Shown one piece after another: positions 1 through 64,000 of a stretch of DNA of 64,000 nt. The notes under the pieces are model-generated. The model was given only the letters and a program-made list of their open reading frames with translations, was not told the DNA's origin and searched no databases. The first letter of the stretch is position 1, and each line of letters begins with the position of its first letter. A program made the translations under genes and the position numbers. Source of the DNA: Streptomyces camelliae (GTDB lineage Bacteria; Actinomycetota; Actinomycetes; Streptomycetales; Streptomycetaceae); assembly GCF_027625935.1 (NCBI RefSeq), contig NZ_CP115300.1, forward strand, positions 124,001 to 188,000, read 5' to 3'.

Positions 1-1
1 C

Positions 2-3000
2 CTGGTGCTCTCCGCCTCCAGCACGGACGCCCTCGCCGCCGACGCCGCCCGGATCGCCGACTACCTCCAACTCCGGCCGGAACACCACGAGTCGGTGCTG
101 CGCCACCTGCAGGCCGGACGTGCGGCCCGCCGCCTGCGGACGGCGGCACCCGTCGCGGACGCCGCGGCCGCGGTGCGCTGGCTGCGCGCGGTGGCCGCGG
201 GAGAGGTCCCGCACGGCATCGCGGACCCGGACGCCGCGACGGTTCCGGCCGCCGGCCGCACGGCACAGGACATCGCCGAGGACTGGACCGCCGGAAGGCC
301 CGTGGCCTGGCGACCGGGCCCGGCGCCGGCGCCCTGGGACTTCCCGCCCCCGTCCTTCGCACTCGCGCACTACGACTTCGACCGCGCGCCCGAGGCCGCG
401 GCCGCGGGACCCCAGCGGCTGCCGCAGTCCGACTGGCTGCACCAACCGCACTGGGTCCGGCAGCGCCGTGCCACCACCACGGGCACCGCCGCACCGGCCG
501 GCCGCGCGTCCATCGTCGTCATCGTGGCCGCCGCGAGCACGCCGCAGACAGCGTTCGCACCGTTCGCGGCCGTGGCGTCGCGGGTGGTGCGGGTACACCC
601 GTCCGGCACCTTCGCCCGCAGGGGACCCGACGCCTTCGAGGCCGACCCGGCCGACCCGGCGTCCCTGCGCCTGCTGCTCGACGCGCTGTCCGAGGGCGGC
701 GCCGGCGACGGCCTGGCCGACGCGGAGTGGGTGCACGCGCTGCCCCTGGACGTGACGGGGCCGGTCGGTCCCGGCACCTTGGAACACGCCCGCCACGCCT
801 GCCTGGACACCACCGCGGCCCTGGCCCGGGCGCTGTCCGGGCGGACCGGCTCCCCGCGCGTGTGGTGGCTGTCGTACGGCGCCCGGCCCGTGGGCGGAGC
901 GGTGGACAGGCCCGAACTGGCGCTCCTCGCCGGGCCCGTCGAGGTCGCCCCCCAGGAGGGTGCCCTGGACGGCCACTGGCTGGACCTGCCCGACGGCGTC
1001 CTCACCCGCTGGGCCGGACACGTGGCCTCGGCGGTCGCCGAAGCACGCCGAGCCGGACCTGCCGACGGCCCCGCACTGCCCCGGCAGCTCGCGCTCCGGC
1101 AGGGCTACTGGTGGCGACCGGGCATCACGCCCGTGCCGGCGCCGTCCGGCACACGGCTCCCGCTGTCCGGCGCGGACACCGTCCATCTGGTACTGGGCGG
1201 CACCGGCGGCATAGGCCGCGCCATCGCCGCCTGGCTGCTGGAGCACACCGGCGGCCGGGTCCTGCTGCTGTCGAGGAATCCGCGACTGCCCTCGGAGCTG
1301 GCCCGTTGGACCGATCGCGTCGGCCTCGTCGCAGCGGACCTGGCGGCCACGCCCGTGCACGAGGTGACGGCCGCCGTTGCCGGACACACACAGCGGCTGG
1401 ACGGCGTGATCCACGCGGCCGGCCTCGGATGCGGCGGGCTGCTCGTACGACGCGACGCCACCACGATGCGCGACGCCGCCGCGGCCCGGGAGAACGGCGC
1501 ACTCGTCGTGGAACAGCTGATCGAGGCCTTCCACCCGGAGGTCGCGGTCTACTGCTCCTCGATGTCCGCCCTGCTCGGCGGCGTCGGCCAGAGCGACTAC
1601 GCGGCCGGCGCGAGCCTTCTCGACGGCTTCGCCCACCACCGTGCCACAGAGACGGAGACGACCGTCCGGATCGGCATCGACTGGGACATCTGGCGCGAGA
1701 CCGGAATGGCGACCCGGGTCCTGGCCGAGGACAGCCGCCACCAGGCCCACCTGGCCGTCGGTCTGACGGTCGAGGAGGGCAAGGCGGTCTTCGCCCACGC
1801 CCTGGCCCTGCAACTGCCGCAGCTCCTCGTCTCCACCACCGACATCGATGTCTCCCGCGCGTTCTACGCCACCTGCGCCGACGGCCGGCCGGAACCGCTC
1901 GGCGCGCCGTCGGGTCCGGCGTACGACGCGGACGGCGAGGGCCGGCCCTCGGACCCGGACGGTGCCGAGGCACGAGCCGGCGCCATGGCCCGCGTGGTCC
2001 GGGACCTGCTGGGCGTGGACGAACTGGACCCGGACGACTCCCTGTACGACCTCGGCGCCGACTCGCTGACCCTGCTCAGCCTGATCGCCCGGATCGAGGA
2101 CGACTACGGCGTCGCATTCGACCTGGCCGCCTTCAGCCACCGGGTCAGCCTCACCGAGATCCTCAAACACATCGAGGCGGCCCTCTCCCCCGCCGGGCCC
2201 ACCGCCGGGGCGACCGGGAACACCGCTTCCCGGGTCGTCCTCGACATCTGGCAGGAGGGAACCGGATCCGCCGTCCTGTGCCTGGTGCATCCCGTGGGCG
2301 GCGACATCCAGGCGTACCGGCCGCTGGCGGCGGCGCTCGGGCCCGCACCGACCGTGTGCCTCATCGCCGATCCAGCACTTCGCGACGCCGGGATGCCCGC
2401 ATGGTCGCTGGCCGAACGCGCCCGACACTACGACGCGGCACTGCGCGACCGCTTCGGCGGCTCCGGCCACCGGCTGTACCTGGCCGGATGGTCCTACGGC
2501 GCCCGGGTGGCCATGGAGATGGCCGGCCTGGCCGAGTCGGCCGGGCAGCCGCTGGAGGCCCTCTACCTGCTGGACCCGCCGCCGCCGCGGGCGGAGGCGC
2601 TGGTCGCCGCCTACGACGAGACCCACCTGGAGCAGGTGTTCGCCGCCGAACTCGGCACCGGCGCCTCGCCGGTGCCGGCAGAACACGCGCAGGCGTACGC
2701 CGCGAGGCTGGCCCGCTGCTGCCGGGCGAACCTGCGCAGTATGGGCGAGCACCGGGTGCGGCCGCTCGCCTCAGTCCCCACATTCCTGTGGCTGGCCGAA
2801 CAGCCCGCAGCGGGTGTGCCCGCACCCGGCGACCCGCAGGAGACGGACCGGCAGTGGAGTGCCTGCCTGCCCCCTTCCGCCGTACGGCGGTCCCTGCCCA
2901 CCGACCACTACGGCATCGTCGCGCCACCCCATGTCCACACGGTGACCGAGACCATCACGGCAACGCTGTCGGACCCGGCCGCCGGTGCACGGTCCCGCCG

Positions 3001-3028
3001 CGAGCAAGAATCGGAGCGCGCCCAGTGA
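2..3028 (+). CDS. Modular polyketide synthase, C-terminal part (KR-ACP-TE), 5' truncated
   Basis: This is the end of a type I polyketide synthase; the reading frame is open at the window edge, so the GTG at 5 is not a true start. Residues 1-125 look like the post-ketosynthase linker. A ketoreductase follows: structural half about 140-380, NADP-binding GGTGGIG near residue 398, and a catalytic SMSALLG...SDYAAG stretch near 520-545. An acyl carrier protein has GADSL with the phosphopantetheine serine near 687. A terminal type I thioesterase has GWSYG (serine near 830) and a C-terminal TDHYG histidine near 968. No acyltransferase lies between linker and KR in the visible part, which hints at an AT-less (trans-AT) module, but the upstream portion is missing. 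The chain would be released from this protein. The next gene starts inside its stop codon (GTGA), so the genes are co-translated. Confidence 0.9.
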   Translation: MVLSASSTDALAADAARIADYLQLRPEHHESVLRHLQAGRAARRLRTAAPVADAAAAVRWLRAVAAGEVPHGIADPDAATVPAAGRTAQDIAEDWTAGRPVAWRPGPAPAPWDFPPPSFALAHYDFDRAPEAAAAGPQRLPQSDWLHQPHWVRQRRATTTGTAAPAGRASIVVIVAAASTPQTAFAPFAAVASRVVRVHPSGTFARRGPDAFEADPADPASLRLLLDALSEGGAGDGLADAEWVHALPLDVTGPVGPGTLEHARHACLDTTAALARALSGRTGSPRVWWLSYGARPVGGAVDRPELALLAGPVEVAPQEGALDGHWLDLPDGVLTRWAGHVASAVAEARRAGPADGPALPRQLALRQGYWWRPGITPVPAPSGTRLPLSGADTVHLVLGGTGGIGRAIAAWLLEHTGGRVLLLSRNPRLPSELARWTDRVGLVAADLAATPVHEVTAAVAGHTQRLDGVIHAAGLGCGGLLVRRDATTMRDAAAARENGALVVEQLIEAFHPEVAVYCSSMSALLGGVGQSDYAAGASLLDGFAHHRATETETTVRIGIDWDIWRETGMATRVLAEDSRHQAHLAVGLTVEEGKAVFAHALALQLPQLLVSTTDIDVSRAFYATCADGRPEPLGAPSGPAYDADGEGRPSDPDGAEARAGAMARVVRDLLGVDELDPDDSLYDLGADSLTLLSLIARIEDDYGVAFDLAAFSHRVSLTEILKHIEAALSPAGPTAGATGNTASRVVLDIWQEGTGSAVLCLVHPVGGDIQAYRPLAAALGPAPTVCLIADPALRDAGMPAWSLAERARHYDAALRDRFGGSGHRLYLAGWSYGARVAMEMAGLAESAGQPLEALYLLDPPPPRAEALVAAYDETHLEQVFAAELGTGASPVPAEHAQAYAARLARCCRANLRSMGEHRVRPLASVPTFLWLAEQPAAGVPAPGDPQETDRQWSACLPPSAVRRSLPTDHYGIVAPPHVHTVTETITATLSDPAAGARSRREQESERAQ

Positions 3029-4065
3029 ACCCCTACCAGTCCCTGCCCGTCAGGTCGTTCTGGCGGCCCGCGGTCGCCGAGCCCGAACCACTGGACATCG
3101 AGGACGTCTGGACACCCAAGTTCGCCCTCGGCCAGGACGACCCGGTGGTCACCGCGGGCTCCTGCTTCGCCGCGCAGATCGGCAGGGCCCTGCTGGACTC
3201 GGGCATGAACTGGCTGGACGCCGAACCCGCCCCGCCCGGCCTGACCCGGCAGCAGCGCCAGGACCGCGGCTACGGCGCCTTCTCCTTCCGCACCGGCAAC
3301 ATCTATACCCCCGCCGTGCTGCGCCAGTGGTTGTCGTGGGCCCTCGGCCACGCGCAGCCGCCCGAGGAGGCCTGGTCCGACGGCGACCGCTACGTCGACC
3401 CGTTCCGCCCCGCGATCGAACCCGACGGCTTCGCCTCCCCGGCCGAGATGCTGCGGGCACGTGAGGTCACCCTGGCCGCCATCCGTACCGCCGTCACCAC
3501 GGCGAGCTGCCTGGTCTTCACCATGGGACTGACGGAGGCATGGCGCGACACCACTGAGGGCACCGTGCACCCCACCTGCCCGGGCACCGTGCGCGGCACC
3601 TTCGACGCCGAGCGGTACACCCTGCACAACTTCACCTTCGCCGAGGCGCACCGGGACATGACCGAGGCGATCGCGATGGCGCGCCGGGTCAACCACGGTC
3701 TGCGCATCCTGCTGACGGTGTCACCGCAGCCGCTGACCGCGACCGCCACCGGCGGTCACGCGCTCCCCGCCAACGGCTACACCAAGTCCGTGCTGCGCGC
3801 GGTCGCCGGGCAACTCACCCTGGAAGAACCGGACGTGGACTACTTCCCGTCCTACGAACTCATCACCGGCCCGGTCTTCGGCGGCAGGTTCTTCGGCCCG
3901 AACCAGCGCACCGTGACCCCCGAGGGAGTCGACTTCGTGATGCGGCACTTCGTGGCCGGTCTCCACCACCGCCCCACGCAACCGCACTCCGCCCGCGACA
4001 CCACCGTCCGTTCGACAGATGCCGCCTGTGAGGACGCCGTCCTTGACTACTACAGCCCCCGCTAG
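3025..4065 (+). CDS. GSCFA-domain protein
   Basis: 346 aa from the GTG at 3025, which overlaps the polyketide synthase stop by 4 bp. The motif GSCFAAQIG near residue 43 is the family-defining GSCFA signature. Downstream come further family-like blocks such as TMGLTEAWRD and LLTVSPQPL. GSCFA proteins are distant relatives of SGNH esterases; the serine of GSCFA is the presumed nucleophile. Being locked into a polyketide synthase operon and followed by an SGNH-like gene suggests a role in acyl or ester tailoring of the product. The actual reaction is unknown and this role is inference. Confidence 0.85.
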   Translation: MNPYQSLPVRSFWRPAVAEPEPLDIEDVWTPKFALGQDDPVVTAGSCFAAQIGRALLDSGMNWLDAEPAPPGLTRQQRQDRGYGAFSFRTGNIYTPAVLRQWLSWALGHAQPPEEAWSDGDRYVDPFRPAIEPDGFASPAEMLRAREVTLAAIRTAVTTASCLVFTMGLTEAWRDTTEGTVHPTCPGTVRGTFDAERYTLHNFTFAEAHRDMTEAIAMARRVNHGLRILLTVSPQPLTATATGGHALPANGYTKSVLRAVAGQLTLEEPDVDYFPSYELITGPVFGGRFFGPNQRTVTPEGVDFVMRHFVAGLHHRPTQPHSARDTTVRSTDAACEDAVLDYYSPR

Positions 4066-4735
4066 GTTCCTGCTGCTCGGCGACTCCCACGCCGGACCGA
4101 TCGGCCGAGCGGCCCGGAACGCGGGCATCCCGTTCCAGGGCGGCCCCATCGGCGCCGGCCGGGAGTTCACCGACAGCTTCTTCACCCCCCGCGACACCCC
4201 CGGCGGCCCCGACGTCGTCTTCCGCGCCGACGAGGCCGAGGAACACTACCGTCGCTTCCTCAAGGAACTCGGCGTCGACGCACTCGCCGGGCTGGGCGTC
4301 CCGCTGGTCGCGACGTTCGGTTTCTGCGCGCACTTCGTCGCGCTGCGGGAGAACTGGGACCTCTACCGCGACCGCGCGGGTACCGTCGTGCCGGGTTTCC
4401 TCGCCGGACCCCTGTTCGACGCCATCGTGCGCGCCGCCGTGCGGGACGCCCTCGCCTTCTACGCACACGCCGTAGGCCTCGGGCTGCGTGTCCTCGCGGT
4501 GATGCCGCCGCAGCGGGTCCCCGGCCAGTCCGATCCGGCGGTGTTCATGGCCGCGCAGGAAAGCATCCGGCTGGCCGTGACAGACCTCGGGGTCGAGATC
4601 GTGGACCTGCGCCACCGGACCACCGGTCCGGACGGACTGCAACGCCCCGAGCTGTGCGAGGCCGACGACGAGATCCACGGCAACCTCGCCTTCGGCCGCA
4701 TCATCCTCTCCGAACTGCTCGACCGAGGCCTGTAA
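4019..4735 (+). CDS. SGNH-hydrolase-like protein
   Basis: 238 aa, starting inside the 3' end of the GSCFA gene (47-bp overlap). LLLGDSHAGPIG near residues 17-28 is the block I GDS motif of SGNH/GDSL hydrolases, and a C-terminal DDEIHGN stretch could supply the Asp-His pair. No signal peptide is seen, so it is probably cytoplasmic. Overlapping genes imply coupled translation with the polyketide synthase and GSCFA protein, so it is probably a tailoring or acyl-transfer enzyme of the same pathway. ATG 4019 is the longest sensible start; GTG 4028 is an alternative. Confidence 0.75.
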   Translation: MPPVRTPSLTTTAPARFLLLGDSHAGPIGRAARNAGIPFQGGPIGAGREFTDSFFTPRDTPGGPDVVFRADEAEEHYRRFLKELGVDALAGLGVPLVATFGFCAHFVALRENWDLYRDRAGTVVPGFLAGPLFDAIVRAAVRDALAFYAHAVGLGLRVLAVMPPQRVPGQSDPAVFMAAQESIRLAVTDLGVEIVDLRHRTTGPDGLQRPELCEADDEIHGNLAFGRIILSELLDRGL

Positions 4736-4754
4736 CCCCCCTCTGGAGGACGTC

Positions 4755-5627
4755 ATGGAGCGATACGAACGCGAAGCACTGGAAGCGGTGACCACGCGTC
4801 CCGTGTACCCCTACCGCACCCTCACGGTCGAGCGGATCACCCCCGTGCTGGGCGCGGAGGTCTCGGGCGTGGACCTGTCCAAGGAGATCCCGGCCGAGCA
4901 ACTGGACGAGATACGCACCGCCTTCCTCGACCACCACGTCCTCGTCTTCCACGGCCAGACGATCAACGCCGAGGACCACAAGCGTTTCGCCGGCGTCTTC
5001 GGCGAGCTGCGTCCCGTCAACCCGCCGCCACCCGAGGGCGACCCCTACATCCTGGAGATCCGCACGACGTCGGCCGCCGCGAACGTGGCGGGCAACGGCT
5101 GGCACGCCGACGGCACCGCCGACGCGGAACCGTCGCTCGGGTCGATGCTCTACATCACCGAGATCCCCGAGCCGGGCTGCGGCGGCGACACTCTCTTCGC
5201 CAACATGCACCTCGCCTACGAGATGCTCTCGCCGGCCATGCGCTCCCTGCTGGACCCGCTCACCGCCATCCACGACGGCGCCCAGGCCCTGGCGGGCTAC
5301 ACCCCGCCCGCGGACTACGTCATCCCCAAGAGCGAACACCCGCTCGTCGCCCGGCACCCCGAGACCGACCGCAAGCTGCTCTACGTCAACAAGGCCTACA
5401 CCAGCCGCATCCCGCAGCTCTCCGCCCAGGAGAGCCAGGCCCTCCTCGACATGCTCTTCGACATCGTCGCCCGCAGACCGGTCCTGCACTGCCGCGTGCG
5501 CTGGACCCCGGGCACCCTCGTCTTCTGGGACAACCGCTGCGTCCAGCACCACGCGACGTACGACTACTACCCCTACGCCCGCTACGGCCAGCGCGTCGCC
5601 ATCAACGGCGGCCCCGTCAAGGGCTGA
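4755..5627 (+). CDS. TauD/TfdA-family Fe(II)/2-oxoglutarate dioxygenase
   Basis: 290 aa, ATG preceded by a strong GGAGGA at 4745-4750. It contains the metal-binding HxD pair in WHADGT (H117, D119) and the distal histidine in WDNRCVQHHATYDYY (about H265), followed by RYGQR, whose arginine would bind 2-oxoglutarate. Length is usual for the family. Members hydroxylate, desaturate or halogenate-like-rearrange small substrates. As last gene of the operon 20 bp behind the SGNH-like gene, it most likely oxidises the polyketide product or a building block; the substrate is not evident. Confidence 0.92.
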   Translation: MERYEREALEAVTTRPVYPYRTLTVERITPVLGAEVSGVDLSKEIPAEQLDEIRTAFLDHHVLVFHGQTINAEDHKRFAGVFGELRPVNPPPPEGDPYILEIRTTSAAANVAGNGWHADGTADAEPSLGSMLYITEIPEPGCGGDTLFANMHLAYEMLSPAMRSLLDPLTAIHDGAQALAGYTPPADYVIPKSEHPLVARHPETDRKLLYVNKAYTSRIPQLSAQESQALLDMLFDIVARRPVLHCRVRWTPGTLVFWDNRCVQHHATYDYYPYARYGQRVAINGGPVKG

Positions 5628-5638
5628 CGGCACGATCC

Positions 5639-5680
5639 GGTGAGGCGTCGTCGCCTGCTCACGGGGTGGCGCGCCTCACC
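5639..5680. terminator. Inverted repeat between convergent genes
   Basis: A 9-bp perfect inverted repeat (5639-5647 with 5672-5680, GGTGAGGCG/CGCCTCACC) lies between the convergent dioxygenase and the 5659-6351 gene. It overlaps the last codons of the minus-strand gene. The loop is long (24 bases), so function as a shared terminator is only plausible. Confidence 0.35.
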
Positions 5681-6351
5681 GCGTCGGCGAGGCCGTCCCG
5701 AAGGAGCACCCGGGCCTCCTCGGCCGCCGGCCCCGCAGTGCCGTCCGGTCCCGCGTACGCGGCGATCCAGGCCCGCACCACGGCGAACGGCCAGGCGCGG
5801 GCGTACTCCTGGGCATCCCCGGCAGCGAAGGCACCTGCGTACGCGGCGGCGTTCGCAATGGCGTTCGCCTCCGCGTGCACGCGATCGCTCACCTCCGTGT
5901 TCATGCGCGCGTAGGTCTCGCCATAGCGGTCGGCCTCGTCCGCGGACCAGCCGCGCGAGCGCGCGAAGGAGGCCGCGGCCGACGACGCCCGCGCGTGCAC
6001 CCGCAGGCGGGGATAGGCCATCCGGTACACCTCGCGCAACGCCGGCTCCAGCACCGCCGACCACACGTCCTCAGCGATCGGTTCGCCGGCTGCCGCGCGC
6101 GCGTGTACGGCGCGCAGGGCGTCGTGCGGGGCAGCGTCCGCAACGTGCCGGGCTACTGCCTCAGCGATGAGATCCGCCACCGCACCGGCATGCCAGTGGT
6201 GGACCGCGGCGAAGGGCACCCCGGCCACGGAGTGCCCCCATCCGTCGTGGACGGCCGCCGGTTCGGCGAGCACCTCGCGGACTTGGTCCAGCCAGCTCGG
6301 TACCGACACGGGCTGAAGGGCCTCGGGCAGGGCATCCGGTTCGGTCGTCAT
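5659..6351 (-). CDS. Hypothetical alanine-rich helical protein
   Basis: 230 aa. ATG 6351 was chosen over longer in-frame starts because GGAGG sits 7 bases upstream and protein-like composition begins there. The sequence is strongly alanine-rich and predicted helical, with no signal peptide or transmembrane segment; motifs such as VYRMAYPRLRVHARASS and YGETYARMNTEV are not ones I can assign. The gene converges with the biosynthetic operon and is followed upstream by insertion-sequence debris. Function unknown. Confidence 0.6.
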   Translation of the reverse strand: MTTEPDALPEALQPVSVPSWLDQVREVLAEPAAVHDGWGHSVAGVPFAAVHHWHAGAVADLIAEAVARHVADAAPHDALRAVHARAAAGEPIAEDVWSAVLEPALREVYRMAYPRLRVHARASSAAASFARSRGWSADEADRYGETYARMNTEVSDRVHAEANAIANAAAYAGAFAAGDAQEYARAWPFAVVRAWIAAYAGPDGTAGPAAEEARVLLRDGLADAVRRATP

Positions 6352-6440
6352 CGCAGCCTCCAGAACGCGTGGGCCCCATCCCTGGAACCAAGGTTGGGTG
6401 AAGAGCCGTTGGGGTTGATCCCGGGAGTGGACACCGGGTT

Positions 6441-6620
6441 TCATGCGACGAGTGACAGCGTACGTGATGTGGAATGCCGACGGCGCCGGTTGCAGTAAGC
6501 CGGCGGAACAGCTCCAGCCGAGGCTGTGCCCGTCGAGGTCCAGCGCCTTCCGTGGAGCAACTCGCGCTTGAACCCCTGGAAGAACGACTCGTCGAGGTCC
6601 TTGTTCCCGCAACCGCAGGA
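6441..6620 (-). pseudogene. IS3-family transposase, C-terminal remnant
   Basis: On the minus strand the frame reads DESFFQGFKRELLHGRRW and then, after degradation, NRRRRHSTS before a TGA at 6441-6443. This is the typical C-terminal end of an IS3-family DDE transposase (catalytic E region plus the YNRRRRHSALGY block). Only about 55 codons remain. Confidence 0.6.
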
Positions 6621-6707
6621 GGCACTTCCCAGGTGAAGCAGCGTATCGGCTTCTACCTCCGCGTCCGCATCGAGGGCGGTGCCGTGGGGTGGTCTCCCAC
6701 CGGAAAG

Positions 6708-6838
6708 TCATATTCGGCGCGGTACGGCTGCGTCCTGCCAGCGGTAGAGGTCGCGCAGCAGGGAAATCTCGGCGCCGTCATGGATCAGCTCCCCGTTGAC
6801 GTGCAGGACGATGCCCTCCAGGAAACCGCTCGGGACCC
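6708..6838 (-). pseudogene. C-terminal fragment of an unidentified protein
   Basis: Minus-strand frame with strongly protein-like sequence (FLEGIVLHVNGELIHDGAE, then ISLLRDLYRWQDAAVP) ending in a TGA at 6708. Its upstream part is replaced by the IS256-type fragment beginning about 6846, so this looks like the tail of a gene cut by that element. Family not recognised. Confidence 0.4.
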
Positions 6839-6845
6839 ACCGTCG

Positions 6846-7175
6846 GCGGAAGCGGCCGAGATGGCCGCCGCCACGATCCGCACGATCTTCGCCCAGCCCA
6901 CCGCCGACGCGGTCCGCACCCAGCTCGACACCGTCGCCGACGACCTGACCGCCTTCGCGGCATTCCCCGAGCGACATTGGAAGAAGGTCCAGTCCACCGA
7001 CCCGCTGGAGCGAATCAACCGCGAGGTCAAGCGCCGCACCGACCTCGTCCAGGTCTTCCCCGACGACGACGCGCTCCTGCGCCTGGTCACCGCCGTGCTC
7101 TTCGAACTGCACGACGAGTGGATCGCAGAAAGCGCCCCCGTACTGCCCAACACCACCAGCACGACAGCCGATTGA
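6846..7175 (+). pseudogene. IS256-family (Mutator-type) transposase, C-terminal remnant
   Basis: About 105 codons: TIRTIFAQPTADAVRTQ, then FPERHWKKVQSTDPLERIN and REVKRRTDLVQVFPDD. These are hallmark C-terminal blocks of IS256 transposases, including the SxxPLERxNxExKRR region with the catalytic Glu. The catalytic N-terminal two thirds are absent. The TGA at 7173 is followed by a terminal-repeat-like sequence at 7172-7188. Confidence 0.75.
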
Positions 7176-7967
7176 CCCGATACGCCACAAGGGGCACGCG
7201 CCCCTCAGGACGTCGATCGGTTGTGGACCTCGTTGCGCTGCGGGTCAAAGCAGGTCAGGCCGTGCTTTTACGCAAGGGCGAAGACCGCACGAGAGAAGTC
7301 ATGGGCCCGGGACCAGCCGACGCAGAGGATCAACCGATGCTCGTTTGCGTCAGGGCTCACGCTCCACACGAGGTCGTCGATCTCATCGTCATCCGGGTCG
7401 TCGGGGTCGGGAAACCCGACCAGCAGATCATCCAGGAGTTCGGGATTCCGCGGGTCAGGCTGAACCACGGTGCCATCGCCGTCAGCCAAGCTCTCGCAGA
7501 CAAAAAGTGCCCGGTCGACCAAGGTGATCACCTTCGCGGGCTGGGCCGGCCTGGCAAGACCCAACCTCCGGCGGAGCGCCGCTCAGACCACATCAACGGC
7601 CTGGTCACCGCGATAGGTAAGCCCCCTGAGCTCCTCGAACGAGCCCCCACGCTACCCAACACCACCAACACAACGTCCCGTTGATCGGCTACACCACTAG
7701 AAAAGACGCGACCCGACCGGTCAGTTCTATCCAGCACCTATCCAGCAAAGGCGCGGACAACCAGGGATGGCCACAGATGACGAGACGTCAGGAAATCCAG
7801 CACGGATCCAGCAGCGGGCACGGCAACGGAGCCGACCCCGAACGTGTTCCAGGACACGATGCAGCGTCGGTCCGGCATGCGGACCGCCCCACGCAGGCAC
7901 CCGTTCGACACCCCCCGAACCACCGTCGCCGACCTCCGGATTCCGGTGCCTTGATCGGCTACACCAC
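7172..7967. repeat. Three IS256-type end sequences
   Basis: The 17-mer TTGATCGGCTACACCAC occurs at 7681-7697 and 7951-7967, with a diverged copy (TTGACCCGATACGCCAC) at 7172-7188. Each follows sequence resembling the transposase 3' end (LPNTTxTT before the stop for the first two). They look like right ends of three related elements, the second and third reduced to little more than the terminus. Confidence 0.5.
7268..7640 (-). pseudogene. Hypothetical acidic protein, broken
   Basis: The minus strand encodes a coherent acidic protein ending at 7268: VITLVDRALFVCESL, an aspartate/proline-rich stretch near GFPDPDDPDDDEIDD, and a C-terminal CVGWSRAHDFSRAVFALA. The same frame continues upstream (FEELRGLTYRGDQAVDVV) through one in-frame TGA near 7582 until it meets the IS256 end at about 7640. 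It is therefore probably a gene truncated by the element and also carrying a nonsense codon; a shorter intact product from a GTG near 7528 is possible. Family not recognised. Confidence 0.45.
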
Positions 7968-8228
7968 CCGGCGGAACGCCATCCAGGTCTCGGCCACGGG
8001 GTGACACCATGCGGAAGCGCAGCGCTGGTCGTCAACCGGCGCGCAGCGGATCGACCTCCGCTCGGCGAAGAGGTCCCTGCCTCCATTCCCATGTTTCGGT
8101 GCGGTTTCCGTCGCATTTCGGGTGGATAGGTGATGGTCAAGAGTTAGACATGAACACTTGTGTGCTTTTGAGGTACGTCTGATCATTGGCCGCATCCCGC
8201 CCCTTCCACACGCACGCAGGAGCTCCCG
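7685..8228. other. Intergenic stretch without a supportable gene
   Basis: Apart from the IS256-type terminus at 7951-7967 and a short motif at 7779-7812 that recurs near 9914-9952, I see no convincing coding sequence. The last 70 bases carry the ribosome binding site (AGGAG near 8218) and presumably the promoter of the permease. Confidence 0.4.
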
Positions 8229-9758
8229 GTGGCCGCTGGTCAGATAACCTCCGAGCCTGCCGACACGCCGGCAGCAGCTCTCGCGGAGCGGCAGAAGCTG
8301 CGCAAGCACTTCGGCCGCTTCGACATCCTGTTCTTCCTCCTGTGCACCATCGTCGGCGTGGACACCATCGGCACCGTCGCCTCGAAGGGTGCTGAAGCGT
8401 TCACCTGGCTCATCGTGCTGGCCGCGGTGTTCTTCGTGCCGTCTGCACTGCTCACCGCCGAACTGGGAGCCGCGTTCCCCGATGAGGGCGGTCCCTACAT
8501 CTGGACCAGCCGGGCCTTCGGGCGGCTCGCCGGTGCCGTCAACAACTTCCTGTACTGGATCACCAATCCGGTGTGGCTGGGCGGCACGCTCTCCGTGTCC
8601 GCCGCCACTGCCTACACCACCTTCTTCAACGACGGGAAGAACCTGAGCACCCCGGCCTTCTACGCCTTCACGCTCGTGTTCGTCTGGGTGGGCGTGCTCG
8701 CCGCGATCCTTTCCTTCGACGTCGGCAAGTGGATTCCCACCATCGGCGCCTGGAGCCGTTTCATCCTCCTCGGACTGTTCACCGTCACCGTCGTGGTGTA
8801 CGGCATCCGACACGGCCTGCATGGATTCGGTGTCGGCGACTTCTCCCCGACCTACGCGGGATTCGTCGGACTGGTACCTGTCCTGATGTTCAACTACGTC
8901 GGTTTCGAGCTGCCCAACACCGCCGGCGACGAGATGACCGACGCCCAGAAGGACGTGCCGTTCGCCATCTTCCGCAGCGCCGGCCTCGCCGTGCTGCTGT
9001 ACGCGCTGCCGATCCTCGGCATCCTGCTCGTCCTGCCGGTCAAGGCCATCACCGGTCTCGGCGGTTTCGTCGACGCCATCCGGCAGGTCTTCACTGTGTA
9101 CGGCGGCCATGTCGCCGCCGACGGCACAGCCACGCTCAGCGGCGCCGGCCGCCTGCTCGGAGACCTCGCCGCGATCATGTTCATCCTCACGGTGCTGTCC
9201 TCCGGAGTCACGTGGATCATGGGATCCGACCGTGCCCTCGCCGTCTCCGGCTACGACGGCACGGCACCCCGGTTCCTCGGCGTCATCTCCAGCCGGTTCG
9301 GCACCCCCCTACGGGTCAACATCCTCAGCGGTGCGGTCTCCACGACCGTCCTCGTCCTGGCCCACCAACTGACGGGCGGCAGCGCCGGCAAGCTCTTCGG
9401 CGCCGTCCTCGGCCTCGCCGTCTCCACCACCCTCGTCAGCTACCTGGGCATCTTCCCGGCGCTCGCCGTACTGCGCCGCAAGGCTCCGGACTTCCCCCGC
9501 CCCTACAGGGCACCCATCCCCCGCACCATCAGCACGGTGCTCACCCTGCTCATCCTGTTCGCCAGCGTGCAGCTGGTCGCCCCGGGACTCGGCGACCACT
9601 GGTTCGGCTCCGGCTACGCGCCGGCCGGCTGGAGTTACGGCGAGCGCTGGAGGTACCTGCTGACGGAGGCCGTCCCGCTCGTCGCATTTATGCTCCTCGG
9701 CGTGCTCTTCTGGGTGCTGGGCCGACCGACCCGCACCGCACCTGCCACCGGGGAGTAG
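8229..9758 (+). CDS. APC-superfamily amino acid permease
   Basis: 509 aa from GTG 8229 with AGGAG 8-12 bases upstream. It is an integral membrane protein with about 12 hydrophobic helices. The first helix region, FDILFFLLCTIVGVDTIGTVA, carries the glycine-rich unwound segment typical of APC transporters, and GFELPNTAGDEMTDAQKDVP is the conserved TM6/loop region. It probably exchanges or imports an amino acid or amine across the cytoplasmic membrane; substrate not predictable. It stands alone between insertion-sequence remnants. Confidence 0.88.
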   Translation: MAAGQITSEPADTPAAALAERQKLRKHFGRFDILFFLLCTIVGVDTIGTVASKGAEAFTWLIVLAAVFFVPSALLTAELGAAFPDEGGPYIWTSRAFGRLAGAVNNFLYWITNPVWLGGTLSVSAATAYTTFFNDGKNLSTPAFYAFTLVFVWVGVLAAILSFDVGKWIPTIGAWSRFILLGLFTVTVVVYGIRHGLHGFGVGDFSPTYAGFVGLVPVLMFNYVGFELPNTAGDEMTDAQKDVPFAIFRSAGLAVLLYALPILGILLVLPVKAITGLGGFVDAIRQVFTVYGGHVAADGTATLSGAGRLLGDLAAIMFILTVLSSGVTWIMGSDRALAVSGYDGTAPRFLGVISSRFGTPLRVNILSGAVSTTVLVLAHQLTGGSAGKLFGAVLGLAVSTTLVSYLGIFPALAVLRRKAPDFPRPYRAPIPRTISTVLTLLILFASVQLVAPGLGDHWFGSGYAPAGWSYGERWRYLLTEAVPLVAFMLLGVLFWVLGRPTRTAPATGE

Positions 9759-10044
9759 CATTCCGGGACCTCGTCGGCCAGGGTCGGTACAAGGCCGTCC
9801 GCGTGCCGCGAGGCGGACCTTCGTGGTCGGTCCGTCGCGGGACCGGCCGATGGCACGATCTTCCGGTTCTTGAGGCTACGCCGTCACCAAGGCCGTGTCC
9901 TGCGCGAACGAAAGTGACAAGACGTCAGGACATCCCGCGAAATCCAGCACGACCTTCCGGGGAACGACACAAAAAGGAGCCGCAGCGGACACCGTAACGG
10001 CCCTGACATGCAGCTTCACTATGTCGTTCAATACGACTACGACC
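9759..10044. other. Intergenic between permease and IS5 element
   Basis: No gene seen. A 6-bp stem (CGGTCC at 9828 with GGACCG at 9840) could be a weak terminator for the permease. A motif around GACGTCAGGA at 9918 resembles one at 7784 on the other side of the permease. Confidence 0.3.
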
Positions 10045-10938
10045 AGGAGTTGTCTTCAAATGTCACGCCCACATCAGGAGCGAGGCGAGGGCGACAGCTG
10101 CCTGGTAGGACTCGGCCGTCTTGTCGTAGCGGGTCGCGATGCCGCGCCACTGCTTGAGGCGGTTGAAGCACCGTTCCACGACGTTGCGCTGCTTGTAGAG
10201 CTGCTTGTCGAAGGTCGGCGGGCGGCCGCCTCGGCTGCCGCGCCGGAGCCGGTTGCGGATCTGGTCGGCCCGCTCGGGGATGGTGTGGCTGATGCCGTGG
10301 CGTCCCAGCCAGGTCCGTATCGCGCGGGAGCTGTAGCCCTTGTCGCCCAGCACGTGGGTGGGCCGCGCCCGGGGACGGCCCGGGCCCATGCGAGGAACCC
10401 GGATCGCCTCCATCACGGTGGTGAACTGGGTGCAGTCGTTGGTGCTGCCGCCCGTGAGCACGAACGCGAGTGGACGCCCGAAGGCATCGCAGGCCAGGTG
10501 AACCTTGCTGGTCAGGCCGCCCCGGGAGCGTCCGAGTGCCGGGCTGCAGCGCCCCCTTTCCGGGCCCCGGCGGCATGCTGGTGGGCACGGACAACGGTGG
10601 AGTCGACCGACACCAGCCAGTCGACCTCTCCGGCCGCGTCCGCCCGGGCCTGGGCGGCCTCGAGCATCCGCTCGAAGGTTCCGTCCAGGGCCCACCGGCG
10701 AAAGCGGGTGTGCAGCGTATGCCAGGGGCCGTACCGCTCAGGCACGTCCCGCCAGGCCGTGCCCGTCCGGAACTTCCACACGATCCCGTTGAGCACGGTT
10801 CGATCGTCCAACCGCTTCCGCCCGCGCAAGGACTCGGGCAGCAGCGGACGGAGGAACTCCCACTCCTCATCGGACAGTTCATGGCGACGTATCACCCGAC
10901 CATGATCCACCACTCAAGATCAATTAAAGACACGACCT
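10045..10938 (-). mobile_element. IS5-family insertion sequence, near complete
   Basis: About 0.9 kb bounded by imperfect 17-bp inverted repeats at 10045-10061 (AGGAGTTGTCTTCAAAT) and 10922-10938 (on the minus strand AGGTCGTGTCTTTAATT). It contains the two-frame transposase at 10063-10913. It has inserted into, and ended, the RHS-repeat gene on its right side. Both ends and both reading frames are present, so it may still be active. Confidence 0.8.
10063..10913 (-). CDS. IS5-family transposase made by -1 frameshift
   Basis: The first frame (10913 to about 10512) has the N-terminal block LSDEEWEFLRPLLPES, WKFRTGTAWRDVPERYGPW and the first catalytic Asp region VDWLVSVDSTVVRAHQHAAG. The second frame (to 10063) continues with LGRSRGGLTSKVHLACDA, VLGDKGYSSRAIRTWL and RNVVERCFNRLKQWRGIATRYDK, carrying the remaining DDE residues. 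The switch fits a -1 slip on the AAAGGGGG run near 10550, the usual programmed-frameshift arrangement for this IS5 subgroup. The full product is about 280 aa and cuts and pastes the element. Confidence 0.85.
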
Positions 10939-10939
10939 A

Positions 10940-12545
10940 GTGCCGAAGTCCTTAGGCTGGCAAGGGGTTTCACCGAGGGTCGGTGTCGGGGTCTGTGTGG
11001 AGCCCTGGGTCGGCGCCATAGGAGGCGCCGGTGTGGTGGAGGGTGCGGGCGGATGGAGCCGCTGTCGATGTTGCTGTTGGTGCTGGGTGTGCCGCCGCCT
11101 CCGTCGAGAATCGGCAGGAAGAGGCCGCTGGGGTCGGATCTGGTGGAGGGGTTGTCACCGGCGTAGGTGTAGCCGCCCATCTGGCTGGGGTCGCCGGCTT
11201 CGAAGACCGGGTCGGGGGCGAGGAAGCGGCCGAGGTTGGGGTCGTAGTTGCGGGCGCCCAGGAGGTCGAGGCCGGTGGTGGTGTCCGTGGGTTGGCCGAG
11301 GTAGCCGTGGTTCTCGTCGGCGGAGACCCACGTGGCGGGCTTGGTGCCGCGAGGGTTGCCGTAGGGGTCGTAGGAGCGGCGGGTGGCTGCCAGGGTGCCG
11401 GCGTCGACGGCCGTCGTCGCTGTGCCCTGGAGGTTGGCGATCTGGTAGCTGACCGTGCCGGTGCTGGAGCGTGTGACCGTTGTGCCGTCGGGGCCTGAGT
11501 AGTAGCGCAGGCCGGTCCAGGTCTTGGCGGAGACGTTCAGGGTGATCTGTTCGGTGCCGCCGAACAGATACAGGATGCGGGTCTTGTCGGTGCCGCCGGT
11601 GCTGCTGGTCTGCTCCAGCAGGTTGCCATCGGCGTCGTAGAGGTAGCTGCTGGTGGTGTTGCTGGTGCCCGAGGAAGTGGTGACAGTTGCGGTGCGGCCT
11701 TCGGGGTCGTAGGTGAGGGTCTGGGTCTGGCCGGCCGGGATCTTGCTGCCGGAGGCGACCGGGTTCCAGGTCTGGGCCTGGGTTCCGTTACACGTCCAGA
11801 TCTGCAACTGGGTGCCGGTCGTGGTGGAGCTGGACGGGTCGTCCAGGCACTTGCCGGACTGGGGGTTGACCAGCGAGCCGTTGGCCGCGGCCTTCCACTG
11901 CTGGGCACCGGTGCCGTTGCAGGTGTACAGGTCGATCTTGGTGCCGTTGGCGGTGCCGCTGCTGGCGACGTCCAGGCACTTGCCGCCGATGCCGCGGATG
12001 GTGCCGTCCGTGCCTATCGTCCAGTTCTGGGCGCTGGTGCCGTTGCAGGTGTAGATCTGGATCTTGTTGCCGTCGGTGGTGGACGACGTCGCGTCGTCGA
12101 CGCACAGTTTCTTGCCTGTGCTGGTGGTCAGCGCCGAGATGAGCGGGCTGGTGGTGGAGACCTTCCGGCTCATGGTGTTGCCGGCGTTCTTGTTAGGCGT
12201 GTAGCCGGTGTCCGTGTAGCTCGGCGTCCCGGTCGCCGTGCCCGTGGTCGGGTTGCTGCTGGTGGTGGTGCCGGCCTGATTGGGCAGGGTGGCCGTGGCG
12301 GTGCCGTCGGTGCCGGTGTAGGCGGTGGTCTGGGTGGTGTCGTTGAGCGCGTTGCCGGTGGTGTCGTGGTCGACCATGCTTGTGCGGTTGCCGAGCAGGT
12401 CGTAGCTGTAGGTCTGCCAGTACGAGGCAGGGCCGCGTGGACGGCGGTGTCGAGGTAGTCGGGTGTGTTGGCCGTGGTGATGAAGCCGCCGATGCCGTCC
12501 AGGTTGCCCTGCTGGGTGTAGCCGTAGTCGACATCCGGCGTGCGT
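10940..12545 (-). pseudogene. RHS/YD-repeat protein with embedded ricin-B lectin, truncated
   Basis: The minus-strand frame holds YD repeats (YLYDADGNLLEQT, SYDPYGNPRGTK) and the RHS core closure LGARNYDPNLGRFLAPDP followed by YTYAGDNPSTRSDPSG. Between repeats sits a ricin-B-type trefoil of three QxW subdomains (QNW, QQW, QTW), with paired KCLDVASSG/KCLDDPSSS motifs. Full-length proteins of this type exceed 1,500 aa and end in a toxin or effector domain after the core. Here only about 530 aa remain. The N-terminal side shifts frame near 12430 (upstream frame reads DYGYTQQGNLDGIGGF) and has no start, and the C-terminal tip is cut by the IS5 element, so the effector is lost. Not expected to be functional. 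Confidence 0.8.
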
Positions 12546-12569
12546 GCCCGGGGTCATGATGCGCATCAC

Positions 12570-12869
12570 TCACGCCTTTGACACAGCCGATCCTTTAACA
12601 CGGATCAGTTCATGGATTTCGCAGCGACACACGGTCGGCAAGGGGTGAAGGGGCGTCAGCAGATCATCCGGAAGGACCAACAGGCATTCAATAGGCCTTT
12701 TTTCTCGGCCACTTCATGTCCCGGTCGAAGGGGAGACGGGGCCCTATATACCCCGATCGGCTCCATGCCGCTCATCTTCCGATATGACTGATATGACAGC
12801 TGTGAGTAGGTTTGGTCGCAGTCGGCTGACGAGCCGACATCTCCGAGATATCCAGACAGGAGAAGCGAC
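12570..12869. other. Intergenic, probable promoter region of the following secreted protein
   Basis: No gene seen. The stretch lies upstream of the gene at 12870 and is AT-richer than its surroundings near 12740-12810 (for example CCCTATATACCCC and GATATGACTGATATGAC). The ribosome binding site AGGAG lies at 12858-12862. No specific operator is identified. Confidence 0.35.
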
Positions 12870-13499
12870 ATGAAGCTCGCTCGTTCCACCATGGTGACCG
12901 CAGGTGTCTCGGCCGCCGCGGCGCTCGCCGTGACCGGCATCACCTACGCCTCGGCGGCCCCCGCCCAGGCACCCCAGGCCGCCCAGGCCGCCGCCGCCCC
13001 GGCCGCCGCCCCGGCAGCCCCCCTCAGCAACGACCCCGGACAGGGCAAGAACAACAACAACGGCAACAACAACGAAGGGCAGGGCAAGGGCAACGAAGGC
13101 AAGGGCAACGAAGGCCGGCGCGAGGAAGGCAGGCGCCACGAGGAGGGCCGGATCGAGGTCAACGAGCGGTCCTACTCCGCCCACCCCGGTGACTGCATCA
13201 CCGTCGTCAGCGGCCTGGGCGCCAAGACCCTGAACATCCGCAACGAAAGCCACAAGCGGGTAGAGGTCTTCCGCGGCGCGGTCTGCGACAACGGCGCCCC
13301 CATCGCCACCGTCGGCCCCCACAGCTCCAGCTTCGGCGTCGACGACCTCCACACCAAGGCCATCCACGTCAAGGACGGCATCGTCGCCAGCTTCCGCGTC
13401 GTCTGCGACGAGCGCGGTGAGCGCGGCGAGCGCGGCGAGGGCGGCGAGGGCGGCGAGCGTGGCGAGGGCGGCTGGGGCGGCGAGGGCGGCTGGGACTGA
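12870..13499 (+). CDS. Secreted low-complexity protein of unknown function
   Basis: 209 aa with AGGAG 7 bases before ATG. Residues 1-31 form a Sec signal peptide (MKLARST, hydrophobic core, cut near YASAAPA). An Ala/Pro spacer, an Asn/Gly/Lys-rich stretch (about 58-80) and a charged Arg/Glu segment follow. The central domain (about 95-175) is the only complex part, with three cysteines (PGDCITVV, GAVCDNG, RVVCDER), and the tail is a run of GER/GEG repeats. It resembles a matrix or cell-surface protein with disordered flanks; I do not recognise the family. A good terminator follows. Confidence 0.8.
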   Translation: MKLARSTMVTAGVSAAAALAVTGITYASAAPAQAPQAAQAAAAPAAAPAAPLSNDPGQGKNNNNGNNNEGQGKGNEGKGNEGRREEGRRHEEGRIEVNERSYSAHPGDCITVVSGLGAKTLNIRNESHKRVEVFRGAVCDNGAPIATVGPHSSSFGVDDLHTKAIHVKDGIVASFRVVCDERGERGERGEGGEGGERGEGGWGGEGGWD

Positions 13500-13525
13500 C
13501 CCGAAGCCCACAGCACCACACGGGG

Positions 13526-13552
13526 CCCCGGCCCGCCGGAATCGGGCCGGGG
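13526..13552 (+). terminator. Rho-independent-like hairpin
   Basis: Perfect 10-bp inverted repeat CCCCGGCCCG (13526-13535) / CGGGCCGGGG (13543-13552) with a 7-base loop, 27 bases after the stop of the secreted protein gene. As usual in high-GC actinomycetes it lacks a long T run. Confidence 0.75.
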
Positions 13553-14196
13553 ACACCCCAACCCCATTGTCTGACAACCCACGCGCCATGCACGCACCAC
13601 CGGCCCGGACACCAGAGGTCACACCCCTGGCGCCCGGGCCGGCGTCCTTCCCTCCATCGGCCGACCCACCTGGGGATAACCGCCCCGAACGCTTCCCGCG
13701 GGCACATCTCCCCACACCCACACCACCCGCACCCCTCCCGGCGATTCCCCACCCCCGAACGGGTGAGACAAGACATCGGACACGCACCAGAAAACCGACC
13801 CACGACCCACAACACCTGCAACCAACCCGCTGAGCCCGCCGACCGCCGACCGCCCCGGCCCTGCCGGCCACGTCCGCAAAGACGCCGGGTATCCGAGGGT
13901 GCCGCCCGATCCACAGCCGCACCGCAGACCTGAGCAGACAGCGACCGGGGCATGGGCAGCACACCTCCACGTCTCAGCCGTCGTGCCACGCGTTGAAAGA
14001 CGGCGCCGGCAACTGCACCCGCGTGACGTACGGCCGAAGGCAGCCGGCTGTACCCGATCGGCCGGTAGCCCCGAGAGCAAGCCGGCTGGGTCCACAATCC
14101 AGAATCCGCCCGTGACAGAGGGCCCGATGACTTGATCACGCTGGAACGATCCGCCGAAGCAGAGCGCCCGAAGCTCGCAGGCCTGGCCGGCGACGA
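13553..14196. other. Intergenic without a supportable gene
   Basis: About 640 bases. Open frames exist on both strands but their translations are low-complexity Arg/Pro or Gly-rich and lack convincing ribosome binding sites. I see no insertion-sequence or RNA signature. Confidence 0.4.
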
Positions 14197-14424
14197 CTAC
14201 GACGCGCAGTGGATGCGCTGGCACAAGGCGGCCGAGGCCACGCAGGCAGCGCCCACAACGGTCGCCACACAGATGGTTCCGGAGAGGATCCCCCACTTTT
14301 CGGCCTGCGCAACTCCGAGTCCGGCCGCAGCCCCTGCGGCAATCGCCGACAGTGCGGACACCGCGATCGCTACGCGTAAGGACTTTCCTCCGGATCGCAG
14401 GGACAGCTCACCATGATCAGTCAC
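14197..14424 (-). CDS. Small membrane protein, hypothetical
   Basis: 75 aa from GTG 14424, with AGGAT about 9 bases upstream. After a short charged N-terminus come two hydrophobic segments (VAIAVSALSAIAAGAAAG and GTICVATVVGAACVASAAL), so it is probably a two-helix membrane protein. No family recognised. It lies downstream of the ABC transporter operon on the same strand, 180 bases after the permease stop; membership of that operon is uncertain. Confidence 0.5.
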   Translation of the reverse strand: MTDHGELSLRSGGKSLRVAIAVSALSAIAAGAAAGLGVAQAEKWGILSGTICVATVVGAACVASAALCQRIHCAS

Positions 14425-14604
14425 ACTCTGATCCTGTCACGCGCCCGCTACCGCATCCAGTGTGCCGATCACACCGGCCAAGCTCCCATGCTGTTGGCGC
14501 TATTTGAAAAATCCCCACCACTCGCCCTGCCGATGGCCAGACCTGCTTACACCGGTTCCCCGCCCGCGGGTGAGTTGGTCGGCGGATGGATGGTGCGTGA
14601 GGCG

Positions 14605-16395
14605 TCAGTTCTGCTCGCTGTGCAGGGCCTTGTGGACGGGTTGGCGGGCGCCGAGGCGGGCCGGGGCCGCGGTCAGCGCTGCGAGACCGAGGAGCGTCGC
14701 TGTGACCATGCACGCGGTCTGCGCGGAGGAGGGCAGGATCACGGCATCGGGGCCGACCTGCAGGAGCGCGTACAGACCCATGCCGGCCGGAACGCCGATC
14801 GCGGCCGCGGGCAGGGCCGGCAGCAACTGAGCCGCGATCAGTCCCGTGGTGACCTGCCCCGGAGTAGCGCCCAGCGTGCGGGCGACGGCCAGGGGACGTC
14901 TTGCATCGAGGGCAGCATTCCAGGCGGTGGCGGCGGCGTTGACCACGGCCAGCACGATCACGGCGACGATGACGCCCTGAACGATGTGGTGGGTCAGCAC
15001 AAACCTCGGATCGGGCAGGGTGGATGCGCCCAGGTCGAGCCGGAACGGCGGTTGGGCCTGGAAGGTCAGTATCGCGGAGAGCCCGGTGGTGACGGTGAAG
15101 GTGCTGGCCGCGGTGAGGAGTGCACGGCGTGGACGACGGGCGGCGAGGCGCAGTCCGAGCATGAGCGGGACGGGCAGCCAAGCGGCGCCTGCGGCGAGCG
15201 CGGAATGCTGCCCGGGTGCGCGGGCTGGATCGGCGAGTGCGTGGGCGGTGCTGGTGCGGGCGGCCCGCCACGCGGGACCGATCGCTGCGCCGGCGGAGAT
15301 CGCGAGCGCGGTGACGGCGACCGCCACGACGGTACCTGCCGAGGGGGCGGCGAATGCCGTGTCGAGCAGCCCGCCGCCGGGGTCGCTGAGCGCGGGCGCG
15401 AGCAGGCATCCCAGGGCCAGACCGACCACGCCCGCAGCCAGGGCCACAGCCAAGTACTCGGTCAGCAGCGCCGCGGCCACCAGGCCCGGGGTGGCGCCGA
15501 CCGCCTTGAACAGCCCGACCCTGCGGGTCTGTTCGGCCATGCGGCCTGCGACCAGAGCGCTCGCCCCGGCAAGGGCGAGGCTTACCAGGAGCCAGCTGCC
15601 GACCGTGACGGCGTCGTGCACGGGGCGCAGACCGTCGGCGTTGTCCCGAGCGAAGTCCTGCCAGGCGCGCACGTTCACCCGGACGGCCTGCACGGACGGG
15701 GAGTTCGCGAATGCCTCGGCGTGCTGCGGCTCGGCCAGCTTCAAGTTCGCGGTGTAGGACAGCGGCAGCTGGGGTGAGGCGAGGCTGCGCAGGTCGGCCT
15801 GGGTGAGCCAGAGCAAGCCGGCGCTCTGGGCGGGACCGCCTCCCTGAGGGGACCACTCGGCGCTCGGGTAGGGCCCGGCGGCAGCGGTGAGGGCGATGCC
15901 GGTGACCGTGAAGGTCCGCCCGGCGACGGTGAGGTGCTCTCCGGTGTGCAGTCCGAGCGCGAGAGCGAAGGCGCGTTCGACCACCGCTCCTCCGGGACGC
16001 ACCCAGCTGCCCTGGGTCAGCTGCGGGTGGTCGATGACGTCCGGTGTCGTGGCGCGTCCCTCCACGACGGCCTGCACGGTCAGCCCGTGCGCCTGGACCA
16101 TGGGGAAGGCGACGGGGTAGGGCCCGCTGTGCGCAGCGATCCCCGGCAGGTCGAACAGCGGAGTCAGGTCGTGCAGGGCTGTGTCTCCGGTGCCGATCGG
16201 CATGGCCATCACGTCCGGCCCGTCGGTCGCGGCCCGGATCTGCGCGTAGGACTGTCCCGCCGCGTCGCGCAGCGTCATCCCGAGCGCCACGGCGCCGCAG
16301 GCGGCGGTCACGGCCGAAACCAGAATCAGGGACTGAAGCAAGTGGCGGCGCAGGCCGCGCAGGGCGAGGCGGGCTATCAGGATGAGGCGGCCCAT
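14605..16395 (-). CDS. ABC transporter permease, FtsX/MacB-like
   Basis: 596 aa. An N-terminal helix (LLQSLILVSAVTAACGAVAL) precedes a large periplasm-facing region (about 45-260). Then come FtsX-type helices with the family motif RRVGLFKAVGATPGLVAAAL near 290 and a second copy LAVARTLGATPGQVTTGLI near 500. Duplicated FtsX halves with an extracytoplasmic domain are typical of LolE/MacB-type permeases that move lipids or peptides or respond to antimicrobial peptides. The start lies 3 bases after the ATPase stop, so the two form one transporter. Confidence 0.9.
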   Translation of the reverse strand: MGRLILIARLALRGLRRHLLQSLILVSAVTAACGAVALGMTLRDAAGQSYAQIRAATDGPDVMAMPIGTGDTALHDLTPLFDLPGIAAHSGPYPVAFPMVQAHGLTVQAVVEGRATTPDVIDHPQLTQGSWVRPGGAVVERAFALALGLHTGEHLTVAGRTFTVTGIALTAAAGPYPSAEWSPQGGGPAQSAGLLWLTQADLRSLASPQLPLSYTANLKLAEPQHAEAFANSPSVQAVRVNVRAWQDFARDNADGLRPVHDAVTVGSWLLVSLALAGASALVAGRMAEQTRRVGLFKAVGATPGLVAAALLTEYLAVALAAGVVGLALGCLLAPALSDPGGGLLDTAFAAPSAGTVVAVAVTALAISAGAAIGPAWRAARTSTAHALADPARAPGQHSALAAGAAWLPVPLMLGLRLAARRPRRALLTAASTFTVTTGLSAILTFQAQPPFRLDLGASTLPDPRFVLTHHIVQGVIVAVIVLAVVNAAATAWNAALDARRPLAVARTLGATPGQVTTGLIAAQLLPALPAAAIGVPAGMGLYALLQVGPDAVILPSSAQTACMVTATLLGLAALTAAPARLGARQPVHKALHSEQN

Positions 16396-16398
16396 CGC

Positions 16399-17141
<743 letters not shown>

Positions 17142-17145
<4 letters not shown>

Positions 17146-17657
17146 GCACCCTCCCTGTTCCCACGCCACATCCGCTCGCACGCCTCCAGCCAGCGCAGAT
17201 CCGCCTCCAGCCGCAGCACGATCCCCTCCAGCAGCAGCGCGGACACCTCATCGCCGGGCTCTTCCAGGGCCGCCCGCTGAGCGTCACGCAGCCGACGCAT
17301 CAACTCCCGGCGCTGCACAGCCACAAGATCCACCGGATCAGCGAGACCACTGGCGGCAGCGGCGACGAGCTTCAGGTGGAACCCGGCCAGATCCGGCTTC
17401 GGCCACCCCGCCCCCGCGAGCCACCGCGTCACGCGTTCCCGGCCGGCGGCGGTGGCCTCGTAGACCTTGCGGTCAGCCGGCTCCGCGGCGTCCGTGCATG
17501 CCACAAGGCCGGCCTTCTCCAGCCGCGACAAGGTGACGTACACCTGACCCGGGTTCATCGCCGCACCCAGCGGCCCCAGCGCCGCCTGCAGCCGGGCACG
17601 CAGGGCATACCCGTGGGCCGGCTCCTTGACCAGCATCGCCAGCAACGCGTCCTGCAT
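17142..17657 (-). CDS. PadR-family transcriptional regulator
   Basis: 171 aa winged-helix repressor. The N-terminal DNA-binding domain has the family pattern MLVKEPAHGYAL and PGQVYVTLSRLEKAGLV, and a C-terminal helical dimerisation region of PadR subfamily type follows. First gene of a PadR-ATPase-permease operon with 4-bp overlap to the ATPase. Such PadR proteins commonly repress their own transporter operon until a drug or peptide ligand binds, so this is probably an efflux or envelope-stress module. Confidence 0.9.
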
Positions 17658-17681
17658 CCCTCACCCCCCTCCGCACCTAGC

Positions 17682-17702
17682 GGATAGGTCTAACGGTTAT
17701 CC
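17682..17702. promoter_or_regulatory. Possible PadR operator
   Basis: A 21-bp imperfect inverted repeat (GGATA at 17682-17686 with TATCC at 17698-17702) lies 25 bases upstream of the padR start, within the expected promoter. Only five base pairs per arm are perfect, so this is a suggestion. Confidence 0.35.
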
Positions 17703-17886
17703 CCTGGCTACGTCAACCGGCTCTGCGACGCAGCAGCCCAAAGCCCGGAGCCGCAACGCCCTGCCAGCCCCATTGACGAGGCCGACAACCAAGCGGGGAC
17801 CAGGAGCGAACCCGGGGATTTTCAAGGCTCTGGCCGCAGTTCCGTGAACCCACGAAGGACGCGTGCGGCCAGGCGGTGCGTGAAGT

Positions 17887-18404
17887 TCAGAGAGCCCCGG
17901 GGTGGCCCGTGGCGGCGAACTGATCAATGACATCGTGAAGTTGCTCAAGGAAGTCGCGCAGACTGGCGGCCACGGCATAGAACTCGTCGTTCCAGGATGC
18001 AGTCCTGGACTTGTGGACCGTGCCGTTGGCCGCGAGAGCGAAGAGATTGCCACCGCCGTCGCTCCCGAAGACGATTCCATGATCGCCATTCTTGAGGGGA
18101 ACCGCGCCGTACTCGTCCAGGTACGCAGTCACGGTAGAGGGCGGGTGGATGAAGTACCCGTTGCCGATGTCGGGCAGAGACACGCTGTCGATCACGGCGA
18201 AGAGCGACAGCAGGGCTCCGGCCGGTGGTTCGTCAGGAGGGTGACCGCAGCCCGCGTCTCATCGTCGGCCAGCGCCACCTCGTTGTCCCCCGCGGGGTAG
18301 CCGCGCGTCTCCTCGAAGGTTTCCATCAGCTGGCTCACGCCTTGTGAAACCTGTTGACACCACGCATCATGCAGCCAGGATGAGTCGAGACCACGCTCAG
18401 GCAT
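17887..18404 (-). pseudogene. SUKH (SMI1/KNR4)-like protein, split over two frames
   Basis: Two overlapping minus-strand frames look like one protein. The upstream piece starts at ATG 18404 (GAGG upstream) and runs to DDETRAAVTLLTN, stopping at 18192. The downstream frame (EPPAGALLSLFAVIDSVSL, then TAYLDEYGAVPLKNGDHG and IVFGSDGGGNLFAL) ends at 17887. The FGSDGGG motif is characteristic of SMI1/KNR4 (SUKH) proteins, which are often immunity proteins against polymorphic toxins. A single-base shift near 18225 separates the halves. The downstream part has no ribosome binding site at GTG 18195, so a frameshift is more likely than two genes. Confidence 0.6.
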
Positions 18405-18459
18405 GCAGGAGTCCTCTGGAGTCCGTGGGTGCACGCCCCTTGCGTGCGGCCTCACCATC

Positions 18460-19062
18460 TCATGGGCGGATCAGGATGCGGGTCCGGAGGAGGCTGCACG
18501 AGGCCCGGCCATACATGGCTCGCTTGAGCGTTTTGACGCGGTTCACGTTCCCTTCGACAGCACCGGAACTCCACGGCAGCGTGAATCCGGCAGTGACGGC
18601 GTCGAGGTCCTGGTGGAGGAAGCCGGCGAAGCCCTGCATCGGCTTCGGTGCGTCCTGTTCGGCCTGGCGGATCCACTCCAGCAGCAGGAATCCGCGCCGG
18701 TGACGCACCAGATCTGTGAAGGCCCGGACGAGGTCGCAGGCCCGGGTGATGTCCGGGCAGGCGAGCCGGACCTGAAGGAGGCGCTCGTCCTGGCTTTCGG
18801 TGAGCGTCTCCCGGGGCCGCATGATCCACGAGGTGATCTTGCGAGGGCTCGGGATGTCGGCCCGGATCGGTTCGGCGGTGCCCGCGCGGAGGCCGGCGAG
18901 GTGTTTGCGGACGACCTGGCGGCTGCCGCGGTAGCCGCGAGCCTGGATCTCCAGGAACAGCCGGGTGCCGCTGACCTGGCCTTGCGCCTCGGTGAAGCGG
19001 GCATTGAGATATGCCTTGAACGGCTCCAGGACACCGTTGGGGCGGCGATCGCGGGCGGAGGC
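18460..19062 (-). pseudogene. ISL3-family transposase, C-terminal half
   Basis: About 200 codons on the minus strand: RRPNGVLEPFKAYLNARF, RGYRGSRQVVRKHLAGLR, ITSWIMRPRETLTESQDE and the C-terminal catalytic block TLPWSSGAVEGNVNRVKTLK, RAMYGRASCSLLRTRILI. This is the standard C-terminus of ISL3 transposases. The N-terminal zinc-finger half is missing; the break lies at about 19062, where an oppositely oriented relative begins. Confidence 0.85.
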
Positions 19063-19064
19063 CA

Positions 19065-19649
19065 GCATGGTCGTCCCAAAGGGGCGCTGGAGCCGTACAC
19101 CGCGTACCTGACCGAGCAGTTCACCAGCGGCGTGACCAGCCCGACCGACCTCTTCCGGGAGATCCGACAACGCGGCTACCAGGGCAGCGATCTGCCGGTG
19201 CGCCGCTACGTCGCCGGCCTGCGCACCGGCACCGTGAAACCCGCCCGCGGCGCCATCCCCAGCTCGCGCAAGATCACCACGTGGATCATGCTGCCCCACG
19301 GCACCCTGCGGCCCCCAGAAGAAGAGCAGCTCCTGGCCGCTCGGCTCGCATGTCCCGATATCGCCCGGGCCTGCGATCTCGCCCGCACCTTCCATGACCT
19401 GCTCCAACACCGACGCGGTCACCAGTTGTTGGAGTGGATCCGCGAGGCCGAACGCAACGCACCGACCCCCTCCGTTCTTTCGCACAGTGCCTGTGCCTCG
19501 ACTCGCAAACCGTCACCGCCGGCCTCACCTTGCCGTGGAGCTCGGGCATCGTCGAGGGCCACGTCAACCGAATCAAGACGATCAAGCGGGCCATGTACGG
19601 CCGGGCCTCGTCTCGTCTCCTCCGCACCCGCATTCTGCTTCGGGCATGA
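19065..19649 (+). pseudogene. Second ISL3-family transposase, C-terminal half, frameshifted
   Basis: Plus strand: GRPKGALEPYTAYLTEQF, RGYQGSDLPVRRYVAGLR, ITTWIMLPHGTLRPPEE and HRRGHQLLEWIREAERN. A frameshift near 19480 then leads to TVTAGLTLPWSSGIVEGH and RIKTIKRAMYGRASSRL. It is homologous to but distinct from the minus-strand copy next door and lacks the same N-terminal half. The two are joined back to back at 19062-19065. Confidence 0.85.
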
Positions 19650-19658
19650 GCTGGAGAT

Positions 19659-19728
19659 TCACGGAATCGGTACTGTTGGTGATCTTCACCTCTCCGAGTG
19701 AAGATCACCAACGGCATCAGTTCCGTGA
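19659..19728. repeat. Palindrome formed by two abutting ISL3-type ends
   Basis: TCACGGAA...GTTGGTGATCTTCAC at 19659-19689 is mirrored by GTGAAGATCACCAAC...TTCCGTGA at 19698-19728, with 8 bases between. Twenty-four of 31 positions match. Such sequences are the terminal inverted repeats of ISL3 elements, so two element ends appear to meet here. Confidence 0.65.
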
Positions 19729-19790
19729 AAGGGCAAGCTCGTTAGCTCCACACACCTCACGGTCCGGGACAGCCGGTGCAGACTGTGGCC

Positions 19791-20084
19791 ATGGCCCATA
19801 CGCAGCAACACATGCACGACCTGGTCGAGGCGCTCGTCCGGACTGGCAACAGCTTCCGTCCGTGGCCGCATAGCTCTGGGACAGACCCGTTTTGGCGGGC
19901 CAAGGGCGACCTGGTGTGCCACTTGGAGGCGCCCATCGACTTCGCGGTGGCCAAGGCCGTGCCAGATCAGCCTGCGGATCTCGCCTTCGTTGAGGACAAC
20001 GACATGATCTTCTGCAAGTTGTGCTGGACGGCGATCACGGGTCCGGCTCATCACCCCGAGACGGTGTCGGGCCGGAGGCGGTGA
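19791..20084 (+). CDS. Hypothetical protein
   Basis: 97 aa from ATG 19791; the upstream site is weak. The sequence (HMHDLVEALVRTGNSFRPWP, then DPFWRAKGDLVCHLEAPIDF and NDMIFCKLCWTAITGP) is compositionally normal with two cysteines near the end (CKLC). No signal or membrane segment. Family not recognised; it lies between insertion-sequence ends and a broken DUF2690 gene. Confidence 0.45.
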   Translation: MAHTQQHMHDLVEALVRTGNSFRPWPHSSGTDPFWRAKGDLVCHLEAPIDFAVAKAVPDQPADLAFVEDNDMIFCKLCWTAITGPAHHPETVSGRRR

Positions 20085-20250
20085 GTTCAAGAGCGACGGC
20101 GTGCGTCCACACAATCACGCAATCGCGGCCAGAACCAATTGCACGACCGTCGACACCATGATCGCCAACTCTCACGACACTGGCCACAACTCCAGCCCGC
20201 CGCCTTCGACCAGCAGTACTCTCCTCGCTCCCACGACGTCCGCGGCGACA

Positions 20251-20678
20251 GCCTCGCCGCCACCGATATCGGTCCGTGACGGCGACGATCCCTACTCCGA
20301 CCACTGCGGGCCGGACGAGCAGGAAGTCGACCGGCGCCCCGTGCCCTTCCCCGGCGGATCGCCCTACGGCTTCCTGGTGCTGTTCCACTCCCAGCGCTGC
20401 GCCGCCAGCTGGGGTTACGTCTACGGTCCGAACTCCAGCAAGTGGGCTTGGCACATCGTCGCCCACCGGAAAGGCGACCAAGCCGCCACTCCTCCGCCTT
20501 CTCCGGCGACCAACACCCGAACTCCTGGGGCAACGTGCTCTCCACCCGCACCGGCTGCGTATGGGCGAAGGCCTCCAACACCGAAGGCAGGGCGCAGCCC
20601 TCACACACGATCACCGACTGCCTGCAAGACCACGGCACAGTCACCGGCACGAGCAGCAGCGCCTCGCGCGCACCATGA
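20251..20678 (+). pseudogene. DUF2690-like protein, frameshifted
   Basis: The first frame reads GDDPYSDHCGPDEQEV, PYGFLVLFHSQRCAASWGYV and WAWHIVAHRKGDQAAT. A one-base shift near 20485 leads to FSGDQHPNSWGNVLSTRTG and QPSHTITDCLQDHG, ending at 20678. The pattern (DPY..xC, a surface motif followed by RC..W, and a final T...C) fits DUF2690, a secreted or surface domain of Streptomyces with unknown role. A proline/serine/threonine-rich stretch precedes it, but I cannot identify a convincing start or signal peptide. Confidence 0.5.
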
Positions 20679-20972
20679 CGCCGTCCGCCGACGAACGAAG
20701 AGCCAAGTCCCTCTCTGGCCAGGCAGTTTGACAAGAGACAGAGACATACCGGCGGCCCTGAACGCCTCCTGAGTGGTTTCGTTCGGGTATTTCATTCTGC
20801 TGACCCTTTCTCAGCCGGGGCTGGTGTGCCTGGTTGGCCTGGTTGTCCCTTGCGTGCGTGGAGTTGGACGAGTCATGGTTACCGGGGGTTCGCCAAAGAT
20901 CTTCAGAATCCACCAGAATCACACGCCCAGCTCGCGTAACGCCCTTACCCCTGCATTGGAAGGGTATTTGTC

Positions 20973-21599
20973 ATGCACATCACTCACCCTGCCCGTGCCG
21001 TTGCCGTGGCGGCACTGGCCGCGGCGCTCGCCACGGGCATCGCTGCCCCGGCCGGCGCCGCAACTGTGGCCAGCAGCAGCACTGTCGAGGCTGCGGCCAC
21101 CACAGCTCCCTCGTACGATCAATGGCTGGCTGACGTCACCGCGGTCACAGATCAGGCGCAGACCTACCTCGCGTCTGCTCTCGCCCAGGTTCCCTCGGGC
21201 GAGCAGCCGGCGATCGTGCTGGACATCGACAACACGGCGCTGGAGTCGTACTACAAGGGCGGCTACCCGACCCCGGCCACCCCGCAGGTGCTGGCGCTGG
21301 CCAAGTACGCCCACGCACACGGCGCCAAGGTCTTCTTCATCAGCGCTCGCCCCGAGCTGATCAATGCCGCCACCAGCTACAACCTGGACGAGGTCGGCTA
21401 CCCCGTCGACGGCCTTTACTCCCGTGACCTGTACTGGCTCACCCAGCCGATCCAGGATTTCAAGACCATGGTCCGCAAGAACCTGACCAGCGACGGTTAC
21501 ACCATCGTCGCCAACATCGGCAACAACTCGACGGACCTGAACGGAGGTTACGCTCAGACCGTGTTCAAGCTGCCCGACTACAACGGCCTGCTCGACTGA
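20973..21599 (+). CDS. Secreted HAD-superfamily acid phosphatase (class B type)
   Basis: 208 aa with a Sec signal peptide (residues 1-29, cleavage after AGA-A). HAD motif I is DIDNT (about residues 84-88, with the first Asp as nucleophile), motif II is FFISARP, and a C-terminal NIGNN..D stretch fits motif IV. This matches the secreted acid phosphatase family related to HAD class B enzymes. It probably hydrolyses phosphomonoesters outside the cell for phosphate supply. AAGGGT lies 8 bases before ATG. It stands alone, followed by a strong terminator. Confidence 0.88.
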   Translation: MHITHPARAVAVAALAAALATGIAAPAGAATVASSSTVEAAATTAPSYDQWLADVTAVTDQAQTYLASALAQVPSGEQPAIVLDIDNTALESYYKGGYPTPATPQVLALAKYAHAHGAKVFFISARPELINAATSYNLDEVGYPVDGLYSRDLYWLTQPIQDFKTMVRKNLTSDGYTIVANIGNNSTDLNGGYAQTVFKLPDYNGLLD

Positions 21600-21604
21600 A
21601 TCGA

Positions 21605-21648
21605 GCGATCCGGGCCTGCGGCTGCCTGTGGACGTGAGCCCGGATCGC
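21605..21648 (+). terminator. Hairpin after the phosphatase gene
   Basis: Perfect 11-bp inverted repeat GCGATCCGGGC (21605-21615) / GCCCGGATCGC (21638-21648), starting 5 bases after the stop. The loop is 22 bases. Confidence 0.6.
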
Positions 21649-22042
21649 CCGGATCGCCCGGCGGGAACTGCCGCATCCGGTCGGCAGCATGCCGACGAAG
21701 GGGCTCGTGACACGAGAAGGGACGCCATCGAGTCAGGCGTTGCCTGTGGCGCCGATGACGGCGGAGAAGATCCGCTCCCGCGAGGTGGTCGGCACATGGA
21801 TCCGCAGTACCTGGCGGCCCGCCAGGATGAGGCCACGGAACTCCTCCATCAAGTCTGCTGTTTCGAGGCAGGCGTGCCGTGGACGTTCAGGACTGGGGCG
21901 AGCATGAGGCCGCCGAGCCCGGCGTCCATGCTCCTCGTGTCCTTCGGCGGGGGTGGAGGCGGAGTCTGTGATGGTGAGGATGCTGTGGAGGACGGGAGAC
22001 ACGCTTCCGGGCTCGCGGGACCCTCCCTACCCTCCTGGAGTC
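21649..22042. other. Intergenic with a possible minus-strand fragment
   Basis: Between about 21870 and 21733 the minus strand reads CLETADLMEEFRGLILAGRQ, then VLRIHVPTTSRERIFSAVIG and a TGA. This is protein-like but short and lacks a good start, so it may be a gene remnant. The rest shows nothing; the final bases hold the promoter region of the oxidoreductase. Confidence 0.3.
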
Positions 22043-23860
22043 ATGACAACAGAACACGCGCGGCAGTCGCAGCCGGCCGTCGGGCATTCCCGCAGACGTT
22101 TCCTCACGGCCGCCGGCGGCGCGGTCGGCGCGACCGCGTTAGGGCCCGTAGCGCGGGCCGCCGCTGCCACGCCGTCCCGTCGGCGCGTTGCAGTCCTCGG
22201 CGGCGGGGTCTCCGGGCTCAGCGCCGCCCATGAGCTCGCCGAACGCGGCTACGCCGTCACCGTCTACGAGTACTACGACACCCTCGGCGGCAAGGCCCGC
22301 TCGATGGACGTCCCCGGCACGGCCGCCGGCGGACGGGGGCCCTTGCCCGGCGAGCACGGCTTCCGCTTCTTCCCCGGCTTTTACCGGAACCTGCCGGACA
22401 CGATGCGCCGTATTCCCTTCCCCGGCAACGCCGGTGGCGTCCACGGCAACCTCCGCAACGCCACCGAGGAGTTGTTCGCGCGCGGCTCGGGCCGCCCGGA
22501 CCTGCACTTCCCGCTGCGCCGGGTCACGACCCCGCCGGCGCCCGGCGACATCACCGCGTCCTGGATCCGCGACCAGGTCCTGTCCGTCCTGGATGTGGGC
22601 ACTCGGCTGCCCGCCCACGAGGCGGCCTACTTCGCCGACCGTCTCCTCGTCCACCTCACCAGTTGCGACGCCCGCCGCGAGGGCCAGTGGGAGAAGGTCG
22701 CCTGGTGGGACTTCATCCGCGCGGGCGAGATGAGCAGGGAGTACCAGACGCTCCTCGGCATCGGGCAGACCCGCAACCTCGTCGCCACCCGCGCCGAGGT
22801 GGCGTCGACCAGGACGGTCGGCCGCGTCATCATCGAGGCCCTGATCCTGTGGGGCCTGCTCAGCCGTGGGCTGGACGGCGACGCCGACATCGACCGCGTC
22901 CTGAACGCCCCCACGAGCGAGGCCTGGATCGACCCCTGGGAGGCGCATCTTCGCTCCCTCGGCGTCGAATTCGTCACCGGGACCCAGGTCCTGGAGGTCG
23001 GGTATGAGGGCGGGCAGGTGACCGGGGTCCGGGTCGCGGCCCGCGACGGCGGCCACGAGCGCACGGTGACCGCCGACCACTGTGTCTCCGCGATGCCCGT
23101 CGAGCACGCCCGCGCCACCTGGGGCAGGGCCCTGCGCGCCGCCGACCCGCAGCTCGGCCGGTGCGACGCGCTGAAGACGGACTGGATGACCGGCGTGATG
23201 TTCTATCTGCGCACGCCCACACCTGTCGTGCACGGCCACATCAACTGCCTCGACTCCCCCTGGTCGGTGACGGCCGTCGGCCAGGCGCAGTTCTGGGACG
23301 TACGGGACTTCTCCCGCGACTACGGCGACGGGCGGGCCCACGACTGCCTCTCCGCGATCATCTCGGAGTGGGACAAGCCCGGCATCCTGTACGGCAAGAC
23401 GGCCAAGGAGTGCACCAGGGACGAGATCGTCGCCGAGCTGTGGGCGCAGCTGAAGGACGGGCTGAACGAGGCGGGCAAGACCACGCTCAGGGACGAGGAC
23501 CGCCTCGGCTGGTTCATGGACCCGGCCGTGACGGGCCTGGGCGGCCCTGACCCGCACAACCGCGAACAGCTCCTCATCCACCCGACGGGGACGCTCTACC
23601 ATCGCCCTTCGGCGCGGACGGCGATCCCGAACTTCTTCCTCGCGGGCGACTACGTCCGCACCGACGTCGACCTCGCGACCATGGAAGGCGCCAACGAGTC
23701 CGCACGGCGAGCCGTCAACGCCCTGCTCGACGCGGACCGTTCGGACGCCGAGCGGTGCCGTGTGTGGGAGCTGTACCGGCCGCCGGAGATGGAGCCCCTG
23801 AAGCGGATCGACGAGGTGCGCTACCGGCTGGGTCTGCCCAACACCTTCGACCTGGGGTGA
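22043..23860 (+). CDS. Tat-exported FAD-dependent oxidoreductase (phytoene desaturase/HpnE-like)
   Basis: 605 aa. The N-terminus has a twin-arginine signal (SRRRFLTAAGGAVGATAL). The mature protein begins with the FAD dinucleotide-binding motif VAVLGGGVSGLSAAHELAER and the following YEYYDTLGGKARS. The C-terminus has the flavin-contacting block FFLAGDYVRTDVDLATMEGA. The overall layout (GEHGFRFFPGFYRNLPD) fits amine-oxidase-fold enzymes related to carotenoid desaturases and hydroxysqualene dehydroxylase, but the Tat signal is unusual for a biosynthetic enzyme and the substrate cannot be named. ATG 22043 was chosen because the Tat signal starts there; GGAG lies only 2 bases upstream. Confidence 0.82.
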   Translation: MTTEHARQSQPAVGHSRRRFLTAAGGAVGATALGPVARAAAATPSRRRVAVLGGGVSGLSAAHELAERGYAVTVYEYYDTLGGKARSMDVPGTAAGGRGPLPGEHGFRFFPGFYRNLPDTMRRIPFPGNAGGVHGNLRNATEELFARGSGRPDLHFPLRRVTTPPAPGDITASWIRDQVLSVLDVGTRLPAHEAAYFADRLLVHLTSCDARREGQWEKVAWWDFIRAGEMSREYQTLLGIGQTRNLVATRAEVASTRTVGRVIIEALILWGLLSRGLDGDADIDRVLNAPTSEAWIDPWEAHLRSLGVEFVTGTQVLEVGYEGGQVTGVRVAARDGGHERTVTADHCVSAMPVEHARATWGRALRAADPQLGRCDALKTDWMTGVMFYLRTPTPVVHGHINCLDSPWSVTAVGQAQFWDVRDFSRDYGDGRAHDCLSAIISEWDKPGILYGKTAKECTRDEIVAELWAQLKDGLNEAGKTTLRDEDRLGWFMDPAVTGLGGPDPHNREQLLIHPTGTLYHRPSARTAIPNFFLAGDYVRTDVDLATMEGANESARRAVNALLDADRSDAERCRVWELYRPPEMEPLKRIDEVRYRLGLPNTFDLG

Positions 23861-23892
23861 GCCGGAAGGGCCGCTCAACGTCCTGTCACGCG

Positions 23893-24090
23893 GGGTGTTC
23901 ACCCGAGCCCGCGAGCCATCGGCCGTCTCCAGCCGCGAGTTGCGGCGGCTGTGGAGCAGGTAGACGACCAGCGCCAGCCCCCGCCGAAGAGCAGGCAGGT
24001 GTCCAGCGGCAGTTCGTAGAGCGGGTAGCCGCAGGCGACGACGGACAGGACCGGCACCACCGGGTATCCCGGCACCCGGAACGCCCGCTC
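23893..24090 (-). pseudogene. APC-type amino acid permease, C-terminal remnant
   Basis: On the minus strand, RAFRVPGYPVVPVLSVVACG and YPLYELPLDTCLLFGG continue after a frameshift near 23985 into LALVVYLLHSRRNSRL. This is the typical last two helices of a cationic amino acid transporter of the YfnA/CAT type. The rest of the gene is missing. Confidence 0.6.
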
Positions 24091-24374
24091 GACATGCTCG
24101 CGATCGGCGCCGGGGTGGCAGCGGCGCGGCTGACCGCCTGGCTCGCCCAGGCACGCGATCGCGACACGGCCGACATCATCGCCGACTTCGAGAAGACGGC
24201 CGCAGTCCACGGAGCGTTGGGCATCGTGAAGTTGCTGTTCAGGGTGGCTGGCGTGCGGGTTGTACGGTGGACTGGCCCTGTTCGTGGGCGGCAGTCTGAC
24301 GGGTAGATCGTCTGTCAGGGCGGCTACCCGGGTTTCGGCCCGCCGGTGGGCACGCCGTTTCTACTCTCGCGGCC
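24091..24374. other. Gene debris
   Basis: A plus-strand frame from about 24097 to 24306 reads LAIGAGVAAARLTAWLAQARD and FEKTAAVHGALGIVKLLF before a TAG. It may be the tail of another gene, but I do not recognise it and it has no start. Confidence 0.3.
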
Positions 24375-24830
24375 ATGGCGGATCCCGGCATGCGCTGGAA
24401 CGGATCGCCAGGCGGCACGCGGAGCTGGACCAGCTGGAGGGGCAGCTGGTCATGCAGTTGGAGGAGGTGCGGGCCGAGCGGGACGAACTCGCTCGCTGTA
24501 CGGGTCCTGACGCGAATGCGCGAGCAGCTCGCCCAGGAGTCGGCCGTCGCCGCTCAAACGTCGGCCCAGGTCGGCGGGCATGCGGTGCTGCTGGTCCCGC
24601 ACCGCGGCCTCGGCGTGGAGGAGACCGCGCTGCCGGGCGAGCACCAGCGGATCCTCGCCGCAGTCCGCTCGGCGGGTGGGCCGGTGATGACGCGGCAGGT
24701 CGGCGAGGCACTCGGACTGGACACCGGCATCCGCCGCAGGCTGGAACCGCTGCGCGGGAAGCTGTCCAAGCTCGCCGGGCGGGGTTGGCTGCGCAGACTG
24801 CCCGACGGCCGCTTCGTCGCCCGCCCGTAA
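24375..24830 (+). pseudogene. Coiled-coil/winged-helix protein, two frameshifts
   Basis: Reconstructed across frames: MADP at 24375, then ALERIARRHAELDQLEGQLV (frame +1), then from about 24505 VLTRMREQLAQES, LLVPHRGLGVEETALP, a winged-helix-like AVRSAGGPVMTRQVGEALGL and GWLRRLPDGRFVARP, ending at 24830. The intact relatives I have in mind are about 150 aa with an N-terminal coiled coil and C-terminal helix-turn-helix, often near transposases in Streptomyces. Here single-base shifts near 24395 and 24498 break it unless they are sequencing errors. Confidence 0.55.
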
Positions 24831-24908
24831 CATCGGTGCCCCCGGGTCTCGTTGAGAATTGAGTGACGAAATCTAGCTGTGCCATCGCGTGACATTGGTT
24901 CCTCGCGG

Positions 24909-25898
24909 TCAGGCTTGGCGAGCGTAGGACGCGAAGCGATCGGCGAGCGCGATGACGAAGTCGCGCAGTTCATCGGGGCGCTCGATGACGAACGGCCGGT
25001 CGAGTGAGGCGAGTACCGGAGGCAACCAGTCGAGCCGCTCCACGCGCAGCTCGACGCGCAGCCAACGCTCGGTCGCCCGGTCCTCGCCTGCCCCGGGCGC
25101 GTACTCCTCCAGGTTCGCGACGCTGGCGGGAAGGTGGGCGCGGATCTGCTCAACCGTCCCGTGGATCCGCAAGGTCACCTCGTGCCGGTACTCGGCCGTG
25201 GCGAAGGCTGACAACAGGCGATGTGCCGGATCGGGACCCGCGGGCGCTTCGAATGAGCCGGGCAGGGTTCGTGCGTCTGCGATGCGATCGAGCCGGAAGG
25301 TTCGGTCCTTGCCGATCTGGGCGTCCTGGCCAGCGACGTACCACCGGCCCGCGTGGGCGACGATCCCGTACGCGTGCAGCGTGCGTTCGCTGCGCCGTCC
25401 GTCGCGGTCGGTGTAGCGGATCGAGACCGGTCGGCGGTGGCGCACCGCATCGGCGATGGTGAGCAGGACCTCGGCGTCCGGGGTGTCGAAATCATCGGGC
25501 TGATCCGTGAAGGCGACGGCCTCCAGGAGTGTGTCGAGCCTGCGGGCGATGTGCTTGGGCAGCACCCGCCGGATCTTCGCCGATGCCGTCTCGCTCGCCG
25601 TGCGCTGCGTCGTCGTCAACCCTGCTCGGCGGCCGGCGACCAGGCCGAGCAGAACGGCCAGCGCCTCGTCGTCGCTGAGCATGAGCGGAGGCAAGCGGTA
25701 CCCGGGGGCGAGCCGGTACCCGCCGTAGCGGCCGCGCACCGATTCCACGGGCACATCCAGGTCGATCAGCTGGTCCACATACCGCCGCACGGTGCGCCCT
25801 TCGACGCCGAGCCGGTCGGCGAGTTCGGCCACCGTCCGGGTGCCGCCCGACTGCAGTAGCTCCAGGAGTGTCAGCACGCGGCCGGTGGGTCGAGGCAT
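24909..25898 (-). CDS. WYL-domain transcriptional regulator (YafY/DeoR-type HTH)
   Basis: 329 aa. The N-terminal HTH_11 domain reads RVLTLLELLQSGGTRTVAEL and LGVEGRTVRRYVDQL. A linker with YRLPPLMLSDDEALAVLLGL, the PafC-type middle, and a WYL domain (ISIRYTD-like VSIRYTDRDGRRSER, AGRWYVAGQD, FRLDRI) follow. WYL proteins sense small ligands or nucleic acids. It is divergent from a VOC-family gene 93 bases away, a common regulator-target pair, so it probably controls that gene. Confidence 0.92.
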   Translation of the reverse strand: MPRPTGRVLTLLELLQSGGTRTVAELADRLGVEGRTVRRYVDQLIDLDVPVESVRGRYGGYRLAPGYRLPPLMLSDDEALAVLLGLVAGRRAGLTTTQRTASETASAKIRRVLPKHIARRLDTLLEAVAFTDQPDDFDTPDAEVLLTIADAVRHRRPVSIRYTDRDGRRSERTLHAYGIVAHAGRWYVAGQDAQIGKDRTFRLDRIADARTLPGSFEAPAGPDPAHRLLSAFATAEYRHEVTLRIHGTVEQIRAHLPASVANLEEYAPGAGEDRATERWLRVELRVERLDWLPPVLASLDRPFVIERPDELRDFVIALADRFASYARQA

Positions 25899-25991
25899 GT
25901 TCGCAGCCTAACGCGAATACAGGACCGATTCTGTCCACTATTTCTCCTAGTCTGCGACGTGCACGCCTCCAGCACAGCCAAGGAGATCTCC

Positions 25992-26390
25992 ATGGACTTC
26001 GTTTCGATCCGCATCATCACCAGCGACGTAGCGCGCCTCGTCGAGTTCTACGAGCGAGCCACAGGGGCGCGGGCGACGTGGGCCACCGAGGACTTCGCCG
26101 AACTCAAGACCGCGGTCGCCACCCTCGCGATCGCCGGCACCCGCACCGTCCCGCTGTTCGCCCCGGGCTCTGCCCGCCCGGCGGACAACCACAGCGTGAT
26201 CACCGAGTTCCTCGTCGACGACGTGGACAGCGTTCACCAGAACCTGACCGGTTTCGTCACCGACTTCGTCACCGAGCCCACCACGATGCCCTGGGGCAAC
26301 CGGTCGCTGTTGTTCCGTGACCCCGACGGCAACCTCGTCAACTTCTTCACTCCCGTCACCCAGGCGGCCATCGAAAAGTTCGCACGCTGA
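25992..26390 (+). CDS. VOC-family (glyoxalase/bleomycin-resistance-like) protein
   Basis: 132 aa from ATG 25992 with AAGGAG 7 bases upstream. It has the vicinal-oxygen-chelate pattern: MDFVSIRIITSDVARLVEFY at the start, a mid-region HSVITEFLVDDVD, and the closing LLFRDPDGNLVNFF. Single-domain members act as dimers on small metabolites or bind drugs. Substrate unknown. Divergently paired with the WYL regulator. Confidence 0.9.
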   Translation: MDFVSIRIITSDVARLVEFYERATGARATWATEDFAELKTAVATLAIAGTRTVPLFAPGSARPADNHSVITEFLVDDVDSVHQNLTGFVTDFVTEPTTMPWGNRSLLFRDPDGNLVNFFTPVTQAAIEKFAR

Positions 26391-26599
26391 CGCCGCGCAC
26401 AGCCGCTCAAACGGGAGCCCCGAGACCCCAGGGCTCCCGGTGAACGCGGCCGCCCAGTCCAGGAACGCCACCAGCAGGGCACATCGGAACGCACCGTTGC
26501 CCCTAGAAGGACGTCTGCGCCTGTGTCTGAGGATCAACGCCGGACGCTGCTGCGACCACCGCAGCAGACCGACCGCATCGCACGTGAGGGAGACAGAGC

Positions 26600-27400
26600 A
26601 TCGCCTTCAAGCGTCACCGTGGGCTGACTGAGCAGGCCACCGACGCGGGCATCGACCAGGCATGCCGCCTGCTGCGGCTGCCGACCATCCGCGGCCAGTT
26701 CGGTGAGCTCGCGGAGTCGGTGTCCCGTGACCAGATGTCCTATCTGAGGTTCCTTGCCGAGCTGCTGTTGGCCGAGTGCGATGACCGGGCCCGTCGACGC
26801 TCTGAACGGCGGATCAAGGCCGCATGTTTTCCACGCGACAAGTCCCTGAGGGCTTTCGCTTTCGAGGCGAATCCCAACGTCGACCCGGCGGTCATCCACA
26901 CCCTCGCGACCTGCGAATGGGTCGAGAAGGGACTGCCTCTTTGTCGGATCGGAGACTCGGGCACCGGCAAGTCCCATCTGCTGATCGCGCTGGGCACCGA
27001 GGCCGCAGTGGCCGGTTTCCGAGTCCGCTACACGCTCGCGACCAAGCTCGTCAACGAGCTGGTCGAGGCAGCGGACGAGAAGCTGCTGAGCAAGACCATC
27101 GCCCGCTACGGACGTGTCGATCTCTTGTGCATCGACGAGCTCGGATACATGGAACTCGACCGCAGAGGCGCCGAGTTGCTCTTCCAGGTTCTCACTGAGC
27201 GGGAAGAGAAGAACAGCGTGGCCATCGCCTCGAACGAGAGTTTTGGTGGCTGGACAAAGAGCTTTACCGACCCTCGACTTTGTGCGGCAATCGTCGACCG
27301 CTTGACGTTCGGCGGCAACATCATCCAGACCGGCACCGAATCCTACGGCCTTGCCAGCACCCGAGCCCGAGCCGCCGAACAGGACGCCAGGGTCGGCTGA
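26600..27400 (+). pseudogene. IS21-family IstB-like ATPase, start lost
   Basis: The frame is open from 26588 (after a TGA at 26585): KRHRGLTEQATDAGIDQACRL, then LAELLLAECDDRARRRSER, Walker A GDSGTGKSH, Walker B LLCIDELGYMELD and DRLTFGGNIIQTGTESY. This is a nearly whole IstB transposition helper. The expected ATG is missing in frame; the first start codon is GTG 26720, which would drop the N-terminal domain. The partner transposase IstA is absent, so the element is defective. Confidence 0.75.
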
Positions 27401-27468
27401 CAGGAGCAGTGTCCCCTGGCCACGGAAATCGTTCGTCCTTCCCTCATCGAGCGGACATCCTGGTGACC

Positions 27469-27981
27469 ATGATGAGCATGCAGGATGTCCACGAGGTGCT
27501 GTCTGTCCTGGAAGAGGCCGGGCTCACCGCCTGGGTCGACGGTGGTTGGGGCATCGATGCTCTCCCACAGCAGGCGACGCGGCAGCACTCCGACCTGGAT
27601 CTTGTTGTGCTCCTCCCCGAGATTTCCGCGGTCCGATCAGCCCTCGCCGACAGCGGCTACCGCGTGGTGCTGCGGGACTGGCTGCCGACCGCACTGGCAC
27701 TCGCCGATGACAACGGCCGCGAGGTTGATCTCCACCCCATCACGCCGACCCCTGACGGCGGAGGAGACCAGGCCCTCCCGGACGGCGACACCTTCCATTA
27801 CCCACCTCCTGTCAGAGGCGTCATCGGCGGGCGAGGGGTCTGCTGCGTCGACGCTATGACCCAAGTCCACTGCCACCTGAACTATGAGCCGTCCGCAAAG
27901 AACCGCCAGGACATGCTCCAGTTGCACGACCGCTTCGGTGTCGAACTCCCCCATCCCTACAGCGGCATCACCCGTCAGTAG
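27469..27981 (+). CDS. Nucleotidyltransferase, lincosamide/aminoglycoside adenylyltransferase-like
   Basis: 170 aa. It has the family signature VDGGWGIDALPQQATRQHSD followed by LDLVV; the GGW and HSDLD residues bind the nucleotide and metal. DNGREVDLHPI supplies the third acidic position, and PVRGVIGGRGVCCVDA continues the fold. Related proteins (LnuA/LinB, ANT(2'')) adenylylate lincosamides or aminoglycosides, so an antibiotic-modifying role is plausible but unproven. Start ATG 27469; GTG 27463 is an alternative. It sits between istB and IS21-type end repeats and may have travelled with that element. Confidence 0.8.
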   Translation: MMSMQDVHEVLSVLEEAGLTAWVDGGWGIDALPQQATRQHSDLDLVVLLPEISAVRSALADSGYRVVLRDWLPTALALADDNGREVDLHPITPTPDGGGDQALPDGDTFHYPPPVRGVIGGRGVCCVDAMTQVHCHLNYEPSAKNRQDMLQLHDRFGVELPHPYSGITRQ

Positions 27982-28009
27982 GAAGCGGGAATCGTCACCG
28001 ATGACACAG

Positions 28010-28110
28010 ACCCACCAAACGCGGTGTCATCTCTCACCGACATTTCGCGGTCCCGCATCGGCCCAGCGATGTCCAAACTCGCTGACATGCGGTGTCCATT
28101 CTCGGTTACG
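28010..28110. repeat. IS21-type terminal repeat region
   Basis: Short repeated motifs (GGTGTCATCTCTCACCGACAT, GATGTCCAAACTCGCTGACAT, CGGTGTCC) cluster here, each built around TGTC and GACAT. Multiple short terminal repeats are typical of IS21-family ends. This would mark the right boundary of the element whose IstB starts at 26600. Confidence 0.4.
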
Positions 28111-28362
28111 AAACCAATGACTCTGAGACATCACGGACCGCCATTTTCACCGGCCGGTTGAGGTGTGTTACGCGGCGCCTCTGATTCCCCCGTACGGTCA
28201 TCGCGTCCAGGCACGGGACTGTCCTGAAGTTTATATATGCCCGCCCCGGTGTGACCTGTCTGGGATGAGATGTGGGCTCTGCGCCGGGAAGGATCATGGA
28301 TGGGCAGCAAGGACGAGCGTCCCCCCTAGAGTTCGAACATCGTACGTACGGGGGCCGAGTTG
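28111..28362. other. Intergenic
   Basis: Nothing convincing. Slightly AT-richer around 28225 (GTTTATATATGCC) ahead of the IS256 N-terminal fragment, possibly the old promoter of that element. Confidence 0.3.
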
Positions 28363-28470
28363 GCGAGACTGACCGAGCTGGACCGGGAGCCGGCCGAGCA
28401 GCTGGTGAACCGGGCCCGCAGCGAGGGACTCGGCCTGGTCGGGGAGAACGGCCTACTCAAGGCCTGGTGA
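28363..28470 (+). pseudogene. IS256-family transposase, N-terminal remnant
   Basis: A 35-codon frame reads ARLTELDREPAEQLVNRARS then EGLGLVGENGLLKAW and stops. This matches the N-terminal end of a Mutator-type transposase, of which nothing more remains in this orientation. Confidence 0.55.
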
Positions 28471-28479
28471 AGCTGACAT

Positions 28480-28775
28480 TGGCCATTTTGTGAACCCAGC
28501 ACCTTGGCTCGCGAGTTTCGGGGAACACCTCGGCCAGGGCCTTCCAGAAGCCCAGGGCGCCGTCGCCGACCGCCAGGACTGGGGCGCGCATGCCCCGGCG
28601 GGGGCAGTCGAGCATCAGGTCGGCCCGCTATTCGGCGGACTCGCGGTAGCCGTCCTTGAGCGCGACCGGTTCCTTGGAGCCGTCAGCGCGGACCCCGATG
28701 AGCACCAGGACGCAGGCTTTGGCCTCCTCCAGACGGACGTTGAGGTGGATGCTGTCGGCCCACACGTACACCTAG
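28480..28775 (-). pseudogene. IS256-family transposase, central fragment with stop
   Basis: Minus strand: VYVWADSIHLNVRLEEAKAC, VLVLIGVRADGSKEPVALKD and GYRESAE, then an in-frame TAG, then RADLMLDCPRRGMRAPVLAV and GDGALGFWKALAEVFPETRE. This is the first DDE segment (D in WAD-like, D in GDGALGFW) of an IS256 transposase. It is oriented against the neighbouring N-terminal fragment. Confidence 0.75.
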
Positions 28776-28991
28776 GAGCGTGGGTCGGTAATGGGCGTGG
28801 CCGGTCGTCGGGCGGTGCTGTTTCCTGCCGTGGGCATGGTGGTGATCTGTGTCTGCCGATACGTACGGTGGGTGCCCTGGCCGCTGCAGGGCCGCCAGCA
28901 GGATCTCCTGAGCTGACCGTGACGATGACGCTCAGGACGCGATGTCCGATTCTCGCCAGCGTCCTTCCCGTTGGATCGTCACCATGGGCTG

Positions 28992-29489
28992 ATGACCGCA
29001 GAAAACACGATGAATTCGGGCCCGATCGCGGTGTCGGCGACTGGGCCGCGCACAGGCGTGCGCGCACGAGGCGACGCCTTGGCCGTACTGCAGGAGTTCT
29101 ACGCGGCCGAAGCGGCCTACATTGCCGCCGGAGGTATGGGCAAGGCCAGCTTCGACGGACTCGCTGGGTGTCTCGATCCTGAGGTGGTGATGTACCAGGC
29201 ACCTGGGTTGCCCTACGGGGGCACTTGGCGCGGGCCGCGCGGCATCGAGGAGTTCATGGCCGCGATGAGCGAGGCGTGGCAGTCGTTGGAATTCTTGGAG
29301 CAGCGATTCGTGGTCGATGGAGACGTCGTCGTTGTACTGAACCGCGGCCGCCTGCAGGCCCGCGCCACCGGTCGGATCCTGGACACCTCGGTCATGCAAC
29401 TGATCACTGTCAAAGACGGACTCATTACCGAGATACACCCGTTCTACTGGGACACCATCGCGGTAGCCGAAGCCTTGCACCCACGGTAG
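28992..29489 (+). CDS. NTF2/SnoaL-like protein
   Basis: 165 aa. The core from about residue 30 on (AVLQEFYAAEAAYIAAGG, LDPEVVMYQAPGLPYGGTW, GIEEFMAAMSEAWQSLEF, MQLITVKDGLITEIHPFYWD) has the alternating alpha+beta pattern of SnoaL-like ketosteroid-isomerase-fold proteins. They include isomerases, cyclases, hydrolases and binding proteins, so the reaction is unknown. No strong ribosome binding site; ATG 29010 is an alternative start. Confidence 0.75.
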   Translation: MTAENTMNSGPIAVSATGPRTGVRARGDALAVLQEFYAAEAAYIAAGGMGKASFDGLAGCLDPEVVMYQAPGLPYGGTWRGPRGIEEFMAAMSEAWQSLEFLEQRFVVDGDVVVVLNRGRLQARATGRILDTSVMQLITVKDGLITEIHPFYWDTIAVAEALHPR

Positions 29490-29551
29490 GCGCTCCCAGT
29501 AACAAGTAATCCGCCTGTGTCTCGTGATCTTTCGTGCCGGATGATGCCGGT

Positions 29552-30765
29552 ATGCGCGATGGGAATGGGCTGTTCGAGGTCGAGCCGATCGAGGCGAAGC
29601 GGCGACAGGGCCGTCCGGCGGCGGTGGGCAAGACGTTCCGGGCGTTCGACCCGCACCAAGTCCTGCTGCTGCCGCCGTCACTGAACGACTGGCTGCCCGA
29701 GGACCACCTCGCCCGGTTCGTCGCGGACCTGGTCGACGAGGTACTCGACCTCTTCCCGATCCGGGCCGATTACACCGAGAAACGTGGCTACCCGCCCTAT
29801 GACCCCCGGCTGATGGTGCGCTTGCTGATCTACGGCTACACCACCGGTGTCCGCTCCTCCCGGGCGATCGAGCGCAAATGCGCCGACGATGTGGCGTTCC
29901 GGTTCCTGGCCTCCGACCAGGCCCCGGACTTCCGCTCGATTGCCCGGTTCCGTCGCCGCCACCTGGGCGCCCTGGCCGACCTGTTCACCCAGTCGCTGCA
30001 CCTCGCGGCCAAGCTCGGCATGGTCAAGATGGGCAGCGTCGCCCTGGACGGCACCAAGCTCGAAGCGAACGCCTCCAAGCACAAGGCGATGAGCTACGGC
30101 CGTCTGGTCGACAAGGAGGAACGGATCGAAGCCGAGATCGCCGCGTTGGAGGCCGGAGCCGCCGCTCTGCTCGCCGACGCTGAGGCCACCGATACCGCCG
30201 AGGACCAGGCCTTCGGCCCCGACGGCAAGGACACCGACCTGCCCGCCGCACTCGACCGACGCGAGAAGCGCCTCGCCAGACTGCAGACAGCCCGCGCCCA
30301 GATCGAGGCCGAAGCCGCGAACAAGGCCCGCCGCCACGCCGAGGACATCGAGCGCCGCCGCCAGCAGCGCAAGGGCACAGCCGACGAGCAGGCCGTCACC
30401 GATGCCGGTGAGAAGGCCGCCGCCAAGGGCCGCCCGAAGCCGAAGGCCCAGGCCAACTTCACCGACCCCGACTCGCGGATCATGAAGAACGGCGACGGCG
30501 CTTACATCCAGGCCTACAACGCCCAGGCCGTCGTCGACGAGGCACACCAGGTCATCACCGCCGCCGACGTCACGACCAACGCCTCGGACGCGCTGAACTA
30601 CACCACCATGCTGGAGCAGTCCGCGGCGAATACCGGCACCCACCCCAAGCAGGCCCTGGGCGACGCCGGCTACTGCTCCGAGACCAACCTCGAAGCCGCC
30701 CGGGACCGCCAACTCGCCTGCGGAACCGACACCTTCATGGCCACCGGCCGCCTCACCCACGAGGG
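29552..30765 (+). pseudogene. IS1182-family transposase, C-terminally truncated
   Basis: From ATG 29552: FRAFDPHQVLLLPPSLNDWL, the DHLARFVADLVDEVLDL block, PPYDPRLMVRLLIYGYTTGV, then KMGSVALDGTKLEANASKHK with the first catalytic Asp. A coiled-coil insertion follows, then NFTDPDSRIMKNGDGAYIQA and LGDAGYCSETNLEA with the second Asp. The frame departs from the family near 30765, where an IS256 piece is joined. The C-terminal Glu-containing block is lost, so it is inactive. Confidence 0.9.
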
Positions 30766-30876
30766 ATCGCGGAGGAGAACCGCTTGCGCTCGCCCGTGGC
30801 CTCGTCAACGCGCTTGTCGTTCACCCGATTGGCCTTCACCTCGACCACCCCGGCCGCGATGGTGATCTTCCTGGGC
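30766..30876 (-). pseudogene. IS256-family transposase fragment
   Basis: Minus strand: RKITIAAGVVEVKANRVNDK then RVDEATGERKRFSSAIP, the conserved region preceding the first catalytic Asp in Mutator-type transposases. It abuts the truncated IS1182 gene and may be what replaced its end. Confidence 0.65.
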
Positions 30877-30975
30877 TGGTGTTAGGCACTGTCCTGGCGA
30901 TCTTCGGCGTCAGTAGGCTTGTGGTAGACGCCGGACCTGACGCCCCAGGTCGGCGAACGACGGGGAGGGCCGGCG

Positions 30976-31212
30976 ATGCGGGTTGAATACGACGCCTCGG
31001 CAGACATGGCGTACATCTACCTCGTCGACAAGATTGGCCTGGGAGAGGCCGTGCGGCAGGTGCCCGTCGAGGACAACACGGCGATACTCGACTACGACTC
31101 GGACGGACGGCTGCTGGGCATCGAACTGTTCAGTGCCAGACGCCGGCTGCATCCCGATCTGCTGGGCGCTGCCGAGAGGATCGACCGTGAGCCGGATCTG
31201 CCGAGCACATGA
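30976..31212 (+). CDS. DUF2283 protein
   Basis: 78 aa with GGGGAGGG 7 bases before ATG. It starts MRVEYDASADMAYIYL and continues IGLGEAVRQVP and NTAILDYDSDGRLLGIELF, the DUF2283 pattern of a small beta-rich protein. Members occur near toxin-antitoxin-like and mobile genes; function is unknown. It lies 10 bases before an IS5 remnant and seems unrelated to it. Confidence 0.85.
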   Translation: MRVEYDASADMAYIYLVDKIGLGEAVRQVPVEDNTAILDYDSDGRLLGIELFSARRRLHPDLLGAAERIDREPDLPST

Positions 31213-31221
31213 GTCGTTGGC

Positions 31222-32033
31222 ATGACCATGGTGAGTAGGGGCGATCTGACGGATGCCCAGTGGGAGCGGCTCAAGCCGCTTCTGCCCGTGAGCAATCGTC
31301 GTTGCGGCAGGTGGCGGGACCATCGGCAAGTGGTCAACGGGGTGTTGTACCGCATTCGGGCCGGTGTGCAGTGGCGGGATCTGCCGGGTCGGTACGGGCC
31401 ATGGAAGACGGTGCATGAGAGGCATCGCCGCTGGTCGGCGGACGGTACCTGGGAGCGGCCTGCTGCAGCAGGTCCAGGCCGAGGCGGACGCGGCCGGCGA
31501 CATCGACTGGGACATCTCCGTCGACTCCATGACCGTGCGCGCACACCATCATGCCGCCGGGGCTCGCAACGCGCCGCCGCCCGCCAAAAGGGGATCAGCA
31601 CAAAAGGTCAGGACCGCTCGGATCTGGGCCGAGCTGATCGGCCTGCGGCGGAGGTGGCGCGGGAGGTGAAGCGCTCGGCCGCTCGCGTGGCGGCTTCACC
31701 ACCAAGCTCCATCTGAGCGCGGACGGCCGCTGCCGGGCGCTGTCGCTGGTCATCACACCTGGTCAGCGGGCCGACTGTACCCAATTCGAGTCGGTCATGG
31801 ACAAGATCCGCGTTCCCCGGCTGACCATCGGCCAGCCTCGCACGAAGCCCGACAGCGTCAGTGCGGACAAGGGCTACAGCAACCGCCGAACCCGCCGCCA
31901 CCTACGGAAACGGTCGATCCGGCACGTCATCCCGGAGAAGGCCGACCAAGCGGCCCACCGCGTCAGACGCGGCAGCTCCGGCGGCAGGCCACCTGGCTTC
32001 GACAAAGAGCGCTACAAAAAGCGCAACACCGGC
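31222..32033 (+). pseudogene. IS5-family transposase, three frames, C-terminus lost
   Basis: Frame 1: LTDAQWERLKPLLPVSNRRC, VQWRDLPGRYGPWKTV. Frame 2 from about 31455: DIDWDISVDSMTVRAHHHAA. Frame 3 from about 31672: ALGRSRGGFTTKLHLSADG, VSADKGYSNRRTRRHLR and FDKERYKKRN, ending near 32033 just before the expected VERxxNRLKQ block. One frame change is normal for this group, but here there are two plus a missing end, so it is dead. A close relative of this N-terminus survives at 46912. Confidence 0.85.
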
Positions 32034-32166
32034 TCGCGCCTGGTTCCACCAGTACCACTGCGCCAGCTGCGAGGCCGCCCGGCCCCAGCAGTTCGCGGGC
32101 ATGATGCGAACCCTGTACGAGAACTGTCCGCGGCCGTGCGAATGCTGCGCCTGGCTTGGTTCGTGA
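32034..32166 (+). pseudogene. C-terminal fragment of an unidentified protein
   Basis: The frame ARAWFHQYHCASCEAARPQQ, FAGMMRTLYENCPRPCECCA ends in TGA at 32164 and is rich in cysteine (CASC, CPRPCECC). It begins exactly where the IS5 transposase loses homology, so it is probably the tail of a gene into which the IS inserted. Not recognised. Confidence 0.35.
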
Positions 32167-32446
32167 GTTTTCGACGGCGGTTGTTCATCGTCTCGGGAGG
32201 TATCCGGATCGGGTCGAGGTTGATGTTCACGAGAACGGACAGCACCCGGCCGTCAACATTCCAGTCGGGCGGGCGGGTCTCGGCATCAGAGGTTCGCGCC
32301 GCCGCCCGAGCTGGTTCTGTGGGCTGTCCGGAGCAATGTAGCCCGCGCCCGCTTGTGTCTGCTGCGAAGGCACCCATACCACGCTGGACCATTGGCCTGG
32401 TCAAGGCGCAGGGACGTGTCTGAGCGGCATCGAGGGGAACTGACTG
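32167..32446. other. Intergenic
   Basis: No supportable gene. It contains the presumed promoter region of the carbonic anhydrase gene, whose ribosome binding site GAGGGGA lies near 32433. Confidence 0.3.
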
Positions 32447-33181
32447 ATGGACAGAGCCGGACGTCCGGATCGTAGATCGCTGCTTGCCAGCGGACTTGCG
32501 GGCGCCGCCGTCGCGCTCGCGGGGTGCTCATCGACGAGGGCCGCCTCGTCGGCGACCAGCGCTTCGCCGGAAGCGCGGCCCACCACGCCCGCCACGGCAC
32601 TCGCGCGGCTGATGGAAGGCAACAAGCGCTGGGTGAGCGGAGACCTTCAACACCCCGACCGGGATCCGAACCGGCGTCAACTCGTGGCCCAGGAGCAGGA
32701 GCCTTTTGGGGCGATCCTCTCGTGTATCGACTCCCGAGTGCCGCCTGAGCTCCTCTTCGATACCGGCCTGGGTGACCTGTACGTGATGCGCACCGGTGGG
32801 GAGGCGGTCGGCCCGGTGGTCACTGGCTCTGTCGAGTACGGGCCTATGACGAGTGACACCCCGCTCATCGTGGTCCTCGGGCATCAGCGCTGCGGCGCCG
32901 TCAAGTCGGCGTACACGTCCCTTCGTGACGGCAAACCGCTGCCCGGCAACCTGCAGGCGATCGTCAAGGCCCTGCAGCCGGCGTACAAGCAGGCTGTCCG
33001 GGAGGGTGGCGCCGACCCGGTCGAGACCATGGCCCGCGCCCAGGTCAAGTTGACCGCGGCCGATCTGCGATCCAACCAGGACCTGGCCCCACTCGTGGGA
33101 AAGGGCGCCCTCGCCGTGGTCGGCGCCTACTACTCGCTCGACACCGGCAAGGTGGAAATCCTGGCCGGCGCGCCCTCCTGA
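32447..33181 (+). CDS. Exported beta-class carbonic anhydrase, lipoprotein
   Basis: 244 aa. The N-terminus DRRSLLASGLAGAAVALAGC combines a twin arginine with a lipobox (LAGC), so the protein is probably Tat-exported and lipid-anchored outside the membrane. Zinc ligands of beta-carbonic anhydrases are present: CIDSR (Cys near 93, with the Asp-Arg dyad) and GHQRCGAV (His and Cys near 146-149). It interconverts CO2 and bicarbonate at the cell surface. Secreted beta-type enzymes with this leader are known in actinomycetes. Isolated gene. Confidence 0.92.
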   Translation: MDRAGRPDRRSLLASGLAGAAVALAGCSSTRAASSATSASPEARPTTPATALARLMEGNKRWVSGDLQHPDRDPNRRQLVAQEQEPFGAILSCIDSRVPPELLFDTGLGDLYVMRTGGEAVGPVVTGSVEYGPMTSDTPLIVVLGHQRCGAVKSAYTSLRDGKPLPGNLQAIVKALQPAYKQAVREGGADPVETMARAQVKLTAADLRSNQDLAPLVGKGALAVVGAYYSLDTGKVEILAGAPS

Positions 33182-33412
33182 GCGGTTGGACGAGTCGAAT
33201 GGCCGACGAGGTACTGGCGGACGCGGACTGCGAGTACGGCACGATGCTGTCGAAACTCGGCTCTGGCACAGATCTTGGGGACCGGTCACGGAACGTGAGA
33301 ATGTCGTTCGATTCGGGGGCGTACCGGTGAGAGAGCTCGATCGGCTCCGCTGCCGGACACGGCCGCTGGGCCCGGTGCTCGCTGCCGGGCCTGGGTCCTG
33401 GGCTGCTTTGGC
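33182..33412. other. Intergenic between convergent genes
   Basis: No gene, repeat or clear terminator stem that I can support. Confidence 0.3.
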
Positions 33413-34375
33413 TCAGCCCACTGCGTCCATCAAGGCGGTGACATAGGCGTCCAGCCGTTCCTCCACGACACGCGTCGTCAGCTCGACCCTCCCTGCCTCC
33501 CGCCATCGCTGCGCCACCTGCTGCACTTCTTCTGAGCACGCCAGCGCGTCCCGCACCTGCCAATACAGCCGCTCGCTCGGGGCCGCGGCCAGCACCCCGC
33601 CGGCCTCCTCGTACGCCTCGGCGAACCGCAGACCCCACGCCGGGCCGTGCAGCAGCGCGAAATTGGTCGAGCAGTGCGCCACATCGAGATCCGCCGGGCC
33701 CCAGGAGGCCCCTGCCCAGTCGACGACGCCGGTAATCCGGGCACCGGCCGACTGTGAGAGCCGCTCGTCGAACAGCACGTTGCCGGGCTGGAAGTCCCGG
33801 TGCAGGAATCGCCCTTCATAGGGCGGCGCGAGCTTGCGGATCACGTCGATCGCCGCAGCCCATGCCGTCGCGTCAGCGCCCGTCGGAACCACAACGGTGT
33901 CAGCGGTCGTCAACGCCACATACTCCCGGAGCGGCTCAACGGGACGTACCGCGTGGATCGTCACGAGTTGACGGGCCAGCAGGGGAACGCGCGCCTCCAA
34001 TCCCTCATTGTCGAGGACCGTCCGGCCCGCCAGATGGGTCATCAGGAGCGATGGATACTCGCAGTGAGCTGCGGTCGGATCAACCGCGACCAGCCCAGGA
34101 GCCGGCACACCGGTCCCCGTGAGCAGGGTCAGGGCGTCGGCCTCCCGGCTCAGCCAGTCCGCGGCGTGCCTTGCGCAGCGTGAGTCGACGAAGCTCCGCA
34201 GGACTAGGCCACGGGTGCCTCCGTCCCGTGTGCTGACGGTCAGCCTCCACATTTCGGCGGTGATGCCGCCGTGCAGCGCCTCGGCTTTGACGACCCGTTC
34301 GCCGACCATCAGGTGCCGGCTCACCCAGGCCAGGGTCCTCGGTCGGACAGCCGCCTCCTCATCATGGTTGGTCAC
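33413..34375 (-). CDS. Aminoglycoside phosphotransferase (APH)-family kinase
   Basis: 320 aa from GTG 34375 with GAGG about 9 bases upstream. It has the APH/choline-kinase fold signature: catalytic loop FLHRDFQPGNVLFDE (near residue 188) and metal-binding VVDWAGASWGPADLDVAH. The N-lobe has LVLRSFV with the presumed ATP-binding region. Family members phosphorylate aminoglycosides, macrolides or unrelated small molecules such as homoserine. Resistance is possible but not demonstrated. Confidence 0.88.
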   Translation of the reverse strand: MTNHDEEAAVRPRTLAWVSRHLMVGERVVKAEALHGGITAEMWRLTVSTRDGGTRGLVLRSFVDSRCARHAADWLSREADALTLLTGTGVPAPGLVAVDPTAAHCEYPSLLMTHLAGRTVLDNEGLEARVPLLARQLVTIHAVRPVEPLREYVALTTADTVVVPTGADATAWAAAIDVIRKLAPPYEGRFLHRDFQPGNVLFDERLSQSAGARITGVVDWAGASWGPADLDVAHCSTNFALLHGPAWGLRFAEAYEEAGGVLAAAPSERLYWQVRDALACSEEVQQVAQRWREAGRVELTTRVVEERLDAYVTALMDAVG

Positions 34376-34688
34376 CGTGCCACCTCACCATTCGGACGGC
34401 GGCTTGCGCAAAAGCCTTCGCCGCCCTCTCCCAGAAGACCTCCGTAAACCCTGGGATCGGCCCGCACGTCAAGAGCGCCTCAGACCGCACATACCCGTCG
34501 AGGATTTCGCTGCCTCCACAGGAAAGCCCCCCAGCCGGCCGGCGCACCGAAACTCACCACCGCAGGCCCCGCATCTGCCAGCCGGCATGAAGAACAAGCA
34601 CCGTGCACGCGAGCACTCCATCGGAAAGCACGACAGACCGAACCCCGCGACAGCCATCAAAAGCAGCAAAGCTGCATGAACGTCCGGC
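34376..34688. other. Intergenic, possible short minus-strand coding remnant
   Basis: On the minus strand, SEILDGYVRSEALLTCGPIP then GFTEVFWERAAKAFAQAAVR stops at 34362, overlapping the APH start. It is protein-like but under 50 codons and has no clear start. No other feature seen. Confidence 0.3.
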
Positions 34689-35504
34689 TCAGCGTTTGAT
34701 GCCTACACCCGCCAACAGGCTGATCTGGGCGTCCGTGGGCTCCGTTCCGTCGGCGGGTCCGGCGGGCCGCCAGCGGTGGCAGCAGACGATGCCGGGGTCG
34801 ATCAGGTCGAGTCCGTCGAAGAAGCGGCGGACGTCACTGTGCGAACGGAACTGCACCGGAGACCCGGCCTTGGTGTAGACCTCCGCGACCTTGTTCCAGG
34901 TGACGGGGTCGAAGTCAGGCGTGCAGTGGTTCATGGCGAGGGCGCTGCCAGCCGGGAGCGGGTCGAGCAGCCGGCGGACGATGGCGTACGGATCGTGCGG
35001 GTCGGTGATGAAGTGCATGAGCGCGTTGAGGGAGAGGGCGATGGGCTGGTCGAAGTCCAGGGCTTCCGAGGCTTCCACGGCGCTCATCAGTGCATCGGGG
35101 TCGGTGACGTCGGCTTCGATGTAGGCCGTGCGTCCCTGCGTCGTGCTGCGCATGAGGCGCTCGGCGTACTTCAGGACGAGGGGGTCGTTGTCGGCGTACA
35201 CGACGCGGGCATCGAGCGCGACGGACTGGGCGACCTGGTGCAGGTTGGGCTCGGTCGGGATGCCCGTGCCGATGTCGAGCCATTGGCGGATGCCGTACTC
35301 CTGCGCCAGGACCCGGGTGGCCCGGTGCATGAACGCCCGGTTCTCGCGGGCGGTCACGTAGATGCCGGGGTGGGCTTCGGCGGCGACCAGGGCCGCCTCC
35401 TTGTCGATCTCGAAGTGGTCCTTGCCGCCCAGGAAATAGTCGTACATCCGGGCTGAGTGCGCCTTGCTCGTGTCGAGATCCCGGCCGGCCTGCCTGCTGG
35501 TCAT
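34689..35504 (-). CDS. SAM-dependent methyltransferase (DUF574/Methyltransf_19)
   Basis: 271 aa from ATG 35504, chosen because AGGGAG lies 6 bases upstream and the family start (DTSKAHSARMYDYFLGGKDH) follows. The motif QWLDIGTGIPTEPNLHQVAQ replaces the usual glycine-rich SAM site of this actinomycete family, with VVYADNDPLVL downstream. Proteins of this type are highly amplified in Streptomyces genomes, frequently beside WhiJ-like XRE genes as here. The substrate is unknown. Confidence 0.92.
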   Translation of the reverse strand: MTSRQAGRDLDTSKAHSARMYDYFLGGKDHFEIDKEAALVAAEAHPGIYVTARENRAFMHRATRVLAQEYGIRQWLDIGTGIPTEPNLHQVAQSVALDARVVYADNDPLVLKYAERLMRSTTQGRTAYIEADVTDPDALMSAVEASEALDFDQPIALSLNALMHFITDPHDPYAIVRRLLDPLPAGSALAMNHCTPDFDPVTWNKVAEVYTKAGSPVQFRSHSDVRRFFDGLDLIDPGIVCCHRWRPAGPADGTEPTDAQISLLAGVGIKR

Positions 35505-35586
35505 GTTCTCCCTTTCACGCGTGTGTCTGTCGGCCCGCAGGCCAGGAGCGGGACCGGTGTCGTCGTCCCTCATGTCTGCCGCCGGT

Positions 35587-35838
35587 TCACCCGGCGGTCA
35601 AGTGATCGGCCAGGCCCTCTTTGACCCCGCGGACGAAAGCGGCGATCTCCTCCGGCGAGTAGATCAGCGCCGGCCCTGCCGGGTCGGTCGACTGCCGCAC
35701 GGCCACGCGGCCGTCGGCGAGTAGTTTCGCCTCGACGCATTGACCGCCGTTCGGTCCACTCCAGGGCCGCTCCCAGCCCTGTTCCCCAAGGTCGCGGGCC
35801 GGCATTCCGTTGTAGACGCCCTCGTCGGTGAATGTCAC
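35587..35838 (-). CDS. DUF397 protein
   Basis: 83 aa with the DUF397 pattern: WERPWSGPNGGQCVEAKLLA, GRVAVRQSTDPAGPALIY and the closing W/F-type segment IAAFVRGVKEGL. Overlaps the upstream XRE gene by 4 bp (ATGA). DUF397 proteins are obligate small partners of DUF5753 XRE regulators in Streptomyces (WhiJ-like systems) and probably modulate or antagonise them. Confidence 0.92.
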   Translation of the reverse strand: MTFTDEGVYNGMPARDLGEQGWERPWSGPNGGQCVEAKLLADGRVAVRQSTDPAGPALIYSPEEIAAFVRGVKEGLADHLTAG

Positions 35839-36707
35839 GAGTACTCCTTGCGCATGCGGTTCAAGAGCGCTCTGCTGTCCTCGGACGACGTCAGCAGCGC
35901 CATACGGGAATGCGCCTCAAGATGGGCGACGACGTCCGCGCGCTGGTCCAGGTAGACGGAGGCGGACAGGAGTTCGCTGTAGACGATGTCGGGCAGCTCG
36001 GGTTCCTCGAACCGGAAATACGTGAAGGGCGCGCATGCCCCGACATGCGCACCCGCGGTGAAGGGCACGACGTCGACGCTGATGTGCGCGAGCTCGGACA
36101 CGTCCAGAAGCCGCTCGATCTGCTCCCGCATCACGTCGGGGCTGCCCACTGCCCGGTGCAGGACGGCTTCCTCCATGACCACCCACAACGTGGGGGCATC
36201 CTCCCGCTCCAGCAGGCTCTGGCGGCGTAGCCGCAGCTCCACGCGGCGCGCGAGCTCCTCCTCGCTGCCGTGCGGCAATCCGCCGCGCAGTACGGCGCGG
36301 GCGTAGTCAGGGGTCTGCAGAAGGCCGGTGACGTACTGGGGTTCATAGGTGCGCAGGGTCTTGGCGCTGGTCTCCAGGCTGACGTAGGCGGTGAACCAGC
36401 TGGGGACGGCGTCGCGGTAGGAGTGCCACCAGCCGGGCTGGTTGGCCTGCTCGGCCAGGTCGACGAACTCGTCGATCACCTGGCGGTCCGCCCCGTAGGT
36501 CTCCAGGAGCTTCTCCACGTAGAGAGGCTTCAGCGCGACCTCGGCCTTTTCCAGCCGGCGGATCGTCAGGGTCTTCACGCGCAGAGCTTTTGCCGCGTCC
36601 TCCAGCGAGGCACCGGCGTCGAGCCGCATGTCCTGCAGCCGACGGCCGAGGATCATACGCAGGACTGTCGGTGCGCTGGTGCTGGAACGGGCTTCGCTCA
36701 CGCCCAC
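35835..36707 (-). CDS. XRE-family regulator with DUF5753 domain (WhiJ-like)
   Basis: 290 aa from GTG 36707. N-terminal helix-turn-helix: LGRRLQDMRLDAGASLEDAA and VKTLTIRRLEKAEVALK. C-terminal DUF5753 domain: YEPQYVTGLLQTPDYARAVL, REDAPTLWVVMEEAVLHR, and FTAGAHVGACAPFTYFRFEE. This is the WhiJ paralogue type that, with a DUF397 partner, controls development or antibiotic production in Streptomyces. The promoter region holds a palindrome overlapping a consensus -35, consistent with autorepression. Confidence 0.92.
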   Translation of the reverse strand: MGVSEARSSTSAPTVLRMILGRRLQDMRLDAGASLEDAAKALRVKTLTIRRLEKAEVALKPLYVEKLLETYGADRQVIDEFVDLAEQANQPGWWHSYRDAVPSWFTAYVSLETSAKTLRTYEPQYVTGLLQTPDYARAVLRGGLPHGSEEELARRVELRLRRQSLLEREDAPTLWVVMEEAVLHRAVGSPDVMREQIERLLDVSELAHISVDVVPFTAGAHVGACAPFTYFRFEEPELPDIVYSELLSASVYLDQRADVVAHLEAHSRMALLTSSEDSRALLNRMRKEYS

Positions 36708-37016
36708 CCTCCTGAGGGGCCATCAACAACTCCATTCTGGCAGTGACTTGGTGTCAACGCCAAGGTGATACCCGCGCTGCTGAAATTATCAGGGAGTCGG
36801 TTGCAGTGTGAGCGCGATCACGCGCATAGTTGACCTGTGAGCGGTCAAGTCACAGCTCTGACACAGCATCCGCCCTGGACGGGACACGCGATGCTGATGC
36901 CGTCGTCGGCACCCCACCGCAGGGCGCCTGCCTCGTCATACGCCTCTCACCACTCAAGCTGGGGCCCGCATCCCCACACCGCGCCCGCCCCGAGAAGGCT
37001 CTGGAAGGCGACATCC
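36708..37016. promoter_or_regulatory. Divergent intergenic region of the WhiJ-like locus
   Basis: About 310 bases between the XRE gene and the ATP-binding gene. Besides the palindrome at 36747-36764, it contains only an N-terminal extension frame for the ATPase that I consider unlikely to be coding (His/Pro/Ser-rich). Confidence 0.4.
36747..36764 (-). promoter_or_regulatory. Palindrome overlapping the XRE promoter -35
   Basis: An 18-bp imperfect palindrome (CTTGGTGTC/AACGCCAAG, 7 of 9 pairs) lies 40 bases upstream of the XRE start. Reading on the minus strand it contains a perfect TTGACA at 36758-36753. The matching -10 (TGGAGT, 17 bases on) is weak. It is a candidate autoregulatory operator. 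Confidence 0.45.
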
Positions 37017-37463
37017 GTGACTCTGCCCACGCCCCCAGCCCCCGCCTTAGCCACGACCGTGTCTCGTCGGGAGTGCTGGTTCGGCCTGCCCGCCCTGCGC
37101 ACCAGCGTGAGATCCGCCCGCGACACCGTGCGCGACCGGCTCCGTGCCTGGAAGGTGCCCGGCGATACCTGCTGCGACGCGGTGCTGCTGGTCTCCGAGC
37201 TGACCACGAACGTCGTACTCCACACCGACAGCAGTCATGTCCTGTGTGGCCTCACGCTGACCGGCGACGAACGGCGCCTGCGTATCGAACTCCATGACGA
37301 CGGCCGCACCCCGGTCTGCCCGCCCGAGCACCGCGCCGGCCTCGGCGAGGAGAGCGGGCGGGGCCTGTTCCTCGTCCAGCAACTCGCCGACCGCTGGGGC
37401 TCCGCATGCTCGACACGCACCGAAGGAAAGGTTGTCTGGGCAGAGTTGACGGCCTACCCCTGA
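37017..37463 (+). CDS. ATP-binding protein, RsbW/anti-sigma-like (HATPase_c)
   Basis: 148 aa from GTG 37017 (GAAGG 8 bases upstream); a longer frame back to GTG 36837 is possible. GHKL-fold motifs: N box VSELTTNVVLH, G1 LRIELHDDG, G2 SGRGLFLVQQLA. These single-domain kinases resemble SpoIIAB/RsbW. In Streptomyces they occur next to XRE-DUF397 pairs (AbaA/WhiJ clusters), where they may bind a sigma factor or anti-anti-sigma factor. Divergently transcribed from the XRE gene. Confidence 0.85.
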   Translation: MTLPTPPAPALATTVSRRECWFGLPALRTSVRSARDTVRDRLRAWKVPGDTCCDAVLLVSELTTNVVLHTDSSHVLCGLTLTGDERRLRIELHDDGRTPVCPPEHRAGLGEESGRGLFLVQQLADRWGSACSTRTEGKVVWAELTAYP

Positions 37464-37665
37464 TGCCGTGGGCACCGGTCCGCGCCGAATATGGCGCTCG
37501 CCCGGCAGCGACAGCCCGGATGCAGCGCGGCCAGGACCGGCCGGCTGTGCACCGGACCAGTTGCCCGTCCAACGGCAGAGACGCAGTCGGCACCGCACAG
37601 CCCCGCTACGTCCCCTTCGCGCTGCGGGGAATCCCTTCTCCTCGATCCATCTACAGAAGGCGCTC

Positions 37666-38031
37666 ATGACCCCCCACGGCGAAATCGCTTCTCCTGTCGT
37701 GCTGTACGTATGCGCCGACCGAGCCCCGAGCGCGCCCGGGCCGGCCACGCAGTGCGCGCGGACAGAAGGCCACGCGTTCGCCCGGGAGCGCGGACTGGCG
37801 ATCGCCGAGGTCGTCACCGACACGTACGGTGAGCCCGACCCGGGCCAGCGCAGAGGGTGGCGGCGTGTGAGACAGCTGGTACAGACAGGCCACGTCACTG
37901 CGGTACTCGTCCGCTGGCCCAGCGCCATTGCCCCGGAGTCCGCGCATGAACTCCGGAACCGCGAGACCGCCTGGCTCCACGACCACGGCGTGCGCGTCTG
38001 GTACACCTGGGCGCCCTTGGCATCGAGGAGC
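37666..38031 (+). CDS. Resolvase-like small protein, 3' end disturbed by an IS3 fragment
   Basis: From ATG 37666 (AGAAGG upstream): VVLYVCADRAPS, HAFARERGLAIAEVVTDTYG and VRQLVQTGHVTAVLVRWPSA resemble the N-terminal fold of serine recombinases, but the DNA-binding part is absent. Such short resolvase-like proteins are frequent beside WhiJ-type loci. The frame runs on to 38058, but from about 38027 it reads antisense IS3 sequence, so the true C-terminus is probably lost. Confidence 0.6.
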
Positions 38032-38089
38032 GCACCAGATCCACCGCATCCCACTTGAACTCTTCGGGATAAGTCTCCCGCTTTGTCAC
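38021..38089 (-). pseudogene. IS3-family OrfA, N-terminal stub
   Basis: Minus strand from ATG 38089: TKRETYPEEFKWDAVDLVRS, the typical beginning of an IS3 OrfA helix-turn-helix protein, ending after about 22 codons. Confidence 0.65.
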
Positions 38090-38148
38090 CTTGGATCACT
38101 TCCCCCGGATGCCGAAACGTCCAACGTCCAGGTGTCGGAATCTCGGGG

Positions 38149-38399
38149 GTCCCTCCACCCGGCAGCTGGCCCTCGCGAACGACAAGGACAGCCCGGTCAA
38201 CCTGTGGAGCAACGGGGTACACCTGACCGAATCGGGCCACACCGTGCTGCTCCAGCAGACCGAGCGCATCCTCGCCGAGCACCGCATCGTCGAAAAGCTC
38301 CTCGGCTACCCGCTCCTGGAGCGCGACGCCGCGCTCGCCACGTACGGCTCGATGTTCACTCGGTACCGGCCGGTCGACTATGGCGGCCGACCATGCTGA
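38149..38399 (+). pseudogene. SGNH/GDSL-hydrolase-like C-terminal fragment
   Basis: Frame reads RQLALANDKDSPVNLWSNGV, HLTESGHTVLLQQTERILAE and ends with YGSMFTRYRPVDYGGRPC. The xGVHLTxxGH block is the Asp-x-x-His motif region of SGNH hydrolases, here with Asn in place of Asp. The catalytic N-terminal part is missing; the IS3 stub lies immediately upstream. Confidence 0.45.
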
Positions 38400-38533
38400 C
38401 GGTGTGGGCGCAGTCCACGATGCGGGCTCTGCGATCACGGTTGGGGGGTGCCGGCGTGTGTGGCGAAGCAAGTGACAAGGCCCGTCAGGAATCGAGAAGC
38501 CCCGGTCGCCGGGCGGCCCCTAGCGTGATGGTC

Positions 38534-39211
38534 ATGGCAATCACCACTTCCACCGCATCCCACACGTCCATCGCATCCGTCACCCTTGAGGTGGCCGATC
38601 CCGAGGCCGCCCGCCGCTTCTACACCGCCTTCGGAGTGGACACGCGCATACGCCTGCGGGCGTCCGAGGCACCCTCCACCGGATTCCGCGGCTTCACCCT
38701 GGCTCTCACGGTGTCCCGGCCGGCCACCGTCGACAGCTTCGTCGACGCCGCCACGGACGCCGGCGCCACGGTGCTGAAGCCCGCCGCGAAGTCGCTGTGG
38801 GGCTACGGCGGCGTCGTCCAGGCGCCGGACGGGACGATCTGGAAGGTCGCGACCTCGGCGAAGAAGGACACCGGCCCGGCCACCCGTGAGATCGACGAGA
38901 TCGTCCTCCTGCTCGGCGTCGAGGAGGTGAAGGCCAGCAAGCAGTTCTACGTCGACCGGGGCCTGACCGTGGCCAGGAGCTTCGGCGGCAAGTACGCCGA
39001 GTTCACCTCCGACGAGTCCAGCCCCGTCAAGCTGGCGCTGTACAAGCGCCGCAGCCTGGCCAAGGACCTCGGCGTCCCCGCCGACGGCACCGGCTCGCAC
39101 CGCATCCTCCTCGGCAACACGACCGGCCCCTTCACCGACCCGGACGGATTCGCCTGGGAGGCCACCTCGCCGATCACCCCCGCGCCGTCCACGGCGCCTG
39201 CGCTGTCCTGA
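38534..39211 (+). CDS. Two-domain VOC (glyoxalase-like) protein
   Basis: 225 aa from ATG 38534 (38528 also possible). First half: ASVTLEVADPEAARRFYTAF, VVQAPDGTIWKVAT. Second half: EIVLLLGVEEVKASKQFYVD, FTDPDGFAWEA. Each half is a betaalphabetabetabeta VOC unit. No obvious ribosome binding site. Function unknown; such proteins are often annotated as glyoxalases without evidence. Confidence 0.85.
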   Translation: MAITTSTASHTSIASVTLEVADPEAARRFYTAFGVDTRIRLRASEAPSTGFRGFTLALTVSRPATVDSFVDAATDAGATVLKPAAKSLWGYGGVVQAPDGTIWKVATSAKKDTGPATREIDEIVLLLGVEEVKASKQFYVDRGLTVARSFGGKYAEFTSDESSPVKLALYKRRSLAKDLGVPADGTGSHRILLGNTTGPFTDPDGFAWEATSPITPAPSTAPALS

Positions 39212-39269
39212 CCCCAGCCCCGCACTCCCACTCCACCCCGCCGCATCCCTGTACGAGAGGAAACCTTCC

Positions 39270-39690
39270 GTGCGGCACACGAAGTCGTCCGCCGACAACT
39301 CCGGCACGGCCGCCGAGCAGTACAACGGATGCACCGCCGAGGAGTGGGCCGCGATGAGGGAGCACGCGCAGGAGCAGAAGAAGACGGCGACGCGGCGCGG
39401 TTCGCGGGCGGAAAAGGACGGCGGCAGCGGAGCCGGATGTGCTAGCGAAGATCGCCGAGATGCCGGAGGCAAACCGGGTGCTCGCCGAGCGGATCCACGC
39501 CATCGTCAAAGCCGTCGCTCCGGACCTCACGCCCAAGCTCTGATACGGGATGCCCGCGTACGCCAGAGAGGGCAAGGTCATCTGCCCCTTCCAGAGCGCG
39601 CAGAAGTTCAAGTCGAGGTATGCCACGCTCGGCTTCAGCGACCAGGCAGCACTCGACGACGGCGCCATGTGGCCGTCCGCCTACCCCGCG
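39270..39690 (+). pseudogene. DUF1801-family protein, broken
   Basis: GTG 39270 with GAGAGGAAA upstream starts YNGCTAEEWAAMREHAQEQK. A frameshift near 39425 leads to LAKIAEMPEANRVLAERIHA and AVAPDLTPKL, where a TGA at 39541-39543 replaces the Trp of the family motif PKLWYGMPAY. The frame then continues [20 protein letters not shown] and [11 protein letters not shown] until an IS5 element joins near 39690. Members are small iron-chaperone-like (YdhG/frataxin-like) proteins. Three lesions make it non-functional. Confidence 0.75.
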
Positions 39691-39691
39691 C

Positions 39692-40406
39692 GAGCCTGCG
39701 GTGCAGCAGGAGGGTGCCGAACGCCTGCTCCACTACCCATCTCTTGGGTTCCGGGGTGAACCCTCTTGCCCCGGAACCGCGTTGGACGATCTCCACGTCG
39801 ATGCCGAGGCGGGCGCCGTGCTCAACCACAGCCTGCTTGAACCCGGCGTCCACCCAGCTCTTGGTCACCGTGGGTGCGGTGGCGGCGACATTGTCCAGCA
39901 GGGCGATACCGATCGCGTTGTCGTGCATGCTCGCGGCGACCACGAGCACGGCGATGATCAGGCCGAGGGCGTCGGTGGCGATGCCCCGCTTGCGGCCCGG
40001 GCTCTTCTTGCCAGGATCCAGCCCGGTCATGTCCTTCGGCGCGTTCGCCGAGGCCCGCACCGTCTGCGAGTCCAGGACGACGGCGGTGCGATCCTCGTGC
40101 CGCTTGCACATTTCGCGGGCCTGCCAGCGCAGCAGGTCGTGGATGGTCTCGGCGGTGCCGTCGTCGCGCCAGAAGGCGGAGTAGTAGTACACCGCGCTCT
40201 TGGGCGGCAGGTCGTGCGGGGGGTAGTGCCACTGGCAGCCGGTCCGGGCCTGGTAGAGGATCGCGTTGACGATCTCCCGCATCGCGTACTGGCCTTCGTG
40301 CCCACTGAACCGAGGGATGCCTCGCCTTCCAGGCCGCGATGACCGGCCAGATCAGCTCCCATGCCTCATCCGCCAGATCACTCGGGTACGGCTGGCGCCC
40401 GCTCAC
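39692..40406 (-). pseudogene. IS5-family transposase, frameshifted and 3' truncated
   Basis: From ATG 40406: PSDLADEAWELIWPVIAAWK. A shift near 40300 leads to AMREIVNAILYQARTGCQWH, KSAVYYYSAFWRDDGTAETI, VLDSQTVRASANAPKDMTGL (first Asp), RKRGIATDALGLIIAVLVVA and [17 protein letters not shown]. The last about 20 residues are missing where it meets the DUF1801 gene. This is a different IS5 subgroup from the element at 10045. Confidence 0.85.
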
Positions 40407-40589
40407 GCTCCCCAGCAGACCGCGCCACCAGCCGACCGCGAAGTCCAGGAACCGGACAAACCATACTCAAGCGCAACGAGAACCGCCGGACACTCGCAGA
40501 ACACCCACTGAGTTATCGCGGGCACCCTGCTGTACTGGCGCAGTCCCGCCGAGCCCCGATACCGATGCCGGTCGTCTCCTGGTTGCCGT

Positions 40590-41579
40590 TTACAGCCAGC
40601 CGCGTTGGGCGGCTTTGAGACCTGCCTCGAAGCGGCTGCTGGCGCCGAGGCGTTCCATGAGGGTGGCCATTTGGCGGCGGACGGTGCGCAGTCCGATGCC
40701 GAGTCGTTTGGCGGCGGCTTCGTCGGTCATGCCGCGGGCCAGGAGGGTGAGCAGTTCACGTTCGGCGGGTGTGAGGCCGGTGCCGGTGTCTCGGGTGGTT
40801 GCGGCGCCGAGGGGGACGGCGGTCGCCCAGGCCTGTTCGTAGACGGCGACGAGCGAGGCGACGATCCCCGGCTCGCGGGTGCACAGCGCGCCGGCCCTGG
40901 TGTCGGCGGGGTCGATGGGGACGATCGCGGTTTCGCGGTCGAAGATCAGCATGCGGGGTGGTAGCAGCGGCGCGGTGCGGACCTCTCCGCCGTTCTTGGT
41001 CAGCCAGTGCGCGTAGTCGTGTGTAGCCTGGTCGTTGCGGACGCTTTCCTGGTAGAGCGTGAGGATCGCGATGCCGCGGCCGAGCGCATCGGCGTCCAGT
41101 GGGCGTGAGGCGTCCAGGCTGGCCTGGGACTGGGCGCCGCCCGGCATCACCGACAGGCACTCGCGCTGCAGTTCCTTGGCGAGGAACTCCAGTTTGCCCT
41201 CGATGGCGTCCATCCCCACCAGGCGTTCCGCACCGTTCACGGGCGTGTTGGGGGCGAGCGCGCCGAATGCCGCGACGGCTTCGGCGGCTGCGGCCTTGCT
41301 CGCGGCCAGTTCCTGGGCCCGGCGCGCCAGATCCGCTTCCTGTCGGCGGACCATCAGATCGAGGGCTACTTGCGGGCTGACGACACGCAAGCCCCCTGGG
41401 ATGTCCCGCGATGGGCGCACGAACGCGCGGTCGGCCAGTTCGTCCAGGGCTGCGCGGACTTCTTGTTCCGTCAGGCCTGTGACGGCCTGGAGGTCGGACA
41501 AGTTCGACCGCGGATGCCGCAGCAAAGCCGCGTACACCGTCTCGACCACCGGTTCCAGCCCCAGAACACCGAGCACCAT
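40590..41579 (-). CDS. LuxR-type regulator with TrmB-like N-terminus
   Basis: 329 aa. The N-terminal winged helix resembles TrmB/helix-turn-helix domains (VYAALLRHPRSNLSDLQAVT and GLTEQEVRAALDELADR). A long helix and a PLD-like sensor region (about 110-240, SVMPGGAQSQASLDASRPLD) follow, then a C-terminal LuxR/GerE domain: LTPAERELLTLLARGMTDEA and RTVRRQMATLMERLGASSRF. Such two-HTH regulators are common in Streptomyces and often orphan. It is divergent from a tiny secreted protein gene with a palindromic site between them, suggesting it controls, and perhaps responds to, that peptide. Confidence 0.9.
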   Translation of the reverse strand: MVLGVLGLEPVVETVYAALLRHPRSNLSDLQAVTGLTEQEVRAALDELADRAFVRPSRDIPGGLRVVSPQVALDLMVRRQEADLARRAQELAASKAAAAEAVAAFGALAPNTPVNGAERLVGMDAIEGKLEFLAKELQRECLSVMPGGAQSQASLDASRPLDADALGRGIAILTLYQESVRNDQATHDYAHWLTKNGGEVRTAPLLPPRMLIFDRETAIVPIDPADTRAGALCTREPGIVASLVAVYEQAWATAVPLGAATTRDTGTGLTPAERELLTLLARGMTDEAAAKRLGIGLRTVRRQMATLMERLGASSRFEAGLKAAQRGWL

Positions 41580-41698
41580 GATTACCGCACCCCCCGTGCG
41601 TCGTGACGCCTGCAGACCACCGTGCAGCCGATGATCCTCTCAGTGCCCGGCCGACCGCGCAACGCCTGGCGGGCGAACGGCATCGTACGCTCGGGGCA

Positions 41699-41727
41699 GG
41701 CACCAAGGTGCCGGGCAGCTTGGTGCC
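41699..41727. promoter_or_regulatory. Inverted-repeat operator candidate
   Basis: GGCACCAAG (41699-41707) and CTTGGTGCC (41719-41727) form a perfect 9-bp inverted repeat with an 11-base spacer; the left half also forms its own palindrome GGCACCAAGGTGCC (41699-41712). It sits 120 bases upstream of the LuxR start and 130 bases upstream of the peptide gene, the right place for binding by the regulator. Confidence 0.55.
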
Positions 41728-41779
41728 CAGCTGACCCCGTTCCCCCGGGCCCGAACCGCAGGGCATTGTTTTCTCAACG

Positions 41780-41804
41780 CGCCGGACAGACAGATCGTCC
41801 GGCG
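41780..41804. promoter_or_regulatory. Second inverted repeat ahead of the peptide gene
   Basis: CGCCGGAC (41780-41787) / GTCCGGCG (41797-41804), a perfect 8-bp repeat with a 9-base spacer, about 53 bases before the start of the peptide gene. It could be a second operator or a hairpin in the leader RNA. Confidence 0.4.
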
Positions 41805-41856
41805 ACGGACCATCAAATCCAAGAATCCCATTCAGAAATGGATCCGGGGGCCTGTC

Positions 41857-42057
41857 ATGTCGAAAATCGTTCGCACCGTAGTGATTGCCGTGCTCGTCGC
41901 CACTCCCGCGTTCGGGGCAGCCGCCACCACCGCCTCGACAAGAACCCTCGGCGCCGGCATCGGATGGGACCAGGCCCCCACTTCGGCAGCGGCAGCAGGC
42001 ACCCCTGTCACCTCCGCGGCGACACCGTCGCAGGCGGACGGCATCGGCTGGGACTAG
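41857..42057 (+). CDS. Small secreted protein with duplicated GIGWD motif
   Basis: 66 aa from ATG 41857 with GGGGG about 8 bases upstream. Residues 1-27 are a signal peptide (MSKIVRTVVIAVLVATPAFG, then AAATTAST). The mature part is about 40 residues of Ala/Thr/Ser/Pro spacer carrying GAGIGWDQ near 32-38 and ending exactly with DGIGWD. The repeat of the pentapeptide, once internally and once as the C-terminus, and the adjacent LuxR gene suggest a processed extracellular signal or RiPP-like precursor. No modification enzyme or protease gene is adjacent. No family recognised. Confidence 0.7.
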   Translation: MSKIVRTVVIAVLVATPAFGAAATTASTRTLGAGIGWDQAPTSAAAAGTPVTSAATPSQADGIGWD

Positions 42058-42064
42058 GAGAGCC

Positions 42065-42334
42065 ATGCACCTCGTCCACCTCGTCCTCACCCGCCCCGAC
42101 CTGCCCCAGCCCAGCTCGGCCGACGCCGAGCGCGTCCTGGACACCCTGTGGGCCCACCTGGATCCCCGCTCCGGCATCGAACACATCCGGACCCGGCCCC
42201 GGGCCAGCGGAGTAGATCTCGGCCTCTTCTTCAGCGGCGACGGAAGCGGAACCGGCGGCGCCCCGCAGACCGCAGCCGCGATCGACCACCTCCTTGCCTC
42301 CCTCCCCGGCTGGACCGCGACACCTCCGCAGTGA
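42065..42334 (+). CDS. Hypothetical protein coupled to the secreted peptide
   Basis: 89 aa, starting 7 bases after the peptide gene stop with GGAGAG 4 bases before ATG, so the two are one operon. The sequence (MHLVHLVLTRPDLPQPSSAD, VLDTLWAHLDPRSGIEHIR, SGVDLGLFFSGDGSGTGGAP, IDHLLASLPGWT) looks like a compact alpha/beta cytoplasmic protein with no signal peptide. Family not recognised; a role in production, immunity or signalling with the peptide is inference from position only. Confidence 0.65.
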   Translation: MHLVHLVLTRPDLPQPSSADAERVLDTLWAHLDPRSGIEHIRTRPRASGVDLGLFFSGDGSGTGGAPQTAAAIDHLLASLPGWTATPPQ

Positions 42335-42508
42335 ACGCGCACGCCCAGCAAATCCCGCTGAAGCCTTTCGCTGGGCATCGTGTCAGAACTCCCTGGACAC
42401 GAATTCCTCACTCGGGACAACCCGGTGTCCTTTGTCCCGCGCCTCTTGCCGCACCGCCGACGACGGTAACGCCACACCTCACCTTCACCACGATTCGGGG
42501 GAACACCC

Positions 42509-44515
42509 ATGTCCAAGCCCAGCCCCGCTCGCGCCCTTTCCCGCCTTGCCCTCGTGACCGCGACCGCGGTCGTCGCCGGCCTGTGCGCGGTGGCGCCCGC
42601 CTCCGCGGACACCGGCACGTACGACAACAGCGGGACCGAGACACCGACCTCCACGGGCACGCTCGGCACCGGGGTCGGCCAGAAGCTGACCGGCGCCCAG
42701 ATGGTCCAGCGCGCCAGAGACTGGGTCAGTCACCGGGTCAGCTACGACCAGTCCCAGTCGTTCTCGGACAGTGAGGTCGGCGGCCCCTACCGCACCGACT
42801 GCGGCGGCCTGGTCGACATGGCGTGGCAGCTCACCAGCAGCCCGGTCGTGACCACGCCCTCGCCCGGCATCGACTCCTCCACCTACAGCACCAAGCTCAC
42901 CAGCTGGTCCCAGCTCCAGCCCGGCGACGCCCTCGCCGTGCCCGGCAAGCACATCAACCTCTTCGCCGGCTGGACCAACCAGGCCAACGGCGACTTCACC
43001 TACATCGCTGAGGACAATCCCGGCGTCCCCACCGGCGAGTATCCCGCCAACATCCACGACGACAGTATCGACGGCTACGCCCCCTCCTCGTTCGAACTGC
43101 TGCGCTCCAACAACCTCGCTCCCGCCATCCCGGCGAATTTCAACGTCACCATCGACGCCAACGGCGCAGCCCTCGCGTCCGGCCAGACCGTCTCCGGTAC
43201 GGTGAATCTCACCGCCGTCGCCAGCTCCCAGGGCGTCATCAACTCCCTGAGCTACACCATTACCGGACCGAGCGGCACCCAGACGATCAACGGCGGCACC
43301 GGCGCGAACAACTACGCGCAGGCCTGGAACACCACCGGCCTGCCCAACGGCACCTACACCATCTCGGTGAACGCGAACGAGATCGACGGACAGAACCACA
43401 CCTATGGACCGGTCACCGTCACGGTCGGCAACGGCAACACCTCGGACAGCACCTGGTCGGTGTACAACCCTGACACCAAGACGATGACCCTGTTCGGCCT
43501 CGGGTCCGGCGGCCACCTCGGCCTCACCAAGACCACAAACGGCGGAGCAAGCTGGAGCAACTGGACCGAGGCCAACGCGTACTGGACGCTGCAGGGCACA
43601 CCCGACGCGGTGTACGACCCGGACGCCAAGATCACGATGCTCTTCGCCCGCGGGTCGGCCAACGGCGCCATGGGCATCAGCACGAGCAGCAACAACGGTG
43701 CCAGCTGGTCGAACTGGACCCAGGTGAACGCCTACTGGAGCAACTTCAAGGGCGACGCCTCGGCCGTGTACAACCCCGACACCAAGAAGGTCACCGTGTT
43801 CGCACGTGGCGGAGATGGCAAGATCGGCTACACCCAGAGCAGCAACGCCGGCGCGAGCTGGTCGAACTGGGCCGAGGTCAACGCATACTGGAACAACTTC
43901 GCCGGCGACCCCCACGTGATCTACAACCCCACCACCAAGCGGATGACGGTGTTCGCCCGCGGCGGGGATGGCAAGATCGGTTACACCCAGAGCAGCAACG
44001 ACGGAGCCAGCTGGTCGAACTGGGCCGAGGTCAACGCATACTGGAACAACTTCGCCGGCGACCCCCACGTGGTCCTCAACCCGGACACCCACCAGATGAC
44101 GGTCTTCGCGCGCGGCGGGGACGGCAAGATCGGCTACACCCAGAGCAGCAACGACGGAGCCAGCTGGTCGAACTGGGCCGAGGTCAACGCATACTGGAAC
44201 AACTTCGCCGGCGACCCCCACCCGGTGTACAACGCCGGCACGAAGACGATCTCGCTGCTCGCGCGCGGCGGCGACGGCAAGATCGGCTACACCCAGAGCA
44301 GCAACGACGGAGCCAGCTGGTCGAACTGGGCCGAGGTCAACGCGTACTGGAACAACTTCGCCGGCGACCCCACTGCGACCTACGACCCGGACACCACCCA
44401 GAACACGGTCTTCGCGCTCGGTAGCGGCGGCCACATGGGCTACACCCAGAGCAGCGGAGGCGGCTGGTCGAACTGGGCCGAGGTCAACGCATACTGGACG
44501 CTGATCGGGTCCTGA
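42509..44515 (+). CDS. Secreted NlpC/P60-like protein with Ig-like domain and seven-repeat propeller
   Basis: 668 aa. Signal peptide residues 1-33 (VVAGLCAVAPASA). Residues about 55-205 resemble an NlpC/P60-type hydrolase, with the nucleophile in YRTDCGGLVDMAW (Cys near 98) and His in PGKHINLFAGW (near 147). An Ig-like domain spans about 212-310. The C-terminal 355 residues are seven repeats of a 49-52-residue unit closing with WSNWxExNAYW, the pattern of PLL-like/sialidase-type beta-propellers that bind glycans. Repeats 3-6 are nearly identical even in DNA. It probably binds cell-wall or glycan targets and cleaves peptide or amide bonds. A strong terminator follows. Confidence 0.85.
   Translation: MSKPSPARALSRLALVTATAVVAGLCAVAPASADTGTYDNSGTETPTSTGTLGTGVGQKLTGAQMVQRARDWVSHRVSYDQSQSFSDSEVGGPYRTDCGGLVDMAWQLTSSPVVTTPSPGIDSSTYSTKLTSWSQLQPGDALAVPGKHINLFAGWTNQANGDFTYIAEDNPGVPTGEYPANIHDDSIDGYAPSSFELLRSNNLAPAIPANFNVTIDANGAALASGQTVSGTVNLTAVASSQGVINSLSYTITGPSGTQTINGGTGANNYAQAWNTTGLPNGTYTISVNANEIDGQNHTYGPVTVTVGNGNTSDSTWSVYNPDTKTMTLFGLGSGGHLGLTKTTNGGASWSNWTEANAYWTLQGTPDAVYDPDAKITMLFARGSANGAMGISTSSNNGASWSNWTQVNAYWSNFKGDASAVYNPDTKKVTVFARGGDGKIGYTQSSNAGASWSNWAEVNAYWNNFAGDPHVIYNPTTKRMTVFARGGDGKIGYTQSSNDGASWSNWAEVNAYWNNFAGDPHVVLNPDTHQMTVFARGGDGKIGYTQSSNDGASWSNWAEVNAYWNNFAGDPHPVYNAGTKTISLLARGGDGKIGYTQSSNDGASWSNWAEVNAYWNNFAGDPTATYDPDTTQNTVFALGSGGHMGYTQSSGGGWSNWAEVNAYWTLIGS
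43800..44380 (+). repeat. Near-identical 150-bp tandem repeats within the propeller
   Basis: Four consecutive copies share long identical blocks (encoding GKIGYTQSSN, GASWSNWAEVNAYWNNFAGD), spaced 147-150 bases. The outer three repeats of the propeller are more diverged. The identity points to recent amplification or gene conversion. Confidence 0.75.
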
Positions 44516-44567
44516 TCCATCAACTCCGGCGCCGCCGCACACATGATCGCTGGCCGAGCCCCCTCCC

Positions 44568-44606
44568 CGTGTCCTGCGGCTCCCGACCCGGGAGCCGCAG
44601 GACACG
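44568..44606 (+). terminator. Strong intrinsic terminator
   Basis: Perfect 17-bp stem CGTGTCCTGCGGCTCCC (44568-44584) / GGGAGCCGCAGGACACG (44590-44606) with a 5-base loop, followed by GCGTTTCT. It lies 53 bases after the propeller gene. Confidence 0.85.
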
Positions 44607-45470
44607 GCGTTTCTACAGGTCGTTTCGGTGGCGAGGCCGGGAACTCTCCCGAAGCTGACGCCCCCGCGCCCTCCGGGCCCCGGCGCAGAGCCCGTGCTCT
44701 GCGCGACGGCCTCGACCTCGACGCCCTCGCGGCCCGCCACGCGCGGCTACGACGCGTACGCCTACCTGGCCGCCATGGCCACCAGCCACCCCTCCCTCGG
44801 ACAGCTCCCGCCGTTCCGCGCGAATGGTCCCCTCACGCGACCGGTCTTGGCGGCTTCGGTGCCCACCGTCGCTCGCGCGTCCTCCACCTGCCCCCCCTGC
44901 TGCGGCACCCACACCGCAACCGGAACTGGCGGCGGCGTCCTCCCCCGCCCGGCGCGCGCCCGCTCCGCGGCCTGCTCGGGCGACCGCCAGCGCCTCCCGG
45001 ACGACTGTCCCGTGCTCGTGTACCTCACGTGCCTGAGAAGGCAGCGGGCGGAGCAGAGCCGTTCGTTCCGGCCGCTGCTGGTGCACGAGCTGGTTCTCGA
45101 CCGTCGCAGGGTCGGCGATCGGCGCCACCGATTGCGAGCAGCACATCAGGGTGGAGCAGGTGGCGGCGGCCAAGAGGCACCGCATGCCGACCGTGGCCGC
45201 TGTGGACCTGGCGGCCGGGCTCGGACCTGCTGACCGGCTGGGAACGCGTCGCGGAGATCGGCCTCAGGCCCGGGCCGCGCGGCGCCTTCAGGCACCGTTC
45301 GCGGACGCGATCCGCGCGGGAGGCGCGCAGCCGACGACCCGCACCCGCATCCGCTCACCCCGGCCGACCTCCCGCAGGGACTGTTGGCGGCCCCGTCGGG
45401 CCAGGACGTTGGCCAGGAAGTACGGAGCCTGGCCAACGCCTTGTACGACGTGGGTCACTACGGCAGGTCT
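44607..45470. other. Decayed region with traces of an unknown gene
   Basis: From about 45120 the plus strand shows protein-like pieces in shifting frames: HIRVEQVAAAKRHRMPTVAA, SDLLTGWERVAEIGLRPGPR, then LTPADLPQGLLAAPSGQDVG and QEVRSLANALYDVGHYG. They look like one gene with at least two frameshifts. I do not recognise it. The part before 45120 shows nothing I can support. Confidence 0.35.
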
Positions 45471-46110
45471 TCCAGCCGGGCGAGAAGGCCGGCGGCGGTG
45501 GCGACGTGCCGCGACGGCGTCAGCGCGGTTCCAGGTGAAGTTCCCGGTCGTACCCGCGTCGTCGTGCGGGCTCCGCTGAAGAGGGCGTAGGCGCTCTGGG
45601 TGAGCACCGCCCAGCGCTCCTCCTGGTCCCGGTTCCCGGCCTTCCTCTGCACCGCCTGGTCGTGGAGCCTCTTGATGTTGCAGGTCTCGCGCACGGGATC
45701 GAGGGCTGCTCGTGCGAGGGCTACGGCGTGCTCGTAGCGCTGGTCACGGATTGCGGCCTTGGCCTCGCGGATGCGGCGAGCGGCTGTGGCCCGGGCCTCA
45801 ACAGTGGTGGTGGGGATGAGGACGTCGACAAAAGCGCCGGCGTCGAGCTGGATGAGGGCGTTGCTCCACATCGCGTGCGGGATGAGGACAATCTCCTGGC
45901 TCTGGGCGACGGGCCAGCGCTTCACGTCGGCCAGGGCGGTCAGGGCGAGGTCGGCGCGCAGGGACAGGTCGGCGCCCGCGCGCACCTTCTCCCAGGCCGC
46001 GCAGCTGCCGGTCCATCACGGTCGTCTCCAGCGTGAGGTGCCTCTTGAACGGCTTCAGCCCGACGGGTCCCGTGGAGGCGTGGAGGGGGCCGGCGTAGCT
46101 GGTCGTGTAC
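45458..46110 (-). pseudogene. Hypothetical protein, frameshifted
   Basis: Upstream frame: GPLHASTGPVGLKPFKRHLT, LETTVMDRQLRGLGE; a one-base shift near 45990 then leads to EKVRAGADLSLRADLALTAL, VAQSQEIVLIPHAMWSNALI, TTTVEARATAARRIREAKAA and RYEHAVALARAALDPVRETC, ending at 45458. The continuous protein would be about 200 aa, alpha-rich, without signal peptide. Family not recognised. A shorter product from GTG 45985 is possible. Confidence 0.5.
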
Positions 46111-46216
46111 CCAGAGGCTGAGCGGACACGTCGTTCTGCCGGCCCGCCGAGAAAACGCATTGCGAGTGACCCGCATCGGATGTCTGATTGATCGGCCACC
46201 GATCAGGGGAGGGACC

Positions 46217-46795
46217 ATGAGCATGTCGCTGCCCACCCCGTCGTTGCGCACCGCGCGCCTTCGACTGCGTGCCTTCGAAGACGCGGATGCGAACGCCCTC
46301 TTCGCACTGCACAGCAGCGCCTACGTACTGCGCTACTGGGACGCGCCACCGTGGAGCCAACGCGTGCGCGCCGAGAAGTTCATCACGGCTTGCCGACAGA
46401 TGGCACGGGAGGGCACCGGGGCGCGGCTGGCCGTGGATCGCGTCGCCGACGGGGCGTTCATCGGCTGGTGCAGCCTGAACCGGTGGAATCCGGACTACCG
46501 CAGCGCGTCGCTCGGCTACTGCTTCGACGATGCAGCGTGGGGCCACGGCTACGCGACCGAGGCCTCGCGCGCTTTGCTGGGGTGGGCATTCGACATGCTG
46601 GACCTAAATCGCGTTCAAGCTGAGACCGATACGCGCAACGTGGCATCTGCCCGCGTGCTGGAGAAGCTCGGCTTCGTGCGTGAAGGGACGTTGCGGGAAG
46701 ACTGCGTCGTCAACGGCGAGGTCTCTGACTCGTGGGTCTACGGGCTGCTCAGGCGGGAGTGGCGGCCGTCATCCGAGCCGGTTCCCACCCACTGA
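46217..46795 (+). CDS. GNAT N-acetyltransferase, RimJ/RimL type
   Basis: 192 aa from ATG 46217 with GGGGAGGG directly upstream. It follows the RimJ/RimL pattern: RTARLRLRAFEDADANALFA at the start, IGWCSLNRWNPDYRSASLGY, then acetyl-CoA binding region AAWGHGYATEASRALLGWAF, and NVASARVLEKLGFVREG. It transfers acetyl groups to a protein N-terminus or small amine; substrate unknown. Divergent from the broken hypothetical gene. Confidence 0.92.
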   Translation: MSMSLPTPSLRTARLRLRAFEDADANALFALHSSAYVLRYWDAPPWSQRVRAEKFITACRQMAREGTGARLAVDRVADGAFIGWCSLNRWNPDYRSASLGYCFDDAAWGHGYATEASRALLGWAFDMLDLNRVQAETDTRNVASARVLEKLGFVREGTLREDCVVNGEVSDSWVYGLLRREWRPSSEPVPTH

Positions 46796-46911
46796 GTTCC
46801 GTCGCTCGGCACCCGGTATCGGCCACGCCCCAAACCACTGATCGCTGCGCCTCATCCACACACATCGACGAACCGGACGAAGGGTTACATGCCTTCTTCT
46901 CAGGCGTATGC

Positions 46912-47138
46912 ATGTGGGAACGGCTGCGGCCGTTCCCGCCGGTCAGCAACGGGCGTTGTGGTCGGTGGCGGGATCACCGGCAGGTGATCGACGGGATCCT
47001 TCACAGAGTGCGAACCGGGGTGCAGTGGCGGGATCTGCCCGAACGGTTCGGGCCGTGGATGACCGTGTATGGACGCCACCGGCTGTGGTCGGCCGACGGC
47101 ACCTGGGAACGCCTGCTGCGGCAGGTCCAGGCCGCGAC
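46912..47138 (+). pseudogene. IS5-family transposase, N-terminal remnant
   Basis: MWERLRPFPPVSNGRCGRWR, VQWRDLPERFGPWMTVYGRH and WSADGTWERLLRQVQA match the first 75 residues of the IS5 transposase at 31222. The frame then runs straight into xdhA-like sequence, so the element inserted there and lost its remainder. Confidence 0.75.
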
Positions 47139-47253
47139 CATCGCCAACGCCGTCCGGCACGCGCCCGGCGTACGCCAACGTCACCTGCCGATCCGTCCCG
47201 ACCGCATCCCTGACGGCGGGGGCCCCACGTGCTTGACCTCGCCGAGGAGTTGA
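47139..47253 (+). pseudogene. Xanthine dehydrogenase large subunit, C-terminal tip
   Basis: In frame with the IS5 remnant, ATIANAVRHAPGVRQRHLPI then RPDRIPDGG resembles the last residues of molybdopterin-binding xanthine dehydrogenase subunits (AAIANAVxxATGxRxRxLPxxP). It ends overlapping the start of the XdhC-like gene, the usual operon order. Only about 35 codons survive. Confidence 0.55.
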
Positions 47254-47498
47254 GCCGCTGGATGGCCGAGGGCCGCACGTTCGCCGTCGCCACCGTCGTG
47301 GCCGTCAGCGGCAGCGCCCCACGCGGCCCCGGGGCGGCACTCGCCGTCGACAGCGACGGCGAGGCCATCGGGTCGGTCTCCGGCGGCTGCGTGGAAGGAA
47401 CGGTTAACGAGCTGTGCCAACAGGTACTGCAGGACGGCGAGAGCGTCCTGCAACGCTTCGGCTACAGCCACGAGGACGCCTTCGCGGTCGGCATGACT
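47229..47498 (+). pseudogene. XdhC/CoxI-like protein, C-terminally truncated
   Basis: From GTG 47229: LDLAEELSRWMAEGRTFAVA, TVVAVSGSAPRGPGAALAVD, IGSVSGGCVEGTV and YSHEDAFAVGMT. This is the N-terminal XdhC domain involved in molybdenum cofactor sulfuration and insertion for xanthine dehydrogenase. The expected GLTCGG block breaks after GMT where a 67-bp inverted repeat begins, and the frame stops at 47513. The rest (about 250 aa) is missing. Confidence 0.8.
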
Positions 47499-48499
47499 GG
47501 CTGCCGCGCATGAACCTGGCTCCACTCATCAGACCCCCTTGGAATCGATCATCTAGGCTGGCGTAGTGACTGATGAGCAGGAGCGGGTGCAGCCGTCGGG
47601 AGTGTGGGCCACGGCGGTGGGGGTGGCCAGGGTGCGGGCGCTGGAGACCGAGCGGGTGAACGCGTTGTTCCGCGACCCACTGGCACAGGCCTTCGCCACC
47701 GCCGGCGGCCTGTGGCCCTCCTCGCCGCCGCTGCCCGATGACGAGGCAGCGCGACGCCGCCGGCTGGCCGTGTCGTTCTCCATCGTCATCAGGACGAAGT
47801 TTCTCGACGACCTGTTGCAGCAGGCCTCCGCGTCCGGGGTCCGGCAGGTCGTGCTGCTCGGCGCCGGCATGGACAGCCGGGCCTTCCGGATGGACTGGCC
47901 CGAGGGCACCCGGCTGTTCGAGGTCGACACCGCCGCGCCACTGGACTTCAAGGCTTCGGTGCTGCGCCAGGAGCGGGCCGTCGCACGCTGCGAGCGGATC
48001 ACCGTCGCGGTGGATCTGCGTGAGGACTGGCCAGGCGCGCTGGCCGCCGCAGGGCACGATCCGGCCGTGCCGACCGTGTGGATCGCCGAAGGACTGCTGA
48101 TCTATCTGCCCGAGGACGCGGTGGAGCTGCTGCTGACCCGGATCAGCGCGCAGTCGGCGGCAGGCAGTCGGATGGGGCTGACGTTGGGCTCGCGCGGCGT
48201 GATCGAGCGCTTCGGCGCGGACGCCGTGCCGGGATCGGCGGCGTCCATGTGGGTTTCGGAGATGCCCGACGACCCGGTGGGCTGGCTGGCCGGGCACGGC
48301 TGGGAGGCCAGCAGCCACACCCTGCGCGAGTGCGCTGCCGCCTATGGCCGCCCGATCAGCACCCCGCCGCAGCGCGAGGAGCGGCCCGGCGGACTGATCT
48401 CGGCGGTCCGCCGGTAGAGCGCCTCCCGGCTCCCTAGATGATCGATTCCAAGGGGGCCTGATGAGTGGATCAGGTTCATGCGCGGCCAGCCAGCCATGC
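47491..48499. mobile_element. Methyltransferase gene bracketed by ~67-bp inverted repeats
   Basis: 47491-47557 and 48433-48499 are inverted copies of each other with only about four differences, including shared blocks CCGCGCATGAACCTG, TCCACTCATCAG and CCCCCTTGGAATCGATC. Between them is one intact gene. The unit interrupts xdhC on the left and abuts an ISL3 fragment on the right. No transposase is inside, so it looks like a non-autonomous mobile cassette; alternatively the repeats are relics of two opposed elements. Confidence 0.65.
47566..48417 (+). CDS. SAM-dependent methyltransferase, TIGR00027/LCMT-like
   Basis: 283 aa from GTG 47566, which lies 8 bases after the left inverted repeat, leaving almost no leader and no clear ribosome binding site. 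It has the family pattern: SGVWATAVGVARVRALETER, IVIRTKFLDDLL, SAM site VVLLGAGMDSRAFRMDWP, LFEVDTAAPLDFK and IAEGLLIYLPEDAVELLL. Related actinobacterial proteins methylate carboxyl or hydroxyl groups of small molecules; substrate unknown. It is the only cargo of the repeat-bounded unit. Confidence 0.9.
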   Translation: MTDEQERVQPSGVWATAVGVARVRALETERVNALFRDPLAQAFATAGGLWPSSPPLPDDEAARRRRLAVSFSIVIRTKFLDDLLQQASASGVRQVVLLGAGMDSRAFRMDWPEGTRLFEVDTAAPLDFKASVLRQERAVARCERITVAVDLREDWPGALAAAGHDPAVPTVWIAEGLLIYLPEDAVELLLTRISAQSAAGSRMGLTLGSRGVIERFGADAVPGSAASMWVSEMPDDPVGWLAGHGWEASSHTLRECAAAYGRPISTPPQREERPGGLISAVRR

Positions 48500-48579
48500 G
48501 CGCACCGAGCGTCTACAACCACTGAAGTTCGCCCGAAAAATCGCCTGGTTGGATGGTGGTGTGGTCAACAGTCCTTCGC

Positions 48580-48990
48580 CGTGAACGAAGTGCTGCCGCA
48601 GTTGAACGAGCTGCTGTTTTCCTCGGTCCAGGCGTGTGGGTGGAATCGGTCGAGGTGATCGACACGGTCGTCCGGGTCGTGGCCCGTACGACCCCGGGGC
48701 GGCCGGTTCGGGGCGCGGGTGCTGGTCGGGGGTGAATTCACGGCTTCTACTTGCCATTTCCTCGTGATTTGCCGACGGCGGGCAAGTTCGTCGTGGTGTC
48801 GTTGCGGGTGCGGAGGTTCGTCTGCGAGGAGGAATCCTGCCAGCGCATGACCCTCGCCGAGCAAGTACCCGGTCTCACCCGCAGGTTCGGGCGACGGACC
48901 GAGCGGCTGCGGTCGATGCTGGTGTCGGTCGGTCTTGCGCTCGCGGGCCGGGCCGGCGCCCGGATGACGGAGCTTGGCCCCGGCAGTCCG
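48580..48990 (+). pseudogene. ISL3-family transposase, N-terminal remnant
   Basis: Pieces in shifting frames: LPQLNELLFSSVQA, VESVEVIDTVVRVVARTTPG, HGFYLPFPRDLPTAGKFVVV, RRFVCEEESCQRMTLAEQV, PGLTRRFGRRTERLRSMLVS and LALAGRAGARMTEL. This is the N-terminal zinc-finger/HTH region of an ISL3 transposase, complementary to the C-terminal remnants at 18460-19649. At least two frameshifts. Confidence 0.75.
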
Positions 48991-49132
48991 CCGGCCTGCC
49001 GGGGACCGCGGGGCGGTGGTCTCTCGTGTCGCGACGGTCTTGGCGGACCGCCGGCCACTTCGCCACGACCGTGTCTCCCCGGCCACGCCCCGGGCACAGC
49101 CGAGCTGACCCGGCGCCGGCTGCTGGATTTCC

Positions 49133-49666
49133 TCAGCCAGGAGGCTGCGTGGTTTCGGCAGGAGGGGCGACGAACCGCGGGCTGGGGACGATGGAGCAGC
49201 TGTGGCTCGTGCCCTGTGTGCGCTGCCCGTCGGGTCCGGTCACAAATACGGTCACTCCTGTCGCCGCGGTGTCCGGGTGGTCGGCCAGACGTGCCGCGGC
49301 GGCCGTGCAGATCAGTTGCCGGGCGGCGATCGGTGGCAGCGGTTCGGTGCCCGTAGGCAGCTGAAGCGATACCCGGGCGCCGTTCGCGCTGATCGCCGGG
49401 GTGGGGATGCGGGTGAGGGCGGTCGTCAGACCGCGCCGCCGCTCCGATGCGTCCGGACCGGTCAGCAGGAGTTCTACGGCCATGGGTACGTCGACCGGAT
49501 CGCTGATCCCCCGGTAGACGGGGACCAGGCGGTCGTCGGCGATGAAGTAGAGCAGCGCGATGGGCCGGACACCGGTGGCAGGGTCGCCGGACTGGACCAC
49601 ACCGGTCGCGGGGATGCCGCAACCCGACAGCAGCAGAGTCGCGGCGAGCAGCATGACCCACTTCAT
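49133..49666 (-). CDS. GerMN-domain lipoprotein
   Basis: 177 aa. Signal with lipobox LLSGCG (Cys near 16), so membrane-anchored outside the cell. The GerMN-like domain reads IALLYFIADDRLVPVYRGIS, VPMAVELLLTGPDASERRRG, LTTALTRIPT. It overlaps the sensor kinase stop by 4 bp (ATGA). The gene order regulator-kinase-GerMN lipoprotein matches the known afsQ1-afsQ2-lipoprotein arrangement of Streptomyces, and the lipoprotein may modulate the kinase. Confidence 0.9.
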   Translation of the reverse strand: MKWVMLLAATLLLSGCGIPATGVVQSGDPATGVRPIALLYFIADDRLVPVYRGISDPVDVPMAVELLLTGPDASERRRGLTTALTRIPTPAISANGARVSLQLPTGTEPLPPIAARQLICTAAAARLADHPDTAATGVTVFVTGPDGQRTQGTSHSCSIVPSPRFVAPPAETTQPPG

Positions 49667-51198
49667 GACCGGTCCTCCTTCTCGGGCTCGAGCAGGGGGA
49701 GTTCAGCGGTGAGGAGAGCGCCGCCGCCGGGGTGGTTGGCCGCGCGGATGGTGCCGCCGTGGAGGCGCACGTTCTCGGCGGTGATGGCGAGGCCCAGGCC
49801 GCTGCCCTCGGTGCGGGTGCGGGCGGTGTCGGACTTGTAGAAGCGGTCGAAAATGTGTGGCAGGACGGTCTCGGGAATACCGGGTCCGCTGTCCAGCACC
49901 TCGATCACCGCCCACCGTTCCGTCCCGTCCGTACCCCCCGGGGCAAACCGCTGGTGTTCGTGCAGGGAGAGCCGAATGGGGGAAGCTCCGTGGCGCAGGG
50001 CGTTCCCCACCAGGTTGGCGACGATCACATCGAGCCGGCGGGGGTCGACCCGGCCCCGGAGCGCCCCGGGCGGGGGGAGCCGGGTGGCCACGGAGTCCTG
50101 CCAGGCCCGGGACGAGAGGGTGCGCTGGACCGACTCCGCGAGGTCGATCTCGTCCAGGTGCAGGGCGGCGGCGCCGGCGTCGAAGCGGGAGATCTCCATG
50201 AGGTCCTCCACCAGACGCGCCAGGTTGGCGGTCTCCTTGCTGATCAGCCGCACGGCGGCGGCGGTGTCCGGGTCGAGTCCGGCGGCGTCCTCGTCGAGGA
50301 TGTCGGTGACGACCGACATGGCCGCCAGCGGGGTGCGCAGTTCGTGGGAGACGTCCGCGGCGAAGCGGCGGGCCTTGGCCTCCATGCGGCGCAGTTCGGC
50401 GACCGATTCCTCCAGGGCGGCGGCGGTCTCGTTGAAGGTGTGTGACAGGTCGGCGAGTTCGTCGGTGCCGTTGACGGCGAGACGGGTGTCGAGTCGGCCC
50501 TCGGCGATGCGCCGGGTGGCGTGGCGCAGTTCCCGTACGGGGCGCAGCACACCCTGCGCAGCCAGCAGTGCGAACAGCACGGCCAGACCCAGGGCTGGTA
50601 CAGTCGCCCGCTCCACGGCCGCGACCAGGGCCTGGACGTAGGTCTGCTCAGCACTCTGAGGCACTGTCAGGAAGACCGTGAGCCCTGTGGCCCTGCGCTC
50701 GCCGTGCAACGCGGTGAACGCGACCGGCATACCGACGACCAGGGAGGAGCGGCCACCGACCGTCACTCGCTGGAAGACGGTCGGCGTCTGGGTGGTCGCG
50801 GCCCTGCGCAGGGCAGGCGTCGGCTCGGTGAACGGATCCTGCGGTATCGAGGTGGCGCTCAAACCGTGATAGGTGACCAGCACCCGCCACCTCCGTGCGG
50901 GATCGCCCTGAGCGACCTCGGTGGCGAAGGAGGACAGGTCCCGTTGGGCAGGTGGGAAGGCCAGGTCGGGTGCGAGGGTGTCGACCCGGTCGCGCAGCAG
51001 GCGTATGACGGTGTCCTGGCTCTGCTGGAGGATGCCGGTGCGCGCCTCACGGAATGTCAGGGCCCCGGTGGACAGGGCGGCGACGACAGCCACCAGGCCG
51101 AAGGCCACCACCAGTCTGACGCGCAGGCCGCTCGGCAGCGGAAGGCGGAGCAGCCGTCGGCGGGGCAGGGACGTGCGTGGGGACAACGGCGCCGTCAC
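49663..51198 (-). CDS. Sensor histidine kinase, AfsQ2-like
   Basis: 511 aa from GTG 51198, overlapping the regulator stop (GTGA). It has two transmembrane helices (LRVRLVVAFGLVAVVAALST near 25-45 and VPALGLAVLFALLAAQGVL near 205) flanking an extracellular sensor domain. HAMP follows (RHATRRIAEGRLDTRLAVNG), then HisKA with phospho-acceptor VSHELRTPLAAM (near residue 283) and the ATPase domain with N box VANLVGNALRHG and DSGPGIP / GSGLGLAI. It autophosphorylates and passes phosphate to the upstream-encoded regulator. Confidence 0.92.
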   Translation of the reverse strand: MTAPLSPRTSLPRRRLLRLPLPSGLRVRLVVAFGLVAVVAALSTGALTFREARTGILQQSQDTVIRLLRDRVDTLAPDLAFPPAQRDLSSFATEVAQGDPARRWRVLVTYHGLSATSIPQDPFTEPTPALRRAATTQTPTVFQRVTVGGRSSLVVGMPVAFTALHGERRATGLTVFLTVPQSAEQTYVQALVAAVERATVPALGLAVLFALLAAQGVLRPVRELRHATRRIAEGRLDTRLAVNGTDELADLSHTFNETAAALEESVAELRRMEAKARRFAADVSHELRTPLAAMSVVTDILDEDAAGLDPDTAAAVRLISKETANLARLVEDLMEISRFDAGAAALHLDEIDLAESVQRTLSSRAWQDSVATRLPPPGALRGRVDPRRLDVIVANLVGNALRHGASPIRLSLHEHQRFAPGGTDGTERWAVIEVLDSGPGIPETVLPHIFDRFYKSDTARTRTEGSGLGLAITAENVRLHGGTIRAANHPGGGALLTAELPLLEPEKEDRS

Positions 51199-51890
51199 CG
51201 GGGGCTGTCGAACCGGTAGCCGAAGCCCCGGACGGTCTGGATGTAGCGCGGCTGCCGCGAGGGCTCGCCGATCTTGGTCCGCAGCCGTTTGACGCAGGCG
51301 TCCACCAGCCGGGCGTCGCCGTGGTAGCTGTGCTCCCAGACGGCCTGAAGGAGCTGCTGGCGGCTGAACACCCGGCCGGGGGCGGCGGACAGCGTCAGCA
51401 GCAGCCGCAGTTCGGACGGGGCCAGCGGGACCGCGGCGCCCCGGCAGGTGACGGTGAGCCCGGCCCGGTCGATGCGGAGCTCGCCGTACGTTTCGGCGGC
51501 CGGAACACCGCCGTCGGGGGACGGCGCTGCTTCGACGCGGCGCAGTACGGCGCGGATCCTGGCCTCCAGGACCCGGGCCTGGACGGGTTTGACCACGTAG
51601 TCGTCCGCTCCGGTTTCGAGTCCGACCACGATGTCCACGTCGTCGCCCATGGCGGTCACCATGATGATCGGCACCTGGCTGTCCGCACGGATCCGGCGGC
51701 ACACCTCCAGCCCGCTCACGCCGGGCAGCATCAGATCGAGCACCACGACATCAGGCCGGAACGACCGCAACCGGCCCAGCCCCTCTTCCCCGGTCTCGGC
51801 CGCCGCGACCTCGTGCCCCTGACGGCGCAGGGCCAGCCGGGCGCCTTCGCGGACAGCGGGATCGTCTTCGATGAGCAGGACACGAGGCAT
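51195..51890 (-). CDS. OmpR-type response regulator, AfsQ1-like
   Basis: 231 aa from ATG 51890; a GTG at 51914 would add 8 residues. Receiver domain: VLLIEDDPAVREGARLALRR, phospho-acceptor VVVLDLMLPG (Asp52 with this start, the same position as in AfsQ1), and the family stretch VVGLETGADDYVVKPVQARV. The C-terminal winged helix is LAPSELRLLLTLSAAPGRVF and YIQTVRGFGYRF. Similarity to AfsQ1, plus the following kinase and lipoprotein, suggests a nutrient or antibiotic-production regulator. It may be a paralogue, since the neighbour here is a metalloprotease-like gene rather than sigQ. Confidence 0.9.
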   Translation of the reverse strand: MPRVLLIEDDPAVREGARLALRRQGHEVAAAETGEEGLGRLRSFRPDVVVLDLMLPGVSGLEVCRRIRADSQVPIIMVTAMGDDVDIVVGLETGADDYVVKPVQARVLEARIRAVLRRVEAAPSPDGGVPAAETYGELRIDRAGLTVTCRGAAVPLAPSELRLLLTLSAAPGRVFSRQQLLQAVWEHSYHGDARLVDACVKRLRTKIGEPSRQPRYIQTVRGFGYRFDSPR

Positions 51891-52203
51891 GCGCTCAGTA
51901 TCGGCGACGGTCACCGGTCGGCCCCAGCACTGTTACGCGATGATCACATAGCTGAGGCTGTTGCGGTTCGGTCATATTCCTGGCCGGGTTCGATCACATA
52001 ACCGGGCCAGTGTGAACCGCCGTGAGCACATCGACCAGGCCCTGTCTTCGCGCGACTGCCGTACGGGGCAACGGAGCGGCGCCCTGTGATGACGGGCCGT
52101 GAACCTCCCCGGCTCCCCGGTGGCACGGGATCCCCCACCCTGCCGCCGGGGCCCTGCGCCCTCCCAGCCCCAGTGTCCCGCGAATCACAGAAGGAAGCCG
52201 CCC
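51891..52203. promoter_or_regulatory. Divergent promoter region, AfsQ1-like / DUF3152
   Basis: Holds promoters for both directions. A direct repeat GATCACATA (51941-51949 and 51990-51998) with GTTCGGTCA/GTTCGATCA nearby is a candidate regulator-binding repeat; spacing is about 49 bases. Confidence 0.35.
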
Positions 52204-53091
52204 ATGTCAGAGCAGAACCCAGGCCCGCGGTCCGCAGCCCACGTCGCGTCCCGGCGCCGGTCCCGTGCTCGACGGCGTCGGCGACATACCCACCGCAACG
52301 GCGTGCTGGGACTGGGCGCCGTCGCCGCGTTCCTGGTGTGCACCGGCATGGCGATGTATCACAGCGACCCTTCCGGTGCCGTCGTCCGGCACGGGGCCGC
52401 CACCGTGCCGACGCCTGCCGTCACGCCGGTGCACAGCGCCTCGCACCCCGCGTCACCGTCCGCGTCCTCGTCGACGCACCCGGTGCCGCCCTCTGCTTCG
52501 TCGTCCGCGTCGGCGTCGTCATCGGCGTGGTTCCCCGAGCGCGGCAACGGCGACTTCGTCCGGGCCGCCGGCGGCACCGAGGTCTTCGGCCACGGCCGAC
52601 TGCTGCGCTACGCGGTGGATGTCGAGGGCGGCCTGGGCCAGGACCCCGAAAAATTCGCGCGGCAGGTCGACACCGTGCTGGACGACACCGTGCACGGCTG
52701 GGCTGCGGGCGGCCAGTGGTCCTTCCAACGCGTGTCCACCGGCCCGGTGGACTTCACCGTCCATCTCGCCTCGCCCGGCACCACCGACACCCTCTGTGCC
52801 AAGTACGGCCTGGATACCGGAGGGTGGGTCAACTGCAGCGGTGGCGACGACGTGGTCATCAACGTCAAACGCTGGCTGCTGCTCACCCCGTACTACAAGG
52901 GCAAGCCCGACCTCTACCACGCCCTGGCTGTCAACCACGAAGTCGGCCATCGGCTGGGTCACAACCACGTCGGCTGCCCCGGTCCCGGCAGGCCCGCTCC
53001 TGTGATGATGCAGCAGATCAAGGGCCTGCACGGTTGCGTGATCAACGGCTGGCCCTATGACGACCAGGGCCGGCTCATCACCGGGCCGTGA
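52204..53091 (+). CDS. DUF3152-type membrane-anchored metalloprotease-like protein
   Basis: 295 aa from ATG 52204 (AGAAGGA upstream). A basic N-terminus (RRRSRARRRRR) precedes one transmembrane helix (GVLGLGAVAAFLVCTGMAMY), so the bulk is outside. A Ser/Ala/Pro linker follows, then the globular domain: ERGNGDFVRAAGGTEVFG, FTVHLASPGTTDTLCAKYGL and a zincin-like site NHEVGHRLGHNH (HExxHxxxH-like) with disulphide-type cysteines nearby. DUF3152 proteins have this site, but catalysis is unproven. It is divergent from the AfsQ1-like operon 310 bases away, so it may be a target. Confidence 0.85.
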   Translation: MSEQNPGPRSAAHVASRRRSRARRRRRHTHRNGVLGLGAVAAFLVCTGMAMYHSDPSGAVVRHGAATVPTPAVTPVHSASHPASPSASSSTHPVPPSASSSASASSSAWFPERGNGDFVRAAGGTEVFGHGRLLRYAVDVEGGLGQDPEKFARQVDTVLDDTVHGWAAGGQWSFQRVSTGPVDFTVHLASPGTTDTLCAKYGLDTGGWVNCSGGDDVVINVKRWLLLTPYYKGKPDLYHALAVNHEVGHRLGHNHVGCPGPGRPAPVMMQQIKGLHGCVINGWPYDDQGRLITGP

Positions 53092-53342
53092 CCGGCGCGA
53101 CCACCGCGGACCTGGACGCCCGTACGGCCACCGCGCAGGTCACCGCCGCCACACCTCGCCCGGCCACCGCCGACTACATCGCCGCCACCTGGGCGCGTAC
53201 CGACGCCATCGGCGGCTCGATCGGTCGCGCTGAACCTTGAGCGAATCTCAGCGGAGCCAGACGGATTGCATTTTGTCTCGCTGAAGGTTGAGTACTCGGT
53301 TGAGGGCCGCAGCGATGCACGCCGACAACACCAAGCTGGTGG
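53092..53342. other. Intergenic with a short open frame
   Basis: A frame from GTG 53088 (overlapping the DUF3152 stop) reads TADLDARTATAQVTAATPRP, ATADYIAATWARTDAIGGSI and stops at 53240. It could be a 50-aa coupled peptide or a remnant. I see no other feature. Confidence 0.3.
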
Positions 53343-53984
53343 TCACTGCTTCCCCTCTCCAGCCCTGAACGGGCCGGTCGCGGGGGCTACGCACTTGTCG
53401 ACGACGGTGTTATCGCCGGCTGCCGAGCCCTCCAGGCAGAGCCGTCCACCCTTGTCCCGCAGGTCGAGGAAGAACCGCGTGGTCGCACCGGACTGCTTGA
53501 GGTCGTGGATGCGCTCGTCGGCATAGCCGAGGTCGTTCAGGATCGCCCTGACCTTGGTGGGGGTAGGTTCCGCTAGATCCCACAGCGCCCGGGTGATGCG
53601 CTCTTCATGAAGGGCGCCCGCACACCAGTCGCGAGCGTTCAACTCCACTTCCGGCCCCGCCGTGGGGGCGATGGGCTCGATCGCGTCGCTCGGCGGTGTC
53701 TCCACCGAACCCGCCGGCAGTGTCTCCGCCGGACCGGTCGGCGGCGCCTCTGGCGGGGCGCTCGGGGGACACGACTGCGCGATCTTGTCCAGCATCGCCG
53801 CGAAGGCCGCGTCGGGCCGGCCTCCGACGGCGTCAGCGTGCTTGGTGTGCTCTCCGCCGGCGTTCGTCTTCTCGGTGCCGCACGCGCCAAGTGTCAGCGC
53901 AGCAAGGGCGGTTATCACGAGGGTGACCCGCGGGCGGCGCGAGGAGCGGGCGAATGTGCTGATCAAAGCAGGGATTCGTGTCAT
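53343..53984 (-). CDS. Putative lipoprotein, hypothetical
   Basis: 213 aa from ATG 53984 with GGAG 9 bases upstream. The signal sequence ends in a lipobox (LTLGAC, Cys near 35), indicating a lipid-anchored surface protein. A Pro/Ala-rich linker (about 70-110) leads to a C-terminal domain: LNARDWCAGALHEERITRAL, PTPTKVRAILNDLGYADERI, GATTRFFLDLRDKGGRLCLE with three or four cysteines. Family not recognised. Confidence 0.75.
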   Translation of the reverse strand: MTRIPALISTFARSSRRPRVTLVITALAALTLGACGTEKTNAGGEHTKHADAVGGRPDAAFAAMLDKIAQSCPPSAPPEAPPTGPAETLPAGSVETPPSDAIEPIAPTAGPEVELNARDWCAGALHEERITRALWDLAEPTPTKVRAILNDLGYADERIHDLKQSGATTRFFLDLRDKGGRLCLEGSAAGDNTVVDKCVAPATGPFRAGEGKQ

Positions 53985-54189
53985 GCGCACAGTCTCCGGT
54001 CAAGCCTCCCCCTGCACGTGAGTACGCATACTCATGTGGGTGGGGGTACTCGCTCACGTCGATGAGACGTGACCAAACTTCAGTGAGACAGGACCATCAG
54101 TCAGATGGTTCGGTCGTATTCGAGCTGGAGCAGGACGAGGGCCGCGGCGGCGATCTGGGTGATCCGGCCGGGATCGAACCAACGGTGGC

Positions 54190-55080
54190 GTCTGGATGCA
54201 ACAGTCCTTTCCCGGCACGAGCCTCGCCTTCAACTCGGGTGACCGCGCCTTCGCCGCGGGCCGCACCTACACGCAGGACTGGGCCCGCGGTCCGATCGGC
54301 TTGGGCCTGGGGCAGTACACGACCGGCCCGTTCGGCGACTCGGGCTGCTCCGCCTGCCTGGCGGACGGCAATCTGCTGGTCTTCCTCACCACGACCGAGA
54401 GCGAACCCGACCACAACGGCGGCATCAGCATCTACGACGAACAGCCGCACGCCTTCCAGACCCAGCTGTACCGGGACGGCACGCTGCTGGACGACGAGCC
54501 CGGCAACACGGCGGTCAACGTCGACGGCCAAGCGGCGCCGGGCGCCCGGTACCGCATGGTCGTCGACCAGGACTACAGCGGCGACACCACCCTCAGCCAA
54601 TCCACCACCGCCCACACCGAGCTGACCTTCGGCCTGCCCTCGGCGAGTGACACCGACTCTCTCCTGCCGGACCCGTTCACCTGCGAAGGGCAGTCGCCGG
54701 CCACGTCCTGCCTGGTCCGCTGCTCACCGCGCGCTTCCACCTGGCCGCGAACGACCTGAACACCAGTCACCGGACCACTCAGAGCATGGGCCTGGACATC
54801 GCTCACGTGACCTTCGACACCTTCGACGGAGCCGGTTCATGGGCGGCGATCGCCTCCACTTCGGTGCAGGTCTCCTTCGACGGCGGCCAGACCTGGCAGA
54901 ACACCGTCCTGCACGGTTCCAAGGGCCACTACCGCGTCCGCTGGACCAACCCGGACTCCGCACGCGGCACCCAGCCCCGCGATCCGCGTCACCGCCACCG
55001 ACACCGACACCGACACCGATGGCAACGGGCTCACCAAGACCATCACGCACGCCTGCACCGTCGCGGCCAGCACGTCATGA
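54190..55080 (+). pseudogene. C-terminal part of a large secreted subtilase-like protease, frameshifted
   Basis: First frame: RTYTQDWARGPIGLGLGQYT, GNLLVFLTTTESEPDHNGGI, LYRDGTLLDDEPGNTAVNVD and DPFTCEGQSPATSC. A shift near 54718 leads to LLTARFHLAANDLNTSHRTT, ASTSVQVSFDGGQTWQNTVL and WTNPDSARGTQP. A further shift near 54970 follows, after which GNGLTKTITHACTVAA can be read. This matches beta-sandwich C-terminal domains of Streptomyces S8-type proteases of more than 1,000 aa. The catalytic N-terminus is absent. Confidence 0.6.
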
Positions 55081-55157
55081 CCACACCCCGCCCCGACCAG
55101 GAAATCCAGTAGAACGATCCTCGGATCCCCCGCCAGATACGCAGCGCCCGGGCCGCA

Positions 55158-55513
55158 GTGACCGCAGTGCTCGTCGCCCTCACGATCCCCGCCGCCGGCA
55201 CCGCCCAGGCGGCCCGCACCACCACGGCGCACCCGCATGTCGAGCGTGCCTGCGCCACCGCCCCAGCCGGGCAGGCCCGGTGCCTCGCCCTCGTCCGCAC
55301 CCGACGTCCACGGCGGCATGGGAGTTCGCGGACCGGCCAGGGCCGCCAAGATCCGCGCCGATACCACCGCCGCCGACACCGCGCTGCCCCAGGGCTACGG
55401 CCCGGCGGACCTGCGCGGCCTACCGTCTGCCGTCGACTGGTGGCGAGGGCCAGACCATCGCCCTGGTCGACGCCTACGACGATCCGACCGCCGAGGCCGA
55501 CATGGCCGTCTAG
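55158..55513 (+). pseudogene. S53-family secreted protease, N-terminal part
   Basis: GTG 55158 starts a signal peptide (VLVALTIPAAGTAQA). After shifts near 55300 and 55415 the protein continues ARAAKIRADTTAADTALPQG, YGPADLRGAYRLPS-like, then GGEGQTIALVDAYDDPTAEA and DMAV, where an IS630-like element is inserted (CTAG at 55510). PQGYGPADLRxAYxLP and IALVDAYDDPTAExDL are the start of the mature S53/sedolisin-type protease of Streptomyces. The gene resumes at 58328. Confidence 0.75.
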
Positions 55514-55592
55514 TGCTGTGACCGGGATGGTTCACCGTGATCGGAAGGTGGCTCGCGGGACGAGCACACGCAACGGCTGGTATTACTGGGGC

Positions 55593-55970
55593 ATGCAGGA
55601 AGAGATTGCACGCTCCGCGATCGACACGTTCATCTCCGCGTTCAACGCCTCGGACGACAGCTATGTGACTGCCCTGCTCTCCCAGGCTCTGACCTCAGAC
55701 GTGGTCTTCTGGGGGCCGTTGGGTCGCAGCGAAGGAATCGCGGCGGTCGAGCGGTTCGTGCTGGACATCCGGCGCCACCCGGCGGGGACCGGCACGATGG
55801 TGCGCTGCTCGGCGGTGGACATGCCTGACGAGTGGGCCCGGTACCAGTGGGTCTTCACCACGCCGGATGGAGGTCCCCGCCTGGCGGGAACGGACGTCGT
55901 CCATCTGCGGCGGAGCCTCATCGACCAGGTCATCGTCTTTGCGGGGGAGATCGAACCGTCCGCCTCCTGA
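55593..55970 (+). CDS. NTF2/SnoaL-like protein inside an IS630 element
   Basis: 125 aa from ATG 55593. ARSAIDTFISAFNASDDSYV, LTSDVVFWGPLGRSEGIAAV, FVLDIRRHPAGTGT and the final TDVVHLRRSLIDQVIVFAGE follow the SnoaL-like/ketosteroid-isomerase fold. Family activity ranges from isomerases to binding proteins, so no reaction is assigned. It lies between the inverted repeats of an IS630-type element and converges with the transposase, so it travels as cargo. Confidence 0.8.
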   Translation: MQEEIARSAIDTFISAFNASDDSYVTALLSQALTSDVVFWGPLGRSEGIAAVERFVLDIRRHPAGTGTMVRCSAVDMPDEWARYQWVFTTPDGGPRLAGTDVVHLRRSLIDQVIVFAGEIEPSAS

Positions 55971-56042
55971 GTCGTCCTTCTGTCGCTGGCCTTCTCCTGA
56001 ACTTGCCCCCTTCGGCGCTCGGGGGCTACGGTTCGCGGTTGG

Positions 56043-57164
56043 TCAGGCTGCGGTGTTGAGGGGGCGTCCGCCCCAGCGGATGCCCTTCTCGCTGCGGACG
56101 CGGGCGCGTTCCTTGCGTTGGGCGGTGAGTACGTCGGGGTGGCGGGCGTTGGTATTGCGCCGGCGCAGGTAGCGGTGCAGTGCCCGGGTCTGTGCGGGGT
56201 GGCTGCGGTGGTGGGAGTTGGCCAGGGTGAACTGCCGCAGCGGGCCGAAGTGGGCCTCGATCGGATTGGCCCAGGAAGCGTAGGTCGGGGTGAAGCACAG
56301 CTCGACCTTGTTCTTCTTCGCCCAGCGGCGGATGTCCGCGCCGGTGTGGGCGGAGAGGTTGTCCAGGATGATGTAGATCGGGGCGCCGTCGGGCCGGGCG
56401 GCGCGGATCGACTTGAGCGCGGCCAGGGTGTTGGCGGTGCCCTTGCGGCGGCGGTTGACGACCCACAGGCGGTCGTCGCCCACGGAGTAGCAGCCGTGGA
56501 AGTAGGTGACGCCGTGGGTGCGGCGGTAGGTCGCCGGCAGCCGGTTTGGCTTGCCCTGTTTCGCCCAGCAGGAGCCCGCGGTGGGCCGGATCCCCAGGGG
56601 CCCGAACTCGTCGAAGGCGAAGACCCGGTCCGGGAAGCGGTCCAGAACCTGCTCGATCCGGTCGAGCTTGGCTTCGCGATCAGGGTCGGGCGCCTCCTTC
56701 CATGTCTTGGTGCGCTGGAAGGTGATGCCGCGGCGCCGCAGCAGGCACCGTAAGGCTTCACGGCCGATGCGGATGACGCGGCCGTGCACTTTCCGCAGGT
56801 AGGCGGCGAGCTTGCGGATCGGCCAGCGGGTGAAGGGCTGGCCGAGCCTGGTGGGGCGAGTGGTGGCCGTCCGGATGACGAAGTCCTCGTCCTCACGACT
56901 GATTAGGCGGGGACGGCCTCCCGCCCACCGAGGGTCCATGCAGGCCAGGCCGATCTCGTTGAAGCGGTGGATCACATCGCGCACGGTGTCCTCATCGGCC
57001 TGGACCAGCTGGGCGATCACCGGCACCCGGCTCCCGCCCGCCGAGGCGAGCAGCATCATCGCGCGCCGGTGGCGCACCGAACTCGTGCTGCCCCTGCGCA
57101 TGATCTGCTGCAGCTTCTGCCCCTCCTGGTCGGTCAGTCTGTGTACACGGACAGGCTCGGCCAC
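56043..57164 (-). CDS. IS630-family transposase
   Basis: 373 aa from GTG 57164 (GGAGG 5 bases upstream). N-terminal HTH: LTDQEGQKLQQIMRRGSTSS, LVQADEDTVRDVIHRFNEIG. The Tc1/mariner-type catalytic domain is intact: VFAFDEFGPLG (D), YIILDNLSAHTGADI (D) and WANPIEAHFGPL (E). Full length, so potentially active. It serves the element at 55510-57251. Confidence 0.93.
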   Translation of the reverse strand: MAEPVRVHRLTDQEGQKLQQIMRRGSTSSVRHRRAMMLLASAGGSRVPVIAQLVQADEDTVRDVIHRFNEIGLACMDPRWAGGRPRLISREDEDFVIRTATTRPTRLGQPFTRWPIRKLAAYLRKVHGRVIRIGREALRCLLRRRGITFQRTKTWKEAPDPDREAKLDRIEQVLDRFPDRVFAFDEFGPLGIRPTAGSCWAKQGKPNRLPATYRRTHGVTYFHGCYSVGDDRLWVVNRRRKGTANTLAALKSIRAARPDGAPIYIILDNLSAHTGADIRRWAKKNKVELCFTPTYASWANPIEAHFGPLRQFTLANSHHRSHPAQTRALHRYLRRRNTNARHPDVLTAQRKERARVRSEKGIRWGGRPLNTAA

Positions 57165-57247
57165 CGGGCCTCCAGCGATCGGATCGGACGTCGCCGCACA
57201 TCCAACCGCCACGACCGCCAACCCGGTGAGCCTACGCGGTCACAGCA

Positions 57248-58201
57248 CTAGTTGTACTGACCCGTGAGGTTGGGGACGCGGCTGGCGGGTGGTTGCCCTT
57301 TCAGCGCGGTGTGGCCGCGGTGGTGATTGTAGGTGTGCAGCCAGCCGGGGAACGCCTCGCGTCGTTCGGTCTCCGAGTGGTAGGGGCGGGCGTAGGCCCA
57401 CTCCTCGAGCAGGGTGCGGTTGAAGCGTTCCACCTTGCCGTTCGTCTGGGGCCGGTAGGGCCGGGTTCGCTTGTGGGCGATCCCGGCCGCTGCCAGCACG
57501 TCGCGCCAGTCCCGGGAGCGGTAGCACGCTCCGTTGTCGGTCAGGACCCGTTCGACGGTGACCCCGGCCTGGGCGAAGAACGTTTGGGCGCGGGTCCAGA
57601 ACGCGGTGGCGGTCTCCTTCTTCTCGTCGGTGTGGATCTCGCTGTAGGCGAGGCGGGAGTGGTCGTCGACGGCGGTGTGGAGGTAGCTGTAGCCGCTTGC
57701 GGAACGGGTTTTGCGGCCGGCCTGCCGGCCCAGCACCTTGTGTCCGCCGCCGTCGGGGATGTTGCCGAGCTTCTTGATGTCCACGTGCACCAGTTCGCCG
57801 GGCCGTTGGCGCTCGTAGCGGCGTATGACACGGCCCGTTGCCCGGTCCAGATGCGTCAGGCGGGCCAGTCGGTAGCGGGTCAGCACGCGGTGCACCGTCG
57901 AGGGCACCAGTCGGAGCAGGTGCGCGATGCGGGCCGGCCCCCAGCGGCGCAGGAGGCGGACCTTGATGATGCGCCGTTCGGTACGGGTCGGGGTCTGGCG
58001 GGGGCTGGTGCGCGGGCGGCTGGAACGGTCGGCCATGCCTGCCTCGCCGAACGCCCGGTAGCGGTCGGCCCAGCGTTGGGCGGTGGTCGGGGAGACCTGG
58101 AAACGTTCGGCAGCCCGGCGCAGGGTCCAGCCGTCCTCGACGACGCAGCGGGCCGGACGCAGGCGACCGGTCTCGGTCAGGGGTGCATTACGGTGAGGCA
58201 A
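57248..58201 (-). CDS. IS481-family transposase
   Basis: 317 aa from TTG 58201 (GAGAAGG upstream), which gives the usual family start PHRNAPLTETGRLRPARCVV. HTH: GWTLRRAAERFQVSPTTAQR. rve/DDE domain: PGELVHVDIKKLGNIPDGGG (D), YSYLHTAVDDHSRLAYSEIH, ERVLTDNGACYRS (D) and RPQTNGKVERFNRTLLEEWA (E). Intact and probably functional. The stop codon lies in the terminal repeat. Confidence 0.93.
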   Translation of the reverse strand: MPHRNAPLTETGRLRPARCVVEDGWTLRRAAERFQVSPTTAQRWADRYRAFGEAGMADRSSRPRTSPRQTPTRTERRIIKVRLLRRWGPARIAHLLRLVPSTVHRVLTRYRLARLTHLDRATGRVIRRYERQRPGELVHVDIKKLGNIPDGGGHKVLGRQAGRKTRSASGYSYLHTAVDDHSRLAYSEIHTDEKKETATAFWTRAQTFFAQAGVTVERVLTDNGACYRSRDWRDVLAAAGIAHKRTRPYRPQTNGKVERFNRTLLEEWAYARPYHSETERREAFPGWLHTYNHHRGHTALKGQPPASRVPNLTGQYN

Positions 58202-58330
58202 GAGGGCCTTCTCGGTGCTCGGTGCAGATGTCGCAATCCACACCGAACCCGGAAGGCCCTCACCCGTTCAAGATCCCTCAGCCGAGACCTGGCTCACCCG
58301 TCCACAACCTCCCCGGACAGAACAACTAGT
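57248..58330 (-). mobile_element. IS481-family insertion sequence, complete
   Basis: Imperfect inverted ends CTAGTTGTACTG...GAGGTTGGGGACG (from 57248) and, on the other strand, CTAGTTGTTCTG...GAGGTTGTGGACG (from 58330) bracket an intact transposase. CTAG at both junctions is shared with the outer end of the IS630-like element, so IS481 sits exactly at that end. IS481 elements are known to favour CTAG-type targets. Confidence 0.8.
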
Positions 58331-58720
58331 GCTCGACCTGGAGATGGCCTCCGCCGCCTGCCCACAGTGCCACATCCTGCTGGTCAAGGCAGACGACCCC
58401 GAACTGGCGCACCTGGCCACCGCGGTGGACACCGCCGTCGCCCTGGGCGCCACCGAGGTGTCCAACAGCTACGGCGGTACCGAAGCGCACGACACGACCG
58501 CCTACGCCAAGAATTACGGCCACCCTGGCGTGGCGGTGGTCGCCTCCTCCGGAGAATCCGGCTACACCGTCCCAACCTTTCCGGCGGCGTACTCAAGCGT
58601 CATCGCCGTGGGCGGCACCTCGCTCACCCATGCCGACAACGACCGCGGCCGGCAGGAGACCGCCTGGGCCGGGGCGGGCAGCGGCGTATGTCTGGCGGTG
58701 TGCGCGTACGCCATGCCGAA
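58328..58720 (+). pseudogene. S53-family secreted protease, catalytic part
   Basis: Resumes directly after IS481: LVLDLEMASAACPQCHILLV, LAHLATAVDTAVALGATEVS, NSYGGTEAHDTTAYAKNYG, VAVVASSGESGYTVPTFPAA and YSSVIAVGGTSLTHADNDRG, losing homology near GAGSG at 58685. This is the middle of the protease begun at 55158. About 50 residues that should lie between the pieces are missing, so a deletion accompanied the insertions. Confidence 0.8.
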
Positions 58721-59349
58721 GCTCCGGCCCAGCGTGCGTGGACACCGCCGGACGGACCTCCACGGTGGGTACGTCGGCCCCCACGCAACTCCGCTTGTGG
58801 TTTCTCATGAACATCGAACACCACGCGCCGCCGATGTCTCCCCATCTCGTTGTCCGGCCTCAGCAAAGGTGAGGGCCGGCCCGAGGCGCTCCACGGTGTC
58901 GACCATGCAGCACGCCGTCGGTGGCTCCTGCCTGGACAGCGATGCCTCTGGCAGACGCACCCACGCCGACGTCGCCCACCGCACCGGCCGTCTGGTGTTC
59001 TTCTCGGCCGGTCCGGCCTGGAGGATCCCGTTGGCGAATTGCATCGGTGACTGGTGATGGTCGGACGACAGGGCTTCCTCCGCAGGGCCCGCTCCCGGTG
59101 GGTGGTCTGCGCCTTCGATGCCGGAAAGCTACGGGTCGCGACCCTTGTGCATCGTCACCGGCGGGTGGGCACGTGCCGTCTCCGCGCATCCCCCGAGCGA
59201 GCTACCGGGCTGTCCTCTCCCGGGGGACGACTGTCCGGCCCGCAGTGCCGTATGGTGCGGATACCGAACAGGTCGTACTCACGGGCGGGCGGACAGCGGA
59301 CCACGGCCCGGTCTTCATGCCGCTCAGCGCCGGACGTACGGGATCGTGG
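58721..59349. other. Debris and promoter region of the kinase gene
   Basis: A frame near 58870-59057 (QHAVGGSCLDSDASGRRTHA, GPAWRIPLANCIGDW) faintly recalls a lectin tail but is not assignable. 59187-59220 carries a motif repeated upstream of the S33 hydrolase gene (61696-61730). Confidence 0.35.
59187..59220 (+). promoter_or_regulatory. 34-bp motif shared with the S33 gene upstream region, copy 1
   Basis: ATCCCCCGAGCGAGCTACC followed by G..TGTCCTCTCC, located about 130-160 bases before the kinase start. The second copy at 61696-61730 has the same order and orientation with few changes. Confidence 0.5.
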
Positions 59350-60657
59350 ATGATGATGACGCAAGACCAAGCAGCGCGTGAACCATCGGGCTCGGCATCC
59401 CCCGCGCCATCGGCGCGCGCGCAGGCCAGAGGCCCCTCCGCACGCATGGACCCGGTGGCCGCCGCGGCCGCCCGGCTTCGCGTGCTGTCGCGGTGGTGGG
59501 GATCGCGCTCTGCTGCCACCAGGGATTGTGGGGTCGCGCTTGTCTTCACGGTGCTGTCGTTCGCGGCGCCGCTGTCGCGGTTCGGGGTGCAGTTCGGCGA
59601 CCTTCCCACCCACGGCGCCTCGGTCGCGAGTGTGCTGCTGTCCCTGGGGCAGACTCTGCCGCTTGCGGTGCGCACCCGCTGGCCGGCCGCCTGCCTCGCG
59701 GTGGTGGGGGCCTCGTTCGCGGTGTACGAGTGCCTGGGCTGCCCGCCGAGCTTCGGCAGTCTGGGGCTGTACGTCGCGCTGTACTCCGTGGGTGCCCACC
59801 AGGACCGCCTCCGGCGGGTCGTACCGCTGGCGGCGACGAGCGGGTATGTGGTCTTCGGCGTCGTCCTGCACGTGCTGGGCTCGCCCGAGGGCCTGACCGA
59901 CTACCTGCTGTATTACATGGTCCTGGCGGTGGTGTGGGGTCTGGGCGTCCAGGTACGCGGGCGGCGGGCGCAGGAGGCCGAGCGTCGGCGCCTGTCCGCG
60001 CAGATGGCCATCGCGGCGGAACGCAGCCGTCTGGCCGGGGAGTTGCACGACGTGGTGACCCACCATGTGACCGCGATGGTGGTGCAGGCAGGTGCGGCGC
60101 AGTACCTGACCGAGTCGCCGGACCGCCTCCACGACGCCCTCGACGCCATCAGCGGCACCGGCCGCCGCGCGCTGGCCGAGCTCCGGTTCCTGCTCGGCGT
60201 GCTGGAGGCGACCGGTGATGCGGCACTGCGGGAGCGGGCGCCGATGCCGGGCCGGGTGCCTGATCTGGTGGAGCAGACACGAGCGGGCGGCCAGCCGATC
60301 GAGCTGGTCGAGGACGGAGAGCAGCCGACCATGGCCGTAGGTGCCCAGCTCACGGCGTATCGCGTCGTGCAGGAATCCCTGACGAACGCCGTGAAGTACG
60401 CCGCGGGCCGGCAGACGCTGGTACGGCTCGCACACAGCCCCGACTGGACGGACGTCGAGGTCACCACCGCCGGGACGGCCGACGACGCACCCACGTCCGC
60501 AGCCCTGCTGGGCGGCGGCCCGCACGTCTCGGGAGGCAGGGGCCTGACCGGGCTGCGGGAACGGGTGGAGATGCTGGGCGGCGAGTTCGCGGCGGGGCCC
60601 CGCCCGGACGGCGGATTCCGCGTGCACGCCCGCATCCCCTCAGGAGGTGCCGCGTGA
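59350..60657 (+). CDS. Sensor histidine kinase, NarL/LiaS-type (HisKA_3)
   Basis: 435 aa from ATG 59350 (further ATGs at 59353 and 59356; an upstream ATG at 59317 is possible). Four to six hydrophobic helices form the N-terminal sensor (CGVALVFTVLSFAAPLSRFG, VASVLLSLGQTLPLAV, VVPLAATSGYVVFGVVLHVL). HisKA_3: LAGELHDVVTHHVTAMVVQA with phospho-His near residue 232. ATPase: VVQESLTNAVKYAAG and SGGRGLTGLRERVEMLGG; the usual glycine-rich loop between is partly altered (VEVTTAGTADD). Overlaps the regulator by 4 bp (GTGA). Confidence 0.92.
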   Translation: MMMTQDQAAREPSGSASPAPSARAQARGPSARMDPVAAAAARLRVLSRWWGSRSAATRDCGVALVFTVLSFAAPLSRFGVQFGDLPTHGASVASVLLSLGQTLPLAVRTRWPAACLAVVGASFAVYECLGCPPSFGSLGLYVALYSVGAHQDRLRRVVPLAATSGYVVFGVVLHVLGSPEGLTDYLLYYMVLAVVWGLGVQVRGRRAQEAERRRLSAQMAIAAERSRLAGELHDVVTHHVTAMVVQAGAAQYLTESPDRLHDALDAISGTGRRALAELRFLLGVLEATGDAALRERAPMPGRVPDLVEQTRAGGQPIELVEDGEQPTMAVGAQLTAYRVVQESLTNAVKYAAGRQTLVRLAHSPDWTDVEVTTAGTADDAPTSAALLGGGPHVSGGRGLTGLRERVEMLGGEFAAGPRPDGGFRVHARIPSGGAA

Positions 60658-61346
60658 GTGTTCCGCCCACTGCGATCCGGGTGCTGGTCTGCGAGGACCA
60701 GGCCCTGGTTCGTGCCGGGTTCGTCACGATCCTCTCCGCCCAGCCCGACATGGAGGTCGTGGGCGAGGCCGTGGACGGCCGAGCGGCGATCCGCAGCGCG
60801 CAGGAGCTGAAGCCGGACGTCGTCGTCATGGACATCCGCATGCCCCTGCTCGACGGAATCGAGGCCACCCGCCGCCTGGCGGGCCCCGACTCCGCCAGCC
60901 CCGCCAGGATCCTCGTCGTGACGACCTTCAACGTCGACGAGTACGTGTACGAGGCCCTGCGCGCCGGTGCCAGCGGCTTCCTGCTGAAGGACGCCCCACC
61001 GCCCGAGCTGATCAACGCGGTACGCGTCGTCGCCCGCGGCGATTCCCTCCTGGCCCCTGCCGTCACCCGCACCCTGATCGGCCGCTTCGCCGAACGCGTA
61101 CGCCCCTCCGCCACCCCCGCGTCCCCCGAGCGCGAGCGCCTCAAAGTCCTCACCCCCCGCGAGCACGAGGTCCTCCTCCTCATCAGCGAGGGCCTGTCGA
61201 ACGCCGAAATCGCCACCGAACTGGTCATCAGCCACGAGACCGTGAAAACCTACGTCTCCCGCATCCTGACCAAACTGGACCTCCGCGACCGCGTCCAGGC
61301 GGTGGTCCTGGCGTACCGGGCGGGGTTGGCGGCGGGCGGCGACTGA
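60654..61346 (+). CDS. NarL/FixJ-type response regulator
   Basis: 230 aa from GTG 60654. Receiver: IRVLVCEDQALVRAGFVTIL, phospho-acceptor VVVMDIRMPLLDGIEATRRL (near Asp59), VTTFNVDEYVYEALRAGASG, FLLKDAPP. C-terminal LuxR/GerE domain: LTPREHEVLLLISEGLSNAE and SHETVKTYVSRILTKLDLRD. Cognate partner of the preceding kinase. The shared upstream motif suggests it may regulate both its own operon and the S33 hydrolase gene. Confidence 0.94.
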   Translation: MSVPPTAIRVLVCEDQALVRAGFVTILSAQPDMEVVGEAVDGRAAIRSAQELKPDVVVMDIRMPLLDGIEATRRLAGPDSASPARILVVTTFNVDEYVYEALRAGASGFLLKDAPPPELINAVRVVARGDSLLAPAVTRTLIGRFAERVRPSATPASPERERLKVLTPREHEVLLLISEGLSNAEIATELVISHETVKTYVSRILTKLDLRDRVQAVVLAYRAGLAAGGD

Positions 61347-61828
61347 GCCTGACGGCCCTGTGCCCCCGGCCGGGGCCGGAAAACGCGGCCACGGCCGCGC
61401 TCCTTCCTGGCCGACCACCCCGCCGAGGTGGTATCCGGACCATGGACCGGCTCGCCCGGTCGGCATGCTCCCCGCCCTGCGCGGCTCTCTGGTCCACCAC
61501 GACCGGGCCACCCGCGTCGTTCCGGCCACCCGTGGAATGCCGGCACGAAGCAGGATGCCCGACAGCACTGTCCGGTTGGACGCTTGTGCCTCGGGTGATC
61601 CGTGCGGCGCGGCAAGCTGGCAGCAGCGGCTCGGTCCGCGTCCACATCTGATCCGATACGCCCACGGTGGCCGCTCCGTTCTCGGGGTCGCCCAGGATCC
61701 CCCGAGCGAGCTACCTGATTTGTCCTCTCCGCGGTGACGCGTGCCACCGGTGGCCTCTTGTTGACTCGAACCATCAACAAACGGCCGGACCATGCCGGCC
61801 AGCCAGCGGAGTAGCTAAGGACAACGCC
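61347..61828. other. Intergenic, upstream of the S33 hydrolase
   Basis: A 12-bp palindrome CCCCGGCCGGGG at 61364-61375 just after the regulator may form a terminator. No gene can be supported; a minus-strand stretch (TRTEPLLPACRAARIT) weakly recalls an IS5 N-terminus. The repeated motif is at 61696-61730. Confidence 0.35.
61696..61730 (+). promoter_or_regulatory. 34-bp motif, copy 2, upstream of the S33 hydrolase
   Basis: ATCCCCCGAGCGAGCTACC then TGATTTGTCCTCTCC, about 100-130 bases before the start at 61829. Same orientation relative to the downstream gene as copy 1. Confidence 0.5.
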
Positions 61829-63433
61829 ATGACCACGACACGCAGTTACGCGAAGCACGGTTTCCCCAGAGGCCGCCGACTCGCCGCGACTCTGCTGGTT
61901 TCCACGGTGGCAGGGACCGCACTGGCCGCGTGTGGTGCCGACGCCCAGGGCGCGCAAACGGCCAAGGTCTCCGCCAGCACCGACGAGACCGCGGGCGCCG
62001 TCAAGATCACCTGGGGCAAGTGCCCGGCACTGGCCGACGGACAGACCCGTAACCCTCACCTGGCCTGCGGGACGTTGACGGTCCCGCTGGACTACCAGAA
62101 CCCGGGCGGCACGAAGATCGACGTGGCGGTCTCCCGGCTGTCCACCGCCAAGCCCGGGAAGCGACATGGCGTCCTGCTGCTGAACCCCGGCGGGCCGGCC
62201 CTGGGCGGTCTCGACATGCCCGGAACCATGGCGTCCACCCTGCCGAAGTCCGTGCTGGACCGTTACGACCTGATCGGCTTCGACCCGCGCGGCGTCGAAC
62301 ACAGCACCCCGCAGAGCTGCGGTCTGAAGGACCCCACCGTGACCGGGATCTTCCCCTATCCCGCTGCGGACGGCTCGATCACCAAGAACGTGGCCATCGC
62401 CAAGGCCGACGCCAAACAGTGCGCCGACACAGTGGGCAAGAACCTGCGGTACTACAACACCGCCAACACCGCCCGCGACATGGACCGCATCCGCCAGGCA
62501 CTCGGTGAGAAGAAGATCTCCTACTGGGGCCAGTCCTACGGCACCTACCTCGGCGCCGTCTACCGCTCCCTCTTCCAGAACCACACCGACCGGATGATCC
62601 TGGAAGGCAACGTCGACCCCACCAAGGTATGGGCCAACCAGGTCGCCGACACCTGGGGCAAGGGCATGGCCGACCGGTTCCCCGACGCCGCCCGCGTCGC
62701 CGCGGCCCAGGACAGCACCCTCAAGCTGGGCACGAACGTCGCGCAGGTGACCCACACCTACCTCGCCCTCGCCGACCGGCTCGACCGCACGCCCGCAGCG
62801 ATTCCCGGCGCATCGGTGTCGCTGGACGGGGCGCTGCTGCGGAACATGACCTACGCCCTGCTTCTGCACAACAACACGCTTCCCGTGCTCGCCAACTTCT
62901 GGAAGGCCGCCGACGACCTGGCCCACGGCAGCACCACGGCCGCCGACACCTCCGTTCTCAAGGAGGTGTTCGCCGACACACCGACGTCCCCGGGCATCCC
63001 CGCGGACAACCAGGCCACCATGTTCATGGCTCTCACCTGCGGCGACGCCGAATGGCCGCACGACGTCGACGGCTACGCCACCCGCACCGCCGCCGACCGC
63101 AAGATGTGGCCGCTCACCGCGGGCATGCCCGCCAACATCTGGGCATGCGCCTACTGGGACAAGCCGGCTGAGGCGACGGTCAAGGTCGTGCCCGGCGGCC
63201 CGCGCAACACCCTGATCCTCCAGAACCGCCGGGACAACGCCACGCCGTGGGAAAGCGGCGTCGGCCTGCACGAGGCCCTCGGAGACGGCTCCGCCTTCGT
63301 CGGCGTCGACAACGGCGGGCACTACGTCTACAACGAAGGCTCCGCCTGCGCCGACAAGGCCACCGTCGGCTTCCTGACCACCGGCCACCTGCCGGACAAG
63401 GACGTCTACTGCACCGACGTCACCCAGAAGTAA
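61829..63433 (+). CDS. Exported S33-family alpha/beta hydrolase (tripeptidyl aminopeptidase-like)
   Basis: 534 aa from ATG 61829 with AAGGAC 8 bases upstream. Lipoprotein signal with LAAC (Cys near 32). Alpha/beta hydrolase core: GVLLLNPGGPALGGLDMPGT (oxyanion region), YDLIGFDPRGVEHSTP, nucleophile WGQSYGTYLGAVYR (Ser near 236), and a C-terminal TAP-like domain with NRRDNATPWESG (Asp) and DNGGHYVYNEGSACAD (His). Matches Streptomyces tripeptidyl aminopeptidases and related hydrolases of the S33 family that trim peptides outside the cell. It probably stands under the control of the kinase/regulator pair upstream. Confidence 0.92.
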   Translation: MTTTRSYAKHGFPRGRRLAATLLVSTVAGTALAACGADAQGAQTAKVSASTDETAGAVKITWGKCPALADGQTRNPHLACGTLTVPLDYQNPGGTKIDVAVSRLSTAKPGKRHGVLLLNPGGPALGGLDMPGTMASTLPKSVLDRYDLIGFDPRGVEHSTPQSCGLKDPTVTGIFPYPAADGSITKNVAIAKADAKQCADTVGKNLRYYNTANTARDMDRIRQALGEKKISYWGQSYGTYLGAVYRSLFQNHTDRMILEGNVDPTKVWANQVADTWGKGMADRFPDAARVAAAQDSTLKLGTNVAQVTHTYLALADRLDRTPAAIPGASVSLDGALLRNMTYALLLHNNTLPVLANFWKAADDLAHGSTTAADTSVLKEVFADTPTSPGIPADNQATMFMALTCGDAEWPHDVDGYATRTAADRKMWPLTAGMPANIWACAYWDKPAEATVKVVPGGPRNTLILQNRRDNATPWESGVGLHEALGDGSAFVGVDNGGHYVYNEGSACADKATVGFLTTGHLPDKDVYCTDVTQK

Positions 63434-63533
63434 CCCGCCGGAACGCGGTGTTTCCCTGTCCGGCTGACGGCCAGAGGCGATGCCTCTCGACGAGCCGAGG
63501 CCTGCCGCCGACCGAGTCGGCGACCCGAGACCT

Positions 63534-64000
63534 TCAGCCGTGGAGGAAGGCCATCGCGGCGCGGAGTTCGTCGAAGGCGCGGCGAGCGAGGTCGGTGAGA
63601 GACCGCTCGTTGGCCGGGACGACCCATTGGTCGAAGGCGTTGTCGAAGGCGCGCATGCCGAGGTCGGCGGCAAGGTCGGCGGTGAGGTCGGGCACGCCGC
63701 GTTCCTCCAGTGCCTTGGCCAGGGTCTCGACGAGGCCGGTGCGTTTGAGTGCGGCACGTTCTCGCAGTTCGAGGTGGTCGGCGACGATCGGGCGCAGCCT
63801 GGCGGCGAACTCGCGCCGGTCGTCGGTGAAGACGGCCGCGAGGGCGCCGATTGCCTCGCGGACCGCATCGAGCGGCGTCGCCGCCTCGGGCGCGGCGTTG
63901 ATCGCCTGCGCGAGGAGTCGGCGATGGATGTCCTGGCCGGCGAAGAGGACCTCTCGCTTGTCGGAGAAGTGCCGGAAGAACGTGGTCTTGGTCAGACCGG
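63534..64000 (-). CDS. TetR-family transcriptional regulator, 5' truncated by window edge
   Basis: About 155 residues visible. At the edge, GLTKTTFFRHFSDKREVLFA is the recognition-helix end of a TetR DNA-binding domain. The ligand-binding part follows: AINAAPEAATPLDAVREAIG, REFAARLRPIVADHLELRER, ERSLTDLARRAFDELRAAMA, ending FLHG. The start codon lies beyond 64000. It is convergent with the S33 hydrolase gene. Confidence 0.9.
   Translation of the reverse strand, partial: GLTKTTFFRHFSDKREVLFAGQDIHRRLLAQAINAAPEAATPLDAVREAIGALAAVFTDDRREFAARLRPIVADHLELRERAALKRTGLVETLAKALEERGVPDLTADLAADLGMRAFDNAFDQWVVPANERSLTDLARRAFDELRAAMAFLHG

Follow-up and report, generated by a model that had tools for sequence, protein, structure and literature searches.

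The window, i.e., the whole stretch of DNA that was analysed, comprises 64,000 nucleotides of the Streptomyces camelliae genome (GCF_027625935.1, NZ_CP115300.1, positions 124,001–188,000), and all coordinates of its features are counted from its start. It carries a cassette in which the genes of a double-HTH regulator and of a 66-aa precursor protein are divergently oriented and separated by 277 bp (Table 1). The first-pass annotation had described this pair correctly, as well as the two GIGWD words of the precursor, one internal and one forming the exact C-terminus, and the 89-aa ORF close behind, which starts 7 nt past the precursor stop codon. The precursor signal peptide was called by eye and by our own hydropathy rule. 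The extent 41580–42334 initially assigned to the unit proved too narrow: the unit takes in the regulator gene and, probably, the gene of the downstream secreted protein.

Table 1. Features of the cassette in the S. camelliae window.
Feature	Position	Strand	Description
Regulator	40590..41579	-	329 aa; N-terminal TrmB-like winged HTH, coiled coil, PLD-like sensor, C-terminal LuxR/GerE HTH
Proposed operator	41699..41727	.	9-bp inverted repeat GGCACCAAG-N11-CTTGGTGCC between the regulator and precursor genes
Second inverted repeat	41780..41804	.	8-bp arms; in the regulator–precursor gap
Precursor	41857..42057	+	66 aa; signal-peptide-like N-terminus, spacer, two GIGWD cores
Internal GIGWD core	41956..41970	+	Precursor residues 34–38, followed by QAP
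C-terminal GIGWD core	42040..42054	+	Precursor residues 62–66, TAG stop directly after
89-aa protein	42065..42334	+	Ferredoxin-like fold; proposed to be in the same transcription unit as the precursor
668-aa secreted protein	42509..44515	+	NlpC/P60-like N-terminal region (YRTDCGGLVDMAW), repeat C-terminal region; possible output gene

The locus lies no more than 190 kb from the end of the assembled 9.3-Mb contig, and genes or gene pieces of IS4/5-type transposases are present on either side of the cassette region (39635–40406 and 46732–47253).

The AlphaFold2 model of the 89-aa protein has a ferredoxin-like fold (pLDDT 89.2), and 12 homologues of this protein were found in the database. A profile of its family, iterated on the analysed loci, detected members at 82 of 96 loci, some of which are two cuts of one place; therefore, the module has three genes. 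In the curated libraries Pfam, NCBIfam, PHROGs, and PADLOC, the window precursor matched none of the families, and the 89-aa protein remained unnamed, with one match to a Pfam DUF at E 0.09. Six other precursors gave curated-family matches only below the cut-off.

One could propose that the cores are a secreted antimicrobial or RiPP product, the latter already named in the first-pass annotation, and that the regulator is a pathway switch. Some RiPPs carry repeated cores in one precursor, and the precursor of locus L068 weakly matched the NCBIfam family of FxSxx-COOH cyclophane RiPP precursors (TIGR04268, E 0.027), which, judging by the family name, are likewise short actinobacterial precursors with a C-terminal motif. 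However, this match (14.8 bits) is below the family cut-off of 28, and neither the window precursor nor five other precursors matched TIGR04268 at E up to 0.1. The N-terminus resembles a signal peptide where a RiPP leader would be expected, the cores contain no Cys, and Ser or Thr occur in only some of them. At the window locus, no maturase or other RiPP enzyme was found, either in the four cassette proteins or in eight neighbouring ORFs tested between 36.8 and 47.3 kb, and we consider such a product quite unlikely.

The precursor family and its association with the regulator

Five other proteins similar to the window precursor, with 61–91% identity, were found, from species of Streptomyces and Streptacidiphilus. 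All of them keep the GIGWD words together with the residues around these, except P0004, which has GIRWE inside and GIGWN at the end. Searches with peptide sequences alone reach too little: at E ≤ 10 only six of 15 candidates were retained, one of them being the query, and among 199 relatives matches at E ≤ 0.01 were obtained in nine genomes, with only the window's own being strong. It was the regulator and a stop-terminated DNA pattern that opened up the family.

A search of Streptomyces genomes for short secreted ORFs ending in GIGWD had been suggested in the first-pass annotation. The DNA pattern GGNATHGGNTGGRAYTRR was loose, with matches in 125 of 392 genomes of the genus, almost all via TGG instead of a stop codon. 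Among the matches listed, GIGW[DN] followed by a stop was found at 10 places, two of them in the window genome. Four of the eight places outside it are cassettes with a regulator homologue, 60–68% identical, and an adjoining homologue of the 89-aa protein; their precursors share little beyond GIGWD, present in three, two, two, and one copies. The other places (L051, L054, L055, and L057), without a regulator or an 89-aa homologue, were taken as chance matches. The other genome marked as the same species (G321) lacks both the stop-terminated pattern and any close regulator, so the cassette is accessory.

A profile was then built from six regulators and used to score a few top candidates in each genome. 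Among these candidates, matches at E ≤ 1e-70 were present in 181 of the 392 genomes, and 26 places scored above 500 bits, followed by a gap to 421. A lack of co-occurrence of the peptide and regulator genes elsewhere had been named as a possible refutation of a signalling module; in these Streptomyces genomes 23 of the 26 closest regulators adjoin a precursor with a repeated pentapeptide. The exceptions are L053, with a single copy, L070/L092, with one internal GLAWD, and L071/L093, where no precursor was found beside the regulator. The core is exactly C-terminal at 22 of the 26 loci (at one of them as a single copy), the others being L063, L070, L071, and L079; in L063 and L079 cores are present at other positions. 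The precursor is mostly divergent, at some 220–390 bp from the regulator start; in L063, it is located downstream of the regulator on the same strand, and in L052 and L056 other genes lie between the two. By eye, the three ORFs in between in L052, a GIGWD cassette (4333–6635), look XRE-like, ImmA-like, and membrane-protein-like, and they are on the precursor strand. The words at the close loci (GIGWD, VIGWD, VISWD, SINWD, SISWD, and TIGWD) differ between loci and are nearly always identical within a precursor.

Some genomes contain more than one cassette. In the window genome, a second, plasmid-like copy is found at the start of the 273-kb contig C2 (L009, 5079–6024 and 6157–6351), with an intact precursor that is 72% identical to the first and has both GIGWD words. 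Regulator homology in L009 covers residues 1–91 only, followed by a cupin-like ORF, and the 89-aa homologue matches residues 1–60 only, so that this copy could be a signal-only remnant. In Streptacidiphilus anmyonensis, one 10-kb stretch (L010, 457–786 and 4650–5201) holds two cassettes with about 4 kb between them, one with three GIGWD in the precursor and the other with two and a regulator that aligns only in part. In S. neutrinimicus, there is one cassette, with a regulator 86% identical. S. venezuelae encodes a close regulator homologue, P0038, with 68% identity.

Conservation of the core within precursors

To compare the pentapeptides with their spacers, copies were compared within 48 precursors (117 copies), limited to those in which two or more copies match exactly and no letter is masked (which removed L075). 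Its recurrence in 48 precursors makes the repeated pentapeptide more than a chance occurrence. Of 470 core positions compared within precursors, 466 are identical, whereas agreement in the flanks is 17–36% for the six positions preceding the core and 27–67% for the six following it (30 pairs); admission by matching copies favours the core figure, and the contrast between core and flanks is the point. Mismatches within the core were seen only in L063 and L136, at its first residue. A lack of conservation of GIGWD, the other refutation named in the first-pass annotation, was thus not observed; between loci, the word itself varies as a family.

Codons of the copies differ at 49 synonymous and four non-synonymous places, and core identity is therefore not merely a consequence of recent duplication. 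Internal cores are mostly followed by [S/T/V/Q/A]-[A/V]-P, with P in the third position in 45 of about 70 cases, and this xAP-like context could mark a processing site.

The codon data also bear on the idea that the short ORF is a leader peptide, with its Trp codon serving transcription attenuation or translational coupling and its sequence not being a product. The position directly upstream of another gene and the Trp codon near the end would suit such a leader. However, core residues other than Trp are kept through synonymous changes, signal-peptide-like N-termini recur, the 89-aa gene of L109 is located upstream of the precursor and not downstream, and the Rfam scan of the region 40400–44800 gave no match. 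This explanation appears highly improbable.

A second sample and more distant regulators

A second sample comprised 293 genomes of the order, for which the prediction was fixed before the result was seen: new close regulators should adjoin a precursor with a repeated C-terminal xIxWD. Thirteen new places scored above 490 bits, and 12 of them were examined. At each of the 12, a divergent signal-peptide-like ORF has Trp as one of its last three residues; a repeated C-terminal core ending in WD is present in 11 and the strict xIxWD in nine, so that the advance prediction was largely met. New words were GFGWD (L132 and L143), IIGWD, and AIGWD, while L142 ends with CAGCWS.

Among 11 lower-scoring loci (L144–L154), seven encode a precursor with Trp among its final three residues, in six cases divergent; none was found in L144, L147, L148, and L149. 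Many, although not all, of the distant regulators face other words. Those found at least twice per precursor are DAGWQ, TTAWE, TTGWQ, DFGWQ, SLGWG, and DPGWS; further words of the lower-scoring loci are SIGWD and DIRWD, as well as single NMIWG, DYIWG, TMGWS, and others. NLNWD occurs three times in one lower-scoring precursor, not at the C-terminus. Precursors of L145, L146, L151, and L142, from other families of the order, end with CWE, CWG, or CWS in a CxxC-like context (IAACGACWE, ACTSCWG, and DCAGCWS) and possibly represent a Cys-containing subtype.

Altogether, a divergent C-terminal-Trp precursor was found at 59 of 89 regulator loci, a count that left out L009, L010, L052, and L056, as well as same-strand ORFs inside the regulator gene. 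Over all 89 loci, the divergent slot holds 69 signal-peptide-like ORFs, of which 61 carry Trp among their last three residues and 40 have a repeated Trp 5-mer; of 223 such ORFs elsewhere at the same loci, the numbers are 17 and three. In the background of 44 unrelated loci, with 45 signal-peptide-like ORFs, the corresponding numbers were four and one. The sole background case of a repeated Trp 5-mer, a secreted-looking protein with Gly-Trp-His repeats (GWGWGGGHHEH...; L006, G000:C1:7894212-7897310), is not linked to the family.

The hydropathy and Trp rule recognised no divergent C-terminal-Trp precursor at the remaining 30 loci; six of them (L063, L079, L097, L098, L122, and L152) carry a word elsewhere, and at some others none was found. 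A subgroup of regulators scoring about 390–403 bits (L082, L083, L086, L087, L147, and L149) keeps the 89-aa neighbour and has no Trp precursor by this criterion; the peptide may have been lost in this subgroup or may be of a kind that the rule does not recognise.

Regulators were also present in 10 named plasmid records. Among the six examined, a Trp-core precursor was recognised in two, L155, with three GIGWD, and L159, ending with VTWGG, and none was recognised in L156, L157, L158, and L160. In NZ_CP108721.1, the precursor with three GIGWD (WP_266637118.1) and the 89-aa protein (WP_266637116.1) are both annotated as hypothetical.

The intergenic operator-like site

The 9-bp inverted repeat reported in the first-pass annotation is present between the two genes and is shared by related loci. 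Upon analysis of the intergenic regions of 37 close loci (L052, L056, L063, and L071 were left out), the best match to the window palindrome exceeded all 200 dinucleotide shuffles in 33 regions, with the consensus being derived from the same loci on which it was scored. For the other four, the numbers of shuffles performing as well, out of 200, were one (L133), 20 (L076), 99 (L143), and 102 (L138). The palindrome is kept across loci with different cores. Such constancy would be expected of a site bound by the regulator if the core determines the specificity for the ligand and not for DNA. The second, 8-bp repeat also exists in the window; none of the repeats listed at the 36 other loci, at most four per locus, corresponds to it, and it is probably incidental.

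The regulator as a candidate receptor

The regulator comprises a winged HTH (residues ~1–66), a coiled coil (~67–112), a PLD-like/TrmB-type sensor (~113–258), and a LuxR/GerE HTH (~268–329). Pfam assigns the C-terminal GerE domain (PF00196) with 30.5 bits, above the cut-off of 23.5, while the N-terminal TrmB domain (PF01978) scores 21.3 bits, below its cut-off of 25.6; PF01978 is carried by some homologues. The predicted structure supports both HTH domains. The AlphaFold2 model has a mean pLDDT of 81.8 and a pTM of 0.53, which makes the arrangement of the domains uncertain. The best Foldseek matches were TrmBL2 (5bpd_C, E 2.5e-11), TrmB (3qph_A, E 3.3e-6), and the PLD-family protein Nuc (1byr, E 3.2e-5); 2f5t was also found.

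The modelled winged HTH, coiled coil, and PLD-like effector domain resemble the archaeal TrmB and TrmBL2 proteins, which are sugar-responsive or chromatin regulators. Unlike them, the cassette regulator has an additional C-terminal LuxR HTH and is paired with a peptide precursor, and its ligand would presumably not be a sugar. To our knowledge, TrmB proteins are known for sugars and not for peptides, which counts against a peptide ligand. The C-terminal GerE HTH is shared with LuxR solos and AHL-type LuxR receptors; in contrast to these, no autoinducer-binding domain was found among Pfam matches at E up to 1, its position being occupied by the TrmB/PLD-like domain. No membrane or secreted segment is predicted in the regulator and, given also the TrmB/PLD-type fold of its sensor, a re-imported ligand would fit. 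We propose that the regulator is both the peptide receptor and an autoregulator.

Core types follow the regulator tree. On the tree with 67 rows, 36 changes of core type were counted versus a mean of 52.8 after shuffling (minimum 45), and on the tree of close regulators with 37 rows, 12 changes versus a mean of 23.3 (minimum 20). Linkage by itself would produce such co-inheritance. When pairs are matched for divergence, those with unlike cores show larger differences in the PLD domain in each of the six bins holding both kinds; this weak hint is a small effect among pairs that are not independent.

The downstream genes

Relatives of the secreted protein encoded downstream in the window were detected in 18 of 52 longer loci with an HMM built from the window protein. 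They are NlpC/P60-like; the window protein itself has no NlpC or CHAP match in Pfam, while CHAP was found in the neighbours of L050 and L009 and weak NlpC/P60 in L052. Tandem short motifs can act as binding epitopes, and these secreted proteins raise the alternative that the Trp pentapeptides are epitopes of a secreted partner of the cell-wall-hydrolase-like protein, such as an inhibitor, propeptide, anchor, or substrate, the regulator merely controlling the operon in response to something else. However, the same HMM found no hydrolase-like gene in 34 of the 52 loci, some of which end early, and in L011 the precursor and the 89-aa gene are followed by an alpha/beta-hydrolase-like ORF. Moreover, a binding partner does not predict a core located exactly at the C-terminus or its diversification along with the regulator. 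We consider this explanation unlikely.

Proposed mechanism

The first-pass annotation had suggested a candidate peptide signalling module. The pairing of the genes and the conservation of the core support it, and the roles of the peptide as signal and of the regulator as receptor we infer. We think it rather probable that the locus is a self-contained, autoregulated cassette for a linear pentapeptide pheromone read by the TrmB-LuxR regulator. The anatomy and the family are solid, while the function is a well-founded inference.

The precursor would be exported via its signal peptide, and proteases would release the identical pentapeptides, one cut being sufficient for the last copy and internal copies needing a second cut in the xAP-like spacer. 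The free linear peptide, in the case of S. camelliae GIGWD with a calculated monoisotopic mass of 546.2, would be taken up by an oligopeptide permease and bind the PLD-like sensor domain of the divergently encoded regulator. Bound at the palindrome, the regulator could then change the transcription of its own gene and of the precursor operon, consisting of the precursor, the 89-aa protein, and often a secreted NlpC/P60- or CHAP-like protein as a putative output, so that the cassette would signal density or kin in an autoregulated manner. The sequence of the core would serve as an address, with different cores defining different private channels.

Comparison with known signalling systems

Several cores per precursor are known for NprX- or Phr-type peptides. 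The RRNPP systems (Rap, Rgg, NprR, PlcR, and PrgX) are described in PMC10075063 as two adjacent genes, one encoding a small exported propeptide and the other a cytosolic one-component receptor. Likewise, in the cassettes the gene of a small propeptide, exported according to the hydropathy rule, adjoins the putative receptor gene. The C-terminal core of the precursor is conserved, and a mature short peptide may derive from this part. Unlike RRNPP receptors, which are TPR proteins, the cassette regulator has a TrmB/PLD-like domain between two HTHs, and its Pfam matches at E up to 1 include no TPR family. The cassettes also differ in their occurrence in Actinomycetota and in the third conserved gene, that of the 89-aa protein. 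Since a TPR receptor is absent, the cassette may work like an RRNPP system but is not one.

That short peptides can be imported as signals is accepted for Streptomyces: as presented in PMC5650626 and PMC11303876, the BldK oligopeptide permease imports an extracellular signal needed for aerial growth. A link between this signal and the cassette cores is speculation.

We found no description of this family in the open-access literature; subscription papers and bioRxiv were outside the scope of the search, so one may exist. The large family of putative peptide signals, whose genes mostly face that of a regulator, is thus apparently undescribed. Extending the interpretation beyond the single locus, we lean, with only slight confidence, towards the view that Streptomyces and its relatives use a large polymorphic set of linear Trp-pentapeptide pheromones ([x][x][x]W[D/Q/G/S/E]), many of them tandem, each with its own TrmB-PLD-LuxR receptor, partly plasmid-borne, and a possible source of peptides for BldK-type permeases.

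Streptomyces are the makers of many antibiotics and are best known for gamma-butyrolactone-type signals. If the proposed function is correct, the cassettes would represent a ribosomal peptide quorum-sensing family, with receptors unrelated to RRNPP, in a phylum whose signalling is believed to depend chiefly on small diffusible molecules; signals of Actinomycetota are characterised in PMC10075063 as typically small molecules made by enzymes. It would be a genetically encoded peptide language, in which many pairs could be tested with a synthetic peptide of five residues. Since the cores are short and variable between loci, receptor specificity and private channels are testable by core swaps. TrmB/PLD-like regulators would gain a class of peptide ligands, and cheap inducers for silent operons would become available. 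Finally, the old question of which gene-encoded peptides Streptomyces imports as developmental signals would become directly testable.
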